Shown here: piece after piece, positions 1-64,000 of the stretch | Layout: each line of letters opens with the position of its first letter | Numbering within the stretch: position 1 is the stretch's first letter | Assembly: GCA_013334485.1 (NCBI GenBank) | Contig: JAAXXL010000003.1 | Location: 1-64,000, forward strand | From: Chlorobiaceae bacterium | GTDB lineage: Bacteria; Bacteroidota; Chlorobiia; Chlorobiales; Chlorobiaceae | Direction: 5' to 3' | Length of the DNA stretch: 64,000 nucleotides | Notes under the pieces: generated by a model | Told to the model about the DNA's origin: nothing | The model's database searches: none | What the model saw: the letters and a program-made list of their open reading frames with translations, nothing else | Translations under genes and position numbers: made by a program

Positions 1-342
1 CTGGGGAACCGGAAAATCCGCAGGATAACAATCGAGCGACTCTACGATATTTAAAACTGATACCGTCACATCACCCAGATGCGGCTCAATCCAGGAGCCG
101 GCTATCGGCCGCTTTTTACGCTCAACTCCATCCGGAAGCTGAAAATGGAGCATTTCAAAAAAAACAGTGCTGTAGCGACGCTCCTTGTCAAAGGTGATAA
201 TAACAGCGGAGTCAAACTCAAAGACCAGACGAAGCTTGTCTGTTACCGTCCGGAACAACTCCTGGGGATCGCGGATCGAACCGACCGCATCGCTTATGTA
301 CTGCATAAGCATATGCGCCTCATGTGAAGAAGAGATACTCAT
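1..342 (-). CDS. GAF-domain protein, probable sigma-54 activator (partial)
   Basis: An open frame runs leftward from an ATG at 342-340 off the window edge (114 codons seen). The residues, including SDAVGSIRDPQELFRTVTDK and FEFDSAVIITFD, resemble the N-terminal GAF sensor domain common in FhlA/NtrC-type enhancer-binding proteins; this is family knowledge from memory. The AAA+ and Fis domains that would prove the class lie outside the window. It is divergent from an efflux operon whose promoter region holds a -24/-12 element and two inverted repeats, which supports a sigma-54 activator. Other GAF signalling proteins remain possible. No clear ribosome-binding site precedes the start. Confidence 0.65.
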   Translation of the reverse strand, partial: MSISSSHEAHMLMQYISDAVGSIRDPQELFRTVTDKLRLVFEFDSAVIITFDKERRYSTVFFEMLHFQLPDGVERKKRPIAGSWIEPHLGDVTVSVLNIVESLDCYPADFPVPQ

Positions 343-369
343 AGAGAGGGAAGTAAACCGTTTATTCTT

Positions 370-409
370 AAATTATCAGAAAACAAGATACAGAATATTC
401 TGATAATTT
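370..409. repeat. 12-bp inverted repeat with nested palindrome
   Basis: AAATTATCAGAA (370-381) and TTCTGATAATTT (398-409) are perfect inverted arms. The 12-bp palindrome CAGAATATTCTG (391-402) is nested in the same stretch. It lies between the GAF gene and tolC, about 105-145 bp upstream of the inferred efflux start site. It is a candidate operator or upstream activator site and probably overlaps the GAF gene's own promoter. Confidence 0.5.
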
Positions 410-443
410 CGGAACGCCCAAACAAACGAAACAAACTAAACTA

Positions 444-468
444 CTTTATATAAATGATTTATATAAAG
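444..468. repeat. 10-bp perfect inverted repeat upstream of efflux operon
   Basis: CTTTATATAA (444-453) and TTATATAAAG (459-468) are perfect arms around a 5-base spacer. The element lies 20 bp upstream of the -24/-12 promoter. It may be a regulator or IHF-type site, or simply AT-rich structure. Confidence 0.45.
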
Positions 469-487
469 CCCCCCTTCGTTTCTCTAC

Positions 488-503
488 TGGCATAGGAATT
501 GCG
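488..503 (+). promoter_or_regulatory. sigma-54 (-24/-12) promoter of the efflux operon
   Basis: TGGCAT (488-493), five bases, then TTGCG (499-503) matches TGGCAY-N5-TTGCN with the invariant GG and GC at exact spacing. The predicted start is near 514, upstream of the short ORF at 530 and tolC at 571. The adjacent GAF-domain gene is the natural activator candidate. Confidence 0.6.
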
Positions 504-529
504 ACATTTAACGAAGGAAAGAGGCAACT

Positions 530-571
530 ATGGGCAAAAGCATAAAGGCGCCCAAAATCATCAGAAAATAA
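530..571 (+). CDS. 13-codon leader ORF overlapping tolC start
   Basis: ATG at 530 is preceded by a purine-rich GGAAAGAGG. It encodes the basic peptide MGKSIKAPKIIRK and ends at a TAA (569-571) whose last A is the first base of the tolC ATG (TAATG). This geometry permits translational coupling. It may be a leader peptide or chance; nothing else supports it. Confidence 0.3.
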   Translation: MGKSIKAPKIIRK

Positions 572-1896
572 TGAAGAGAATACTGGCAAAAACCGGCGTA
601 TGGACTTTAGCTGCACTGATGCTTTCAGCGCCATGTCGGACCGCCCTGGCAGGAGAATCACCCGAGGGAGTGCTGACACTTGAAAAGAGCATCCGTCTTG
701 TTCGCGAAAACAACCCGGCACTGAAAGCGGCAGCAGAGGAGATCACTGCTGCAGAAGCTCGGGTCACCAAAAGCAAAAGCGCATGGTACCCTCAGATAAC
801 CGCAAGTGCGGGTTACACCTATATTGATCCGGTCTCGGAGATGAGTTTTGGCAGCACCCCTCCGATCAAATTCATGCCCAACAACAACTACGACGCCAAA
901 GTCACCGCAAGAGCAACAATTTTCGATTTCGGGAAGAGAGGAGAGGGCGTCAAGCTCGCTCTCAGTGGAAAAAAATCGACTGAGCACACACTTGAACTGA
1001 CCCGAAGGGAGCTCACCTTTCAAACGGTTCAACTATTTTATGGCGCTCTTTTTCTCCATGAAAGCATACGGGTACAACAGAAGGAAATTGGTGCGCTCAA
1101 CAAGGCTCTCGAATTCTCGACAAAACGATACAAGGCCGGATCGGCCACACGGTTTGATCTTCTCTCCACCGAAGTACGTATAGCGGCAGCACGAAGCAGA
1201 GCGATTGATCTTGATCATGCCCTTCGCCGTAACGAACTTGCCCTTCGGCGTCTGACCGGTATTGCGGATAACTTGCCGTTGCAGCTCCATGGCTCATTTT
1301 CAACCACGCCGTCAGCATCTGCAGAACCCGGAATAGTCACACAGGCTTTGCAGCAAAGGCTTGAGGTGAAACTTGCAGTTGAAAACGAACTTGTAGCGCG
1401 CCAAAAGCGATCCATCGCCATAAAAGAGGGCTTGCCGGTCATTACCGGAAGTGCCTCCTACGGCAGAACCAATGGCTACCAGCCCGATATTGAGGTGATG
1501 CGTAATAACATTGCAGCGGGGGTTCATCTTGAAATACCTCTCTTTACAGGCTTTCGCAACAGTGCTGATCGGCAGGAAACGACGGCCCTCATGCATGCCG
1601 CCGCCGAGCGAAGAGTTGATACTGAGCAGCAGGTAAAAAACGAAGTCGAAGAGATGCTTGACGGCGTTCAGACCTCCTCAAAAAAACTGCTGACGACCGA
1701 TGCCCAGGTTAATCAGGCAAAACTCGCAGCCGAGCATGCAAGAGCTCGCTACGAAAACGGCATGGCAACAACACTTGATCTGCTCGATACTGAATCGTCG
1801 CTTTCCCAGGCTGAACTTGCACGATTGCAGGCAACCTATGAATATGTGATGAGTAACTATGCGCTAAAACGCGCAACCGGGGAGGTTTTCTGGTAA
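571..1896 (+). CDS. tolC: TolC-family outer-membrane efflux protein
   Basis: This is the outer-membrane channel of a tripartite efflux system (441 aa). The chosen start gives MKRILAKTGVWTLAALMLS, a signal peptide with probable cleavage after ALA near residue 26. A longer in-frame start at 499 would bury the signal and is less likely. Two OEP repeats follow, rich in Ala/Gln helices, for example the segments around LEFSTKRYKAGSATRFDLL and ARARYENGMATTLDLLDTE, the usual repeated TolC signature. Length is typical. It is first in an operon with an EmrA-like adaptor 60 bp downstream and an EmrB-like pump. The substrate cannot be told from the sequence. Confidence 0.9.
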   Translation: MKRILAKTGVWTLAALMLSAPCRTALAGESPEGVLTLEKSIRLVRENNPALKAAAEEITAAEARVTKSKSAWYPQITASAGYTYIDPVSEMSFGSTPPIKFMPNNNYDAKVTARATIFDFGKRGEGVKLALSGKKSTEHTLELTRRELTFQTVQLFYGALFLHESIRVQQKEIGALNKALEFSTKRYKAGSATRFDLLSTEVRIAAARSRAIDLDHALRRNELALRRLTGIADNLPLQLHGSFSTTPSASAEPGIVTQALQQRLEVKLAVENELVARQKRSIAIKEGLPVITGSASYGRTNGYQPDIEVMRNNIAAGVHLEIPLFTGFRNSADRQETTALMHAAAERRVDTEQQVKNEVEEMLDGVQTSSKKLLTTDAQVNQAKLAAEHARARYENGMATTLDLLDTESSLSQAELARLQATYEYVMSNYALKRATGEVFW

Positions 1897-1956
1897 CATG
1901 ACTCGTCCCCTGAAAAAATCAGCTAAAAACCCATTGAACAACCTGAACTGACAACA

Positions 1957-2931
1957 ATGCCAGAAAACATCACTCCCGAAAAAGCACCACTGAAAACATC
2001 AAAGCCGGTGCGGATTATTATTATCGTGCTTGCCATTGCTACCGCAGCAATCTGGACAGGCAAGACGCTCTACCACTCATATCTCTATGTTGAAACCGAT
2101 AACGCCCAGATTGAGGGCGATGTTTATCCGGTCATTTCACGTATTCCAGGAAAAGTTCAAGATGTTCTTGCTGACGATAACCGGGTAGTAAAAAAAGGGG
2201 AGCCCCTTGTCAGGCTTGACGCTGCTGATTATGAGGTTCGTCGTGACATAGCCTCAGCGGCACTGCAAAATGCCAGGGCCTCCGTCTTTGCGGCAGAAGC
2301 AAATGCGAATGCTGCCGCAGCAACAGAAAGAAAGCTTGACGCTGATCTCAAGCGCAACAGCAGCCTCCGGCAACAGGATGTTGTATCACAAGCGGAATTC
2401 GATGCTGTCCGTGCAGGAGCCGATGCATCTAAAGCCCTCTATTCCGCAGCAACAAGCCAGCAAAGTGCCGCCGTCGCCCAGCTCAAAATGCGTGAGGCTG
2501 AACTGCGCAATGCTGAGCTTCAGTTATCATACACCACCATAACCGCACCAGCAGCAGGTCATATATCAAGAAAAAGTGTTCAGCCCGGCCAGTTCGTGGC
2601 TCCCGGTCAGCAACTGATTGCGATTGTCGGAAGCCGCGACCTCTGGGTAGTGGCAAATTTCAAGGAGACTCAGCTCAAAAACATAAAGCCAGGGCTTCCG
2701 GTCATTATTCATGTTGACGCATACCCTGACCGGGAGTTCAAGGGGAAAATCGACTCCATTTCATCAGGCACCGGCGCAAAGTTCTCCATGCTGCCTCCTG
2801 ATAACGCCAGCGGAAACTTCATCAAGGTTGCACAACGTGTCCCGGTGAAAATTGTTTTTACCGAGAATCCCGGTAAAGAGCAGAAGCTTGCTGCCGGTAT
2901 GAATGTGATAGTTGAGGTGAGGGTGAAATAG
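1957..2931 (+). CDS. emrA: HlyD/EmrA-family membrane fusion protein
   Basis: This is the periplasmic adaptor linking the inner-membrane pump to TolC (324 aa). One N-terminal membrane segment lies at about residues 18-40. The lipoyl half-motif follows (TDNAQIEGDVYPVISRIPG), then an Ala-rich coiled-coil hairpin (about 90-190), the second lipoyl half (TAPAAGHISRKSVQPGQFV) and a beta-barrel containing the conserved VVANFKETQL. YVETDNAQ is typical of EmrA/VceA adaptors that serve DHA2-type MFS pumps, matching the emrB-like gene that follows after a repeat-filled 250-bp gap. Confidence 0.9.
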   Translation: MPENITPEKAPLKTSKPVRIIIIVLAIATAAIWTGKTLYHSYLYVETDNAQIEGDVYPVISRIPGKVQDVLADDNRVVKKGEPLVRLDAADYEVRRDIASAALQNARASVFAAEANANAAAATERKLDADLKRNSSLRQQDVVSQAEFDAVRAGADASKALYSAATSQQSAAVAQLKMREAELRNAELQLSYTTITAPAAGHISRKSVQPGQFVAPGQQLIAIVGSRDLWVVANFKETQLKNIKPGLPVIIHVDAYPDREFKGKIDSISSGTGAKFSMLPPDNASGNFIKVAQRVPVKIVFTENPGKEQKLAAGMNVIVEVRVK

Positions 2932-3130
2932 TGCTGAGTAACGAGTGCTGAGCGCTGAGTGAAGATTTTGAACCACGAAACACACGAAATGAAGAGGAAG
3001 AAATTGGACTGAGTTGACAAGAAGGGAAGAGAAAAGTGCCGGGTGCTTAGCGATGGGTTCAAGATTTCCTCTTCGTCGCTGTTGTCCTTGAAGTCCTTTT
3101 AGTCCTTTGCTAATAGCCTGAAGTAACTTT
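2932..3130. repeat. Mosaic of dispersed repeats between emrA and emrB
   Basis: The gap contains GTGCTGAGTAACGA and GTGCTGAGCGCTGA (about 2931-2960), the TTTTGAACCACGAAACACAC type at 2965-3000, and three 9-bp units gtccttgaa/gtcctttta/gtcctttgc (3084-3110). The second type recurs on the other strand near 45671-45713. No gene is credible here; an antisense frame over it has repeat composition. Confidence 0.6.
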
Positions 3131-3185
3131 GGATTAAAGAAAACGATTTTTGAAGCACGAAATAAACAAAGAAGAGAGTGGAGTG

Positions 3186-4808
3186 ATGGCCGAACCAAAT
3201 AGTAACGGAAAGAGCGCCTCTGTAGCGCCAATGCTGCCGAATCCGGCCCACACCTATGAGACCGGGTTGAAGAAAGTGATCATAACCCTGACGGTTATCG
3301 TCTCGGCAATGCTTGAGCTGATCGACACAACCATTGTCAACGTAGCGCTCACCCAGATCAGCGGCAACCTCGGCGCAAGTATAGAGGATGTGGCCTGGGT
3401 TGTCACCAGCTATGCTATCGCCAATGTTATCGTCATTCCTCTTTCAGGCTTTTTGGGAAACCTTCTCGGACGGCGAAACTACTATATCGGCTCTATACTG
3501 CTGTTTACGGCAGCTTCGCTGCTTTGCGGCATGGCGCCAAACATCTGGGCTCTGGTCTTTTTCCGCTTTCTACAGGGACTCGGAGGAGGGGCGCTCCTTC
3601 CGACCTCCCAGGCAATACTCTACGAAACCTACCGCCCGGAAGAGAGGGGCAAAGCAACAGGAATATTCTCCATGGGACTCGTACTCGGCCCCACAATAGG
3701 ACCGCTACTGGGTGGGTATCTTGTTGACTACTTCTCGTGGGAGTGGTGCTTCTTCGTGAACATTCCGGTCGGCCTGCTGGCAGCATGGTCATCCTACACC
3801 TTCCTAAAGGAACCGAAGGTCAAGCATACCATCTCAAATATCGACTGGGCGGGAATAGGGCTTCTGACGGTCGGCATCGGATCGCTACAATTCGTTCTTG
3901 AACGGGGAGAGTCAAAAGACTGGTTTGAAACCCCCTATATCACCTTGTTTACCATTATCGCCGTGGTTGCGCTCCTTGCTTTTATCTGGTGGGAACTGCA
4001 CACCGAAGAGCCCGCCGTTGACCTGCGAGTGCTGACCAGGAGTAAAAACCTTGCTATTGCTGCTGTGCTCACCTTTGTCGTGGGTTACGGACTCTACGGA
4101 TCACTCTTTGTCTTTCCCGTCTTTGTGCAGCGCCTGCTTGGTTTTACCGCACTGCTTACTGGAACTGTGCTCTTTCCAAGTGCACTGGTAACCGGTATCA
4201 TCGCACTCCCGCTCGGCATCGCACTGCAGCGGGGAGCTTCAGCTAAAATCCTCATGGCGGTCGGCATGAGCGCCTTTGTCATTTTCTGCTGGGAACTCGG
4301 CCAGCAGACCATGCAGTCGGGAGCGGAAAACTTTTTCTGGATACTGCTCCTGCGCGGTGTAGCTCTTGGATTTATTTTTATTCCAGTGACCATGCTTGCT
4401 GTTGCGGGCCTTCACGGCAAAGACATCGGCCAGGCAACCGGACTCAACAACATGGTACGACAGCTCGGAGGTTCGTTCGGCATAGCCCTGACTAACACCT
4501 ATATCGTCAAACGGGTAGCAGCACACCGGGTGGAGCTCCTGAGCCACCTATCACCCTTCGACCCTGCAGCAGTAGCAAGAGTTGATGCTGTAAAGCAGGT
4601 TGCCGCCATGAAAGCCGGGGGTTCACCAGCCGAATCGGAGGTGATCGCACTGAAAGCACTTGAGGGAACCGTGACCGTGCAAAGCCATCATCTTGCCTAT
4701 ATGGATGCTTTCATGCTGATAGCGCTGCTCTTTGCGCTTGCACTGCCGCTGCTTTTTTTCATTAAAATCAACAAAAGCGAAAAAGTCGACCTCTCATCAG
4801 CCCACTGA
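3186..4808 (+). CDS. emrB: EmrB/QacA-type MFS drug transporter (DHA2)
   Basis: This is an inner-membrane proton-driven efflux pump of the 14-TM DHA2 family (540 aa from ATG 3186). That start is preceded by the purine-rich GAGAGTGGAGTG; an upstream in-frame ATG at 3150 is less likely. Diagnostic motifs are LIDTTIVNVAL in TM1, GFLGNLLGRRNYY (motif A) and RFLQGLGGGALLPTSQAIL (motif B). Motif C, GLVLGPTIGPLLGGYL, marks an antiporter. With tolC and emrA it forms a full tripartite exporter. The inserted repeats before it may weaken coupling to emrA. Confidence 0.9.
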   Translation: MAEPNSNGKSASVAPMLPNPAHTYETGLKKVIITLTVIVSAMLELIDTTIVNVALTQISGNLGASIEDVAWVVTSYAIANVIVIPLSGFLGNLLGRRNYYIGSILLFTAASLLCGMAPNIWALVFFRFLQGLGGGALLPTSQAILYETYRPEERGKATGIFSMGLVLGPTIGPLLGGYLVDYFSWEWCFFVNIPVGLLAAWSSYTFLKEPKVKHTISNIDWAGIGLLTVGIGSLQFVLERGESKDWFETPYITLFTIIAVVALLAFIWWELHTEEPAVDLRVLTRSKNLAIAAVLTFVVGYGLYGSLFVFPVFVQRLLGFTALLTGTVLFPSALVTGIIALPLGIALQRGASAKILMAVGMSAFVIFCWELGQQTMQSGAENFFWILLLRGVALGFIFIPVTMLAVAGLHGKDIGQATGLNNMVRQLGGSFGIALTNTYIVKRVAAHRVELLSHLSPFDPAAVARVDAVKQVAAMKAGGSPAESEVIALKALEGTVTVQSHHLAYMDAFMLIALLFALALPLLFFIKINKSEKVDLSSAH

Positions 4809-4834
4809 ATCGTAACAGAACTCCTCTCGACCTT

Positions 4835-6160
4835 TCACTCCTCCCTAACCTGCGAGAACTTGTAACGACTGTAGGCTTGCCTGACACTGCGGTTGGTGTA
4901 GATAAGAACAAGAGCAGCAAGGATCGTTACCACGCAACCAATCCGAATGGCAATACCGGTACCAAAATGCTCCGAGATATAACCGATCTCAAGATTACCA
5001 ATCGGCATGAAACCCATGAAAACCATCATGTAGAGGCTCATAACCCTTCCCCGAAAACGGTCATCAACCGTACTCTGGATGGTAGCACTGAGCGTTGAGA
5101 CTGCCGCCACAAGACCAAACCCGCCAAGAAAAAGGAAAAAAAGCGCCACCGGCAGTGAAACGGAAAAGGTAAAACCGATGAGTGCCAGAGCAAACAGAAT
5201 GGTTCCACCGGCAATGAAAACAAGCCGGTCAACTCTTTGAGAGAATATGGAAACAAGCACGGTACCTATCACGGAACCAAGACCCGACACCCCGTAGAGG
5301 TAACCAAGACCGGTTGCCCCCATACCGAACGTTTGCTTCGCAATAACCGGCAGCATAGTAACATAGGACCATGAGAATATGGCGATAACTGCAATCAAAA
5401 AGATACTGGTACGGATCACCGGATGATGCCATGAGTAGCTTAGCCCTTCCCTTATCGCCTGCACAGGATTATCCGAAATTTTAGCAATCCCCTTTTCATG
5501 CTGCGTTTTCATGCTGATCAAAGAGATAATGACAGCAAGAAAACTGACCCCGTTGAGCAGAAAAGCTCCTCCCGTTCCGGTTGCCGTGATAAGAAAACCT
5601 GCAATAGCCGGACCGATCACCCTTGAACCGTTGTAGATCGCAGAATTCATGGCAATTGCCGATGAGAGATGTTCCCGCTCTACAAGTTCACTGAGAAAAG
5701 CCTGCAAGGCCGGAACATTCAGGGCATTTACACATCCCAGCAGAAATGAGAGCGTAAGGATGATGCCGATGGTGACTGTGCCGGTCAAGGCAAAAAAACC
5801 GAGCGCAAAAGCAAGCAGCATTGCCGATGACTGTGTCCAGAGCAGAATGGTTCTGCGCGGGTAGCGATCAACAAGCACCCCTCCAAAAAGGGAGAGAAAA
5901 AGCGTCGGGAGAGTGGATGCGGCGGCGGCAAGACCAACGTCAAACGCTGAGCCGGTAATTTCAAGCACCAGCCACCCCTGGGCGACCATCTGGATCCATG
6001 TTCCGATCATGGAGATCACTTGTCCGGGAAAATACCGGCGAAAATCAGGACTCTCAAACGCGGGAAATGCCGACAGCAGTCTCTTTGAAAGTGAACGATC
6101 TCGTTGAGGCCCGGAAAGTATCGTATTGTGGGGAGTTGAATCTTCTGCCGGCAGCGTCAT
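4835..6160 (-). CDS. MFS transporter, EntS/MFS_3-like
   Basis: A 441-aa protein with about 12 membrane segments. A cytosolic N-terminus of roughly 30 residues precedes FRRYFPGQVISMIGTWIQMV, the usual opening of MFS_3 (EntS-like, putative exporter) members. GGVLVDRYPRRTILL is motif A. The gene converges on emrB with only 26 bp between stops, so it is a separate unit. The substrate is unknown; siderophore or multidrug export is the family precedent. Confidence 0.75.
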   Translation of the reverse strand: MTLPAEDSTPHNTILSGPQRDRSLSKRLLSAFPAFESPDFRRYFPGQVISMIGTWIQMVAQGWLVLEITGSAFDVGLAAAASTLPTLFLSLFGGVLVDRYPRRTILLWTQSSAMLLAFALGFFALTGTVTIGIILTLSFLLGCVNALNVPALQAFLSELVEREHLSSAIAMNSAIYNGSRVIGPAIAGFLITATGTGGAFLLNGVSFLAVIISLISMKTQHEKGIAKISDNPVQAIREGLSYSWHHPVIRTSIFLIAVIAIFSWSYVTMLPVIAKQTFGMGATGLGYLYGVSGLGSVIGTVLVSIFSQRVDRLVFIAGGTILFALALIGFTFSVSLPVALFFLFLGGFGLVAAVSTLSATIQSTVDDRFRGRVMSLYMMVFMGFMPIGNLEIGYISEHFGTGIAIRIGCVVTILAALVLIYTNRSVRQAYSRYKFSQVREE

Positions 6161-6463
6161 TACATCGGGTCATCTTCAGTTATTCCTCTTCTGACAGCTC
6201 AAAGGTATCAAAAGAAAGCGGGAATTCCTGCATGGAGTTATGCGCATCTTCAGGATGCTCTCAATCATTCGGATCCCGGTCGCTCCAACTATACCAACCT
6301 CCCCCGCTTTTCAATACAACAGCGTAAGAAATCCCGTTGTTTTTCGCCCGTAATACAGAGAGTGTGAAACAGACAAAAAAGGGGGCAAATGATGCCACTC
6401 ATTGATATAAATAAGCTGTACCTTTTGGCTTCCCCCTTACAATCACAGGGGTTGAAGAGGGGG
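6161..6463. other. Gene-free divergent intergenic region
   Basis: This is the spacer between the divergent MFS gene and the YaaH-family transporter. It holds only short frames with no family resemblance. It must contain both promoters, but I see no convincing -35/-10 pair. C-rich and G-rich blocks (6431-6437 and 6458-6463) could pair weakly. Confidence 0.4.
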
Positions 6464-6478
6464 TGAAGTCAGACTTCA
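6464..6478. promoter_or_regulatory. 15-bp perfect palindrome upstream of satP-like gene
   Basis: TGAAGTC-A-GACTTCA is a perfect odd palindrome ending 31 bp before the start codon, in the 5' leader or core promoter of the transporter. It is a candidate operator. Confidence 0.4.
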
Positions 6479-6509
6479 TCAACCAATAAAAAGAAAAGGA
6501 GTACTACCG

Positions 6510-7055
6510 ATGAACGTAGTTAATCCGGAAGCCATCGGGTTGTTCGGGCTTGTTGTCACCGTCTGGGTATTCGGGCTTGAACAGTTAGGCTTCGGAATGA
6601 ACAAAGAGACCGATCATGTTAAACTGGGAAGAAATCTCGCCCATATTGCGCTCTGGTTCGGCGGGGTTGCCCAGATTTTCACCGCGCTCTCTCTCTACCT
6701 GTTCGATGTCGGCATGCCGCAGGAATCAAGGATTTATATCGGAACAATCTTTGCTACCTACGGTCTTTTCTGGGTCGTTGTCGCTATGCATTTCTATAAC
6801 CCCGGCGATAAAAAGGTATACGCCCACTTTTTTCTCGGCATCTTTTTCATGACAGCACTCTTCAGCTATAAGGCAATTCTGCTGGATAAAATCTGGCCTT
6901 TAGGCACCGTGCTGCTGCTCATCAACGTGCTGACCATCCTGCTTCCGTTTGCTTGGTACAAACAGAACGAGCTTATTACAAAGATCTGCGGAGCCACAAA
7001 CATAGCCATCGCACTCTGCGCCCTGCCGCTTCTCTTACGATCCCTCGGTATCTAA
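6510..7055 (+). CDS. satP: YaaH/GPR1/FUN34-family acetate-succinate transporter
   Basis: An inner-membrane protein of 181 aa with six predicted membrane segments, the usual size. The family signature is visible as NPEAIGLFGLVVTVW at the N-terminus (canonical NPAPLGL). WFGGVAQIF and FATYGLFWVV correspond to the conserved GGxAQ and TFxxYGxFW segments. E. coli SatP carries acetate and succinate; green sulfur bacteria photoassimilate acetate, so acetate uptake is the likely role. AAAAGGAG lies eight bases before the ATG. The gene stands alone, followed by a stem-loop. Confidence 0.8.
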   Translation: MNVVNPEAIGLFGLVVTVWVFGLEQLGFGMNKETDHVKLGRNLAHIALWFGGVAQIFTALSLYLFDVGMPQESRIYIGTIFATYGLFWVVVAMHFYNPGDKKVYAHFFLGIFFMTALFSYKAILLDKIWPLGTVLLLINVLTILLPFAWYKQNELITKICGATNIAIALCALPLLLRSLGI

Positions 7056-7071
7056 AACCGACCAACCCTTA

Positions 7072-7109
7072 GCCCTGAACAATGCCGAACTGTCGGGAAT
7101 GTTCAGGGC
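7072..7109 (+). terminator. Stem-loop after satP
   Basis: GCCCTGAACA (7072-7081) pairs with TGTTCAGGGC (7100-7109) around an 18-base loop, 16 bp after the stop. There is no T-run, so it is a transcript-end or protective hairpin rather than a classical terminator. Confidence 0.5.
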
Positions 7110-7148
7110 CTGCCTGAATATCTGCACACCATTTTTCTGAAAACAGAT

Positions 7149-7257
7149 AGCAAATCAGTGCGTGGGCAATACCCTCAAAACCTCACTACAGAGTAACCTA
7201 TGGATGAAGATTACATCTCTGTAGCTCTGATTTTTTGCAGTTTCCTCCTGATTTGCT
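7149..7257 (+). ncRNA. Candidate structured leader RNA upstream of dodecin
   Basis: AGCAAATCAG (7149-7158) pairs with CTGATTTGCT (7248-7257), a perfect 10-bp closing stem. Inside is CTACAGA (7186-7192) with TCTGTAG (7218-7224), extended past a bulge by GATG/CATC (7203-7206/7214-7217). A small GGG/CCC hairpin lies at 7164-7174. This gives a branched fold of about 110 nt ending 69 bp before the dodecin start. I do not recognise it as a known riboswitch, and it lacks the FMN-riboswitch core. Confidence 0.35.
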
Positions 7258-7326
7258 AATATGTGTGCTGGTCTGACGTAAATTCAGCCTCAACAGAAAC
7301 AGCTATTTTTTCAAGGATTAAAACCA

Positions 7327-7548
7327 TTGCACGCCATGAGCGATCACATCTATAAGAAGATTGAACTTGTCGGCTCTTCACCGACAAGCATTGAAGAGGC
7401 CGTTAAAAATGCTGTTGCAAAAGCAGCAGAGACCATCAGAAATATCCGCTGGGTTGAGGTTCTTGAAACCCGCTGCCATATCTCTGACCAAAAAGTCGCC
7501 TACTGGCAGGTTACCGTAAAAATCGGATTCACCCTTGATGAAGCGTGA
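7327..7548 (+). CDS. Dodecin, flavin-binding protein
   Basis: A small dodecameric flavin-storage protein. [20 protein letters not shown] and [14 protein letters not shown] match the dodecin fold; the W in the RWVEV segment is the residue that stacks on the isoalloxazine ring. Two starts are possible. A TTG at 7327 has AAGGA at ideal spacing (7313-7317, 9 nt), giving 73 aa. The ATG at 7336 gives the usual 70 aa but with 18-nt spacing. It is a single gene with its own terminator and an unusual folded leader upstream. Confidence 0.9.
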
Positions 7549-7563
7549 TTCGACCCGGCTATT

Positions 7564-7605
7564 TTAAATCAAAAAGGCGCCTGTTTTGGCGCCTTTTTGA
7601 TTTAA
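7564..7605. terminator. Bidirectional intrinsic terminator
   Basis: An 18-bp perfect stem (arms 7564-7581 and 7588-7605) has the GC core AGGCGCC/GGCGCCT, a 6-base loop, and A5 and T5 flanks. It can end dodecin transcription rightward and pckG leftward. Confidence 0.9.
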
Positions 7606-7633
7606 TCGATCAATGAATAAATCTCCCCGTGAA

Positions 7634-9496
7634 TTATTCTGCATCGTAGAGTTCCGGTGCCAGCGACCAATGCCTTGGCGATAGCCAGAGCGTTGAGAGC
7701 ATAAGCTCACGGATATGTGTGAACTCTTTCGGCAAACGGTCGTAAATCATTTCAAAGAGCTGCTCATGTGAAAGAAGCTCGGTCTTCCATGCTTCCCGAT
7801 CAACAGACATCAGTTTGATGAACTTCTCTTCCGTCATCTCCTCCAGACCTGTCCAGTCAATCATATCGTACTTCGGCATCCATCCGAGCGGACTTTCAAC
7901 AGCTCCGGCATCGCCATGAACACGATCGACAATCCACTTCAGCACGCGCATGTTTTCCCCAAATCCCGGCCAGAGGAACTTGCCGTTTTCATCTTTGCGG
8001 AACCAGTTGACACCGAAAATTCTCGGCAGCTCGGTGAGTGTGCGACCAACATGCAACCAGTGATTGAAGTAGTCGCCCATATGGTAACCGCAGAAAGGAA
8101 TCATGGCGTAGGGATCACGACGCACATCGCCAACCGTACCGGCTGCAGCGGCAGTTTTTTCCGAACCCATTGTTGCCGCAAGGTAGACGCCGAAATTCCA
8201 GTTTGCTGACTGGTAGACCAGCGGAACGGTATCTCCACGGCGACCACCGAATATAAAGGCACTGATAAGCACGCCTTTAGGATTCTCCCATTCAGGATCA
8301 AGAGATGGACACTGACTTGCCGGAGAGGTAAAGCGGGCATTTGGATGAGAAGAGAGCCTTCCGCACTCGGGTGTCCATGCTTTTCCCTGCCAGTCAATAA
8401 GTTCAGCAGGAGGAGTGTCAGTCATTCCTTCCCACCAGACATCTCCATCAGGAGTCATGGCTACATTGGTAAAAATACAGTTCTTTGCCAGCGTAGCCAT
8501 GGCGTTCGGATTTGATTTATCCGAAGTACCGGGAGCTACACCAAAAAATCCATATTCCGGGTTAATGGCATACAGACGACCATCCGGACCGGGCTTGATC
8601 CATGCAATATCGTCTCCTACAGTGGTCACTTTCCATCCTTCAAAAGATTCCGGAGGAATCAGCATGGCAAAGTTGGTTTTACCGCATGCACTCGGGAACG
8701 CTCCTCCAACATAGGTTTTCTCACCTTCAGGAGACTCGACACCCAAAATAAGCATGTGTTCGGCCAGCCACCCTTCATCACGAGCCATTGAGGATGCGAT
8801 ACGGAGTGCAAAACATTTTTTACCAAGAAGGGCGTTTCCTCCATATCCGCTGCCAAAAGAGACAATAGAGCGCTCTTCAGGGAAATGCACAATATATTTG
8901 GTATCACTGCATGGCCATGCAACATCCTTCACTCCCGGCTGAAGCGGTGCGCCGACCGAGTGAAGACAGGGAACAAACTCACTGTTTTCACCAAGAAGAT
9001 CCATAACCTTACGACCCATACGCGTCATGATGCGCATGTTGGTAACGACATAGGGAGAATCAGATATTTCAACACCAATATGGGCAATAGGTGATCCGAG
9101 CGGTCCCATGCTGAAAGGAATAACATACATGGTTCTGCCGGTCATGCAGCCGCTGAAAAGCCCGTTGAGCGTCGCCTTCATCTCTTTTGGAGCAACCCAG
9201 TTGTTGGTTGGACCTGCATCCTGTCGGCGAATGCTGCATATGTAGGTTCTGTCCTCGACTCTTGCGACATCGCTCGGGTCTGAACGGCAGAGATAACTGT
9301 TCGGGCGCTTCTCCTCGGAGAGCTTTATAAAGGTTCCACTCTCAACCATCTGACCACAGAGGCGGTCATACTCTTCCTGGGAACCGTCGCACCAGGAGAT
9401 TGAACTCGGACGACAGAGCTCAGCGGTTTCCTGCACCCACTGGAGCAGTTTTTTGTTTTTCACATAGTCCGGTGCATTGATCTGCATTAAGGTCAT
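7634..9496 (-). CDS. pckG: GTP-dependent phosphoenolpyruvate carboxykinase
   Basis: Interconverts oxaloacetate plus GTP with PEP, CO2 and GDP in the cytosol (620 aa, normal for the GTP class). Seen are [16 protein letters not shown] (kinase-1a loop with the mobile Cys), the PEPCK block [12 protein letters not shown], and [17 protein letters not shown]. The start [14 protein letters not shown] is chosen because an earlier in-frame ATG at 9544 falls inside a strong hairpin that looks like leader RNA. In a reductive-TCA phototroph it links C4 acids to PEP. It is transcribed leftward, downstream of tlpA but separated by that hairpin. Confidence 0.95.
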
Positions 9497-9534
9497 AATT
9501 GCTGCGTTTTGGTGACTAATCGTTATAAAAAAAG

Positions 9535-9564
9535 ACGTCCGCACTCAACGCTGAGTGCGGACGT
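9535..9564 (-). terminator. 13-bp hairpin with T-run in front of pckG
   Basis: Read leftward, ACGTCCGCACTCA pairs perfectly across a 4-base loop and is followed by CTTTTTTT. The sequence is a textbook intrinsic terminator, ending only about 38 bases before the pckG start. It could terminate tlpA, and because a -10 hexamer lies just upstream, it may also act as an attenuator or stabilising hairpin of pckG mRNA. Confidence 0.8.
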
Positions 9565-9575
9565 GTAGGGAAAAA

Positions 9576-9581
9576 ATTATA
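9576..9581 (-). promoter_or_regulatory. -10 hexamer TATAAT upstream of pckG
   Basis: A perfect TATAAT reads leftward at 9581-9576. A start about seven bases on (near 9569) would put the hairpin at roughly +5 of the transcript. I see no good -35 hexamer at 16-18 bp, so an activator may be required or the match may be chance. Confidence 0.4.
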
Positions 9582-9636
9582 TCTGTCCGATAAAAAAACA
9601 GGCCGGACATCGAAACCATACTCATAAAAAAAGGGG

Positions 9637-10200
9637 TTATTTTGCTCTTGCAGGCTTTTTAAGCGAGGCAAGAATGATCTGCTCAAATTCAGACTTGCTT
9701 TTTCCTCCGGTTATAACCTGGGTAATCCGTCCAGAAGAGTTAACAACAAAGGAAGTCGGAATGGCCTTGATCTGACCGTCAGGAACAAATCTGCCAAAAG
9801 CGCCCAGAAGCTTGTCATCAGACATAACAACTGGATAATTGATCTTTTTATCAGCTATGAATAACTTGATTGTCGGTACTGTTTCATTTACGGCGATACC
9901 TACGAAGGTAAACCCTTTACGACTGTATTGATTCTGCAGCGCAACCATGTCAGGAATCTCGGCCCTGCAGGGAGGGCACCACGATGCAAAGAAATTCACA
10001 ATGTAGGCCTTGCCTGCCAGTTGTGCTGAGCCAATCGCCTTGCCGTCAAGCGTTACTGCTGAAAATGCAGGTGCCGGTGTATTCAGTGCGGCAGCAGGGG
10101 CAACAGCAAACGCCTTCACCTCCGCTCCGGCAAGAAGCAAAATGCAAAGCAGTGCTGAATGAAAAAAAATGCGGGTCCCGCTCTTCAATATGCTGTTCAT
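9637..10200 (-). CDS. TlpA/ResA-type thioredoxin-like protein
   Basis: A secreted or membrane-anchored disulfide oxidoreductase (187 aa). A hydrophobic N-terminal segment (residues 10-30) acts as signal or anchor. The thioredoxin fold follows, with active site FFASWCPPCRAEIP and the cis-Pro loop KAIPTSFVV. The WCPPC motif and the redoxin/AhpC-TSA insertion are typical of TlpA/ResA reductases of periplasmic thiols, often in cytochrome c maturation. No cytochrome genes are nearby, so the partner is unknown. Confidence 0.85.
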   Translation of the reverse strand: MNSILKSGTRIFFHSALLCILLLAGAEVKAFAVAPAAALNTPAPAFSAVTLDGKAIGSAQLAGKAYIVNFFASWCPPCRAEIPDMVALQNQYSRKGFTFVGIAVNETVPTIKLFIADKKINYPVVMSDDKLLGAFGRFVPDGQIKAIPTSFVVNSSGRITQVITGGKSKSEFEQIILASLKKPARAK

Positions 10201-10301
10201 AACCGTCCGGATTTAATCTGATAATTGAGCTTAATTCCCTTGTGCGTCAATATAACAATTCTCTGTTTTTTTAAATGACATAAATAGCCCTTGAATTATC
10301 T

Positions 10302-10330
10302 TTGCGTTTCTTTGCCAAATAAATTATATT
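10302..10330 (+). promoter_or_regulatory. Promoter of tRNA-Thr
   Basis: TTGCGT (10302-10307) and TATATT (10325-10330) are separated by 17 bp. The start would be near 10337, about 20 bases before the tRNA. Confidence 0.5.
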
Positions 10331-10356
10331 TGAGCTTGTCTTTTTTATATGCTTAA

Positions 10357-10429
10357 GCCACCTTAGCTCAGTTGGTAGAGCAACTGTTTCGTAAATAGTA
10401 GGTCGTGGGTTCGACTCCCTCAGGTGGCT
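10357..10429 (+). tRNA. tRNA-Thr (CGU anticodon)
   Basis: A 73-base cloverleaf. The 7-bp acceptor GCCACCT/AGGTGGC is perfect. The D arm is GCTC/GAGC, the anticodon stem ACTGT/ATAGT has loop TTCGTAA (anticodon CGT), the T loop is TTCGACT and the discriminator is T. The T stem has one T-T mismatch (GTGGG/CCCTC). CCA is not encoded. It sits directly upstream of atpD. Confidence 0.95.
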
Positions 10430-10520
10430 CCTGGCCCGAGCGACCAAAGCAGCGGGAGTATAAGGGCTCGTGAAGCCCGATCATAAAAAGACAGACAAGC
10501 CCCGAGAAATTAACGTATGA

Positions 10521-11942
<1,422 letters not shown>

Positions 11943-11956
11943 ACAGAACACGAACC

Positions 11957-12223
11957 ATGGCGAATTCCGATAAAGGTTTCCAGATAGAGATCGTCACTCC
12001 CCAGAAACTATACTTTTCAGGGGAGATCGAAAGTGTAACGGCACCGGGTGAGGATGGACTTTTTCAGGTACTGAAAAACCATGCCCCACTGCTCGCAGCG
12101 CTTAAAGCCGGCAAGGTCAAGCTTGCAATGGCAGACCGCAGTGAGCAGACGTTTACAATCTCGGATGGTTTTTTTGAAGTCAGCAGCAACAAAGCGATTC
12201 TGCTGACTGAAAATATTGCCTGA
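11957..12223 (+). CDS. atpC: F1 ATP synthase subunit epsilon (short form)
   Basis: The central-stalk subunit (88 aa). Only the N-terminal beta-sandwich is present ([56 protein letters not shown]). The C-terminal two-helix domain found in the usual 130-140-aa proteins is absent, so helix-based inhibition of ATP hydrolysis cannot operate. Short epsilon subunits are known in Chlorobi. A terminator follows at once, so this is not a truncation by mutation. Confidence 0.93.
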
Positions 12224-12240
12224 TTTCATGCAAATAAGTT

Positions 12241-12284
12241 AAAAGACATCAGTATCCCATTAGAACGGGGTGCTGATGTCTTTT
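12241..12284 (+). terminator. Intrinsic terminator of atpDC
   Basis: AAAAGACATCAG (12241-12252) pairs with CTGATGTCTTTT (12273-12284), with a T-run extending to 12286, just after atpC. Confidence 0.9.
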
Positions 12285-12354
12285 TTCTTTATAAGCGCAC
12301 CTCACCGCCCAACGAAGCAATCGAACCGCAGAATAAACTAGTAGCGGTGTCCTT

Positions 12355-13302
12355 ATGAAAAACCTCATACCAAAAGCTTTGCGCAAGGGAGAGACCATCG
12401 GCCTCATCTCGCCATCATCCCACTGCGCTTATCCCGAAAAAATCGGGCTGGCGATCACCTATCTTGAAAAGAACGGATACCGGGTCAAACTCTCAAGCCA
12501 TCTCAACTGTATCGATACCAATCCTGCAGTGGCCGACCGCGAAAAGCTTCACGATATCCATGAAATGTTCAGTGATCCCGATGTACGGGCAATATTCTGC
12601 CTTCGAGGTGGTGCGGGTTCAGCCCGACTCCTGAACAAGCTTGATTACACCCTTATCGCCAGAAACCCGAAGATACTGGCCGGTTATTCGGATATCACCG
12701 CACTCTCTCTTGCTCTCTACGCTAAAACCGGACTTGTCAGTTTTTCCGGACCAATGGCTGCAACCGAGCTTTATGCACCAACACCCTACACTGAAGAGCA
12801 CTTCTGGGGAGTACTGACATCTCCGTCATATGCTCTGTCAATTACAAATCATACACTCCACCCAATCTCTGCTATAAGTGAAGGAGTTGCTGAAGGGCAA
12901 CTCATCGGAGGCAACCTCTCTGTCCTTTCGGCAATGATAGGCACCCCCTATCTGCCACAATTCAAAGAGACCCTTCTCTTTCTGGAGGATGTCAATGAAC
13001 CCGCCTACCGCATTGACCGTATGCTCTCGCACCTTTCAAACGCAGGACTTCTTTCCCGATGCCGCGCTTTACTGTTCGGACAGTTCTCCAGTGAACCTTT
13101 GGAAGCGAGCGAAGCCGAACGACTAAAAAATATTTTTGACTACTACAGCGAGCTGAACCCACAGGCAACTTCACTCTCCGGGCTCTCCTACGGCCATATC
13201 CGTGACCTGATGACCATCCCCATCGGTGCCCGATTCCGGGTAAGTGTAACCGCTTCCGGCAGCTTTACGCTCGGAGCGCTTGATCCTGTTATTGCCGAAT
13301 AA
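12355..13302 (+). CDS. ldcA: LD-carboxypeptidase, peptidase family S66
   Basis: A cytoplasmic enzyme of 315 aa that removes the terminal D-Ala from recycled murein tetrapeptides. GETIGLISPSS opens the domain. The nucleophile Ser is in GYSDITAL, and Glu and His of the triad are expected in LFLEDVNEPAYRIDRML and SYGHIRDLMTIPIG. There is no signal peptide. An MccF-like self-immunity role is an alternative for the family, but the lone context favours LdcA. Confidence 0.85.
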   Translation: MKNLIPKALRKGETIGLISPSSHCAYPEKIGLAITYLEKNGYRVKLSSHLNCIDTNPAVADREKLHDIHEMFSDPDVRAIFCLRGGAGSARLLNKLDYTLIARNPKILAGYSDITALSLALYAKTGLVSFSGPMAATELYAPTPYTEEHFWGVLTSPSYALSITNHTLHPISAISEGVAEGQLIGGNLSVLSAMIGTPYLPQFKETLLFLEDVNEPAYRIDRMLSHLSNAGLLSRCRALLFGQFSSEPLEASEAERLKNIFDYYSELNPQATSLSGLSYGHIRDLMTIPIGARFRVSVTASGSFTLGALDPVIAE

Positions 13303-13370
13303 CCAGCGCTGTTGCGCCTGATTGACACAATATTTATTTTATCTTGTAGCTATGCGTCTTACAATTACCA

Positions 13371-13688
13371 ATGAACTCCTCGTGTATGCATATTTGGACG
13401 GCCTCAGACGTTACTCCCGAAACAAAACAAAGTGAACAGCTCTCCGGAACTGATCAGCTTGAATCCTATCGGGTTGTTCTCTTCAATGATGAGGTGCACT
13501 CCTTTGATGAGGTGATTGAGCAGATCATCAAAGCCGTTCGCTGCAACCGAACCAAAGCGGAGCGGCACACCTGGGAGGTACACACCAGAGGCCGCAGCAT
13601 CGTCTTTGCCGGTTCGATGGCAGAGTGCCTCAGAGTCAGCTCAATCCTCGAAGAGATCGCCCTCAAAACCGAAATCCAGACAAGCTGA
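13371..13688 (+). CDS. clpS: ClpS, ClpAP N-end-rule adaptor
   Basis: Delivers N-degron substrates to ClpA/ClpC-type unfoldases (105 aa). The core [20 protein letters not shown] holds the conserved substrate-pocket residues; the rest ([20 protein letters not shown]) aligns with the family. The variable N-terminal tail is about 30 residues and its true start is uncertain: the ATG at 13371 has no clear ribosome-binding site. No clp ATPase is adjacent. Confidence 0.88.
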
Positions 13689-13775
13689 ACTGTAAGCTCG
13701 ACAACGCTGCGCCTTAGAAAGGAGCACTCTCCAGCCAGTGATTATCCCCCTTGGTTTCTTATATTCAATGTTTTA

Positions 13776-13790
13776 TCCTGTTGAACAGGA
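13776..13790. promoter_or_regulatory. 15-bp palindrome upstream of glyS
   Basis: TCCTGTT-G-AACAGGA is a perfect odd palindrome 37 bp before the glyS start. It may be a small operator or a leader hairpin; function unknown. Confidence 0.3.
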
Positions 13791-13827
13791 CTCTAAAAAG
13801 ATTTTATCAAAATAGTTTTAACGAACG

Positions 13828-15297
13828 ATGAGCAATTCTGATCAGAAACGGGTGCAGAGCGTCAATCTGCCTCCCGATAAAGTGATGCACAAGCTGGTTT
13901 CGCTGGCAAAACGACGCGGATTTATCTTCCCGTCGTCCGAGATCTATGAGGGGCTCTCCTCCTGCTTTGACTACGGGCCGCTCGGCAGTGAGCTTAAAAA
14001 GAATATCAAGGAGCTCTGGTGGAGCACCATGACCCGTCGTCATCAGAATATTGTGGGTATTGATGCCTCTATTCTCATGAATCCAAGGGTATGGGAAGCG
14101 TCGGGCCATGTGGCGAGCTTCAACGACCCGATGATTGATGACCGCACAACCAAGAGGCGCTACCGTGCAGACCATCTGATCGAGAACCATATCGAAAAAC
14201 TGCGCCGGGACGGCAAGGATGAGGAGCTGCAGAGAGTGCAGAGTGCGTACGAGAACGTGGCGAGTGCTGATGACTCCAACCGTGCGCTTTACGAGCTGAT
14301 TATTGCAGAAAAAATCAAGGCTCCGGATACCGGTTCAGGAGACTGGACGGAGGTTCGCCAGTTCAACCTGATGTTCCAGTGCAATATGGGTGCAGTGGCC
14401 GACAAGTCAAGTATTGTCTACCTGCGGCCGGAAACAGCACAGGGCATTTTTGTAAACTTCCATAATGTTCGTGAGTCATCACGCATGAGGGTGCCATTCG
14501 GCATTGCGCAGATCGGCAAAGCCTTCCGCAACGAGATCGTCAAGGGAAACTTCATCTTCCGTATGGTGGAGTTTGAACAGATGGAGATGCAGTACTTTGT
14601 AAAACCCGGCACCCAGAAAGAGGCTTTTGAAGCGTGGCGTGAAGAGCGGTTTGCCTGGTACAGCAATACACTCGGACTGCGCCCGGAAAAACTGCACTGG
14701 TACAAGCATGACAAGCTCGCCCACTATGCCGATCTGGCATACGATATCAAGTATGAGTTCCCCTTCGGCATCGAAGAGATAGAGGGCATACACTCCAGAA
14801 CCGATTTTGACCTGAAACAGCATCAGGAGTTCTCAGGCAAGAACATGGAGTATATCGACCAGCTCACCAATGAGCGCTATCTCCCCTATGTGGTTGAAAC
14901 TTCCGCCGGATGCGACAGGCTCTTCCTTGCGCTTCTTGCTGATGCCTATCGTGAAGACGTTGTTGACGGCGAAGAGCGGGTGATGCTGAAACTTGCACCA
15001 AAAGTTGCCCCAATCAAGGCGGCAGTGCTTCCTCTGATGAAAAAAGGGGGGATGGGTGAAAAGGCAATGCAGCTCCGCGACGAGCTTTCGGAATCACTCC
15101 TTGTACAGTACGATGATGCCGGCTCTATCGGCAAGCGCTACCGCCGCCAGGATGAGATTGGCACACCCTTCTGCATCACGGTTGACCATCAGTCACTGGA
15201 AGAGGGTACAGTAACGGTACGCTTCCGTGACAGTGCCGCGCAGGAGAGAATCGATATCTCAAGGGTCAGAGAGTTTATAGGAACACAGCTCATTTAA
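13828..15297 (+). CDS. glyS: Glycyl-tRNA synthetase, single-chain type
   Basis: Charges tRNA-Gly (489 aa). It is the alpha2 (eukaryote/archaea-like) class II enzyme, not the GlyQ/GlyS pair. Features are [20 protein letters not shown] at the N-terminus, motif 2 around [15 protein letters not shown] with [12 protein letters not shown], and motif 3 [14 protein letters not shown], followed by the anticodon-binding domain ([13 protein letters not shown]). It is followed after 16 bp by bchP, likely one transcript. Confidence 0.95.
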
Positions 15298-15313
15298 TTT
15301 TGGCCTTACACTT

Positions 15314-16456
15314 ATGCGTTATGACGTTGCTGTAATCGGCGGCGGCCCTTCAGGGGCCGTTGCCGCAGCCGAACTTGCAAAAGCCGGAATCTCGACGATT
15401 CTCATTGAACGCAACTTTGAGAATGTCAAACCATGCGGCGGAGCCATCCCGCTCGGCCTGATTGAGGAGTTCGGCATTCCTGACGGGCTGGTTGAAAAAA
15501 AACTATCCCGTATGAAGGCCCGCTCCCCGAAAGGAAGGGTAATTGAGATGAACATGCCAAACGGTTATGTTGGCATGGTTCGGCGCGAGAAATTTGACCG
15601 CTATCTGCGCACTGAAGCAGAAAAAGCCGGTGTAACAGTTGTTGAAGCTCTTGTGAAAACCATCACCTCTTCTGCGGAAGGGTTTCTTATCAAAACCCTT
15701 AATGATAAAGTAGCGCCGATCACAGCAACACGAATTATCGGTGCCGACGGTGCGAACTCAAAAACCGCCGATGAGCTGCACTTTCCGCCAAACGAGCTGA
15801 AGGTGATCGCCATGCAGCAGCGTTTCCGGTACACCCCCTCAATCGAAAAGTTCAGCAACATCGTTGAAATCTGGTTTGACGGAGAGGTCTCTCCCGATTT
15901 TTACGGATGGATCTTCCCGAAGGCCGATCACCTTGCCATCGGAACAGGCACAGAGGATAACCGCCACAACATCAAAGCTCTTCAGCAGCGGTTTGTGGAG
16001 AAAATCGGGATTACCGACAAACCTTACCTCGACGAAGCGGCTAAAATACCGATGAAGCCCCGCAAATCATTTACCCAGGAGAAGGCCATTCTTATCGGAG
16101 ACGCTGCCGGTCTGGTAACTCCGGCAAATGGAGAGGGCATATTCTTTGCCATGCGCTCCGGAAAACTTGGCGCTCAGGCGATGATTGCTCACCTGAAAAA
16201 CGGTGCCCCGCTTGCAAACTATGAAAAAGAGTTCCGCAAGCTCTACGCTCCAATCTTTTTCGGTCTTGAAGTGCTCCAGTCGGTATACTATAAAACTGAC
16301 CGCTTGAGGGAGAGTTTTGTTGCCATCTGTGCCGACAATGACGTGCAGCAGATTACTTTTGACTCCTATCTCTACAAAAAAATGGTTCCGGCACCCTGGA
16401 GCACACAGATAAAAATCTTTTCAAAAAACATCTACCATCTGATAAAGGGCTCTTGA
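15314..16456 (+). CDS. bchP: Geranylgeranyl reductase (bacteriochlorophyll synthesis)
   Basis: An FAD-dependent reductase that saturates the geranylgeranyl tail to phytyl in (bacterio)chlorophyll (380 aa). The N-terminal Rossmann motif is [19 protein letters not shown], then [17 protein letters not shown], the diagnostic [16 protein letters not shown], and the second FAD motif [18 protein letters not shown]. All are typical of ChlP/BchP rather than archaeal relatives. This is the strongest sign of a phototroph in the window. Its stop overlaps the start of the next gene by one base. Confidence 0.92.
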
Positions 16457-17142
16457 TGCTGCTCTCTTTTCCCAACTGGATCATCCATATCTCATCCGCT
16501 CTGGAATGGGGAATAGGAGCTGCACTCCTCTTCCGTTACGGACAACTGACCGGACGGAGGGACATACGGATATTTGCACTTTCCATGCTTCCGCACTGGT
16601 CCGGGAGCTTTTTTATCCTGGGTTACCATATTTCGGGTGACTCAATTCCACTGCTTCTTGATCTGTCGGAGATCATCAATCTCTTCGGCAGCATATCGCT
16701 TTTGCTGGCAACACTGAACCTGCTGAAATCGACAAAAAAAGAGGCATCATTCGTCTTTACTGCAGCACTTGGTGCAATCATGATTTCAGGAAAACCGCAA
16801 TCATACCTTGGTGACGATATCTTTGACACCATACTTCAGCTCTCCAGCGTGGTCTATATCTCGTTTCTTGTTCTGCTGCTTGTTGTCTACAGGCGTGACC
16901 GTACGATATTCTCCGGAGTGACGGTTGCGGGATTCTGGTTTGTGCTGGTATTCATTTCGTTCACCATTTTCTGCATGTATCTGGCAACAGTAGTCCGGGG
17001 GTTTCCAACACTCTCTCATGACGACCTGCTTCACGGAGTGGCCGAAAGCCTGCTGACCATAAGCAATCTTATGATCGCCATAGGTGCACACCGTAGAATT
17101 CGGGATTATGAAACAGGCAGAATCACCAGAAGTCAGGGGTGA
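16456..17142 (+). CDS. Multi-spanning membrane protein, Ycf49/DUF2499-like
   Basis: A 228-aa protein with about seven predicted membrane segments. The first 95 residues (FPNWIIHISSALEWGIGAAL, MLPHWSGSF, a third helix with SISLLLATLNLL) recall from memory the cyanobacterial/plastid Ycf49 (DUF2499) family, which opens with LPTWIIHVSSVxEW. The C-terminal part (SVVYISFLVLLLVVYRRD and beyond) is unassigned. The ATG overlaps the bchP stop (TGATG) so the pair is probably translationally coupled, pointing to pigment or photosynthetic membrane function. No function is established. Confidence 0.6.
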   Translation: MLLSFPNWIIHISSALEWGIGAALLFRYGQLTGRRDIRIFALSMLPHWSGSFFILGYHISGDSIPLLLDLSEIINLFGSISLLLATLNLLKSTKKEASFVFTAALGAIMISGKPQSYLGDDIFDTILQLSSVVYISFLVLLLVVYRRDRTIFSGVTVAGFWFVLVFISFTIFCMYLATVVRGFPTLSHDDLLHGVAESLLTISNLMIAIGAHRRIRDYETGRITRSQG

Positions 17143-18854
17143 AGAATCTTCGAGTATTGGCGTGAATCAGCAAGAACCTCACGAGCAAGCTTCACAACAG
17201 GATCATGATCAAGCTCACCTGTTCGCGCCAGAGGCTGGTCATAATGACGCAGAATCTCAAGCTCAATGGCATCAGCAACAGCTTCTGACTCCTTTGCGAT
17301 CTCCTGCTCTTTCTGAAGCGCTACACCTTTCTGAAGCTCTTCAGGAATATTCACCGGGTCGATACTTTTAAGAGTCACACTCTCGTTCAACGCCTCTTTC
17401 AGCTCAGCAAGCCGGCGTTCCGCAAGGGATGTATAGATGAATTTATTGCTGCGAAGAAACTCATCGAATGCTGTCATAAGCGCCTTGCGATCAAGTGGCA
17501 GAGCAGGCTTCTTCGGGGTCCGGTTGCGATAGCTTGAAGAAAAAAGAAAGATTTTCCCTTTATTTCGAAGTTCAGAAAGGTATGGCGTGCTCCGCGTTTC
17601 AGCAATCTCAACGTCAGGCTTGATCCCTCCTCCTCCATATACCTTGCGCTTTCTGTTGGTATAGAACACCGTAGAGAGATTATCCTGCTGAACCACCGGT
17701 AGCACCTTGCGCTGCCCCGGCTCCGGAGAAACCTCTTTCTGTATCAGCCGGCCGGATGGTGTATAATATTTTGCTGTCGTCAGCTTCAGAGTATTGTGAT
17801 AAGAGAGATTTAAAACAGACTGCACCCGGCCCTTGCCGTATGAACGTTCACCGAGAATAACACCGCGATCCAGGTCCTGGATTGCTCCGGCGACAATTTC
17901 AGCCGCAGATGCACTCTGACTGTTAATGAGCACAACAAGAGGAAGAGTCACATTGACAGGCGAGGTAACGGTAGTAAATACTTTAGGCGCATGGGCGCGT
18001 CCCCGAATGGAGAGAACCGCACTGCCTTTCCTGACAAAAAGCGCAGCCACATCAACAGAGGCATTGAGCAGTCCACCGGGATTGTTGCGCAAATCAAGAA
18101 TGACCCCTTTCAACTTGATACGCTTCTCTCCTGCCTGCCGCAGAACTCCCTGAAAAGCCTCTCGCAGTTCATCTGCGGAGCGGGAGCCAAAGCTTTTCAT
18201 TTCGATATAGCCGGTATCGCCCAACAAGCAGGAGTGACTCACCGTATTTACCCGGATCTCCTCACGCTTGATTGCGGCGGTGAACGATGGCGCATCCACT
18301 CGCGCTATTTTGAGCGTCAGGGTCTCTCCGAGAGGCCCCTTGAGCAGCTCCTTCACCTCATTGAGTGGTTTATTCTTTATATCGGTACCATTAACTGCCG
18401 ATATCGTATCGCCAGCCCTGATACCCGCCCTGGCCGCCCCATAGCCATCCACAACAGAGGAAATATAAATGGCTCCATCAATTGTGACTATGGTGACTCC
18501 GATACCGGCATACTGTCCACTGGTGAGTTCACCAAGCTCCTCTGAGTCTGCCTTGTCAAGAAACACTGTGTAGGGATCAAGGGTATTGAGCATCCCGTCA
18601 ATACCGGCATACATCAGTTCACTGACATTGGGCCTGTCAACGTAGTTCAACGACAACTGCCGATAAACCTCTCCCATGAGATCAATACTCTTTACTATAC
18701 CGAAATTCTCCTTTTCGTCAGCAGGAGCAGCATGGAGTGAGCGGAAAGGAGTGAGCGAGAGAAAAAACAGCACTGCAAGGACACCGGAGACTCTCCTCCG
18801 GAGAAGGGCAATAGAGCCTCCACAGTTGCCGTTATCATTCCCGTTTTTATGCAT
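17133..18854 (-). CDS. ctpA: C-terminal processing peptidase, family S41
   Basis: A periplasmic serine protease that trims C-termini (573 aa). Residues 20-42 form a signal or anchor (VSGVLAVLFFLSLTPFRSLHA). A PDZ domain follows (GIGVTIVTIDGAIYISSV ... KNKPLNEVKELLKGP). The S41 core has the nucleophile Ser in NSQSASAAEIVAGA and the general-base Lys in ERSYGKGRVQSV. A long C-terminal region is present, as in tail-specific proteases. It lies 3 bp after dapD and its end overlaps the opposite gene by 10 bp. Confidence 0.93.
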   Translation of the reverse strand: MHKNGNDNGNCGGSIALLRRRVSGVLAVLFFLSLTPFRSLHAAPADEKENFGIVKSIDLMGEVYRQLSLNYVDRPNVSELMYAGIDGMLNTLDPYTVFLDKADSEELGELTSGQYAGIGVTIVTIDGAIYISSVVDGYGAARAGIRAGDTISAVNGTDIKNKPLNEVKELLKGPLGETLTLKIARVDAPSFTAAIKREEIRVNTVSHSCLLGDTGYIEMKSFGSRSADELREAFQGVLRQAGEKRIKLKGVILDLRNNPGGLLNASVDVAALFVRKGSAVLSIRGRAHAPKVFTTVTSPVNVTLPLVVLINSQSASAAEIVAGAIQDLDRGVILGERSYGKGRVQSVLNLSYHNTLKLTTAKYYTPSGRLIQKEVSPEPGQRKVLPVVQQDNLSTVFYTNRKRKVYGGGGIKPDVEIAETRSTPYLSELRNKGKIFLFSSSYRNRTPKKPALPLDRKALMTAFDEFLRSNKFIYTSLAERRLAELKEALNESVTLKSIDPVNIPEELQKGVALQKEQEIAKESEAVADAIELEILRHYDQPLARTGELDHDPVVKLAREVLADSRQYSKILHP

Positions 18855-18857
18855 GGC

Positions 18858-19721
18858 TCACCTGAGCGCCTCTTCAAGTGCCGTTGCGCTGTCAGTCCGA
18901 GCATCACGGTATTTGATGATAAGCGGAGTATAGATCGAAAGGCCATGTTCAGAAGCAAAGTCGCCCTTGATGGTTCGGGATCCGGCAACAACCACTGCAC
19001 CGGCAGGAATCTCAAGCGGATGGTCAGCGGTTTTTCTGTATATCCTGTTCATGGCAATATCATACACCGGAGTTGATCCATTAAGAATAACTCCCGTCCC
19101 GATAACTGCCCGCTCCCTTACAATTGTGCCTTCATAAATACCGCAATTACCTCCGACCATCACATCATCTTCAATAATGACCGGCATGGCCCCGACAGGT
19201 TCCAGCACACCACCGACCTGAACGCCGGCAGAGAGATGCACATGTTTACCAACCTGCGCACAGCTCCCTACAAGAGCGTGAGAGTCAATCATGGTACCCT
19301 CATCAACATAAGCCCCGACATTGACATAGGCAGGCGGCATCATGACCACCGAAGGAGCCAGATATGAACCATCCCTGACCGCAGATCCTCCCGGTACGAT
19401 GCGAACATTGTTGTCAAGTGTGAACGTTTTAAGCGGAAAGGTATCCTTGTCGATAAAGGTAAAACCGGCGCCATTGAGTTCAAGCGGAACTGTGGCCGCC
19501 TGCAGTCTCCCGAGACGCATACCGATCAGGATACCCTGCTTGACCCAGGAGTTGACAACCCAGTCACTGCCGTTTTTTTCCGCCGCCCGGAGAACACCAT
19601 CATTAAGCAACTGCTTGAACTGCTCAAAAACGGTTCGCGCCTCAGCACTCGCCTGGAGAGCCTGCGCTCCAAGTGATGAAAATCCAAGTATCTCCTCTTT
19701 CAATTTGTCGTACAATCCCAT
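18858..19721 (-). CDS. dapD: Tetrahydrodipicolinate N-succinyltransferase-like
   Basis: A 287-aa left-handed beta-helix acyltransferase of lysine/DAP synthesis, transferring succinyl from succinyl-CoA to tetrahydrodipicolinate. The N-terminal helical domain is followed by hexapeptide repeats with [20 protein letters not shown] and the characteristic [20 protein letters not shown], then [16 protein letters not shown]. The product feeds meso-DAP, used by the MurE encoded at 56.6 kb. It sits between rng and ctpA in a tight operon. Confidence 0.92.
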
Positions 19722-19736
19722 AATGCCTTGTTCTGT

Positions 19737-21434
19737 TTAGATATCGCCGTACTCGGCCGTAATATCCTTGTTATTTTTTCTGCTGTAAAACCGGAAATCG
19801 TCACTTCTCAGGCTCTCATCCGGCTTGACCTGGACAAAGAGCAGATGCTGGAGAAACCACTTCAGCTCAGTTTTCAAATCACTGTTCTGCATAGGCTCTA
19901 TAACCGTAGGGCTGACATAGAGATCAAGCTGCTGAAAATTCAAGGGGTGCTGCAGCGCATACTTTCTCAGCCAGCGCTCAATCTGATTGATGGTGGTGAA
20001 GCGTGCCTGCACCACGCCGGTTCCGCCGCATGCGGGGCACTGGTCACCCATACGCTGCATCAGACTCGGACGGATTCTCTCGCGGGTAATCTGCATGATT
20101 CCGAAATCTGACATGGGCAGAATATTTGATTTGGCCCGATCATTACGCAATTCGGTCTTCATGGAGTCGTAAACCTTTTTGGCATTTTTCTGATCAAGCA
20201 TGTCAATAAAGTCAACAACAATAATACCACCGATATCGCGAAGACGAAGCTGCCGCACAATTTCACGAGCCGCCTCAAGATTGGTTTTCAGCGAGTTCTC
20301 CTCCTGCTCCCGCTTTGCAGCATAACGTCCGCTGTTGACGTCAACAACAACCATGGCTTCGGTATGCTCAATAATGATGTAGCCTCCCGACTTCAGCCAA
20401 ACCTTGCGGGAAAAGATCGATTCAACATCCTTGGCAATACCGTACCCTTCGAAGAGAGGAAGCTTTCCCTGGTAAAGACTGACGTTTTTCACCATTTCGG
20501 GAGCGGCCCACTGGATATAGTTCAATGTCTCCTTGTGGATCACCGATGAATTGGCCACAATTTCTGTAACATCAGAGGTAAGCGAGTCGCGCAGAACACT
20601 GGAGATAATGGTGTCCTCCTTGAAAATCAGTTGAGGAGGAACGGCATCCTGCAATTTCTCCTCAATCTGCGTCCATTTGGCCAGAAGCTTCTCAAGATCC
20701 TGCTTCAGAAGGGTCTCCTCCTGATCTTCAGCAACCGTCCGTATAATTGCGCCGAACCCTTCCGGCAGCATGGAGCGCACCAGTTTTTTCAGTCTTGATC
20801 GCTCCTTCCGGACAACAACACGACGGGAAACGGCAACCTGCCCTCCTCCAAACGGAAGGAGCACCATAAACCTGCCGGCAATGGTGATGTCAGAGGTAAG
20901 TCGGGAACCCTTGCTGCTGATCGGCTCCTTGATGACCTGCACAAGAATGGAGTCATTGGGTTTGAGTTTTCCGGCAATCATCTGGGTATAGGACTGCCTT
21001 TTCTCCGCCTTCTCCTGTTCGTCACCTGTCGGCCTTTTGCCACCGCTTCTTGCAGAAGTTTTAACACTCTGTTCAGCCGCAGGCTGAGCCTGTGCCGGAG
21101 CCGTGTTCCCTGAATCATCACCGTCAGCATCCTCCGTACCGGCAATGGTATCATCATCATCGTCATCCTCAATCAGGGCGCGATAATCCTCACTGGTTGT
21201 GCCTACATCGGAAAAGTGCAGAAACCCGTCGGATTTCTGACCGATATCGACAAAAGCGGCTTTCAATCCCTCAACAACTTTGTGAACCCGTCCAAGATAG
21301 ATATCACCGATACTTCTCCGGCTTTCAGGTCGCTCAATAATCAACTCGGCCAGACGACCCTCTTCAACAAGCGCAACCTGGATTTCATCGCCAGTCTTGT
21401 TCATCAACAACTGCTTATTCAAACTCTTCTTCAT
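19737..21434 (-). CDS. rng: Ribonuclease G/E with acidic insert
   Basis: A single-strand endoribonuclease for rRNA/mRNA processing (565 aa). The N-terminal S1 domain ([20 protein letters not shown]) is interrupted by a low-complexity stretch at about residues 82-148 containing Asp runs, Ala/Gln and Lys/Arg. The DNase I-like core carries the Mg-binding Asp in [12 protein letters not shown] and in IVVDFIDML. The Zn-link is CPACGGTG. It lacks the long RNase E scaffold tail. First gene of rng-dapD-ctpA. Confidence 0.93.
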
Positions 21435-21946
21435 TCGTTAACTCTTTTTATAATGGGAAGAAACAGCGGCTTAAAACCTGCTGCAACTCGTATAAATGCT
21501 TTGGTAAATACTTGACAAAACGATCCTTAACTATCATTCAGAGCACTCACCTCACGCCAAAACCGGAGTGCTTGCCATAAACGACAGAGACAAATTTCAG
21601 GAAGAAACCGAGCGAATCACGTTATCTCTGAAGAGTGCTGAAGCTATCCACCGCAAACGCAGAAAATCCCGCAGGGAAAGGAAGCTGCAAGCCAGTTCTC
21701 AAGATAATAAATTATATAAGGAAACAGCAATACGGCTCAAGTCAGAGCAGCGCCGAGGTCAAGTACAGAGAAAAAGAAAAAGTGGTGTTTTCAGCACGCC
21801 CGGCTTTCAGAAAAAGATCCTGTTGTATAACTTCAAAGTACCCTGCATCGGCGCCAATAAGAAGTCATTATTAACTGCTGTACTGCATCAAACCTCTCGA
21901 ACCGGGGGGTGCTGTTCTATGCTGTCAATGAGAAAAAAAGCTGTCG
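21435..21946. other. 510-bp divergent spacer with a doubtful ORF
   Basis: The spacer separates divergent rng and rnhB and must hold both promoters; TTGACA at about 21510 could be a -35. A GTG-started rightward frame (21568-21957, 129 aa, very rich in Lys/Arg/Ser) overlaps the rnhB start. It has no ribosome-binding site and no family resemblance, so I treat it as probably non-coding. Confidence 0.4.
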
Positions 21947-22564
21947 ATGAACACTGAATATGAGTATAACCACTGGCTCTCCGCTTCACTGGTGTGCGGT
22001 ATTGACGAGGCGGGTCGGGGGCCGCTTGCCGGACCGGTTGTTGCTGCTGCGGTTGTCTTTCCCCGATGGTTCACTCCCGAAGAGAGCAACCTGAAAAAAC
22101 TCAATGATTCAAAGAAGCTCTCGTCCGGAGTGAGGGAGGCTCTTGCTCCTGCAATAAAGGCCTCATCCCTCTACTGGGCTGTTGCGGAAATCCAGCCGGA
22201 TGTGATTGACAGCATCAATATCTTTCAGGCAACCATGCTTGCCATGAACCGCGCGGTTGAGGCTCTCGGGGTAATGCCGGAACAGCTTCTCGTTGACGGA
22301 AACCGCTTCAACCCCCATTTGCCGATCCCCTATGACACAATCATCAAGGGAGACTCAAAGGTTTTTTCGATTGCTGCGGCGTCAGTGCTTGCCAAAACCA
22401 GGAGGGATGAGATCATGAAGGAGTGCAGTGTGAGCTGGCCGGAATACGGATTTGACCGCCATTTTGGTTATGCAACAAGGGCGCATGTCGATGCTATCAT
22501 AAAATACGGACGGTGCCCTCTGCATCGAAACAGCTTCAGGCTCAAAGAGCTGGGGGAAAAATAG
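21947..22564 (+). CDS. rnhB: Ribonuclease HII
   Basis: Removes RNA from RNA-DNA hybrids and single ribonucleotides (205 aa). The motif [20 protein letters not shown] carries the DE and GRG active-site residues; LLVDGNRF and [15 protein letters not shown] supply the other catalytic acids. Length is normal. It is followed 8 bp later by yraN, the common rnhB-yraN pair. Confidence 0.96.
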
Positions 22565-22572
22565 CGCCCTCC

Positions 22573-22953
22573 ATGCATGATCCTCACCAGCTCGGGCAAC
22601 AGGGCGAAGAGCTTGCCGCCCGCTACCTGGAAAAAAAAGGGTACCGGATTATTGCACGAAATTACCGGTATCATCGAAATGAAATTGATATTATCGCCCG
22701 ACATAAACGGACAATTTGCTTTACAGAGGTAAAAACCCGCTCCTCAACTGAAAAGGGCCACCCCGCAGAAGCTGTAACTCCAGAGAAGCAGAAGGAGATC
22801 ATCAAGGCCGCACGATCATACCTTGCATTTTGCGTTCATGAGGAGTGTGATTGCCGGTTTGATGTTGTCGCCATTCTGGTAGAGAGCATGCAGGAAAGCA
22901 GAATAGGCCGCTTTACGGTTGAACATTTTGAGGATGCCTTCTGGGCCGACTAA
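22573..22953 (+). CDS. yraN: YraN/UPF0102 family nuclease-like protein
   Basis: A small protein of 126 aa with a restriction-endonuclease-like fold: GQQGEELAARYLEKKGY, then RNEIDIIARH and FTEVKTRSS, giving the E...D...ExK active-site pattern. The physiological role is poorly known; DNA processing is assumed from fold. The ATG at 22573 is chosen because a longer frame from 22513 would overlap rnhB. Confidence 0.9.
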   Translation: MHDPHQLGQQGEELAARYLEKKGYRIIARNYRYHRNEIDIIARHKRTICFTEVKTRSSTEKGHPAEAVTPEKQKEIIKAARSYLAFCVHEECDCRFDVVAILVESMQESRIGRFTVEHFEDAFWAD

Positions 22954-23036
22954 TAAGCACTAAAGGGCACCTAAAACAAGCATAATGAGCGCATTTTTAT
23001 TATCTTGGAGTTCAATTTTCATCTCATCAGTTATAG

Positions 23037-26300
<3,264 letters not shown>

Positions 26301-26397
26301 GCCAATTGTCCCGGGTTATGAATATTGTTCTGATTCAAAAAAACAGCTTCGTAAAGCGAAAAATATAGCCTCACATACGCGCGTAAACAAATACAAC

Positions 26398-27333
26398 TCA
26401 GGACGCCTTGCTGCCTCTTAGATGGACAGCGGATTTTGAGAGCCGGAGCCAATCAAAAACAAGCGGTGCTGCAACGAAAATGGAAGAGTAGGTTCCGATA
26501 AGAATTCCGCAAAAAACCGCAAAGGCAAAGCCCCTGATTGCCGGACCGGCAAAGATAAACAGAACAAAAACCGAGAGAAGAACTGTGCCTGAGGTAATAA
26601 TTGTTCTGCTCAGTGTCTGGTTCATGCTTTCATTGAAAATGCGCTCATAATCAGCAGGCTTCTGACCTCGAATCCGCTCTCTGATGCGGTCATAGACAAC
26701 AACGGTATCTGTAATGGAGTATCCTGCGATGGTAAGAAACGCTGCAATGATACTCTGGTCCATTTCAAGCGGCATAAAATCAAAAAGCCCGCCAAGAATA
26801 CTGAAGAGACCGAGAACAGAAAGAATATCGTGGAAAATCGCTATAACCCCGGCTGTGGCAAATTTTATTTCAAAACGGATCCCGACATAGAGCAGAATTG
26901 CCAAAAGCGAAGCAATAAGCGCTTTCATGGCAGACCATTTCAAATCCGAAGCAATGCTGGGACCTACAGCATCAATACGGACAATTTCATGAGGATTGCT
27001 CTTGAGTCTGGCATCAAAGGCGTTTGAAACAAGCGATTTCAGTTCATTCGTTTCGCCACTGAACACGGAACTTAACAGAAAAGATCGATCAAGTCCATAC
27101 TGCTTCAGCGAGCCGGAAATACCAGCCTCGTCAAGCACAGAACGAACCTCACTCACATCGATATTTTTTTCGAACCGGATCAATACTTCCGAACCACCTC
27201 TGAAGTCAATACCATAATTGAGCCCTTTTACAACCAGTGAAATAAGGCCCGAAGCAAGCAGAATCAGTGAAAAAGCGTAGGCGATTTTCCGGAATCCTAT
27301 AAAATTAAAGTTGGTCTTTTGAAAAATCCTCAT
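26398..27333 (-). CDS. secF: Protein translocase subunit SecF
   Basis: A proton-motive-force-driven accessory of Sec translocation (311 aa, six membrane segments). The N-terminal TM is followed by the family motif LNYGIDFRGGSEVLIRFEK, then a periplasmic domain, DIL and the block AAFLTIAGYSITDTVVVYDRIRE. It follows secD by 19 bp. SecD and SecF are separate polypeptides, not fused. Confidence 0.97.
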   Translation of the reverse strand: MRIFQKTNFNFIGFRKIAYAFSLILLASGLISLVVKGLNYGIDFRGGSEVLIRFEKNIDVSEVRSVLDEAGISGSLKQYGLDRSFLLSSVFSGETNELKSLVSNAFDARLKSNPHEIVRIDAVGPSIASDLKWSAMKALIASLLAILLYVGIRFEIKFATAGVIAIFHDILSVLGLFSILGGLFDFMPLEMDQSIIAAFLTIAGYSITDTVVVYDRIRERIRGQKPADYERIFNESMNQTLSRTIITSGTVLLSVFVLFIFAGPAIRGFAFAVFCGILIGTYSSIFVAAPLVFDWLRLSKSAVHLRGSKAS

Positions 27334-27352
27334 TGGTCATGCATCTTGAAAA

Positions 27353-29272
27353 TTAACCGAAACTTTTTTCTGACATAAGCTTCCTGCCAAGGAGAAAAGC
27401 AAAAATCTCTTTTGTCACAACAATAGATGTAAACAAACTTGCAGCGGTACCGATCATCAGCGTAAGCGCAAATCCCTGTATAGGGCCGATACCATAGGTG
27501 TAGAGCAGAAAAGCAGCAACCATAGTCGTCACATGCGAGTCGAGAATGGAAGAGAATGCCCGATCATATCCCAGCTCCATGGAGGAGATCAAACCCTTGC
27601 CTGCATCTATCTCCTCACGTATCCGCTCATAAATCAGAACATTGGCATCGACAGCCATTCCGATGGTCAAGACTATACCGGCAATACCCGGCAAAGAGAG
27701 CGAGGCACTGAATCCGGCAAGAACCGATAACACAATAAGGATATTAAGCACCAGAGCTAAATCAGCAGCAATACCCGCTTTTTTATAGTAGACAAGCATG
27801 AATATGGATACCGCAAGAAAAGACCAGGAGAGAGAAAGCATTCCGGCCCGAATGTAATCGGCACCAAGAGATGGTCCTACTGTCCGCTCCTCAATAATCC
27901 TGACCGGGGCAGGAAGAGCACCGGCTTTCAGCACAATTTCGAGATCTTTAGCCTCCTCAAGGCTCTCAATTCCATTGATGACCGAGTTCCCTCCGGGAAT
28001 CTTTGCCTGAACTACCGGCGCACTGTAGACCGCACCGTCAAGGACAATGGCAATACGCTTTCCAATATTGGCACCGGTAATGCGAGCCCATTTCGATGTC
28101 CCTTCCGAGTTCATGGACATTGTCACCTCTGGTTGCACACCCTCTGAACCGAATGTTGCTTTTGCCTCGGTAATGACCCCTCCTGTGAGCTCAGAACTCT
28201 TCTTAACAAGATAAACCGAGTAGAGTTTCTCTCCTTCAGGAGTAACGTCAGGCTTGGCGGCAAGAAGCAGTTCGGCATCCGGAGGAAGGAGCGCCTGAAT
28301 ATCGCTTCGCTTCAGTAAAATCGATACATACTCTTTTGAACGCTCCGCGGTGAATGCTGTGCCATTTTCAGAAACCCCGATAAGATCATAAAGCGGTTTT
28401 GCTGATTTTGGTGCCGCCGGGTTTAGAGGCAGCGCTGCCGATGTTGAGGGAGCAACAGAACCTGAAGGAACCGGAGCTGGAGCAGCAGGTGCTGCCGAAA
28501 CAGGCTGTGCAGCCTCAACTGGCGCCAAGGAGGAAGAGTCCTGTTCAGCGGGAGCAGGCGAGGTGCCGTTCTGGACAAGATAGGTGTTGATTCTGTCAAG
28601 CGTTCTCACAAGCACTTCGGGGTCACGCAGAAGCCTGAATTCAAGCTTGGCTGTACCTTTCAGCAGATTTCTTACCCTGTTCTGATCAGATACACCCGGA
28701 AGCTCAATGATTATTTTTCTGCTTCCCTGAGTGGTAATGACCGGCTCTGCAACACCATACTGGTCAATACGATTCCTGATGATCTCCTTGGCACGACTCA
28801 GCGCGTCATCAGACTCCTTTTCGAGCTTTGCAATGATCTCACGATCACTGTTGCGTATATCATAAAAATACCTGCTCAATCGAATATTCTCGGTTTTGAA
28901 CTCGGCTACGATAAGATCAAGAACCCTTGCATCGCTCTTTGCAGCCTTTGACCTGACGCTATTCATTATGGCGGTAAATTTTGCATCCTTGTTCCAGGCC
29001 TTTTGCTCAAAAAGGTCAATCTGGTCGACTTCCATAACAAGATGCATACCTCCTCTCAGATCGAGACCGAGTTTGAGGCTTTTTTGACGAGCACTCTCAA
29101 TCTCCTGGCGGTGACTCATGGCATAATTGAGACTGTCCTGCGCAGATCGGGCTCCATTCAGTTCCCTGGTAAGAGAGTAGTCATGCCAGGTTGGCCACAA
29201 CGACCAGAGCGCCACTACGGTGACAAGTGCAATCAGAAGAAGGTTAAAACGTTTATTTTTCATTGATGACAT
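27353..29272 (-). CDS. secD: Protein translocase subunit SecD
   Basis: Partner of SecF (639 aa). One N-terminal membrane segment, then [16 protein letters not shown], a large periplasmic region, and the C-terminal membrane domain with [17 protein letters not shown]. The periplasmic P1 region carries a Pro/Ala/Ser-rich insert at about residues 235-290, not expected in the compact domain. The ATG at 29263 (MKNKRFN) is an equally possible start. First gene of secD-secF-surA. Confidence 0.96.
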
Positions 29273-29920
29273 CGCTTTGCACTCGGAAGAAATAATTCAG
29301 CCAATATATAAAATGGGGTATTGATTAACTAACAATCTCCAACGTCCCCCGGAGACTCAACGACAGTGAACATACAGAGTGCACCTATGCACTTTCCTGG
29401 AATATTTTTACCCTCTAAATCACCACACTCATCGGCAAATACTCTATATAATAATCCTGGCCGCTCCGCCGCTCTCCTCCTGCGAATACCTTATATAAAT
29501 TAATGCATAGAACCTGTCGCGAAATGTATTGACTATCGGGCATGTCTATCCGAACTTCGTATAATTGCTATCTTCCCTGACAACTGAAGCAATAAACGAA
29601 ATTTGCTCCCGACTCTTACGGGCTCTTGAAGCCGCAACGTTCAGAAACAAAATTTATATCGGCGCACTGTCATCATTCCACCTTTTTTATTACCATAAGA
29701 GCAGTAATGGCCTGGGTTCGCAGCTACGTCTCCGGAATTGAGCAGCAAAAGGGAACGGCATTGCCTACTTCGGGATGCTACTATTTTTTTTACATCTTAC
29801 TCTGAAACATAGGTAATCTGTCAGGAACAAGCCCCCTTTACTTTGATTATACATCACTCCGTAGCGGTCGCACTTTAAATATTCCGTATCTTGGAGCAGA
29901 GGGAGGAACCAGACAGAAAA
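29273..29920. other. 650-bp gene-free region next to parS
   Basis: No frame of more than about 60 codons exists here, unusual in this dense window. I see several TATAAT-like words (near 29443-29450, 29490, 29559), a perfect 6-bp hairpin AGTGCA/TGCACT at 29378-29393 and T-runs. It carries secD's promoter, mnmG's promoter and possibly an unannotated RNA or chromosome-organisation sequence. Confidence 0.5.
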
Positions 29921-29936
29921 TGTTTCACGTGAAACA
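29921..29936. promoter_or_regulatory. parS centromere site 1
   Basis: TGTTTCACGTGAAACA is a perfect 16-bp palindrome matching the conserved bacterial parS consensus (TGTTNCACGTGAAACA). It lies 11 bp before the mnmG ATG, so ParB bound here would cover the mnmG leader. parA/parB are not in the window. Confidence 0.92.
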
Positions 29937-29947
29937 ATTTATACCAA

Positions 29948-31813
29948 ATGTATGATATTATAGTTGCAGGTGCCGGCCATGCCGGATGTGAAGCCGCTCT
30001 TGCAGCAGCAAGAACCGGTTGCTCCTGCCTTCTCATAACGACAGATCTATCCGCAGTCGCAAGGATGTCATGCAACCCCGCGATAGGAGGCGTAGCCAAG
30101 GGGCAAATAACAAGGGAGATTGATGCACTTGGCGGAGAGATGGGCAAAGCAATCGACGCAACAGGCATACAGTTCCGAATGCTTAACAGGAGCAAAGGGC
30201 CCGCAATGCACTCACCAAGAGCGCAAGCCGACAAAACACAGTACTCACTCTACATGCGAAAGGCGGTAGAACGCGAGGAAAAAATCGACGTCATACAGGA
30301 CACCGTAACTGAAATAGTGGTCGATTCAGGGTTTTTTACCGGCGTAAAAGTTACAACAGGAAGAGTCATAAATGGCGGGGCGGCGATACTGTGTTGCGGC
30401 ACGTTCCTTAATGGATTGATTCATATCGGCATGACCCATTACGATGGGGGGCGAACAACAGCAGAGCCTGCTGTTCACGGCCTTACTGAAAACCTTCTTC
30501 GATTGGGATTTAAAGCGGGTAGACTGAAAACTGGAACGCCACCAAGAATAGACGCTCGAAGTGTCGACTACTCACTTGTAGAGCGGCAAAATGGCGACGA
30601 GGAGCCATCTGCATTTTCGTTCAATGGTCCGCTTGACCTCTCAAAAAAACAGGTAAGCTGCTATATCACGAAGACCACAACTCATACGCATGATATCCTC
30701 AAAAAAGGATTTGACCGTTCACCACTCTACACAGGAAAAGTACAAGGGGTAGGCCCGCGATACTGCCCTTCCGTTGAAGACAAGATCAGCCGGTTTCCGG
30801 AGAGGGAAAGCCACCATATATTTCTTGAGCCGGAAGGAATTGATACCAATGAAATGTATGTAAACGGATTCTCAACATCACTGCCTGAAGATATACAGGA
30901 AGAGGGACTGCGTTCAATACCCGGCCTGTTCAATGCCAAAATAATCAGGCCGGGTTACGCAATTGAATATGACTACTTCTTCCCTTACCAGATAAAGAGT
31001 ACTCTCGAAACAAAACTTGTGGAAAACCTCTATTTCGCAGGACAGATTAATGGAACTTCCGGGTATGAAGAGGCTGCCGCACAGGGATTGATTGCGGGAA
31101 TAAATGCATCTCTTAAACACCACAACCGTCCGCCGCTCCATCTTAAGCGCTCGGAAGCCTACATCGGAGTTCTTATTGATGACATCATCACAAAAGAGAC
31201 GCTTGAACCATACCGAATGTTTACCTCCTCAGCAGAACACCGGCTTCACCTGCGTCATGATAATGCTGATATACGTCTTTCGGGAATTGGATACGAGGCA
31301 GGGCTTGTTGATCATGAAACCTGGGCCCGTTGCGTTACAAGAATTTCAGAGATTGAACGAATCAAGGAGCAGTGTATATCAACGAAAATTGATCCGAATG
31401 AAATCAACCCTCTTCTCGTCAAGCTTGACTACTTGCCTGTCAATATAAAACAGAATGCGGAATCTCTCATAAAAAGACCGGGGATCTCTCTTGTAATGCT
31501 GCTTGAGGTATCAGAAACACTGCGCGATAGAGTAAAAGGGATCTCTCTTGATCTCTCTCTCTATGAGCAAGTTGATATCGACCTGAAATACCAGGGCTAT
31601 CTGAAAAGAGATCTGCTTATGGCCGATAAAATATCAAGACTTGAATCGCTTGCAATACCGCCAATGTTCAAGTATGATACAATATCCGGCTTATCAAACG
31701 AAGGAAAAGAGAAGCTGATAAAATACAAGCCGGAGACTATCGGCATGGCGTCAAGGATCCCTGGCGTCTCTCCTTCAGATATATCAGTGTTGACAGTGCG
31801 TCTCGGACGATGA
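29948..31813 (+). CDS. mnmG: tRNA U34 carboxymethylaminomethyl enzyme MnmG
   Basis: The FAD-binding partner of MnmE, modifying wobble uridine of tRNAs (621 aa). [19 protein letters not shown] is the FAD motif. [23 protein letters not shown] and [10 protein letters not shown] are GidA signatures, and [16 protein letters not shown] closes the FAD domain. Length is standard. It is flanked on both sides by parS sites, as gidA often lies by the origin, but no rsmG or parAB follows. Confidence 0.97.
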
Positions 31814-31824
31814 ATCCGCATATT

Positions 31825-31840
31825 TGTTCCACGTGAAACA
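31825..31840. promoter_or_regulatory. parS centromere site 2
   Basis: TGTTCCACGTGAAACA is identical to the classical B. subtilis parS sequence. It lies in the 72-bp mnmG-polB gap, 1.9 kb from site 1. Confidence 0.95.
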
Positions 31841-31885
31841 CCATCAAGGGGGGTTCATCTGATATACACACATAGATAATAATTC

Positions 31886-34279
31886 ATGGAAAGCATTATC
31901 AGCGACATAGTAAACAACGACCTTTTATACGGCAAAGACAAAGAGCAAGGAATTGTGGGTGCTTACCAGCTTTCCGACACTGCTATAAGAGTCTTCAACC
32001 GTATGGATGACGTCGTGACCTATCATGATGAGACATTTTATCCCTATTTTTTTCTCTCGGACAGCTCTCTGCTCGACAGGTATACTCCAGAAGGGAATGA
32101 GAAATTCTGGCTTGTAAAATTGAGCGGGTCAAATTACTATCAATTCCTTTCAATATTTAAAAGCTGGCGGAGCTATCGGGGTGCTGTTGATTTCATAACA
32201 AGTAAACGATATGGGGATAATGCTGAGGAAGGGGAAGTAAATCAAGGCGTTGAGACCAGCTTTCTCATATATAATAAAGGGGACGCTGTCACACAATATT
32301 TCCTTCAAACCGGAAAAACCCTCTTCAAAGGGATGATATTCGATGAACTCTACAGAATCCAGCTTGATATAGAGACCAATTACGACCCTGATAAACGTGG
32401 TGCAGGCGGGGGAGGCATTGGCTCGGATGAGGTGATTATTGTCTCGTTTTGTGATAACCGGGGATGGGAAGCTGTTCTCAATTCCAAAAAGAGGGGAGAA
32501 AAAGAGCTTCTGAAAGAGGCTATAAAACTCATAACAGAAAAAGACCCGGACGTGATTGAAGGTCATAACATTTTCGGTTTTGATCTCCCCTATCTTCAGC
32601 GCAGATGTGAAATACATGGCATTCCATTTACAATAGGCAGAAACAATCTCATACCAAAAACATACCCCTCAAGTATTCGTTTTGCAGATCGAAGCATCGA
32701 CTATACCTTTTTTGATCTTCCCGGACGGCACGTTATTGATACACTCTTTCTTGTTCAAAGCTATGATATCTCCAGGCGATCAATGCAAAGTTACGGACTG
32801 AAAGCAGTGGCCAAACATTTCGGGTTCGCCTCTCCTGACAGGACCTATGTTGATTATAAAGACATTGCTGCCCTCTGGAAAAACAATCACGAGAAACTTC
32901 TGGCCTATGCTCTTGATGATGTACGAGAAACAAGAGCACTTGCCTCTATGCTCTCAGGAAGTAATTTTTACCTTGCGCAAATGCTGCCCTATACCTATGC
33001 CATGACCTCCCGTATTGGGCAGGCCGCGAAAATCGAAGTGCTCATTGTAAGGGAATATCTAAGCAAGAAACACTCTATACCAAGACCAACTGCAGGGCAG
33101 CAGCACTCGGGCGGGTATACTGAAGTCTTTCTTAAAGGCATTCTCGGCCCAATTGTCTATGCAGATGTGGAGTCGCTCTATCCATCAATCATGCTCTCCT
33201 ACAATATTTGTCCAAAAAGTGATGAACTGAGGGTATTTCCCGGTGTTCTCAATGATTTGAAGGAGTTGCGCTTCAAAGCCAAAAATCGATCTGTTTCAGA
33301 AAAAACCGCAGGAAACCAATTGCTTGCCGATAATTTTGATGCCATGCAGAGCTCATTCAAAATTATTATCAACGCCATGTATGGTTATCTCGGTTTCAGC
33401 GGAGGAATATTCAATGATTTTGCTGAAGCAGATAAAGTGACATCTACGGGGCAGAGCATTGCAAAAAAAATGATTGTAGAGTTTGAATCGAGAGGCAGCC
33501 GGGTAATCGAAGTGGATACAGACGGCATTCTCTTTATACCTCCACCGGAGATCAAGAATGAAGAGGATGAACGTTTGCTTGTCAGAGAGGTCTCCTCATT
33601 GATGCCGGATGGCATAAACATAGGTTTTGACGGGAGATATAGAAAAATGATCTCCTATATGAAAAAAAACTATGCCCTGCTCGGCTACGACAAGGTGATG
33701 ATATTAAAAGGATCTTCACTGACCAGCAGAAGTGGTGAGAAATTTGGCCGGGATTTTGTAAGAAGAGGTTTTGAAATGCTGCTCTCTGAAGATATTGACG
33801 GCCTTCACAATCTCTTCACGGAATACCGAAATAAAATCTTGAACCACGAACTTGCAGTTGAAGAGTTCACAAAAACAGAGTCCCTGAAGAGCACTATCGA
33901 GCAATATGCTGAAGATGTCAAATCCGGCAAACGAGCCAGGGCAATAACCTATGAAATCGCAATAAAAAATGGTCTGCGTGTAACTAAAGGTGATCGCCTG
34001 ACCTACTATATCTCAGGCAGCGGCGCTGGAAGCGCTTCGTATGATAAAGGGAAGCTCTCTTCAGAGTGGAAAAAAGATAAACCGGACGAGAATACACAGT
34101 TCTATCTTAAACGACTTGATGAACACTGCCAGAAATTTCTGCCATTCTTCAAACCGCAGGATTTCAGCATGTTATTTTCTGACGATACACTCTTTTCGTT
34201 TTCTGCAGATGATATAGAGCTTATACGAGATATCCGCCATACCGAAAGCTTTAATCAAGGGAATGATCTCTCTTTATAG
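31886..34279 (+). CDS. polB: Family-B DNA polymerase (Pol II type)
   Basis: A DNA-dependent DNA polymerase with proofreading (797 aa). Exo I is LDIETNYD (Asp near 160), Exo [14 protein letters not shown], and Exo [12 protein letters not shown]. Polymerase motif A is [12 protein letters not shown] (near 426), motif [13 protein letters not shown] and motif [10 protein letters not shown] (near 542). NA in motif B is normal for Pol II-type enzymes. All catalytic residues are present, so it should be active, probably in repair or lesion bypass. It stands alone beside parS, near the origin. Confidence 0.93.
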
Positions 34280-34378
34280 AAAGGTTTTACCGGATTTATC
34301 ACGTATACCAAGAATCTTTTTGTCCTCTTTTATGGAACTATATAACCTGTTTTGCTGTAGTGTTATAAGCAATCGAAA

Positions 34379-35635
34379 ATGCATTTTTTATCAATCCCAG
34401 TAAATAATAATATGGCTGACAATAAAGTTCTTCCTGTTTCGAGTGATGTAAGCTGGATCGGCGTGCTTGATCCCGGTCTTATCACCTTTGACATTGTCAT
34501 GGAGACCAAATACGGTACAACCTATAACTCCTATTTCATCAATGCTGAAAAGAAGACGGTTATAGAAACAACAAAAGAGAAATTCTGGCCTGAATATCTT
34601 GCCAAAATAAAACAGGTTACAGACCCATCTGAAATCGAGTACATTATTGTTGACCACACGGAACCGGATCATTCCGGCAATGTACGCAACCTGCTTGCAG
34701 TGGCTCCGAATGCGACCGTAGTCGGAAGCGGTAACGCCATCAAGTTTCTTCGTGATCAGACAGGGCATGACTTCAAATCACTTGTTGTCAAAACAGGGGA
34801 TACGCTTGATCTTGGCAACAAAACCCTTCATTTCATCAATGCACCCAATCTTCACTGGCCTGACACCATTTATACATGGCTTGAAGAGGACCGGATTCTT
34901 TTCACCTGCGACTCTTTCGGATCCCATTTCTCGCACGAAGAGATGTTTGATGACCTTGTAGGTGATTTTGACGACGCCTTTACCTACTACTTTGATGCAA
35001 TTCTGAGGCCGTTCAGCAAATACATGATTCAGGCGGTAGAGAAAATCAGATCTCTTGACATAAAAACCATCTGCCCTGGTCATGGCCCCATCCTTAGATC
35101 AAACTGGAAAAAATATGTAGATCTTTCGTTGAAATATGCTACCACCGCAATAGCAATGCCACAGGAAAAGAATATCCTGATTGCCTATGTTTCAGCTTAT
35201 GAAAATACCACCCTTCTTGCCCATAAAATCGCAGAAGGGCTTCGGCAATCATGTGATTTCAACATCGATATCTGCGACATAGAATCCATGCATTTTGCAA
35301 AACTGGAGGACAAGATCGCGCACTGTTCAGGCATTATTGTTGGATCGCCCACAATAAACCAGAATATACTGCCTCAAATCTACCAGCTCTTTTCCGCCAT
35401 CAACCCGATTCGTGATAAAGGGAAGCTTGGTGCCGCATTCGGTTCATACGGCTGGAGCGGAGAGGCTGCAAAAATGATAGAAACCAATTTTTCTCTGCTG
35501 AAACTGAAGGTTTTTGAACAGAATATCATGGTAAAATTCAAACCTCATGAGCCTGAATTTGCAAAATGCATTGATTTCGGCAAGGCTTATGCTGATAAAA
35601 TGATTGAAATCTACCAGTTGAGCTGCAATCTCTGA
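34379..35635 (+). CDS. fprA: A-type flavodiiron protein (O2/NO reductase)
   Basis: A soluble flavodiiron protein that reduces O2 or NO, protecting an anaerobe (418 aa). The beta-lactamase-like domain has the diiron ligands HTEPDHSG (HxExDH), [19 protein letters not shown] and CPGHGPI. The flavodoxin domain begins near [13 protein letters not shown] and includes GSPTINQN and GSYGWSGEA. There is no rubredoxin extension, hence class A. An internal ATG at 34412 (MADNKVLP) is an alternative start. Monocistronic, with a terminator. Confidence 0.95.
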
Positions 35636-35664
35636 TCAAACACTATTGAGCACTCTTAAAAGAT

Positions 35665-35703
35665 AAAAAAAGGGGGTACCATTGCGGTAACCCCCTTTTT
35701 TTT
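35665..35703 (+). terminator. Intrinsic terminator of flavodiiron gene
   Basis: AAAAAAGGGGGTACC pairs, with one bulged base, with GGTAACCCCCTTTTTTTT across an ATTGC loop, 30 bp after the stop. The A/T flanks make it potentially bidirectional, also serving dciA from the left-going strand. Confidence 0.9.
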
Positions 35704-35764
35704 ATCCTATTAACAATATCTGTAAGCACAATTGTCCAGATAAACCGGAAACAAGCGTCTCTTG

Positions 35765-36058
35765 TTATTTGAAAATAATCTCCTCCACAATAGGAGTTTC
35801 AAGCTCCGCATTAAGTTTTTTGAGTATATCCTGTTTTCGGAAATTCAGCTCCATACGCCATGAAGGATTTTTCACCCTGATAAAGAGCTGGCCGCCTGAA
35901 AATCGTTCTATGGAAGTCGCAGATGAAATCGCCTCACCAACAACTGAATGCCATATCTGTAGTGTTTTATATTGCTGATATGCCTCAGCAAGCCCCAACG
36001 AACGGCACATGTCACCCACCACAGCCGAAAATTTTTTCGGATCTCTTGTTCTTGACAC
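35765..36058 (-). CDS. DUF721/DciA-like replication protein
   Basis: A 97-aa protein of the DUF721 family: LQIWHSVVGEAISSATS, then GQLFIRVKNPSWRMELNFRKQDILKKLN matches the family core. DciA members load or activate the replicative helicase DnaB; its position after recF in the dnaA-dnaN-recF cluster supports that. It starts with GTG three bases after the recF stop, with AAGGAG within the end of recF, so translation is probably coupled. Confidence 0.82.
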   Translation of the reverse strand: MSRTRDPKKFSAVVGDMCRSLGLAEAYQQYKTLQIWHSVVGEAISSATSIERFSGGQLFIRVKNPSWRMELNFRKQDILKKLNAELETPIVEEIIFK

Positions 36059-36061
36059 CTC

Positions 36062-37171
36062 TTAGTGCTCCTTTTTGCATTTCAGCGATTCCAGAGGGAA
36101 GGCTGTAACATTATTCTTTTCAATATTTTCGGTAACCGTAATAATCGACTGTCCGCATTTTTCAAGAATAGTAAAAATGTCAGCAATCCTTAATTCATCA
36201 AGCTCGCTGAAAATATCGTCGAACAAAGAGAGCGGTTTTTCTCCGGTTGTTTCGTGAAAATAATGGTGTTGTGCAAGCTTCAGTGCAATGAGAAAGGTAC
36301 GTAACTGACCCTGTGAAGCGTATTTTTTGATCTCCCTGCCGTTTATATAAAAAAGAAGATCATCCCTGTGAGGACCGCTCATTGTTTGAGCACGCATAGA
36401 CTCAAAAGCTTCGCTATCCTGAAATTTCTTCATAAAACCAAGGAATAACTCTTCAACTGAAAGATCTCCACTAAGCGTGCCTAACGAACTTCTGTAGAGA
36501 ATAGATGGTTCTTCATTGAGTGATAATTGTGAAAAAAGCTCGCGGAATCGAGAAAAAAATTGATTTAAAAACCTGACCCTTGTATAAACTATTGATGCAG
36601 CAAGAGTTGAAAGATTTTCTGTCCAGAGTGCAAGCATCCCATTCTGATGAGATTTTTTTTCAGCTATCTGAACAAGCAAGGCATTTCTTTGCTGCAATAC
36701 CCTCCTGTAGGCAATCAGATCATCAAGGTATCGTCGATCGGTCTGAGAGATGGCACTATCAATAAAGCGTCTCCTCTCTGCAGGAGCACCATTAACAATA
36801 ATCATCTCATTTGGAGAAAATGTAATACAGGGTATCCGGCCTATATGACCGGAAAAGGGTTTTATATCGCTGTTATTGACTGTTAACAGCTTTTCCCTCT
36901 CTTTTGTGTAGGTGATTTTAACTGATAGATCGCGACCTGATTCTGCCTGAAAGGAGCTTTCAAGCAGAAAATAATCAGTTGAAAAGAGAAGACACTCACT
37001 ATCCGAACCGCTTACAAAACCTCTTGTCAGCGCACAGTAGTGTATACCTTCAAGAATCGAAGTTTTACCTGATCCATTACGTCCGTAAATAAGATTAATA
37101 CCTTCAGACGGTTCAAAAGAGGCGAAACGGTGATTCCTGAAATTCTCATACCTTATACGCTCAAGTCGCAA
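36062..37171 (-). CDS. recF: DNA repair protein RecF
   Basis: An SMC-like ATPase aiding RecA loading at gaps (369 aa). Walker A is INLIYGRNGSGKTSILEGIHY, the RecF signature includes RRRFIDSAISQTD, and the ABC signature region is KYASQGQLRTFLIALKLAQ with Walker B PLSLFDDIFSELD. Third in dnaA-dnaN-recF-dciA, separated from dnaN by 155 bp that carry a small inverted repeat. Confidence 0.96.
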   Translation of the reverse strand: MRLERIRYENFRNHRFASFEPSEGINLIYGRNGSGKTSILEGIHYCALTRGFVSGSDSECLLFSTDYFLLESSFQAESGRDLSVKITYTKEREKLLTVNNSDIKPFSGHIGRIPCITFSPNEMIIVNGAPAERRRFIDSAISQTDRRYLDDLIAYRRVLQQRNALLVQIAEKKSHQNGMLALWTENLSTLAASIVYTRVRFLNQFFSRFRELFSQLSLNEEPSILYRSSLGTLSGDLSVEELFLGFMKKFQDSEAFESMRAQTMSGPHRDDLLFYINGREIKKYASQGQLRTFLIALKLAQHHYFHETTGEKPLSLFDDIFSELDELRIADIFTILEKCGQSIITVTENIEKNNVTAFPLESLKCKKEH

Positions 37172-37218
37172 TAATTCCCCTCATAATTCACTTAACAACA
37201 ATTATCTTCTTTTAACGA

Positions 37219-37247
37219 TTATCTTTTACGTGAGAGTGGTAAGATAA
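37219..37247. repeat. Inverted repeat between dnaN and recF
   Basis: TTATCTT (37219-37225) and AAGATAA (37241-37247) flank 15 bases. It may form an mRNA hairpin between dnaN and recF. No T-run follows, so it is not a classical terminator. Confidence 0.35.
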
Positions 37248-37326
37248 CACTCGCTCTCCCGACGCGTCAAGAGAGCACAATGTTAGGCGCTATACACAGG
37301 AATCAACAGATTGAAGATAGTCTCTA

Positions 37327-38451
37327 TCAGTTGTTGATTCTGACCGGCATTACCAGAATAATCAGCTTGTCATCCTCTTCTTCCTTGTGAGGCTTGAAAA
37401 TAACTGCTGTTGTAGGACTTTTAAGCTCAATTCGGATTTGTGTATCATCAAGGTGTGCAAGAGCTGCTTCAATAAACCGTGAATTAAAACCAATAGTGAT
37501 TGGTTCACCTTCATAAATGCAGGGGATTTCTTCCTGTGCAGCTTCACCTTCATTGGTGTTTTCTGCAAGTATTTTGAGCAGTTCACCTTCAATAACAATC
37601 TTTACATCTCCAATACTCGAAAAACGTCCAACACGCCTGACTGAGTCGTAAATCAAGGAACGGTCAACAATCATATGTTTGTCATGCTCTACAGGTATGA
37701 CAGCATCATAATTCGGGTATGGTTCAACAATGAGAGCTGCATCAAGAACGATGTTTCCGCTTATGAAACGCACAAAACGTCTCTCTGCGTCTATGCTCAT
37801 AGTTACACTCTCATGCTGTACAAGCTTCTGGAGTATTGAAAGAACTCTTGCAGGGACAACAATTTTCTGTTTTTCAGCAACATCTGTTGATGAACTTTTT
37901 CTGCATCTGACCAACCGGTGACCATCAGTAGAGACGGCTGTTATGGTCGTTCCTTCAAGTTCAAACAAAACACCCATCATGGCTGGCCTCATTCCATCAA
38001 CACTACAGGCAAATGTTGTTTTCTGAATAAGATCCTGAAGTTCAAGAGTAGCAAGTTCAAGAGAGATATCATAGATCTTCTCATATTTTTCCTGCTTGCT
38101 TTCAAACTGACAGGGAATTTTGTAGCGACCCTTGTCAGTTTTGATATGAACAGTACCATGATCACTGATTTCCTGCCTTTCAATATCAAAAGTGACTGAG
38201 GTATCGTACATACTTCTGAGGAAATCCTGGAGTGTTCTTGCCTTGATTCCAATGTTGCCGGTATCAGAGGTATCCACCTCACTTCTTGCGGTAATGGAAA
38301 GCTCACCGTCTGTAGCGAAAAGCGTCAAGCTACCCGCTTCAATAGTTAAATGAACGTTTTCAAAACGCGGATCCATAGTTTTTGCAGGAATTGCCTGTGC
38401 AACTTTACTTACTGCGTCCTGCAGTTGACGGATTGAGGAAGTTAATTTCAT
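37327..38451 (-). CDS. dnaN: DNA polymerase III sliding clamp (beta)
   Basis: The processivity clamp (374 aa) with three similar domains. The N-terminus [20 protein letters not shown] and the C-terminal LVMPVRIN are typical. TDGHRLVR and the hydrophobic cleft residues are in the expected places. The ATG at 38451 is preferred because GGAG lies a few bases upstream; a TTG three codons earlier is also in frame. Second gene after dnaA, with a 282-bp gap containing DnaA-box-like words. Confidence 0.96.
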
Positions 38452-38733
38452 CTGCTCCAACTTTTACTATTTAATATTTATAGAACATTGTTGTTGTTGT
38501 AGAGAGTGTTGATATCTGGACAACTAAAATCAAAACTCACTTATTTTGTTTTATAACTTAAACTTATTCAATTCAACCATCATCTTTTTTCTGTTGATAA
38601 CTACCCCTTTATAGAGCAGCAGAGATGTGAGTGGTATGTTGATGAAATTACTCCTGGTCAGATTTTGTTGATAAGTACACAGTTATCCTGATTTTACCAA
38701 CACCATACTAACAACTTGTAAACATACAGAACC
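38452..38733. other. dnaA-dnaN spacer with near-match DnaA boxes
   Basis: This AT-rich 282-bp gap has TGTTGATAA at 38592-38600 and 38666-38674, each one mismatch from the TGTGGATAA box, and a weaker TTATCCTGA at 38683-38691. It holds the dnaN promoter and could be a second origin module, but no perfect box is present. Confidence 0.45.
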
Positions 38734-40209
38734 CTACATTGAAAGAATTTCGATTCTCTTTCTTATTTCTTCAATTTTTTTCCTCTCTTCCGTCACAGTG
38801 TCGACTCTTTTTGTGATTGTAGTTACAGCGTGAATAACGGTTGAGTGATCTCTGCCTCCAAAATGAAGGCCTATTGTTTTCAGTGATGAATCGGTAAGAT
38901 TTTTTGCCAGATACATGGCAATCTGGCGACCGACAGCAATCTCCTTTTTTTTAGACTTTCCCTTCAGGTCATTAGGGGTGATGGAAAAGTATGCACAAAC
39001 AGCTTTTTCAATCGTATCGAGTGTCAGGCGTTTTGTGGTATGGCGAATAATGTCTTTCAGGGTTGATTTTGTAAAATTAAGATCAATTTCCCTGTTGTCA
39101 AGAGATTGTGCAGCAAGCAGTTTGACAATGCATCCCTCAAGCTCTCTTACGTTTTCCGTAACATTGGTAGCTATAAATTCTATGACATCCTCATCAAGTG
39201 GAACCCCGCCCTGGCGCAGTTTGCTTAGTATGATTGCTTTTCGTGTTTCATAGTCAGGAGGCTGTATATCTGCTGAAAGTCCCCAGTTAAAACGTGAAAT
39301 AAGGCGGTCTTCGATGCCTTTTATATCTTTTATAGGGCGGTCAGCAGAGAGGATAATCTGTTTGTTGGACTGATGAAGGGTGTTGAAAATATGAAAAATT
39401 TCTTCCTGTGTTTTTTCCTTGCCGGAAAAAAACTGAATGTCATCGATAATAAGGACGTCGATAGAACGATAAAAGGATGAAAATTCCTGTATTTTACCAT
39501 TCTGTATTGCATTAACAAAGTCAATGGCAAATTTTTCACTTGATACATATAACACCTGGGCAGAAGGCCGGTGTTCACGAACACTGTTCCCGATAGCCTG
39601 CATCATATGTGTCTTGCCAAGTCCCACACCCCCATAAATTACGAGCGGATTAAAAGCATTTTGTCCGGGACTCTGAGCAACGGACTTAGAGGCTGCAAAT
39701 GCAAGTGAGTTGCAGTCGCCCCGGATAAGGGTATCAAAGGTGTACTTGACGTTAAGATGTGTTTCAAAGCGGGCAAGATCGCGTTCAAAGGCGACGTTTG
39801 CTTTTGTTTTTGACTCAACACTCTGGTTGCTCGCTATGAAATCACCGTTTATGGAGTTCTGGTGAGGAAGTTCGATCGTAACAGGTTGACCCTGTGATTT
39901 ATCCATGACGATTGAGTACATCAATCCAGCTTCAGGACCGATGACATCCTTGAGCGCTTTTTTTAAAAAGGAGGAGTAGTTCTCTTCAATCCATTCATAA
40001 AAAAACTGACTGGGAACCTCAATGGTCAGTTCGCTTCCGGAGAAGCTTAAAGGCCTGATTGGTGAAAACCAGGTTTTAAATGCGAGTGGATTTATTTTTT
40101 CTTTGATGGCTTCAAGGCAGGCATCCCAAACCTGATGTTCCATTGAGGGACTTTTCTGGGTTTTGGTCTGAGGATAGTCAGCAAACACCTTTGACGTAAC
40201 TTCGGGCAT
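38734..40209 (-). CDS. dnaA: Chromosomal replication initiator DnaA
   Basis: The initiator ATPase that opens oriC (491 aa). The N-terminal helicase-interaction domain ([19 protein letters not shown]) is followed by AAA+ with Walker [20 protein letters not shown], Walker [14 protein letters not shown], and the arginine region [18 protein letters not shown]. The C-terminal DNA-binding signature is [14 protein letters not shown]. It heads the leftward dnaA-dnaN-recF-dciA cluster and faces rpmH across the probable origin. Confidence 0.98.
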
Positions 40210-40659
40210 AAAATACTGGAATTTGAGAGGTAAGGTGCGATATTGTGTGAGCCATCAACATTTACTGTTCACAAGTTAGTGTTTTAAGTGGATAAAAAAC
40301 AATTTCCTTTATGAAAATCCCGCATGATTGGGCTTGCTCGATGATATGAGTTTTCAACATGCTATTTTATTTATTCCATTGATCTTATGGTTCTTTGCCA
40401 TTATAGTAGTCCACATATGTTGATTCTTTTGGAAGGGCGCCCTGTCGGGCCTTTTGGCGGTAAAGATTTTTTTATCCACATTCCATCAACATTGTTGATA
40501 AGTTTTTCCGGAGTAGAGCTATTTTACCTCGTCGCCTCAGTTTTTATTCGTGTTGACCCTTACATTCGATGGTAGCATTTGTTATTGAGTGTCCATTGTG
40601 CTAAATTACGCGCCCAGTAATTTTGAATTTATTTATAAAAAAGTTTGGAGTTTTAAGCG
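40210..40659. other. Probable oriC (dnaA-rpmH spacer)
   Basis: The gene-free 450-bp gap lies where gene direction switches from leftward (dnaA) to rightward (rpmH). It has a perfect DnaA box TTATCCACA at 40472-40480, one-mismatch boxes at 40287-40295 (AGTGGATAA) and 40493-40501 (TGTTGATAA), and AT-rich stretches. A 62-codon frame inside is considered spurious. Confidence 0.7.
40579..40607 (+). promoter_or_regulatory. Possible promoter of rpmH-rnpA
   Basis: TTGTTA (40579-40584) and TAAATT (40602-40607) are 17 bp apart, with rpmH starting 52 bp further. Confidence 0.35.
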
Positions 40660-40821
40660 ATGAAAAGAACCTATCAGCCGCGGAATAGAAAAAGAAGGAA
40701 CAAGCACGGATTCCGTTCAAGAATGGCAACCAAGAATGGTCGTAAAGTTCTTTCTGCAAGAAGAGCTAAAGGTCGTCACTCACTCTCGGTCAGCAGTGCA
40801 ATGGGCACGGCAGGACAGTAA
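40660..40821 (+). CDS. rpmH: 50S ribosomal protein L34
   Basis: A 53-residue basic protein. [20 protein letters not shown] and the run [15 protein letters not shown] are diagnostic of L34. TTGGAG lies about ten bases upstream. It is the first gene right of the origin in the universal rpmH-rnpA-yidD-yidC order. The C-terminal tail (about residues 43-53) is a slight extension relative to the usual 44-46 residues. Confidence 0.97.
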
Positions 40822-40879
40822 GTTAGTTTCCAGCCCGCGCGTCAAGCTGTCGGGATGAATCAATTGCTCTTTTAAGGAT

Positions 40880-41296
40880 TTGAACAAGTCACACCTTCAC
40901 GCTCTGCGCAAGCATGAGATATTGAGAAAAAAGCAACTGATTTCCCTTTTGTTTTCAAGTGGAATCGGTGTGAGGGGTGATTTTTTGAAAATGGTCTATG
41001 CCGATCTCCGCCAGGAGAGTCTCTCTTTCCCCGGCATTCCGGCGATTCTCTTTGCGGTAAGTAAAAAAACAGTTCCATTGGCAGTTCGGCGCAACAGGAT
41101 AAAGCGCATGATGAGAGAGGCCTACCGGATTGAAAAGTTATCAATAAAGAGGGGAGGAGAGTATGAACAAGATGGTGCTGAAGCAAAAAAGCTCTGTATT
41201 GTTTTTCTCTATACGGGTAGAAAAAAATCACTTCCTGACTTGCAGGCATTCAGGGAAGAGATCAGCAGATTAATGCAGAGTATGAGACTTTCCTGA
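40880..41296 (+). CDS. rnpA: Ribonuclease P protein component
   Basis: The protein subunit of RNase P for 5' tRNA maturation (138 aa from TTG 40880). The RNR signature AVRRNRIKRMMREAYR is clear, and LRKHEILRKKQ is the usual opening. There is no in-frame ATG near the start. The TTG at 40880 has AAGGA only one base upstream, so the exact start is uncertain and a downstream non-ATG start is possible. Follows rpmH by 58 bp. Confidence 0.9.
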   Translation: MNKSHLHALRKHEILRKKQLISLLFSSGIGVRGDFLKMVYADLRQESLSFPGIPAILFAVSKKTVPLAVRRNRIKRMMREAYRIEKLSIKRGGEYEQDGAEAKKLCIVFLYTGRKKSLPDLQAFREEISRLMQSMRLS

Positions 41297-41338
41297 ACGT
41301 GGAAAGTTACCGACAGTTTTTTATTTAATGCAGTACTC

Positions 41339-41629
41339 ATGACGGCGAGTTTTTTTTACCGGATAAATGATGGACGCATGACTATCTGGAAGTATGTCAA
41401 TGAGGTGCCGATTTTGCTGATAAAGTTTTACCAGGCTTTTCTCTCGCCTTTGCTTGGCTCTTCCTGCAAATACTACCCTACCTGTTCAAGCTACGCGCTT
41501 GAAGCTTTTCGCCGACACAATTTTTTTTATGCACTATGGCTGATGCTATGGCGCATTTTGAGATGTAACCCTTTTTCTGAGGGGGGATTTGACCCTGTAC
41601 CCTTGAATAGAAAAGATTCTTCACGGTAA
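41339..41629 (+). CDS. yidD: Membrane protein insertion efficiency factor YidD
   Basis: A small membrane-associated protein assisting YidC (96 aa, or 83 from the ATG at 41378, which matches the family's usual N-terminus better). [20 protein letters not shown] and [20 protein letters not shown] with GGFDPVP are the YidD signature including the conserved Cys pattern. Between rnpA and yidC as in most bacteria. Confidence 0.93.
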
Positions 41630-41646
41630 AATTAACGAGAGAGGTA

Positions 41647-43398
41647 ATGGATAGAAAATCATTAACAGGCCTTGCGCTTATTGGCTTGATTATGTTCGTC
41701 TGGCTGCAGTTTATGTCGCCGGAGAAAAAACTGTTGAAGTCAGCGGAAGCGGTGAAAACGGAGCAGGCTAATCCGCAGGTGCTCGCAACTACAGCGGTAG
41801 CATCACCTTCCGCAGATACGTTTGGTGTTTTTGCGCCTGCTGTTGCCGGAACGGAGCAACTGGTTAAGGTGGAGAATGATCTTTTTCGGGCAACGCTCTC
41901 CTCAAAGGGGGCTACGCTGAAGTCGCTTGTTCTCAAGAAGCATCTGGATGGAACGCTCAAGCCATTCGACCTGATCACCAATACAAGGAATGGTGCCCTT
42001 TCGCTACTCTTTCTTACCCGTGAAGGGAAAAAAATTGATACCCGCGACCTCTATTTCAGTAATGTCACGCTTGATTCTGTGCGCGCTATCAGCGGCAAGC
42101 AGAATTATGCCGTGCGTTATCATCTTCAGATAGCTCCGGCACAGGCTGTCGATATTACCTGGCTCTTTTCCGGCGACAGCTATAAAGTCGGCTATGATGT
42201 CAAGCTGACAGGGTTTGCCAGTGAGCTTGCAGGCAATGAGTATCAGCTTCAGTGGGATGGAGGACTGGGCTATTCGGAAAAAGACAGGAAAGATGAAGCG
42301 CAGAGTGTACTGGCAGGCGCCTATCTTGGCGGAAGCCTTGTGAAAGTTGATGCAGCCAAGGAGAATGAGGTCTACCGGGAAGAGCAGTCCGGTGAAGCCA
42401 AATGGGTTGCCGTTCGCAATAAATATTTCGTTGCCGCGCTTATTCCCGGGGGACGTACAGAGGGAATCTACCTTGACGGAAAAAGAACTGCCGGTAATGA
42501 GTTTGAAAACTATACGGCTGCCGTGAAAATGGCGGTTCCGCCAACCGGAACAGTCTCGGATCAAAAGTTCAGCCTCTATCTCGGCCCCCTTGACTACAAT
42601 ATTGTCAAGTCACAGAACGCCGGTCTTGAGAAAATCATGGACTTTGGATGGGACTGGTTGACGAGACCTTTTGCTGAATTTATCATTCTGCCGGTTTTCA
42701 GTTGGATGAATACCTTTGTTGGCAATTACGGTCTTATAATTATCATTTTTGCTTTCCTGATCAAGCTGGTCACCTATCCGCTCTCAATGGCTTCAACGAA
42801 GTCGATGAAAAAAATGTCTGCCCTTCAGCCGGTACTCAAGGAGCTGCAGGAGAAGTACAAGGATAATCCGGCAAAGTTGCAGAGTGAACTGGGCAGAATT
42901 TACAAGGAGGCTGGAGTTAACCCTATCGGAGGTTGTTTGCCGGTGGTGCTGCAGATGCCGCTGCTGTTTGCCATGTTCTATGTTTTCCGTTCCTCGATAG
43001 AGCTTCGCCAGCACAGTTTTCTCTGGGCAAAGGATTTGTCGGTTCCCGATTCCATACTCGATTTCGGCTTCAGCATTCCCATGTATGGCAATCACATTGC
43101 AGTATTTCCTATTCTCATGGCGGTGACGGTTTTTGTTCAGCAGAAAATCACTCCGACAACGCAGAGCAATGAGCAGATGAAGGTGATGATGTATATGTTC
43201 CCGGCCATGATGCTCCTCTTTTTCAATAACATGCCGGCAGGTCTCGGTCTCTACTATCTGATGTTCAACATTTTCAGCGTCGCACAGCAGTTCTATATCA
43301 ACAAGACCACAACTGCTGATGATATGCCGAATGTCACTCTTACCGTACCATCTTCCGGCGGAGCCCGCAAGAAAAACAAAGGGGCCGGGAAAAAGTAA
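41647..43398 (+). CDS. yidC: Membrane protein insertase YidC
   Basis: An Oxa1-family insertase (583 aa). The N-terminal membrane anchor ([18 protein letters not shown]) is followed by the large periplasmic P1 domain (about 60-340) and the conserved five-TM core with [20 protein letters not shown] and [21 protein letters not shown] basic tail ends in KKNKGAGKK. The P1 domain shows a Gram-negative type. AGAGAGG precedes the ATG. Confidence 0.97.
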
Positions 43399-43409
43399 AT
43401 AGTGGTGTT

Positions 43410-44012
43410 ATGGCGCCAATCGAGCAATTAGATGCCCTACTTTTCACTTTTCTGAACCAGCGTCTGGTTCATCCGGCACTCGATGACCTGATGGTCTTTC
43501 TGACAACAGGGAATTTGTCATGGCATATCGGCTTTCTGGCGGCTCTATTTATTGTTATCCGTCGGGGCAGGCAGGGTTTTCTTGTAATCCTGCTTGCCCT
43601 TTTAGCTGTCGGTATGGCCGATTTCATTGCCTCCGGAATCCTTAAACCCCTTGTCGAGCGCGTTCGACCCTGCTTTGCTCTTGAAGATGTCCGCCTGCTT
43701 GTCCATCAGTCACGGAGCTACTCGTTTGCCTCTTCCCATGCGGCCAACTCGTCTGCTGTTGCCGCCACAACCTGGATTTTCTTTCACCGTGGAGAGAGGA
43801 TCGAAAAACTCTTTACCGTGCTCATGATCGCCTATGCCCTCGCCATTGGCTTTTCGAGGATCTACGTTGGCGTTCACTACCCCGGAGACGTTCTTGCGGG
43901 CATGCTGATCGGACTCTTCAGCGCATCTTTTGTCTATCTGCTCTTCTCATGGATCGTGAAGAATCTCATTCAACCTCGCCTCATGCGTAACCAATCTCTT
44001 CCCTGTGAGTGA
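43410..44012 (+). CDS. PAP2-family phosphatase
   Basis: An integral membrane phosphatase (200 aa, about six helices). The three PAP2 motifs are present: KPLVERVRP, SYSFASSHAANS (Ser-His, with ASSHA in place of PSGH) and SRIYVGVHYPGDVLAG. A probable role is undecaprenyl pyrophosphate or phosphatidylglycerophosphate dephosphorylation. Its stop overlaps the next gene's GTG start by 8 bp. Confidence 0.88.
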   Translation: MAPIEQLDALLFTFLNQRLVHPALDDLMVFLTTGNLSWHIGFLAALFIVIRRGRQGFLVILLALLAVGMADFIASGILKPLVERVRPCFALEDVRLLVHQSRSYSFASSHAANSSAVAATTWIFFHRGERIEKLFTVLMIAYALAIGFSRIYVGVHYPGDVLAGMLIGLFSASFVYLLFSWIVKNLIQPRLMRNQSLPCE

Positions 44013-44919
44013 CCTCTATTGGGGCCTTGATCTCGGTGGAACCAAAATCGAGGCGGTGGTGATCGACAGATCCATGAAACCCCTCCTGCGGCGCCGGATC
44101 GCTACAGAGGCAGAAGGCGGTTACAACCATATACTTGAGCGCATCAGTACGCTTCTTGAGATGCTCTCCCGCGAGAGCGGATGCGCAGTCCCGGAGAGGA
44201 TCGGGATCGGAACTCCCGGACGCTATGACCGTGAGCCGGGTGTCATGAAAAACTCCAATACCGTTGCACTGAACGGTCGCGACCTTAAGCGCGATCTTGA
44301 GTCTCTTCTCCATCGAGAGCTGCTCATTGAAAATGATGCCAACTGTTTTGCCCTTGCCGAATCATTGCTTGGCTGCGGTGCCTCCGTTATGAGTGACCCC
44401 TCAAAAATGGCCTTCGGCATTATTCTCGGAACCGGCGTGGGTGGCGGGATAGTGTGCAATGGCAGCGTACGCTCAGGTGCTCACGGCATTGCAGGAGAGT
44501 GGGGGCATAATGAGCTTGTTGCGGATGGTGAAGCCTGCTACTGCGGCAGGAGGGGATGCGTGGAAACGGTTATTTCAGGCCCTGCGCTTGAGCGCTACTA
44601 TCAACAGCTCACCGGCAGTTTCAAGCCTCTTGCAGAGATTGCTTCGGATTGCAGCTCGGACGCTGCTGCGGAGGAAACAATCGAGGGGTTGCTGTTCTAT
44701 TTCGGTAAGGCACTCGCACAGGTGATCAACATCCTTGATCCTGATCTCTGCATAATCGGCGGCGGAGTCGGTCAGGTTGAACAGTTGTACTCACAGGCGG
44801 CCGCAGCCGCAGTCGAGCGCCACCTCTTCAACAGCGAACTCCGCACCCCCATACTCAAGCCCCTTCTCGGCGACAGCGCAGGCGTCTTCGGCGCTGCTTT
44901 GCTCTCATTCCCTCGGTAA
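44005..44919 (+). CDS. ROK-family sugar kinase
   Basis: A cytosolic sugar kinase (304 aa). The ATP motif is YWGLDLGGTKIEAVV, the sugar site LIENDANCFALAE, and the ROK zinc motif GHNEL then CYCGRRGCVETVISG (CxCGxxGCxE). GVGGGIVCNG and IIGGGVGQ are also seen. Glucokinase, fructokinase or N-acetylglucosamine kinase cannot be told apart from sequence; glycogen-derived glucose use would suit this group. GTG start, overlapping the PAP2 gene. Confidence 0.85.
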   Translation: MSDLYWGLDLGGTKIEAVVIDRSMKPLLRRRIATEAEGGYNHILERISTLLEMLSRESGCAVPERIGIGTPGRYDREPGVMKNSNTVALNGRDLKRDLESLLHRELLIENDANCFALAESLLGCGASVMSDPSKMAFGIILGTGVGGGIVCNGSVRSGAHGIAGEWGHNELVADGEACYCGRRGCVETVISGPALERYYQQLTGSFKPLAEIASDCSSDAAAEETIEGLLFYFGKALAQVINILDPDLCIIGGGVGQVEQLYSQAAAAAVERHLFNSELRTPILKPLLGDSAGVFGAALLSFPR

Positions 44920-44992
44920 CAGAGGGCTGCATTTCTTATCGGTATTGCATTGGGAAAAACCCGGAAATACTGATTCATTAAAAGGGATTTGT

Positions 44993-44998
44993 TATAAT
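44993..44998 (+). promoter_or_regulatory. -10 hexamer of cyclophilin gene
   Basis: A perfect TATAAT lies 36 bp before the start codon, with a weak CTGATT 17 bp upstream. Likely promoter for the single-gene unit. Confidence 0.4.
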
Positions 44999-45034
44999 TG
45001 AGAAACTTGCTCAGCCAACTCTTACCGCGCGCTC

Positions 45035-45601
45035 ATGTTTAAAAAATCACTTCTCGCTCTTGTTCTCTTTTCAGGGATTTTTGCAGCCTTGCTTCCCTTT
45101 TCCGCTCATGCGGCTACAGCACTCAATCCGGAAAACACCATTTATCTTGATCTTCCGGCCGGACGAGTCGTCATCCAGTTGCGTCCTGAACTCGCACCCC
45201 GCCATGTGGCGCGCATCAAGGTGCTGACCCGCAAAGGTTTTTATGATGGCCTCGCCTTCCACCGTGTTATCCCCGGCTTTATGGCCCAGACCGGTGATCC
45301 GCTCGGTAATGGATCAGGCGGTTCAGGTCTTGAGCTTAAAGCTGAATTCTCACGTGAGCAGCATCTTCGGGGCACAGTATCGATGGCGCGCGCTTCTGAT
45401 CCCAACAGCGCCGACAGCCAGTTTTTTATCTGCTTCGCACCGGCATCATTTCTTGATGGTCAATATACCGTTTGGGGGCGAGTGGTATCCGGAATGGAAT
45501 TTGTTGACAAAATCAAGCCCGGAGCGGAATTCAACAACGGCACGGTTTCAAATCCCACCCGCATTGTACGCATGCGTGTCGCCGCAGATGTAAAGAAGTA
45601 G
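45035..45601 (+). CDS. ppiA: Periplasmic cyclophilin peptidyl-prolyl isomerase
   Basis: A 188-aa prolyl isomerase exported by an N-terminal signal (cleavage after AHA near residue 26). The cyclophilin core shows LAFHRVIPGFMAQTGDP, GTVSMARASDPNSADSQFFI and LDGQYTVWGRVVSGMEFVD with catalytic Arg and Phe. Compact bacterial type. Followed by a strong stem-loop. Confidence 0.93.
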   Translation: MFKKSLLALVLFSGIFAALLPFSAHAATALNPENTIYLDLPAGRVVIQLRPELAPRHVARIKVLTRKGFYDGLAFHRVIPGFMAQTGDPLGNGSGGSGLELKAEFSREQHLRGTVSMARASDPNSADSQFFICFAPASFLDGQYTVWGRVVSGMEFVDKIKPGAEFNNGTVSNPTRIVRMRVAADVKK

Positions 45602-45623
45602 GTCAGGTTACGAATGCTCATAA

Positions 45624-45657
45624 CTCAGTCGGCATTGGCCCGTCAATGCCGGCTGAG
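45624..45657 (+). terminator. Hairpin after cyclophilin gene
   Basis: CTCAG-t-CGGCATTG and CAATGCCG-g-CTGAG form a 13-bp stem with one T-G mismatch and a 6-base loop, followed by a pyrimidine-rich, T-rich stretch. It probably terminates ppiA. Confidence 0.7.
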
Positions 45658-45670
45658 AGACTTTCATTTC

Positions 45671-45713
45671 CTTTTCTTTTTCGTGTATTTCGAGTATTTC
45701 GCGGTTCAAAATT
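45671..45713 (-). repeat. Dispersed repeat, second copy
   Basis: Read leftward, TTTTGAACCGCGAAATACTC followed by GAAATACACGAAA resembles 2965-3000. It is a common intergenic repeat type of several environmental bacteria (from memory). The rest of the 324-bp gap (45602-45925) has no credible gene. Confidence 0.5.
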
Positions 45714-45925
45714 TCCATTCAGCCCCGGCACGTTTTTCTTCTCTCCGGCGTGACCTTGAGTAATAACTGACCGTTATACATATCGTCCTCTCCATTGCCC
45801 ATTTTTTTCTGTCCCGAAAGCGGGCGGTTTTGTATGTTAACGGGTTGCTGTTCCAACTCGGTCGATCGCGGCCTCTGGAGGAGTAGCTGTAACGTATTGA
45901 TTATAAATGGTATAAAGAGAGTTTC

Positions 45926-47368
45926 ATGGCAGAGGATATTGTTTTCAGGAGAGGGGATATTATTGAGCTTGTCGTAACCGATCTGGCGGAGAAGGAGCAG
46001 TGTTTCGGGCGGCTTGACAGTGGTATGGCGGTTATGGTTAACGGTATGCTTGCGGTTGGTGACCGGGTTTCGGCCAGGATCAAAAAGGTGAAGCAGCGTT
46101 ACCTTGAGGCAATAGCTGTTGAGGTGCTTGAGCCCTCTCCGGACAGGACGGAGCCGGTATGCAGCTATTTCGGTGTCTGCGGCGGCTGCAAGCTGATGCA
46201 CATCAAGTATGAGGCGCAGCTTGCGTACAAGGAGAAAAAGGTGAGGGATGCCCTTGCGCATCTCGGCAGTTTTTCCAATCCTCCGGTTGCGCCGGTTCTT
46301 GCATCCAAATCACCCTGTCACTATCGTAACAAGATCGAGTTCTCCTGCTCCAGCATGCGCTATCTCATGCCTGAAGAGCTTTCGCTGGAGGAGCTGGAGC
46401 GGCCTAAAAATTTCGCTCTCGGCTTTCATACTCCCGGCAATTTCGAGAAGGTGATCGACATCGACTACTGCTACCTTGCCACGGAGTTGATGAACCGGGT
46501 CCTCAAGCTGACCCGCGAGTTTGCGCTTGCAAACAATCTTGAGCCTTACGGCGTAAGGGCGCATACCGGTTTTTTGCGCAACCTTGTTGTGCGCTTCAGT
46601 GAAGACCGGAGCGAGCTGATGGTTAATCTGGTCACCTCCTGGTATGATGAGAAGCTGATGCAGCAGTATAATACCACCCTTCAGTCAGGCCTTGAAGGCG
46701 AGAAGGTGACGGTGGTCAACAATGTGACTTCAAGAAAAAACGGTGTTGCTACCGGCGAAGAGGAGTTTTTGCTTAGCGGATCGGGCATCATTACCGAGCG
46801 GCTTGGCGAGCTTGATTTCAGGATTTCGGCCAACTCATTTTTTCAGACCAACTCATCCCAGGCGGAGGTGCTCTACAACGCTATTCTTGATGTTGCCGGA
46901 CTCCAGGCGGATGATACCGTCTATGATCTCTATTGCGGTACCGGAACCATAACGCTCTACATGGCAAAACACTGCCGGAGTGCGGTTGGCCTTGAGGTGG
47001 TTGAAAGCTCAATCAACGATGCCCGCAGCAATGCGGCACTGAACGGTATTGAGAATGCCGCTTTTTATCAGGTTGATCTGAAGGATTTCCACGCCATAAT
47101 CGACAAGCTTGAAACTCACGGTGCACCGGGTGTGATTATCACCGATCCGCCAAGAGCGGGCATGCATCCGAAAGCGCTTCAAACCATGCTCCGTTTCCGC
47201 CCGAGGAGAATTGTCTATGTCAGTTGCAATCCGGCAAGCCTTGCCCGTGACGGTAAGGAGATCGCTCTTGAGGGTTACGTGCTTAAATCAGTTCAGCCGG
47301 TTGATATGTTCCCGCATACGGCGCATATAGAGAGTGTGGCCTGTTTCGAGCTGGGAGACCGCTATTAA
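45926..47368 (+). CDS. rlmD: 23S rRNA (uracil-5)-methyltransferase, RlmD family
   Basis: A SAM-dependent m5U methyltransferase of the TrmA/RlmC/RlmD family (480 aa). The N-terminal TRAM domain (about 1-70) is followed by iron-sulfur ligands CSYFGVCGGC, the SAM site VYDLYCGTGTITL, ITDPPRAGMHP, and the catalytic Cys in YVSCNPASLARD with the C-terminal HIE. RlmD (U1939) is the best guess; RlmC cannot be excluded. Confidence 0.88.
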   Translation: MAEDIVFRRGDIIELVVTDLAEKEQCFGRLDSGMAVMVNGMLAVGDRVSARIKKVKQRYLEAIAVEVLEPSPDRTEPVCSYFGVCGGCKLMHIKYEAQLAYKEKKVRDALAHLGSFSNPPVAPVLASKSPCHYRNKIEFSCSSMRYLMPEELSLEELERPKNFALGFHTPGNFEKVIDIDYCYLATELMNRVLKLTREFALANNLEPYGVRAHTGFLRNLVVRFSEDRSELMVNLVTSWYDEKLMQQYNTTLQSGLEGEKVTVVNNVTSRKNGVATGEEEFLLSGSGIITERLGELDFRISANSFFQTNSSQAEVLYNAILDVAGLQADDTVYDLYCGTGTITLYMAKHCRSAVGLEVVESSINDARSNAALNGIENAAFYQVDLKDFHAIIDKLETHGAPGVIITDPPRAGMHPKALQTMLRFRPRRIVYVSCNPASLARDGKEIALEGYVLKSVQPVDMFPHTAHIESVACFELGDRY

Positions 47369-47371
47369 TTT

Positions 47372-47514
47372 ATTGTTACAAAGCCACTCTGTCATCCCGA
47401 ACTGAAAGGAGGGATCTCTCTTGCCCAATAATCAGATCCCTCTCTGCGTTCGGGATGACACGGGAGGATGTTCGGGATGACAAAAGGGAGGGTTTCGCAA
47501 TGACACGGGAGGGG
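47372..47514. repeat. Hairpin plus 22-bp tandem element, copy 1
   Basis: GTCATCCCGAAC (47391-47402) pairs with GTTCGGGATGAC (47448-47459), with a nested AGGGATCT/AGATCCCT. Three degenerate units of about 22 bp follow, each built on TTCGGGATGACA or TTCGCAATGACA and ending GGGAGG. The first 89 bp recur 243 bp downstream. Similar GTCATCCCGAA-type repeats are scattered in many environmental genomes (from memory). Confidence 0.85.
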
Positions 47515-47614
47515 GAGCTCGCAATCCTCATGTACTGCCTGTAGATTCCGGTTGCTGTGCTGCCTCGCCCTCGAACCGCTCACTGACAATTAATAGCGGC
47601 CCCGTCATTTTAAT

Positions 47615-47782
47615 ATTGTTACAAAGCCACTCTGTCATCCCGAACTGAAAGGAGGGATCTCTCTTGCACGAAAATCAGATCCCTCTCTGCGTTCGGGATG
47701 ACAAAAGGGAGGGTTTCGCAATGACACGGGAGGATGTTCGGGATGACAAAAAGGAGAGCATTGGGGATGACACGGGAGGCGA
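47615..47782. repeat. Hairpin plus 22-bp tandem element, copy 2
   Basis: This is a near-identical 89-bp direct repeat of copy 1 (47615-47703), differing by a few bases in the hairpin loop. The same 12-bp arms are at 47634-47645 and 47691-47702. Four tandem units follow in a different order and length (21-24 bp). The region 47515-47614 between copies shows no gene. Confidence 0.85.
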
Positions 47783-47800
47783 GGGCTCTTCTCTTGCTTG

Positions 47801-48226
47801 TTATTGATTTTCAATCAGGGTGTAGCTTGCAGGTTCCGCTTCGGAAGCTTTTGCGGCTTCCCAGGCGGTGAAGCGGTCCACATCCTGGATGATGGAGGCA
47901 AAAACGGCGGATATGATGGCGATATCGTCGGCAAAACCGATAAGCGGAATGAAATCGGCAATAGCGTCAAACGGGGATACAAAATAGATCAGCGCTGCGG
48001 AGACAAGCACAATGGTCTGCCAGGGCACATCAGTGTACTCTTTTGTAAAGTAGCAGCGGAGCATTCGTGCCAGCGACTGGATTTTTCCGGATATTTCCGA
48101 GAGCTGAGATGTGTGCTTGCCCGGCTTTGAGAGCTTCACTGCCGTTTCGAGCAGTTTTTTTCTCTTCACGGGGTCTTTGATGGCTTGCTCGGCCTTTCTC
48201 CGTGTTCTCTCAAATCTTTTACTCAT
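47801..48226 (-). CDS. YkvA-family (DUF1232) membrane protein
   Basis: A 141-aa protein with the DUF1232 core: VLVSAALIYFVSPFDAIADFIPLIGFADD, with the conserved SPxDxIPD-like pattern. A basic N-terminal helix precedes it. One or two membrane segments. Function of the family is unknown. It starts 8 bp after the rhomboid gene stop, so the two are one unit. Its 3' end faces the repeat element. Confidence 0.85.
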   Translation of the reverse strand: MSKRFERTRRKAEQAIKDPVKRKKLLETAVKLSKPGKHTSQLSEISGKIQSLARMLRCYFTKEYTDVPWQTIVLVSAALIYFVSPFDAIADFIPLIGFADDIAIISAVFASIIQDVDRFTAWEAAKASEAEPASYTLIENQ

Positions 48227-48234
48227 GGCTTTTC

Positions 48235-49062
48235 TTATTTTCGACCGGCTTTAAGCAGTGTCTGGCGCTCTTTTTCTGTCAGAGAGGCGTATCCATATGC
48301 CGAGATCTTGTCGAGAATCGCGTCAATCTCTGCTTCAGATGCGGGCGGAGTCAGCGCGTTCTTTTTATAGAGCTTTGGGCCTGATTTGGGGCCGGAGCTT
48401 TTTTTTGCCAGGGAGCTGATTTTGTCAACCACTCCGGAAATCGACCACTCATTTCTTTTTATGGTGATATAGATGAAGCCGATCAGCATTCCCCCGAGGT
48501 GTGCGAAATGGGCAATGTTGCTGCCGCTTCCCATTGCCCTGCTGCCAAGGCCCGAGAAAAACTCGATGAGCGCATATCCGGCAATGAAATATTTTGCTTT
48601 CAGAGGCAGGAGGAAATAGAGAAAGATGTAGCGGTCGGGAAACATCATGCCGAAAGCAAGAAGGACGCCGTAGATCGCGCCTGATGCCCCCACTGTCGGA
48701 TAGGGATCACCCATGGTCATCAGCAGGTTGAGTGCCGCTGCACCGAGACCACAGACAAAATAGTAGGTGGTGAACTGGCGGGTGCCCCAGTGGTTCTCAA
48801 TTTCGGCACCGAACATCCAGAGCGCAAACATATTGAAAAAGAGATGTGTGCCTCCACCGTGGAGGAACATGTAGGTAACCGGCTGCCAGAGTCTGAAATT
48901 GCCTGAACCTATCGGCCACAGAGCCCCGATGGCGCTTACGCTCTCTCCGAACGGAGTGGTTTGTAGCAGAAAGACTGTAATATTGACAAGAATAATGGCT
49001 TTTATGGCCGGAGGTATCACCTGAAAACCTCCGGGGCTGTATGGCTGACTGGAATTGTTCAT
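48235..49062 (-). CDS. Rhomboid-family intramembrane serine protease
   Basis: A 275-aa protein with six helices and a cytosolic tail. The catalytic Ser is in the motif GASGAIYG (about 125-132) and the catalytic His in NIAHFAHLGGMLIG; LHGGGTHLFFNMFALWMFG is the conserved loop. The C-terminal 60 residues form a soluble tail (SEAEIDAILDKISAYGYASL). The ATG at 49062 follows an in-frame GTG. Confidence 0.9.
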   Translation of the reverse strand: MNNSSQPYSPGGFQVIPPAIKAIILVNITVFLLQTTPFGESVSAIGALWPIGSGNFRLWQPVTYMFLHGGGTHLFFNMFALWMFGAEIENHWGTRQFTTYYFVCGLGAAALNLLMTMGDPYPTVGASGAIYGVLLAFGMMFPDRYIFLYFLLPLKAKYFIAGYALIEFFSGLGSRAMGSGSNIAHFAHLGGMLIGFIYITIKRNEWSISGVVDKISSLAKKSSGPKSGPKLYKKNALTPPASEAEIDAILDKISAYGYASLTEKERQTLLKAGRK

Positions 49063-49079
49063 CACAATGTCTGGTTCTG

Positions 49080-49111
49080 CCTGTTCTCATGGTTCACAGA
49101 GAGAGAACAGG
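49080..49111. repeat. Inverted repeat between pgk and rhomboid
   Basis: CCTGTTCTC (49080-49088) and GAGAACAGG (49103-49111) are perfect 9-bp arms around 14 bases. On the leftward transcript it forms a hairpin 18 bp before the rhomboid start, without a T-run. Confidence 0.45.
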
Positions 49112-49160
49112 CTTGTCGTAGGTAGCTTCTGTATCGTTCTTTTCGGTTTACCGCAAACGG

Positions 49161-50354
49161 TCAGTCGTTCAGTGCTGCTATTCCTGGCAGCTCCTTGCCT
49201 TCAAGGAATTCAAGGCTTGCTCCGCCTCCTGTGGAGATATGGGTAATCTCCTTTGCAAGACCGGCTTTGGCTATTGCCGAGGCAGAATCTCCGCCCCCAA
49301 CTATGGTTGTCGCCCCTTTGGCGGTTGCGTCTGCAAGAGCTTGAGCTACGGCCATAGTGCCGGATGCAAAGTTGTCAATTTCAAAAACACCCATCGGTCC
49401 GTTCCAGAGTACCGTTCGGGCAGAGAGAATCTCCCTGCTGTAGAGTTCTGCTGTTTTTGGCCCTATATCTACACCGATCAGCCCTTCCGGAATGGAGGAG
49501 ATCAGTTCAGTGTGGAACTCGGCATCGGCTGTAATTGCAGGAGCAACAACAATATCTACTGGCAGGAGCAGCTTGATTCCCTTACTTTTTGCCTCGGCAA
49601 GAATTTCAAGGGCAAGCTCAATCTTGCTCTCTTCAACCAGTGAGTTACCTACTTCGTAGCCCTGTGCTTTGAAGAAGGTGAAGACCATGGCACCACCGAT
49701 AAGCACGGTGTCAACCTTTTTGAAGAGGTTTTCAAGGACATCTATCTTGCCGGAAATTTTTGATCCGCCCAGAATGGCCACAAACGGGCGTTCCGGATCC
49801 TGGAGGGCTTTGCCCAGATACATCAGCTCCCGCTCAATCAGGTATCCGGCCACGGCACTCTGTACGTAATGGGTAATGCCCTCGGTTGAGGCATGAGCCC
49901 TGTGTGCGGTGCCGAACGCATCATTGACATAGATTTCGCCAAGCGAGGCAAGCTCTTTGGCGAAGTCAGGGTCGTTCGACTCTTCTTCAGGATGAAATCT
50001 CAGATTTTCAAGCAGAATAACCTCTCCGTCCTGCATGGCAAGAACCTGCTGCATGACCTCTGTGCCGATGGAATCTTTCGCCATCGTTACCGGAGTGTCG
50101 ATCAGTTCAGAGAGTCTTTTGGCCACAGGAGCAAGAGAAAATTCCGGATTGACTTTGCCTTTTGGTCGTCCAAGGTGTGACATCAGAATCAGGCGCCCAC
50201 CATCGTCAAGAACTTTGCGGATGGATGGCAGCGATTCAACGATTCTTTTATCGTCGGTAATGTTTTTGGCGGCGTCAAGAGGAACATTGAAATCAACGCG
50301 CATTAATATCCGTTTGCCTTGGATGGAGACGCTTGACAAGGTCTTTTTCTGCAT
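49161..50354 (-). CDS. pgk: Phosphoglycerate kinase
   Basis: Interconverts 3-phosphoglycerate and 1,3-bisphosphoglycerate with ATP (397 aa). [43 protein letters not shown], the C-domain WNGPMGVFE and GGGDSASAI are all classical. Gluconeogenic use fits with pckG at 7.6 kb. Placed between mltG and rhomboid in a leftward run. Confidence 0.98.
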
Positions 50355-50464
50355 TGTTCTGATGATTGATTGAAAAAACGAATTCCGGTTTTTGAATAAT
50401 TTAATCTACAATATAATCAATTCTTCTGACAGGATATATGGGTCACTATTGTGTTGAGCGGCAC

Positions 50465-51478
50465 TCAGGGAGCTATATTTTTGCGGGTTTGGCGGTATTT
50501 TATGATGTTCTCATTGTGCTCTTTCAGCGATTCCGAAAAGTTATGGCCTCCGGTTCCGGTGGCAACAAAGTAGAAAAAGCCGGTTTCTGCAGGCTGAAGA
50601 ACCGCGAGAATGGAGGCTTTTCCGGGATTGCATATCGGACCCGGTGGCAGCCCGTTATGGCGGTAGGTATTGTATGGTGAGTCGGCGGCAAGATCATGAT
50701 AGTAGAGGCGGCGAGCCGTTCCTCCGAGAGCATACTGCACCGTCGGATCTGCCTGAAGGCGCATGTTTTTTTTCAGCCGGTTGAGATAGACGCTTGCCAC
50801 AACGGGTTTTTCCTGGTCAATAGGGGTTTCGGATTCGACAATCGAGGCGAGGGTCAACAGTCCGGTTTCATTCAGCCCTCTCTTTGCCGCCACAGCTTTC
50901 AGGCTGTCGGTATAGAACGCTCTGAATCTTCTGACAAGTGAACCTGCTGCGGCTTCGGGCGAGCTTGCCCATGCAAAGTCATAGGTTCCGGGCAGCAGGT
51001 ACCCCTCTGCATTTTTCGCCTTGATGTTGTAGCGCAACAGCAGGCTGCGGTTTGATGTTGCGGCCATGAATGCGGTAGAATCAAAATCAAGCTTTCTCGA
51101 AAGGATTTTAGCAACCTTTTCGAGATTGACCCCTTCGGGGAGTGTGATGCGCACCTCATCCAGCTTGTGGAAGTGTAAATAATAGAGGAGCATGAAGTTT
51201 GACATTCCGGGTGGAATCGTGTAGCGCCCAGCTTTGATGGCGTGCAGACGGGGAATAATTCGCCCGGTTACAAGCACAGGCCACCGTTTTTCTATTGAGC
51301 CGTTCCGGAGCAGGGTGTCAACAATGGCCGGAAATCCTGTTTTGCGATGAACGATCAGCGTTGTGGTTTTTGTGGCAGTGTTGAGGCCGGGCCAAAACAA
51401 AAAAAGAGCCAACACGGTCAGCATCAGGGCTGAAACGGCGATTAATGGCTTTGGTAACGAAACTTTTCTGGGTGCCAT
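50465..51478 (-). CDS. mltG: Endolytic murein transglycosylase MltG (YceG)
   Basis: An inner-membrane lytic transglycosylase that ends nascent glycan strands (337 aa). One N-terminal TM (about 12-33). The YceG domain includes EGYLLPGTYDF, catalytic Glu in ASIVESETPIDQEKPVVASV, and LQADPTVQYALG. The start MAPRKVSLPKP is preferred; a longer frame would overlap the upstream gene. A run of ten C lies two bases before this ATG, and no normal ribosome-binding site is visible. Confidence 0.9.
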   Translation of the reverse strand: MAPRKVSLPKPLIAVSALMLTVLALFLFWPGLNTATKTTTLIVHRKTGFPAIVDTLLRNGSIEKRWPVLVTGRIIPRLHAIKAGRYTIPPGMSNFMLLYYLHFHKLDEVRITLPEGVNLEKVAKILSRKLDFDSTAFMAATSNRSLLLRYNIKAKNAEGYLLPGTYDFAWASSPEAAAGSLVRRFRAFYTDSLKAVAAKRGLNETGLLTLASIVESETPIDQEKPVVASVYLNRLKKNMRLQADPTVQYALGGTARRLYYHDLAADSPYNTYRHNGLPPGPICNPGKASILAVLQPAETGFFYFVATGTGGHNFSESLKEHNENIIKYRQTRKNIAP

Positions 51479-51480
51479 GC

Positions 51481-51490
51481 GGGGGGGGGG
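51481..51490 (-). repeat. C10 homopolymer in mltG translation-start region
   Basis: Ten G on the top strand (C10 in the mRNA sense) sit at -12 to -3 from the mltG ATG and 7 bases after the upstream stop. It is the longest G/C homopolymer I noticed in the window and prone to slippage, or to sequencing error. Confidence 0.85.
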
Positions 51491-51497
51491 GCTTCTG

Positions 51498-51824
51498 TTA
51501 GCTGGTATGGATATCCGGCTGACTGTTTTTCCATTCATGCTGAAAAATGCGGCTCTCCTCAAGCATGCTGCGGTAGATTTTTTCCAGAGCAAGAGCGGTA
51601 AGGGGTGAATCGGCGTTTTTCAGCACATTGTTCAGTACCTCTTTTTCCCGTTCAGGCTGAAGGACCTCTTCTCCGATTCTTGATTTCAGCGAAATGATAT
51701 TCTGTGCGCAATGGAGCCGCTGACAGATAAGTGCCGATAACTGCTGGTCAATGACGTCGATTTTTTTTCTCCATTCGTCAAGCTCCTGCCTGTGCGCTGT
51801 ATTGTTGACGTTCCTCTGCGGCAT
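51498..51824 (-). CDS. AroQ-type chorismate mutase domain protein
   Basis: A 108-aa all-helical protein: ELDEWRKKIDVIDQQLSALICQRLHCAQNI followed by K, then PEREKEVLNNV, matches the AroQ fold with the Arg/Lys residues that bind chorismate/prephenate. A stand-alone mutase would supply prephenate for Phe/Tyr. Between yacP and mltG; the short spacing (19 bp) to mltG implies a shared transcript. Confidence 0.8.
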   Translation of the reverse strand: MPQRNVNNTAHRQELDEWRKKIDVIDQQLSALICQRLHCAQNIISLKSRIGEEVLQPEREKEVLNNVLKNADSPLTALALEKIYRSMLEESRIFQHEWKNSQPDIHTS

Positions 51825-51895
51825 TATGATAAGAAATGGTTGATAAATGCTCCTGTGTTCGCTGCCTTAACCCTTCAATACTCAGTCGGAGCTCT

Positions 51896-52441
51896 CTATG
51901 AGCGACCCCGGGTGAAGAGTTCGGTCCATCGAGCGACTTCCTGATCGCTCAGCAGCTCTCCCCTGAATGTTTTGTCAATTGTTGCCCCGAAGCCGGAGCG
52001 ACGCTTCCCTTCCGAATCCGGAGAGGCAGCAGTCTCTGTTACCAGTTTCGCAGCAAACTGTTCGGATTTTATGCACTTCGCGCCGAATGCAGCGGTGTAG
52101 CGGCGAATTTCATCGTCCGAACTTATAATAGTAACCTTTTTTACGTTTGTGTTCAATGATTTTACGTAATCAATAATCCATTGATCGGCACTTTTGGTCG
52201 CAGGAGTAAATACGATATGAAGAGGAGTTGCAGTTGCGTACTCACCGCCACTCCTGTTTCCATCATAGACAATGGTGATGGAGACTCTGTTTTTTCTCTG
52301 AAATGAGAGGATTTTCTGTTCCATTTTCAGCCGCAACTCCTCAAGTGAGGAGCCCGATGGTGATGGAAAGAGCTTGTGGAGCAGATTGTAGCCGTCCACC
52401 ACGAACTCGCCCTGAACTGTTTTCATGGTGTGCATTGCCAT
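51896..52441 (-). CDS. YacP-like NYN domain protein
   Basis: A 181-aa PIN/NYN-type nuclease-like protein. FVVDGYNLLHKLF gives the DxxN motif, VYDGNRSGG the second acid, and VTIISSDDEIRRY the DD pair, matching YacP (Rae1) endoribonucleases known to cut mRNA at the ribosome. The metal-binding acids are intact, but the target here is unknown. Divergent from mraZ across a 188-bp region. Confidence 0.78.
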   Translation of the reverse strand: MAMHTMKTVQGEFVVDGYNLLHKLFPSPSGSSLEELRLKMEQKILSFQRKNRVSITIVYDGNRSGGEYATATPLHIVFTPATKSADQWIIDYVKSLNTNVKKVTIISSDDEIRRYTAAFGAKCIKSEQFAAKLVTETAASPDSEGKRRSGFGATIDKTFRGELLSDQEVARWTELFTRGRS

Positions 52442-52520
52442 TAGGAAATATGCCTGTAAACTACCGTGTAAAATAGATGAATATTTTTTTAGTGCATCCT
52501 TTTTTATACATTTTGTAAAG

Positions 52521-52545
52521 TGGCGAAAAATGGGAAAAAATGGGA
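52521..52545 (+). promoter_or_regulatory. MraZ operator (three TGGGN-type repeats)
   Basis: TGGCG, TGGGA and TGGGA start at 52521, 52531 and 52541, that is exactly 10 bp apart with 5-base spacers. This is the known arrangement of MraZ boxes in front of dcw clusters. It lies 85-109 bp before mraZ, so autoregulation of the cluster is expected. Confidence 0.85.
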
Positions 52546-52629
52546 GCGATTGTTCGCTTTCGCTTGGTTATTCTTTTTTTATGCCGGTCAAGGGTAATAT
52601 TTTCAACAGAAGCTAACTGAGTTGCCATA

Positions 52630-53100
52630 ATGGCGGGCTTTATTGGAAAAGAGATACATGCCGTCGATGAAAAAGGGCGACTGATGATTCCTGTCAGGTT
52701 TCGACGCAAGTTCGGCCGTTCCATAGATGAGGGCTCCGATGAGATTGCCTGCGGGCCGATCGAAGAACTCTATATCCTGAAGGCTCCCGACCACTCTCTT
52801 GAGCTTTATGAGCCGTTCATCTGGAGCGGTATACAGAAAACCATCTCTGCTCTTTCGGATTTCAATCCCGAAGAGCGCCTCCTGAAGACCTTGATGTATG
52901 AAAGCCTTGAAATCGTTACCCTTGACCGACAGGGCAGGATTGCCCTCTCAAGGGAGTTTCTTGATCATGCAGGTATTTCGGGGGATGTTGTGATTATCGG
53001 GGCCGATACAAAAATGATTGTCTGGGATCCAAAGCAGTTGTCAGCCGTGCTTCATGAGAGCGCTGGGCGTTTTCCATCACTTGCCAAAAGGTATTTTTAG
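52630..53100 (+). CDS. mraZ: Transcriptional regulator MraZ
   Basis: First gene of the dcw cluster (156 aa). Two SpoVT-AbrB-like halves: EIHAVDEKGRLMIPVRFRRK and SLEIVTLDRQGRIALSREFL, each with the conserved D(E/R)xGRxxIP pattern. It represses or tunes its own cluster through the repeats upstream. Confidence 0.95.
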   Translation: MAGFIGKEIHAVDEKGRLMIPVRFRRKFGRSIDEGSDEIACGPIEELYILKAPDHSLELYEPFIWSGIQKTISALSDFNPEERLLKTLMYESLEIVTLDRQGRIALSREFLDHAGISGDVVIIGADTKMIVWDPKQLSAVLHESAGRFPSLAKRYF

Positions 53101-53105
53101 CGGCG

Positions 53106-54095
53106 ATGGCACAGAATACCTTTCACGTGCCGGTACTTGCCGATGAAATTGTTGCTTTTCTTGTGCGAAAGCCGGGAATCTATGTTGACGGGACACTCGG
53201 GGGTGGTGGTCATTCAGGGGCATTTCTCCGGGCACTTCATCAGGCGGGATATATCGAGGGATCTCTGCTTATCGGCATTGACCAGGACGATGCCGCCCTC
53301 ATGCAGGCTGCCGATACGCTCAGGGAGTTCGAGCCCTTCACCGTGCTGGTCAAGGCGAATTTTGAGGAGATTTCAAGTGTGATCGAGAGTGTATGCTCCA
53401 AAAGAAACCTGGCTCCGAAGGTGTCGGGCATTCTGCTGGATCTCGGAGTTTCATCCTTTCAGATTGACAGTGCGGAGCGGGGGTTCAGCTATCTGCGCAA
53501 TGGGCCGCTTGATATGCGAATGGACAGCACAGCACCGTTCTCTGCGGCAGAGATTGTCAACACCAGTGCAGAGCGGGAGCTTGCAACTATTTTTTACCGA
53601 TATGGAGAGGAGCCCAGAAGCAGGGCTATTTCGAGGGCGATTGTAGCCTATCGTCAGAAACACGGACCAATCAGCGATACAGAGGAGCTTGCCGGCATTA
53701 TCCGTTCTATTGCCTACGGGGGCGACAATGTCATCAAAACTCTTTCGAGGGTTTTTCAGGCTCTCCGAATAGCGGTAAACCGTGAACTTGATGTGCTTCG
53801 CGAAGCACTTTGTGACGGGATTGAATCGCTTGAAGATCATGGACGAATGGCGGTCATCAGCTATCATTCGCTTGAAGACCGTATTGTGAAAACCGTTTTT
53901 GCTGATCAAGCCCGCGAAGATTGGGGGCCAAAAGGGGTTGCGTTGCGCGAGCCGCTCAAGCGAGGATCGATAAAACTCATTACCCGAAAGCCGCTGGTCG
54001 CTTCAGCCGGGGAGACGGCTTCAAATTCAAGGGCAAGAAGTGCAAAGTTGAGAGTGATTGAAAAAAATCCTGCGGGAGGTTCCAGTGAGCACTGA
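53106..54095 (+). CDS. rsmH: 16S rRNA m4C1402 methyltransferase RsmH
   Basis: A SAM-dependent N4-methyltransferase (329 aa). HVPVLADEIVAFL opens it, YVDGTLGGGGHSGAFL is the SAM loop, and ILLDLGVSSFQIDSAERGFSY, GPLDMRMD and ISYHSLEDRIVK are diagnostic. Five bases after mraZ and overlapping ftsL by 11 bp. Confidence 0.97.
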   Translation: MAQNTFHVPVLADEIVAFLVRKPGIYVDGTLGGGGHSGAFLRALHQAGYIEGSLLIGIDQDDAALMQAADTLREFEPFTVLVKANFEEISSVIESVCSKRNLAPKVSGILLDLGVSSFQIDSAERGFSYLRNGPLDMRMDSTAPFSAAEIVNTSAERELATIFYRYGEEPRSRAISRAIVAYRQKHGPISDTEELAGIIRSIAYGGDNVIKTLSRVFQALRIAVNRELDVLREALCDGIESLEDHGRMAVISYHSLEDRIVKTVFADQAREDWGPKGVALREPLKRGSIKLITRKPLVASAGETASNSRARSAKLRVIEKNPAGGSSEH

Positions 54096-54573
54096 TAACA
54101 TCATGATCTCTTCCCTGAAAAAATTGCAGGCTGCGGCCATGAGGCTTAAAGGGAGGGCGGCTGACCGTCAGTTTGCTCCGGTCAGGGAAGTTGAGCCCTT
54201 TGCTGCGGGAAAATCCACTCCGGAAGATTTGCTTTCGGGCTTGTCCGGCAGTGCGGTAAATGCCAATGGGTTGAAAGATTCTTTCGGCGAAACGGCTGAT
54301 TTTGACTTTGCATCATTGTTGCGGTTGCGCTCTTTTTTGTACCTTCTTGCCGGAACCGTTGTCTTCCTTTTTCAGATCAACAATACCCTTTCGATAATCA
54401 ATCTCGCCAGAGAGAATGAGCGTCTCAGGGAGCAGATTCAGATGACCACGAGCGTGATTACTGCCCAGGAACTCAAAGTGCATGAACTGCACAGCATCCA
54501 TAATATTGTGCAAACTGCTGAAGCTCTTGGTTTGATGGCCTCTTGTGAACCTTCGGTCAAACTTGTGAAATAG
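54085..54573 (+). CDS. ftsL: FtsL-like cell division protein
   Basis: A bitopic division protein (162 aa) identified by position and topology. A basic cytosolic segment with a 60-residue low-similarity region precedes the TM (about 82-98, SFLYLLAGTVVFLF), then a coiled coil (ARENERLREQIQ) and a C-terminal periplasmic part. GTG 54085 is chosen for the GGGAGG five bases upstream. The N-terminal extension is longer than in E. coli FtsL. Sequence identity to FtsL is weak, so the name rests on context. Confidence 0.7.
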   Translation: MSTDNIMISSLKKLQAAAMRLKGRAADRQFAPVREVEPFAAGKSTPEDLLSGLSGSAVNANGLKDSFGETADFDFASLLRLRSFLYLLAGTVVFLFQINNTLSIINLARENERLREQIQMTTSVITAQELKVHELHSIHNIVQTAEALGLMASCEPSVKLVK

Positions 54574-54604
54574 ATGTTCTCCCACGATCTCAACAGGTGC
54601 CCTT

Positions 54605-56626
54605 ATGAGTGAAGCGCAGAACACAAACCGGCCAAATGAACATGAGTTCGGGTGGCGGCTCGGAGTGGTGGTTCTCATCTATTCTGCCTTTATAGCTGCA
54701 ATCATCGGCATGCTGCTCAGTATTCAGGTTATCAATGTCAACAAATACAGGAAAAAAGCAGCCCGTCAGTACGAGCGGGTGGTTACCGAGACTGCGCAGC
54801 GGGGCGTTATACTTGACCGTCACTCGCGTATGCTTGCCGAGAGTATTGAGTCGGTCTCGTTTTATGCCAATCCGGCAATTGTCAGAAAGTCCCCTTTATT
54901 TGATGCAAAGGGCAAGGCGGTCATAGACAGGAAAACCGGCAGGCAGAAAACTTTTGATAACTCAGCAAAAGTGGCAACCCTTTTTTCCCGTCATCTCGGG
55001 GTTAACCGGTTGGTGATCGTCAGTGCGTTGAGAAAACCGAAAGGTGTTATTGTCCTCGGGCGTAAAATCCCCGTTGCACGTGCACTCCCGCTCATGCAGG
55101 AGAAGTATCCCGGAGTCTGGTTTGACAAGGAGCAGCAGCGCTACTACCTCAATGTTGCCGCTCAGGTGATCGGCTTTACCGACAGTAAAAACGAGGGGAG
55201 CAGCGGCCTTGAACTACAGCTCAACAAGGCCTTGAAAGGTCGTGACGGCACAAGAATATTTCAGCGATCCGCCACAGGTGTCCGATATCCGGCACCTGAT
55301 GCAACGCAGCTTGACCCGATTAAAGGCAACACGGTTCAGTTGACTCTCGATGCTGATGTTCAGAGTATTGTTGAAGATGAGCTGACAAAAGCCGTTGAGC
55401 GCTTTAATGCCGATGCGGCAGCAAGTATTGTCATGGATGTGCGTACCGGTGAGATTATTGCTATGGCCAACAATCCGGTTTTTGACCTTAATCAGAGAGG
55501 AACATGGACTCCGGAGCGCTCCCGTAACCGTGCGGTAACAGACAGCTATGAGCCGGGATCAACCTTCAAGCTGGTTATGGCGGCAGCCGGAACCGAGGTT
55601 CTGAAAAGAAAAGCGAGTGATATTGTCTTTGCCAATAATGGCGCGATGCCGATCTATAATCTCTGCATTCGGGATCATGAGTCATATGGCAATATCACCT
55701 TCCGTGAGGCGATCATGTACTCAAGCAATATTGTGGCAGCAAAAACAGCCATGGCGGTCGGAAGTGAAAAGTTCAATGCCTATACAAGAAATTTCGGCTT
55801 TGGCGTTAAAACAGGAGTTGGGCTGACCGGTGAGTCGCCCGGAAGGGTTCGTCCGCTTGCCCGTTGGGACAAAACGACACTCCCGTGGATGGGATACGGC
55901 TATCAGGTCATGACAACGCCGCTGCAGATTCTTCAGGCCTATGCTGCTGTTGCAAATGGTGGAGCCCTGATGAGGCCGTTTATTATCAAGAAGGTTATTG
56001 ATGCCGATGGAAAGGTGGTTAGCGAGACGGTTCCGGAAAAAGTGCGCCAGGTGATTACTCCCGAAACCGCCAAATATATAGGCCGGGAGTATTTCAAGGC
56101 GGTTGTTGACAGCGGAACGGCAAAGAGCGCATCGGTGCCGGGCATAACTGTTGCAGGCAAAACGGGAACGGCAAGGCGCGCCGCAGGAGGTTCCTATGCT
56201 AACCCTGTTTATGTCTCTTCTTTTGTCGGATATTTTCCTGTTGAGTCGCCCCTTTACGCCATTATCGTCCTTGTTGAAAATCCCAGAACGGCCTACTATG
56301 CGGCCACGGTTGCTGCGCCTGTCTTTTCAAGTGTTGCCTCAAGAATGATCGCCTGTTCGGAAGAGATGCAGAAAAATCTTGCCTTCCGTTCGCCTCAACA
56401 GAGCATTATTGAGTCGCCGAAAGCCGTTGCTGTGCCTCAGCTTGTCGGGCTAAGGGGACGGGATGCCCGGCGGATGCTGAAGTGGCTCAAGCTTGAAATG
56501 GAGTATTCGGGAGATCTTGACGGAGTTGTTGCCACCCAGAGTGTTCTTCCCGGTAAAATGGTTGAACTCGAGCGGACTATACGGGTGAGCATTTCCCAGG
56601 CCAGGAGTAACCGGAAAATATTATGA
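54605..56626 (+). CDS. ftsI: Division transpeptidase PBP3/FtsI with PASTA domain
   Basis: A class B penicillin-binding protein (673 aa). N-terminal TM (about 22-44), dimerisation region (RGVILDRHSRMLAESI), and transpeptidase domain with Ser-Lys YEPGSTFKLV, MYSSNIVA (SxN) and VAGKTGTARR (KTG). A single PASTA-like domain (PQLVGLRGRDARRML ... VLPGKMVE) ends it. The stop overlaps murE by ATGA. Confidence 0.95.
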   Translation: MSEAQNTNRPNEHEFGWRLGVVVLIYSAFIAAIIGMLLSIQVINVNKYRKKAARQYERVVTETAQRGVILDRHSRMLAESIESVSFYANPAIVRKSPLFDAKGKAVIDRKTGRQKTFDNSAKVATLFSRHLGVNRLVIVSALRKPKGVIVLGRKIPVARALPLMQEKYPGVWFDKEQQRYYLNVAAQVIGFTDSKNEGSSGLELQLNKALKGRDGTRIFQRSATGVRYPAPDATQLDPIKGNTVQLTLDADVQSIVEDELTKAVERFNADAAASIVMDVRTGEIIAMANNPVFDLNQRGTWTPERSRNRAVTDSYEPGSTFKLVMAAAGTEVLKRKASDIVFANNGAMPIYNLCIRDHESYGNITFREAIMYSSNIVAAKTAMAVGSEKFNAYTRNFGFGVKTGVGLTGESPGRVRPLARWDKTTLPWMGYGYQVMTTPLQILQAYAAVANGGALMRPFIIKKVIDADGKVVSETVPEKVRQVITPETAKYIGREYFKAVVDSGTAKSASVPGITVAGKTGTARRAAGGSYANPVYVSSFVGYFPVESPLYAIIVLVENPRTAYYAATVAAPVFSSVASRMIACSEEMQKNLAFRSPQQSIIESPKAVAVPQLVGLRGRDARRMLKWLKLEMEYSGDLDGVVATQSVLPGKMVELERTIRVSISQARSNRKIL

Positions 56627-58185
56627 GCAGCGCCCCAAAGCATCCAGGCATTCGTCAGGTGCCGCTTGAAGAGTTGCTGCAAGCCGTCACCGCTCTGGAG
56701 CTGAAGGGAACCATCCCGGCTTCATCGCTCGTTACGCTTGTCACCAGTGACTCGCGAGAGCTGATCCCCGGATCGATGTTTGTTGCTGTAAAGGGATATT
56801 GTACTGATGGGCACCATTTTATCAAAAGCGCAGTCGAGCGCGGGGCGGTTGCCGTTATCTGCGAGGAGTTTCCTTCGGAAAATGAGCCGGGAGTGCTCTT
56901 TATCAGAGTTGCTGATGCACGCATCGGGCTGGCTGAGGCGGCAAGAATCTTTTACGGCAAGGCCTCCGACCAGTTGATGATTATTGGCGTTACCGGTACC
57001 AACGGTAAAACTACGACTTCAAAGCTGATTACCTCAATGCTCAACGCCCGGGGGATCTCTTCCGGTTATATCGGAACCAACCTCTGTACCATGGCCCAGA
57101 GGGAGATTCCTCTTGACCGCACGACCCCTGAGGCGCATGGCCTCCATGCCCTTTTCCGGCAGATGGTTGAGTGCGGATGCCGGGCTGTGGTGATGGAGGT
57201 ATCCTCTCATGCGCTTATGCTGAAGAGGGTGCACGGCCTCCGGTTTCATGCTGCGGTCTTTACCAATCTGACACGGGAGCACCTTGACTTTCATGAAACC
57301 ATGGAGGCCTACGGCTCTGCAAAGCAACTGCTTTTTGATCAGCTTTCTCCCGAAGGGTTTGCGGTTTTCAACAGTGATGACCCTGCGGCAGCGTTGATGG
57401 CTTCAAGGGTAGCGGTCGACAAAATATACTGCTGTACTCTCCAGCCGGGATCCAGTTCCATTCCAGCATGTTCACGGCTGTTTTTTGCAGATATTATGCA
57501 AAGTTCGATTGCCTCAAGCCGGGTGGCCCTGCATTTTCAAGAGGAGGTGGTTTCGATGGAGATCCTCCTCCCGGGCAGCTTCAATGTCATGAATATGCTT
57601 GAAGCCGCAGCGGTTGGTGCTGGAATGGGTATAGCTCCTGATGCCATTTGCGGAGCCCTTTCGGCGGTCTCTTTTGTCGAGGGAAGAATGGAGCGGGTTG
57701 CTGAGAGTGGTGCAGGCGGTACGGCATTTGTTGATTATGCGCACACACCCGATGCACTTTTTCATACGCTTTCAACCTTGAAGGAGCTTAAAGGTGAGCA
57801 CTCACGCCTTGTTGTGGTTTTTGGTTGCGGCGGAAACCGGGATCGATCAAAACGATCTGCAATGGGCCGGATTGCCTCGGAACTTGCCGATGAGGTTATC
57901 ATTACCTCCGATAATCCGCGAGATGAGGATCCTGAAGCTATTCTTGATGAAATAGAGCGGGGAATGGAAGGGTCACAATTCATGAGAATCAGTGATCGTA
58001 AAGAGGCTATCAAAAAGGGGATTTCACTGCTTCAAAAAGGAGACGTGCTTCTTGTAGCCGGAAAAGGACATGAAAAATATCAGGAGGTTGCCGGACGGAA
58101 GGAGTTCTTTTCCGATCGGGAGAGCCTGTTAACTGCCATAGAAGAGAGTCGTGCAGGAAAACCGCAGAAGGAGAGTCAAGGATGA
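56623..58185 (+). CDS. murE: UDP-MurNAc-tripeptide synthetase (mDAP) MurE
   Basis: Adds meso-DAP to UDP-MurNAc-L-Ala-D-Glu (520 aa). The ATP site is GVTGTNGKTTTSKLI; STSHALMLKRV-like EVSSHALMLKRVHGL and the DNPR motif (TSDNPRDEDP) specify meso-diaminopimelate rather than lysine, matching dapD at 18.9 kb. Overlaps ftsI and murF by four bases each. Confidence 0.96.
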   Translation: MSSAPKHPGIRQVPLEELLQAVTALELKGTIPASSLVTLVTSDSRELIPGSMFVAVKGYCTDGHHFIKSAVERGAVAVICEEFPSENEPGVLFIRVADARIGLAEAARIFYGKASDQLMIIGVTGTNGKTTTSKLITSMLNARGISSGYIGTNLCTMAQREIPLDRTTPEAHGLHALFRQMVECGCRAVVMEVSSHALMLKRVHGLRFHAAVFTNLTREHLDFHETMEAYGSAKQLLFDQLSPEGFAVFNSDDPAAALMASRVAVDKIYCCTLQPGSSSIPACSRLFFADIMQSSIASSRVALHFQEEVVSMEILLPGSFNVMNMLEAAAVGAGMGIAPDAICGALSAVSFVEGRMERVAESGAGGTAFVDYAHTPDALFHTLSTLKELKGEHSRLVVVFGCGGNRDRSKRSAMGRIASELADEVIITSDNPRDEDPEAILDEIERGMEGSQFMRISDRKEAIKKGISLLQKGDVLLVAGKGHEKYQEVAGRKEFFSDRESLLTAIEESRAGKPQKESQG

Positions 58186-59603
58186 AAGGGGTGCTCAATG
58201 TTGATGATCTCCGCAAGATCGGAGAGGTTGTTTCAGGGGCAGGCGCCCCTCCTCCCCTCACGATGACGGGGCCGGTAGTTGTTATTGATTCCCGTGAGGT
58301 AAAGGGCGGCGAGATATTTATTGCCCTGAAAGGAGCGCGAACCGATGGCCACTGCTACGTCAGCACTGTCTTCAGTCAGGGGGCAGAGTGGGTTATGGTC
58401 AGTCGTGAGTGGTATGAAAAAGAGGGCTCACCGCTTCCGCCTGACGGCAAAGGGTTTATTGTTACGGTTGATCCTGTTGCAGGGCTCCAGCAGCTTGCTT
58501 CGATCTATCGAAATACGTTCTCCATTCCTGTTGTGGCTATTGGAGGAAGCAATGGAAAGACCACAACAAAAGAGATGGTCGCATCGGTACTTGCAACCGG
58601 ATTCAGGGTTCATATGAGCCAGGGGAACAGGAACAACCATCTTGGCGTACCTCTTACCCTGCTTCAGTTACGGCCTGATACCGGCATTGCCGTTGTTGAG
58701 GTGGGAATAAATCATCCGGGAGAGATGGCCGAGCTTACCGCTATTGCCTGCCCCACCCATGGTCTGTTGACCAACATAGGCCATGAGCACCTGGAGTTTC
58801 TGATTGATCTTGATGGTGTAGCAGCAGCGGAAACACAGCTTTTCGACTATCTGCGCGAGAGCGGTGGAACCGCTTTTGTAAACGGCGATGATTCGCGGCT
58901 TGCCGCTGCCGCAGAGGCGCTTGAAGGGCCGCTCATCTACGGAACGGCTGCCGTAGAGGGCAGTCTCTGCTGGGCAAGCGGAGTTGTTGTGGAAAACGAT
59001 GGACGTATCTCTTTTGTTTTGTGTTCAGAGGGCGGAAATGAAGCGGTTACCCTCAACTTTACAGGAAAGCACAATGTGATCAATGCGGTTGCCGCAGCGG
59101 CTGTCGGCCTTCATTTCGGTCTTTCGCTTCGGTGTATCAAAGAGGGGCTTGAAGGGCTGGTTCCTGCTCCGGGCTGGAAACGGCTCGAAGTGATGGACGC
59201 ATGCGGAATCAGAATTCTCAATGATACCTATAATGCCAACTCCGACTCAATGCGTCTGGCTGTTGATGCCCTTTGTGATCTTCCCTGCGAAGGACAGCGC
59301 ATCGCGGTTCTTGGCGATATGCTTGAACTCGGTGCCGCCGGAGAGGTTGAACATGAAACTATTGGCCGTTATATTCACCAGAGCAGTGTTGACATGCTCT
59401 TTGTTTATGGAGAGAAAGCCCGATTGATCTGCCGGGAGGCACCGCGCTGCTGCCGGGGTCAATTTTCGACTCACGAAGAGCTGCTGGGCGCCCTGATTGA
59501 CGTTGTGCAGGATGGGGACGCGCTTCTTTTCAAGGGGTCAAGGGGGATGAAGCTCGAGCGAGTGGTCGAGTTACTCATTAACGTACGAACCAAAACCAGG
59601 TAA
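58182..59603 (+). CDS. murF: UDP-MurNAc-pentapeptide synthetase MurF
   Basis: Adds D-Ala-D-Ala (473 aa). ATP loop [32 protein letters not shown] and [15 protein letters not shown], then [17 protein letters not shown] are MurF signatures. Overlaps murE; mraY follows by 8 bp. Confidence 0.96.
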
Positions 59604-59611
59604 GATTTACC

Positions 59612-60718
59612 ATGTTCTATTATCTGCTGAAGTACATCAATGATCTTTATCACCCTCCGGTACTTCGGGTTATTGAGTATCTCACCTTCAGGGCAAGTGC
59701 TGCGGCCATTACGGCGCTCCTGATCACCCTGTTCGCAGGGCCGGGATTCATCAACTACCTGAAATCCCGAATTATTGAGCCGATCAAGGAGGAGGCCCCT
59801 CCAGAGCACAGGAAGAAAAAAGCGGTTCCGACAATGGGCGGGCTGCTTATTATTTTTTCCATAGAGGTCTCGGTTCTGCTTTGGTCCAAATTCAATGATC
59901 CGCATGTCTGGCTGATTATGCTGGCCGTGCTCTGGATGGGTGTCATCGGCTTTATTGATGACTACCGGAAGGTGGTGCTTAAAATCAAGGGGGGCCTTTC
60001 GGCTCGTTACAAGCTTATCGGCCAGGTCTCACTGGGGTTGGTGATAGGGCTCTATACCTGGTATGACCCGGCATTTTCCGTGCTTCTTTCCACGACAACC
60101 GTGCCGTTTTTCAAGCATCTGACTATCGATTACGGGATTTTTTATATCCCTATGGTCATTTTTATCATTACTGCGGTTTCCAATGCTGTGAACCTGACCG
60201 ACGGGCTTGACGGGCTCTCTTCCGGCAGTTCTGCTATTGTGGTTATGGGTCTGGGCGGCTTCTCCTATCTTGCTGGTAATGCGGTCTATGCCAGCTATCT
60301 CAATATCCCCTTTATCGCCGGAGGCGGCGAGATTGCCGTGGTCTGCATGGCTATTGTGATGGCCTGTGTCGGTTTTTTATGGTTCAACTCCAACCCTGCC
60401 GAAATTTTCATGGGTGATACCGGTTCGCTTGCCCTTGGCAGCGCTATCGGGGTTATCGCACTTCTTATCAAGCAGGAGCTGCTCCTGCCGATTATGGCGG
60501 GTATATTTCTTCTTGAAACCCTTTCAGTCTCGCTTCAGGTGCTCTATTTCAAGTATACGAAAATGCGATTCGGGCAAGGCCGCCGTATTTTTCTTATGGC
60601 GCCGTTGCATCACCATTTTCAATTGAAAGGCTGGGCTGAGCAGAAGATTGTTATCAGGTTCTGGATTGTGACAATTCTCTTTTTTCTTGCCAGCCTTATG
60701 ACCTTAAAACTCAGGTAA
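59612..60718 (+). CDS. mraY: Phospho-MurNAc-pentapeptide translocase MraY
   Basis: A ten-helix enzyme that forms lipid I (368 aa). Catalytic blocks: [41 protein letters not shown] and the His-rich loop [11 protein letters not shown]. All residues for Mg and UDP-MurNAc binding are visible. Confidence 0.97.
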
Positions 60719-60723
60719 GGGCT

Positions 60724-62121
60724 ATGGACGTATCAGGAAAAAAAGTTTCGGTCCTTGGCGGCGCCAAAAGCGGTATTGCGGCTGCAACACTGCTCCGGAA
60801 GAGAGGCGCAGCAGTACTGGTGAGCGAACTGGGGCCGATCGGCTCCGGAGCGAAGCAACTGCTTGAGGATTTGAACATACATTATGAAGAGGAGGGTCAT
60901 TCCGACCGGGTTTATGATGCTGATCTCTGTGTCATCAGCCCCGGTATCCCACCCGGAGCAAGGGTAGTGAAAACCATGCAGGAGAGAGGTATTGCTATCT
61001 ACAGCGAGATTGAGATCGCCGCTCTTTTCTGCCGGGCACGAGTTGTTGGTATAACCGGTACAGACGGTAAAACCACCACGGCTACGCTGATTCATCGTAT
61101 CTGCGAGGCTGACGGCTTGCTTCACGGTTATCGGGCCTACAGTGTCGGCAATATCGGTATCCCCTTCTCTTCGATAGTTCAGGAGATGGCTCCCGGAGAT
61201 GTGGCCGTTGTTGAGTTGAGCAGTTACCAGTTGGAACGCTGCTTTACCTTCAGGCCCGATGTGGCGGTGATAACCAATATTACACCTGATCATCTCGACC
61301 GTTATGAAGGAGATATGAATCGCTATGCCGCTGCGAAATTCAGGATTTATCAGAATCAGGGAGAGAGAGATACGCTTATCTACAATGATGACGACTCCCT
61401 GCTCAGAGAGCATTTTGCCGCTGATTCCGCCAAATTTTCTTTTCAGAGAGTTCCGTTCGGCATGGCCCGGAACGCTGAGGGAGAAGGTTGCGGGCGCACT
61501 GTTTTTCTTGATGGCGACACGGTTGTATTCTGCTCGCCTGCCGGAGAAGAGAAGGTTGTGGAAACTGCGGACTTTCTGAAAGAGAGTTTTCGCGGTCGCC
61601 ACAATATTTATAACGTTCTTGCCGCTGTAGCGGCCTCAAGGGCTCTGGGTATTAACGCGGAGGTTGTTCGTGAAGTGCTTTCGACCTTCAGCGGAGTTGA
61701 GCACCGTCAGGAGCTTGTTCTTACTCTCAATGGTTCCGGCTGGATCAATGATTCAAAGGCCACAAATCTCAATGCCATGCGTCAGGCACTCGAATCGGCA
61801 CCGGGCAGGGTTATTCTCATTGCAGGCGGGAGGGACAAGGGAAATGATTATGCAACAATAGCCGAGCTTGTCCGGAAAAAAGTTGTACTGATTGTCGCTA
61901 TCGGCGAATCAAGGGCAAAGCTTGTTTCAGCTTTTGATGGTTTTGTTCCGGTAAATCCTGCCGATTCGCTCAATGACGCGGTGTTGATTGCCCGCAACGC
62001 GGTGAAGCCGTCAGAGACAGTTCTCTTTTCGCCCGGTTGCGCAAGTTTTGACATGTTCGAAAATTTTGAAGATCGCGGCAGGCAGTTTAAACAATGCGTT
62101 CAACAGTTACCCTCATGCTGA
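60724..62121 (+). CDS. murD: UDP-MurNAc-L-Ala-D-Glu ligase MurD
   Basis: Adds D-Glu (465 aa). The N-terminal Rossmann-like [19 protein letters not shown] loop [35 protein letters not shown], and [18 protein letters not shown] are typical. The 3' end overlaps ftsW by 28 bp. A long antisense frame here is not considered a gene. Confidence 0.96.
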
Positions 62122-63308
62122 ATACGCTTCAACATCAAGTATCCGGAGAGGGGTCTGCTCCTGAAGCGCTTGCACTTCCTACTCGCGGGGAGGGCATTGC
62201 AGGAAAGTTGCTCATGCTCATTGTTGCCATTCTCATGTGTATCGGAGTGGTCGTTGTGTACAGCAGTGGTGCCGGTTGGGCTGAGACCAAATATGCGAGT
62301 ACCGAATATTTTTTATGGAGGCAGCTTACCTTCTCTTTTCTCGGTATTGTTACGATCGTGCTGATTGCCCAGCTTGATTATCATGTGTTCTGGAAAACAA
62401 GCAAGATTATTCTTTTTGCAAGTGTTGTGCTTCTGACCCTTCTTCTTGCCCTGAAAGCGGTTGGTCTTATTTCGGGTGCGGCGCGCTGGATAGGTTTCGG
62501 GCCGCTTAAATTCCAGGTATCCGACCTGGCCAAATATGCCCTGATTTTTCATTTTTCCCGGCTCATCAGCGAAAAACAGGCATATATCAAGGATCTCAAC
62601 AGCTCCTTTTATCCCCTGCTGACCATTCTGATGACAGTTGTTACCCTCGTGGCGCTGGAGCCGAACTTCAGTACGGCGTCGCTTATTGCCATGATCGGCT
62701 TCATGCTGATGTTTATCGGAGGCGTCAGTATCCGTCATCTCATGCTTACGGCACTGCCATTGATCCCTGTTGCGGCTGTTTTTGCCATTGCGGCGCCCTA
62801 CCGTGTAGCCCGTCTGCTCTCATTTTTCAGCGGAGACGAGAAAGGGATGAGCTATCAGGTTGTGCAGGCATTGATCGGCCTTGGAAACGGAGGGCTGTTC
62901 GGGCTCGGAATTGGTGCAAGCAAGCAGCGGCAGCTCTATCTGCCACTCTCCTACAATGATTTTGTCTTTGTTGTTGTCGGTGAGGAGTATGGATTTGTAG
63001 GCGCGCTTGCGGTTATTGCTCTTTTTGCCGGATTTTTCTTCTGCGGTCTTATTATTGCAAAGCATGCCCCCGATAACTTCGGGAAGTATGTAGCAAGCGG
63101 CATAACCATGGCGATCTCTCTCTTTGCTTTTATCAATATTGCGGTAGCCTGCCATTTGCTGCCAACAACCGGTGTTGCACTGCCCTTTATCAGTTATGGT
63201 GGTACCGCACTTCTCTTCAACTCTCTCGGAGTCGGGATTCTTATGAGCATATCCCGATATAAGAAGCGGGAGCTTGGCCGCTCTCTTCAAAACGGTGATA
63301 CTCAATAA
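62094..63308 (+). CDS. ftsW: Septal glycosyltransferase FtsW
   Basis: A SEDS-family peptidoglycan polymerase (404 aa, about ten helices). [50 protein letters not shown] and [14 protein letters not shown] are SEDS motifs. FtsW rather than RodA because of the dcw context with ftsI. An ATG at 62115 is an alternative start. Confidence 0.94.
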
Positions 63309-63319
63309 AGGATGATGCA

Positions 63320-64000
63320 ATGAAAGTGCTTTTTGCAGGCGGGGGAACCGGAGGGCATCTCTATCCGGCAGTAGCTATGGCCGGGGAACTGCGCAAGCTT
63401 GTGGCAGATGTCGATCTCTCTTTTGCCGGTACAACCACCGGTATTGAAGCGACGGAACTGCCGCGTCTCGGTTACCGGCTCCATCTGATTCCTGTAAAAG
63501 GGTTGAAAAGAGGAAAGTCACCCGCTGATATGCTTGCAAATTTCGGGATCATTACCGGTTTTGTCCGTTCGGTTTTCCAGGCGGTTTCGCTGATCCGGCA
63601 TGAGGCCCCCGATGTTGTGGTTGGAACAGGCGGGTTTGTCAGCGCCCCGGTACTTCTTGCCGCACAGTTGACGGGGAAACCAACACTGATCCAGGAGCAG
63701 AACGCTTTTCCTGGAGTTACGACCAAACTGCTCTCTCTGCTTGCGAGCGAAGTCCATATTGCCTTTGAAGAAGCCCGAAGCTTTCTTGCTCGTTCGAAGC
63801 GGGTATTTGTTTCCGGTAATCCAGCCCGATCCTTTGCATTACAGCAGCCTCATCTGGCAAGGGGTGTTTTCGGCCTGCATGAAGAGCGTCCTACACTGCT
63901 TGTGTTCGGAGGAAGCCGTGGCGCCCGCTCAATCAACAATGCCGTGCTTCAGCATCTTTCGCAAATCACAGCATCCTCAAACCTGATATGGCAAACCGGG
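63320..64000 (+). CDS. murG: Lipid II-forming GlcNAc transferase MurG (partial)
   Basis: ATG 63320 follows AAAGGATGATGCA. The first 227 codons are seen and the frame continues past the window. [19 protein letters not shown] is the MurG glycine-rich loop, and [28 protein letters not shown] and [12 protein letters not shown] follow as expected. It adds GlcNAc to lipid I to make lipid II. Confidence 0.96.

Follow-up and report, generated by a model that had tools for sequence, protein, structure and literature searches.

A predicted sigma-54 switch with a dedicated GAF-domain activator for a TolC-EmrA-EmrB efflux operon in green sulfur bacteria

How is a three-part efflux operon controlled when the gene standing back to back with it appears to encode a sensor? 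This question is raised by the left end of a 64,000-nucleotide stretch of DNA (the window) from a 2.59-Mb Chlorobium genome. Control of efflux pumps is usually credited to local repressors or to regulators of the global stress response, and a sigma-54 promoter is the tightest bacterial kind, silent in the absence of its activator. We consider it highly probable that the locus is a dedicated sigma-54 switch with one target. The protein architecture, operators, promoter, single target, synteny, spacing, and single rpoN were read directly from the sequence, and binding, activation, looping, and autoregulation are predicted from established bEBP biology (bEBP, bacterial sigma-54 enhancer-binding protein). 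The literature search returned nothing describing sigma-54 control of this efflux module, and a 2025 survey of sigma-54 regulons mentions the Chlorobiia for nitrogen fixation alone (PMC12316311). The features of the locus are listed in Table 1.

Table 1. Coordinates of the genes and predicted regulatory elements at the left end of the window
Feature	Position	Strand	Remarks
bEBP gene, 5' part (114 codons)	1..342	-	start codon at 342; remainder beyond contig end
Dyad 1 of predicted activator site, TTCTTAAATTATCAGAA	365..381	+	17 bp; TTC...GAA columns invariant
Dyad 2 of predicted activator site, TTCTGATAATTTCGGAA	398..414	+	17 bp; 33 bp from dyad 1
Predicted upstream activating sequence, whole 50 bp	365..414	+	both dyads; model match E 2.2e-12
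Spacer palindrome, 12-bp perfect arms, 1-nt loop	444..468	.	private to source genome
Predicted sigma-54 -24/-12 promoter, TGGCATAGGAATTGCG	488..503	+	GG 489-490, GC 501-502
tolC-type outer-membrane channel gene (OEP)	571..1896	+	Pfam, NCBIfam
usp remnant, 17 codons, MTRPLKKSAKNPLNNLN*	1898..1951	+	universal-stress-protein gene, internally deleted
emrA-type periplasmic adaptor gene	1957..2931	+	Pfam, NCBIfam
emrB-type DHA2 MFS transporter gene	3186..4808	+	TIGR00711 over cut-off

The divergent GAF gene is incomplete because its contig (G000:C35) begins at window base 1, inside the gene; cut in this way by the assembly, its remainder can be read in relatives only. The 114 sequenced codons specify a GAF domain 96% identical to that of the closest orthologue (G045) and 92% identical to that of C. 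ferrooxidans (L163/G056). From these codons, a first-pass annotation had proposed a sensor of the FhlA/NtrC type, and the full-length orthologues bear this out, being proteins of approximately 700 aa with the architecture GAF-GAF, sigma-54 AAA+, and Fis-type HTH (HTH_8). In the orthologue L044, the Sigma54_activat domain (PF00158, 2.2e-73) spans residues 382-548 and is accompanied by an AAA+ lid and two GAF stretches, with the Fis-type C-terminal HTH (PF02954) at residues 650-692. Of the three marks by which the annotation had suggested recognizing such a protein, the AAA+ and Fis-type domains are present, while the exact GAFTGA motif is replaced by GSFTGA. The lack of an AAA+ domain, named by the annotation as a refutation, is thus not what the orthologues show. 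Of 69 orthologues searched for exact strings, every one has GSFTGA; the Walker A motif was recovered in 62 of them and the Walker B motif in 64. A GAFTGA loop with Ser at position 2 is listed as functional, occurring in the validated activator LevR (PMC3162934). To judge by these domains, the divergent gene is a bacterial sigma-54 enhancer-binding protein (bEBP) gene, with the AAA+ integrity of the window copy inferred from its relatives. It was found in 73 of 81 family genomes, and at each of the 45 orthologous loci scored it stands divergent from tolC-emrA-emrB; rpoN is present in the source genome as a single copy (G000:C89). One orthologue (G070:C99:776-1921) contains one stop codon within the region that the sensor half matches.

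Enterobacterial FhlA resembles the bEBP in length (692 aa), AAA+ domain, and HTH, and the FhlA model NF011958 is the best NCBIfam match, though at 405 bits against a cut-off of 830 and with an alignment covering bEBP residues 326-697 only. In addition, a distant homologue retrieves annotated FhlA proteins through its GAF-GAF half, at 22-23% identity (E ~1e-10). Because the model score is so far under its cut-off, we regard the bEBP as FhlA-like in layout and reject its identification as FhlA. The targets differ as well, being hyc or fdhF for FhlA and, as predicted here, an efflux operon for the bEBP, and nothing points to formate as what the bEBP senses.

A structure of part of the sensor has been deposited. 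PDB 3K2N is described as a sigma-54-dependent regulator domain from Chlorobium tepidum, and its aligned chain agrees with the L077/G014 protein, which identifies it by sequence as the first of the two GAF domains in the C. tepidum bEBP orthologue. It is also the top structural match of the modelled sensor half (mean pLDDT, 83). The entry is a structure alone, and the literature search found no publication giving its ligand, target, or function. At approximately 10-15% identity, the model further resembles tandem GAF domains from phosphodiesterases, from phytochromes, and from a cyanobacterial cyclase; these likenesses do not identify a ligand, and the naming of one from the predicted structure was rejected. 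On genetic linkage alone, our plain guess is that the signal is a pump substrate or a related toxic compound.

On the other side of the intergenic region, Pfam and NCBIfam agree with the earlier reading of a tolC-emrA-emrB exporter operon: an OEP channel, an EmrA-type adaptor, and a DHA2/EmrB transporter lie in one operon, as in an EmrAB-TolC three-part MFS pump. The OEP and TIGR00711 matches are over their cut-offs, and the best match of emrA, TIGR00998, is below its own. The likeness to E. coli emrAB-tolC lies in the three-part MFS design, the EmrA, EmrB, and TolC subfamily models all matching. In E. coli, emrAB is served by the MarR-type repressor EmrR and a sigma-70 promoter; here, in contrast, tolC is inside the operon and the predicted control is by sigma-54 plus the bEBP.

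The ancestral gene order, as reconstructed from relatives, is tolC-usp-emrA-emrB, with usp intact between tolC and emrA in most of them and deleted in the source genome. The gap between emrA and emrB, almost zero in close relatives, is 254 bp in the window (2932-3185), and this gap together with the loss of usp might lower emrB expression in the source genome. Could the module, then, be decaying in this genome? The deleted usp, the widened gap, and a private palindrome between the activator site and the promoter would fit such a course, which is compatible with the switch proposed for the family as a whole. Yet all three genes of the pump are intact, as are the two dyads and the promoter, and six other named loci that lack usp retain emrB, and we consider decay improbable, if worth keeping in mind. 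The sequence CCACGAAACACACGAAA lies within the gap and occurs once in the window.

The evidence for the sigma-54 promoter comes from comparison. When TGGCAYRN4TTGCW was sought with one mismatch allowed, TGGCATAGGAATTGCG was one of 2 sites in 64 kb, and the window holds two copies of the strict form TGGCAY-N5-TTGC versus 0.55 per shuffle; since chance comes this close, the single sequence is weak evidence and conservation decides. Across 71 intergenic regions (the window included, and one of them from the paralogue L086), 70 carry a -24/-12 element facing tolC no more than 110 bp from the activator site versus ~0.4 after dinucleotide shuffling, and 46 carry the strict form versus 0.04. The GG-N10-GC spacing and its TGGCA and TTGC context are conserved in the orthologues, and at the 71st locus (L113) the element lies farther away, behind an insertion. 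The element that the first-pass annotation had placed at 488-503 has thus held up, and its loss in orthologues, which the annotation named as a refutation, is not what the comparison shows. Its remark that sigma-54 control would be unusual for green sulfur bacteria has not, since such control appears, from these promoters, to be their normal state. On this conservation, we take the -24/-12 element to be a real, conserved sigma-54 promoter sequence, with transcription inferred to start at about 513-514. A whole phototroph family and some relatives would keep an efflux pump on a predicted sigma-54 promoter.

Upstream of the promoter, two inverted repeats had been described, at 370-409 and 444-468. 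The first is present, but as part of a larger conserved unit that is a tandem operator pair and not a single palindrome: two dyads of the form TTCTGA-N5-TCAGAA, with a further half-site, CAGAATA, immediately 5' of dyad 2 and with TTC...GAA, GAA..TTC, and GA as invariant columns across the 50-bp block. The second repeat is real (0 of 2,000 shuffles gave an equal one) but is not conserved; in the other 70 spacers perfect arms do not exceed 7 bp. Being found in the source genome only, it was rejected as a component of the module.

A sequence model of the 50-bp block (R1), used for genome-wide site searches, recovers the site in the source genome with the next distinct match at E 0.5, and matches at E < 5e-9 in 70 of 81 family genomes, each time beside the bEBP gene. 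No convincing additional target sites were found in the source genome or its relatives, except for two at an ABC-pump paralogue (G019:C25). The site therefore appears essentially once per genome, with a single target. Since the promoter and the paired site are kept in nearly all relatives, the neighbouring gene almost certainly encodes a dedicated sensor that switches the pump on in response to some chemical. Between the bEBP start codon and the beginning of the activator site lie approximately 22 bp, so that its occupation must affect the bEBP gene and probably also limits bEBP expression. This proximity could equally suit a bEBP that is mainly autoregulatory or serves another regulon, with the pump mostly constitutive. 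However, the strong site occurs once per genome and a sigma-54 promoter points toward tolC in almost all orthologues, which leaves this reading with the least credence of those weighed here.

The distance from the site centre to the -12 element falls into five classes, 81-82, 91-93, 103-104, 111-115, and 122-127 bp, with in-between distances absent and the classes approximately one helical turn (~10.5 bp) apart. Random draws matched the periodicity of the 17 distinct distances in 0 of 5,000 trials; the classes did not arise independently of one another, and because the loci are related the effective sample is approximately 8 events, not 17 values, with at least 8 class changes on the bEBP tree. 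Such one-turn classes are as expected of a DNA-looping activator, and with their 33-bp spacing the paired dyads keep the constant helical face of an upstream activating sequence. The spacing data would thereby form a natural record of enhancer-promoter helical phasing across the whole family. At L113, an insertion of approximately 90 bp with GC-rich repeats puts the site at 214 bp, off the helical series.

The dyads do resemble repressor operators in shape, and most known emrAB-type pumps are under local repressors, so one may ask whether they are instead the operator of an unrelated repressor (TetR/MarR), with the -24/-12 element a passenger and the pump run by de-repression as in E. coli emrAB. 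It is a full bEBP gene that adjoins the site, though, and the DNA separating it from tolC holds no repressor gene; the site and the bEBP co-occur in genomes. Moreover, the site lies approximately 80-127 bp upstream of the promoter and not over it, with helical spacing, and the sigma-54 element is itself conserved. We therefore judge the repressor reading very unlikely. Enhancer sites of the NorR, PspF, and NtrC type are among the closest known systems. There, as here, tandem dyads precede a -24/-12 promoter, at 80-150 bp, and the activator gene is often the divergent neighbour. The present site differs from them in dyad sequence (TTCTGA-N5-TCAGAA) and in having a pump as its only target.

Under the sigma-54 switch that we favour, the two N-terminal GAF domains of the bEBP would sense a small molecule, and bEBP dimers would bind both dyads and assemble as an AAA+ oligomer. 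DNA looping would then deliver this oligomer to the sigma-54 RNA polymerase held at the promoter, where the GSFTGA loop, with ATP hydrolysis, would open the DNA and switch on tolC-(usp)-emrA-emrB. Binding, looping, and ATP-driven opening are predicted here from what is established for bEBPs in general. With target, operator, and promoter defined to the base and the C. tepidum sensor domain crystallised, it becomes possible to test directly which compounds green sulfur bacteria detect and pump out.

Of the genomes negative for the bEBP or the site (G005, G035, G036, G058, and others), nine were checked. Six of these have no emrB match, and in the remaining three the contigs stop within or just upstream of tolC; no complete locus without a bEBP was thus found.

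Beyond the family, the sensor half was otherwise found in four of 296 genomes of the phylum, adjoining tolC-emrB in G211 and G136, tolC plus ABC genes in G296, and tolC plus RND genes in G204, with these pump classes assigned from gene order and N-terminal sequences and without a family search. In the G211 family, 68 of 150 sampled genomes carry the sensor half, and tolC is divergent from it at all 30 loci examined; in the G204 family, tolC is present in G521 and absent in G484. Overall, outside-family activators are divergent from tolC-type exporters (MFS, ABC, or RND) at every one of the 30 loci from one family and at three of four other loci examined, and rpoN was detected in all eight such genomes tested. 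In a second family, 29 loci show similar dyads and a TGGCAC element separated by 144.5-148 bp, which is two turns past 124, with a noncanonical -12 element (TNGG versus TTGC). The tolC-facing element of this second family (L266-L295) reads TTGGCAC-N5-TNGG, conserved in sequence and spacing, with GG in place of GC at -12.

We lean toward an old bEBP subfamily for three-part efflux, spread over Chlorobiales and other orders of the phylum, in which the activator and paired dyads are kept and the pump is swapped (MFS, ABC, or RND), with usp joining in green sulfur bacteria and the GAF domains sensing the expelled compounds. If true, the subfamily would consist of sensors of expelled compounds, with the pump exchanged behind one conserved activator. 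Paralogous tandem-GAF bEBPs (L085, L086, and L088) adjoin adaptor-ABC exporters, usually with usp, and have -24/-12-like elements of their own; L086 shows two consecutive site-plus-promoter sets. Some green sulfur paralogues are divergent from usp, adaptor, and ABC genes, with tolC present or absent, and at a few of these loci the pump is gone and usp remains.
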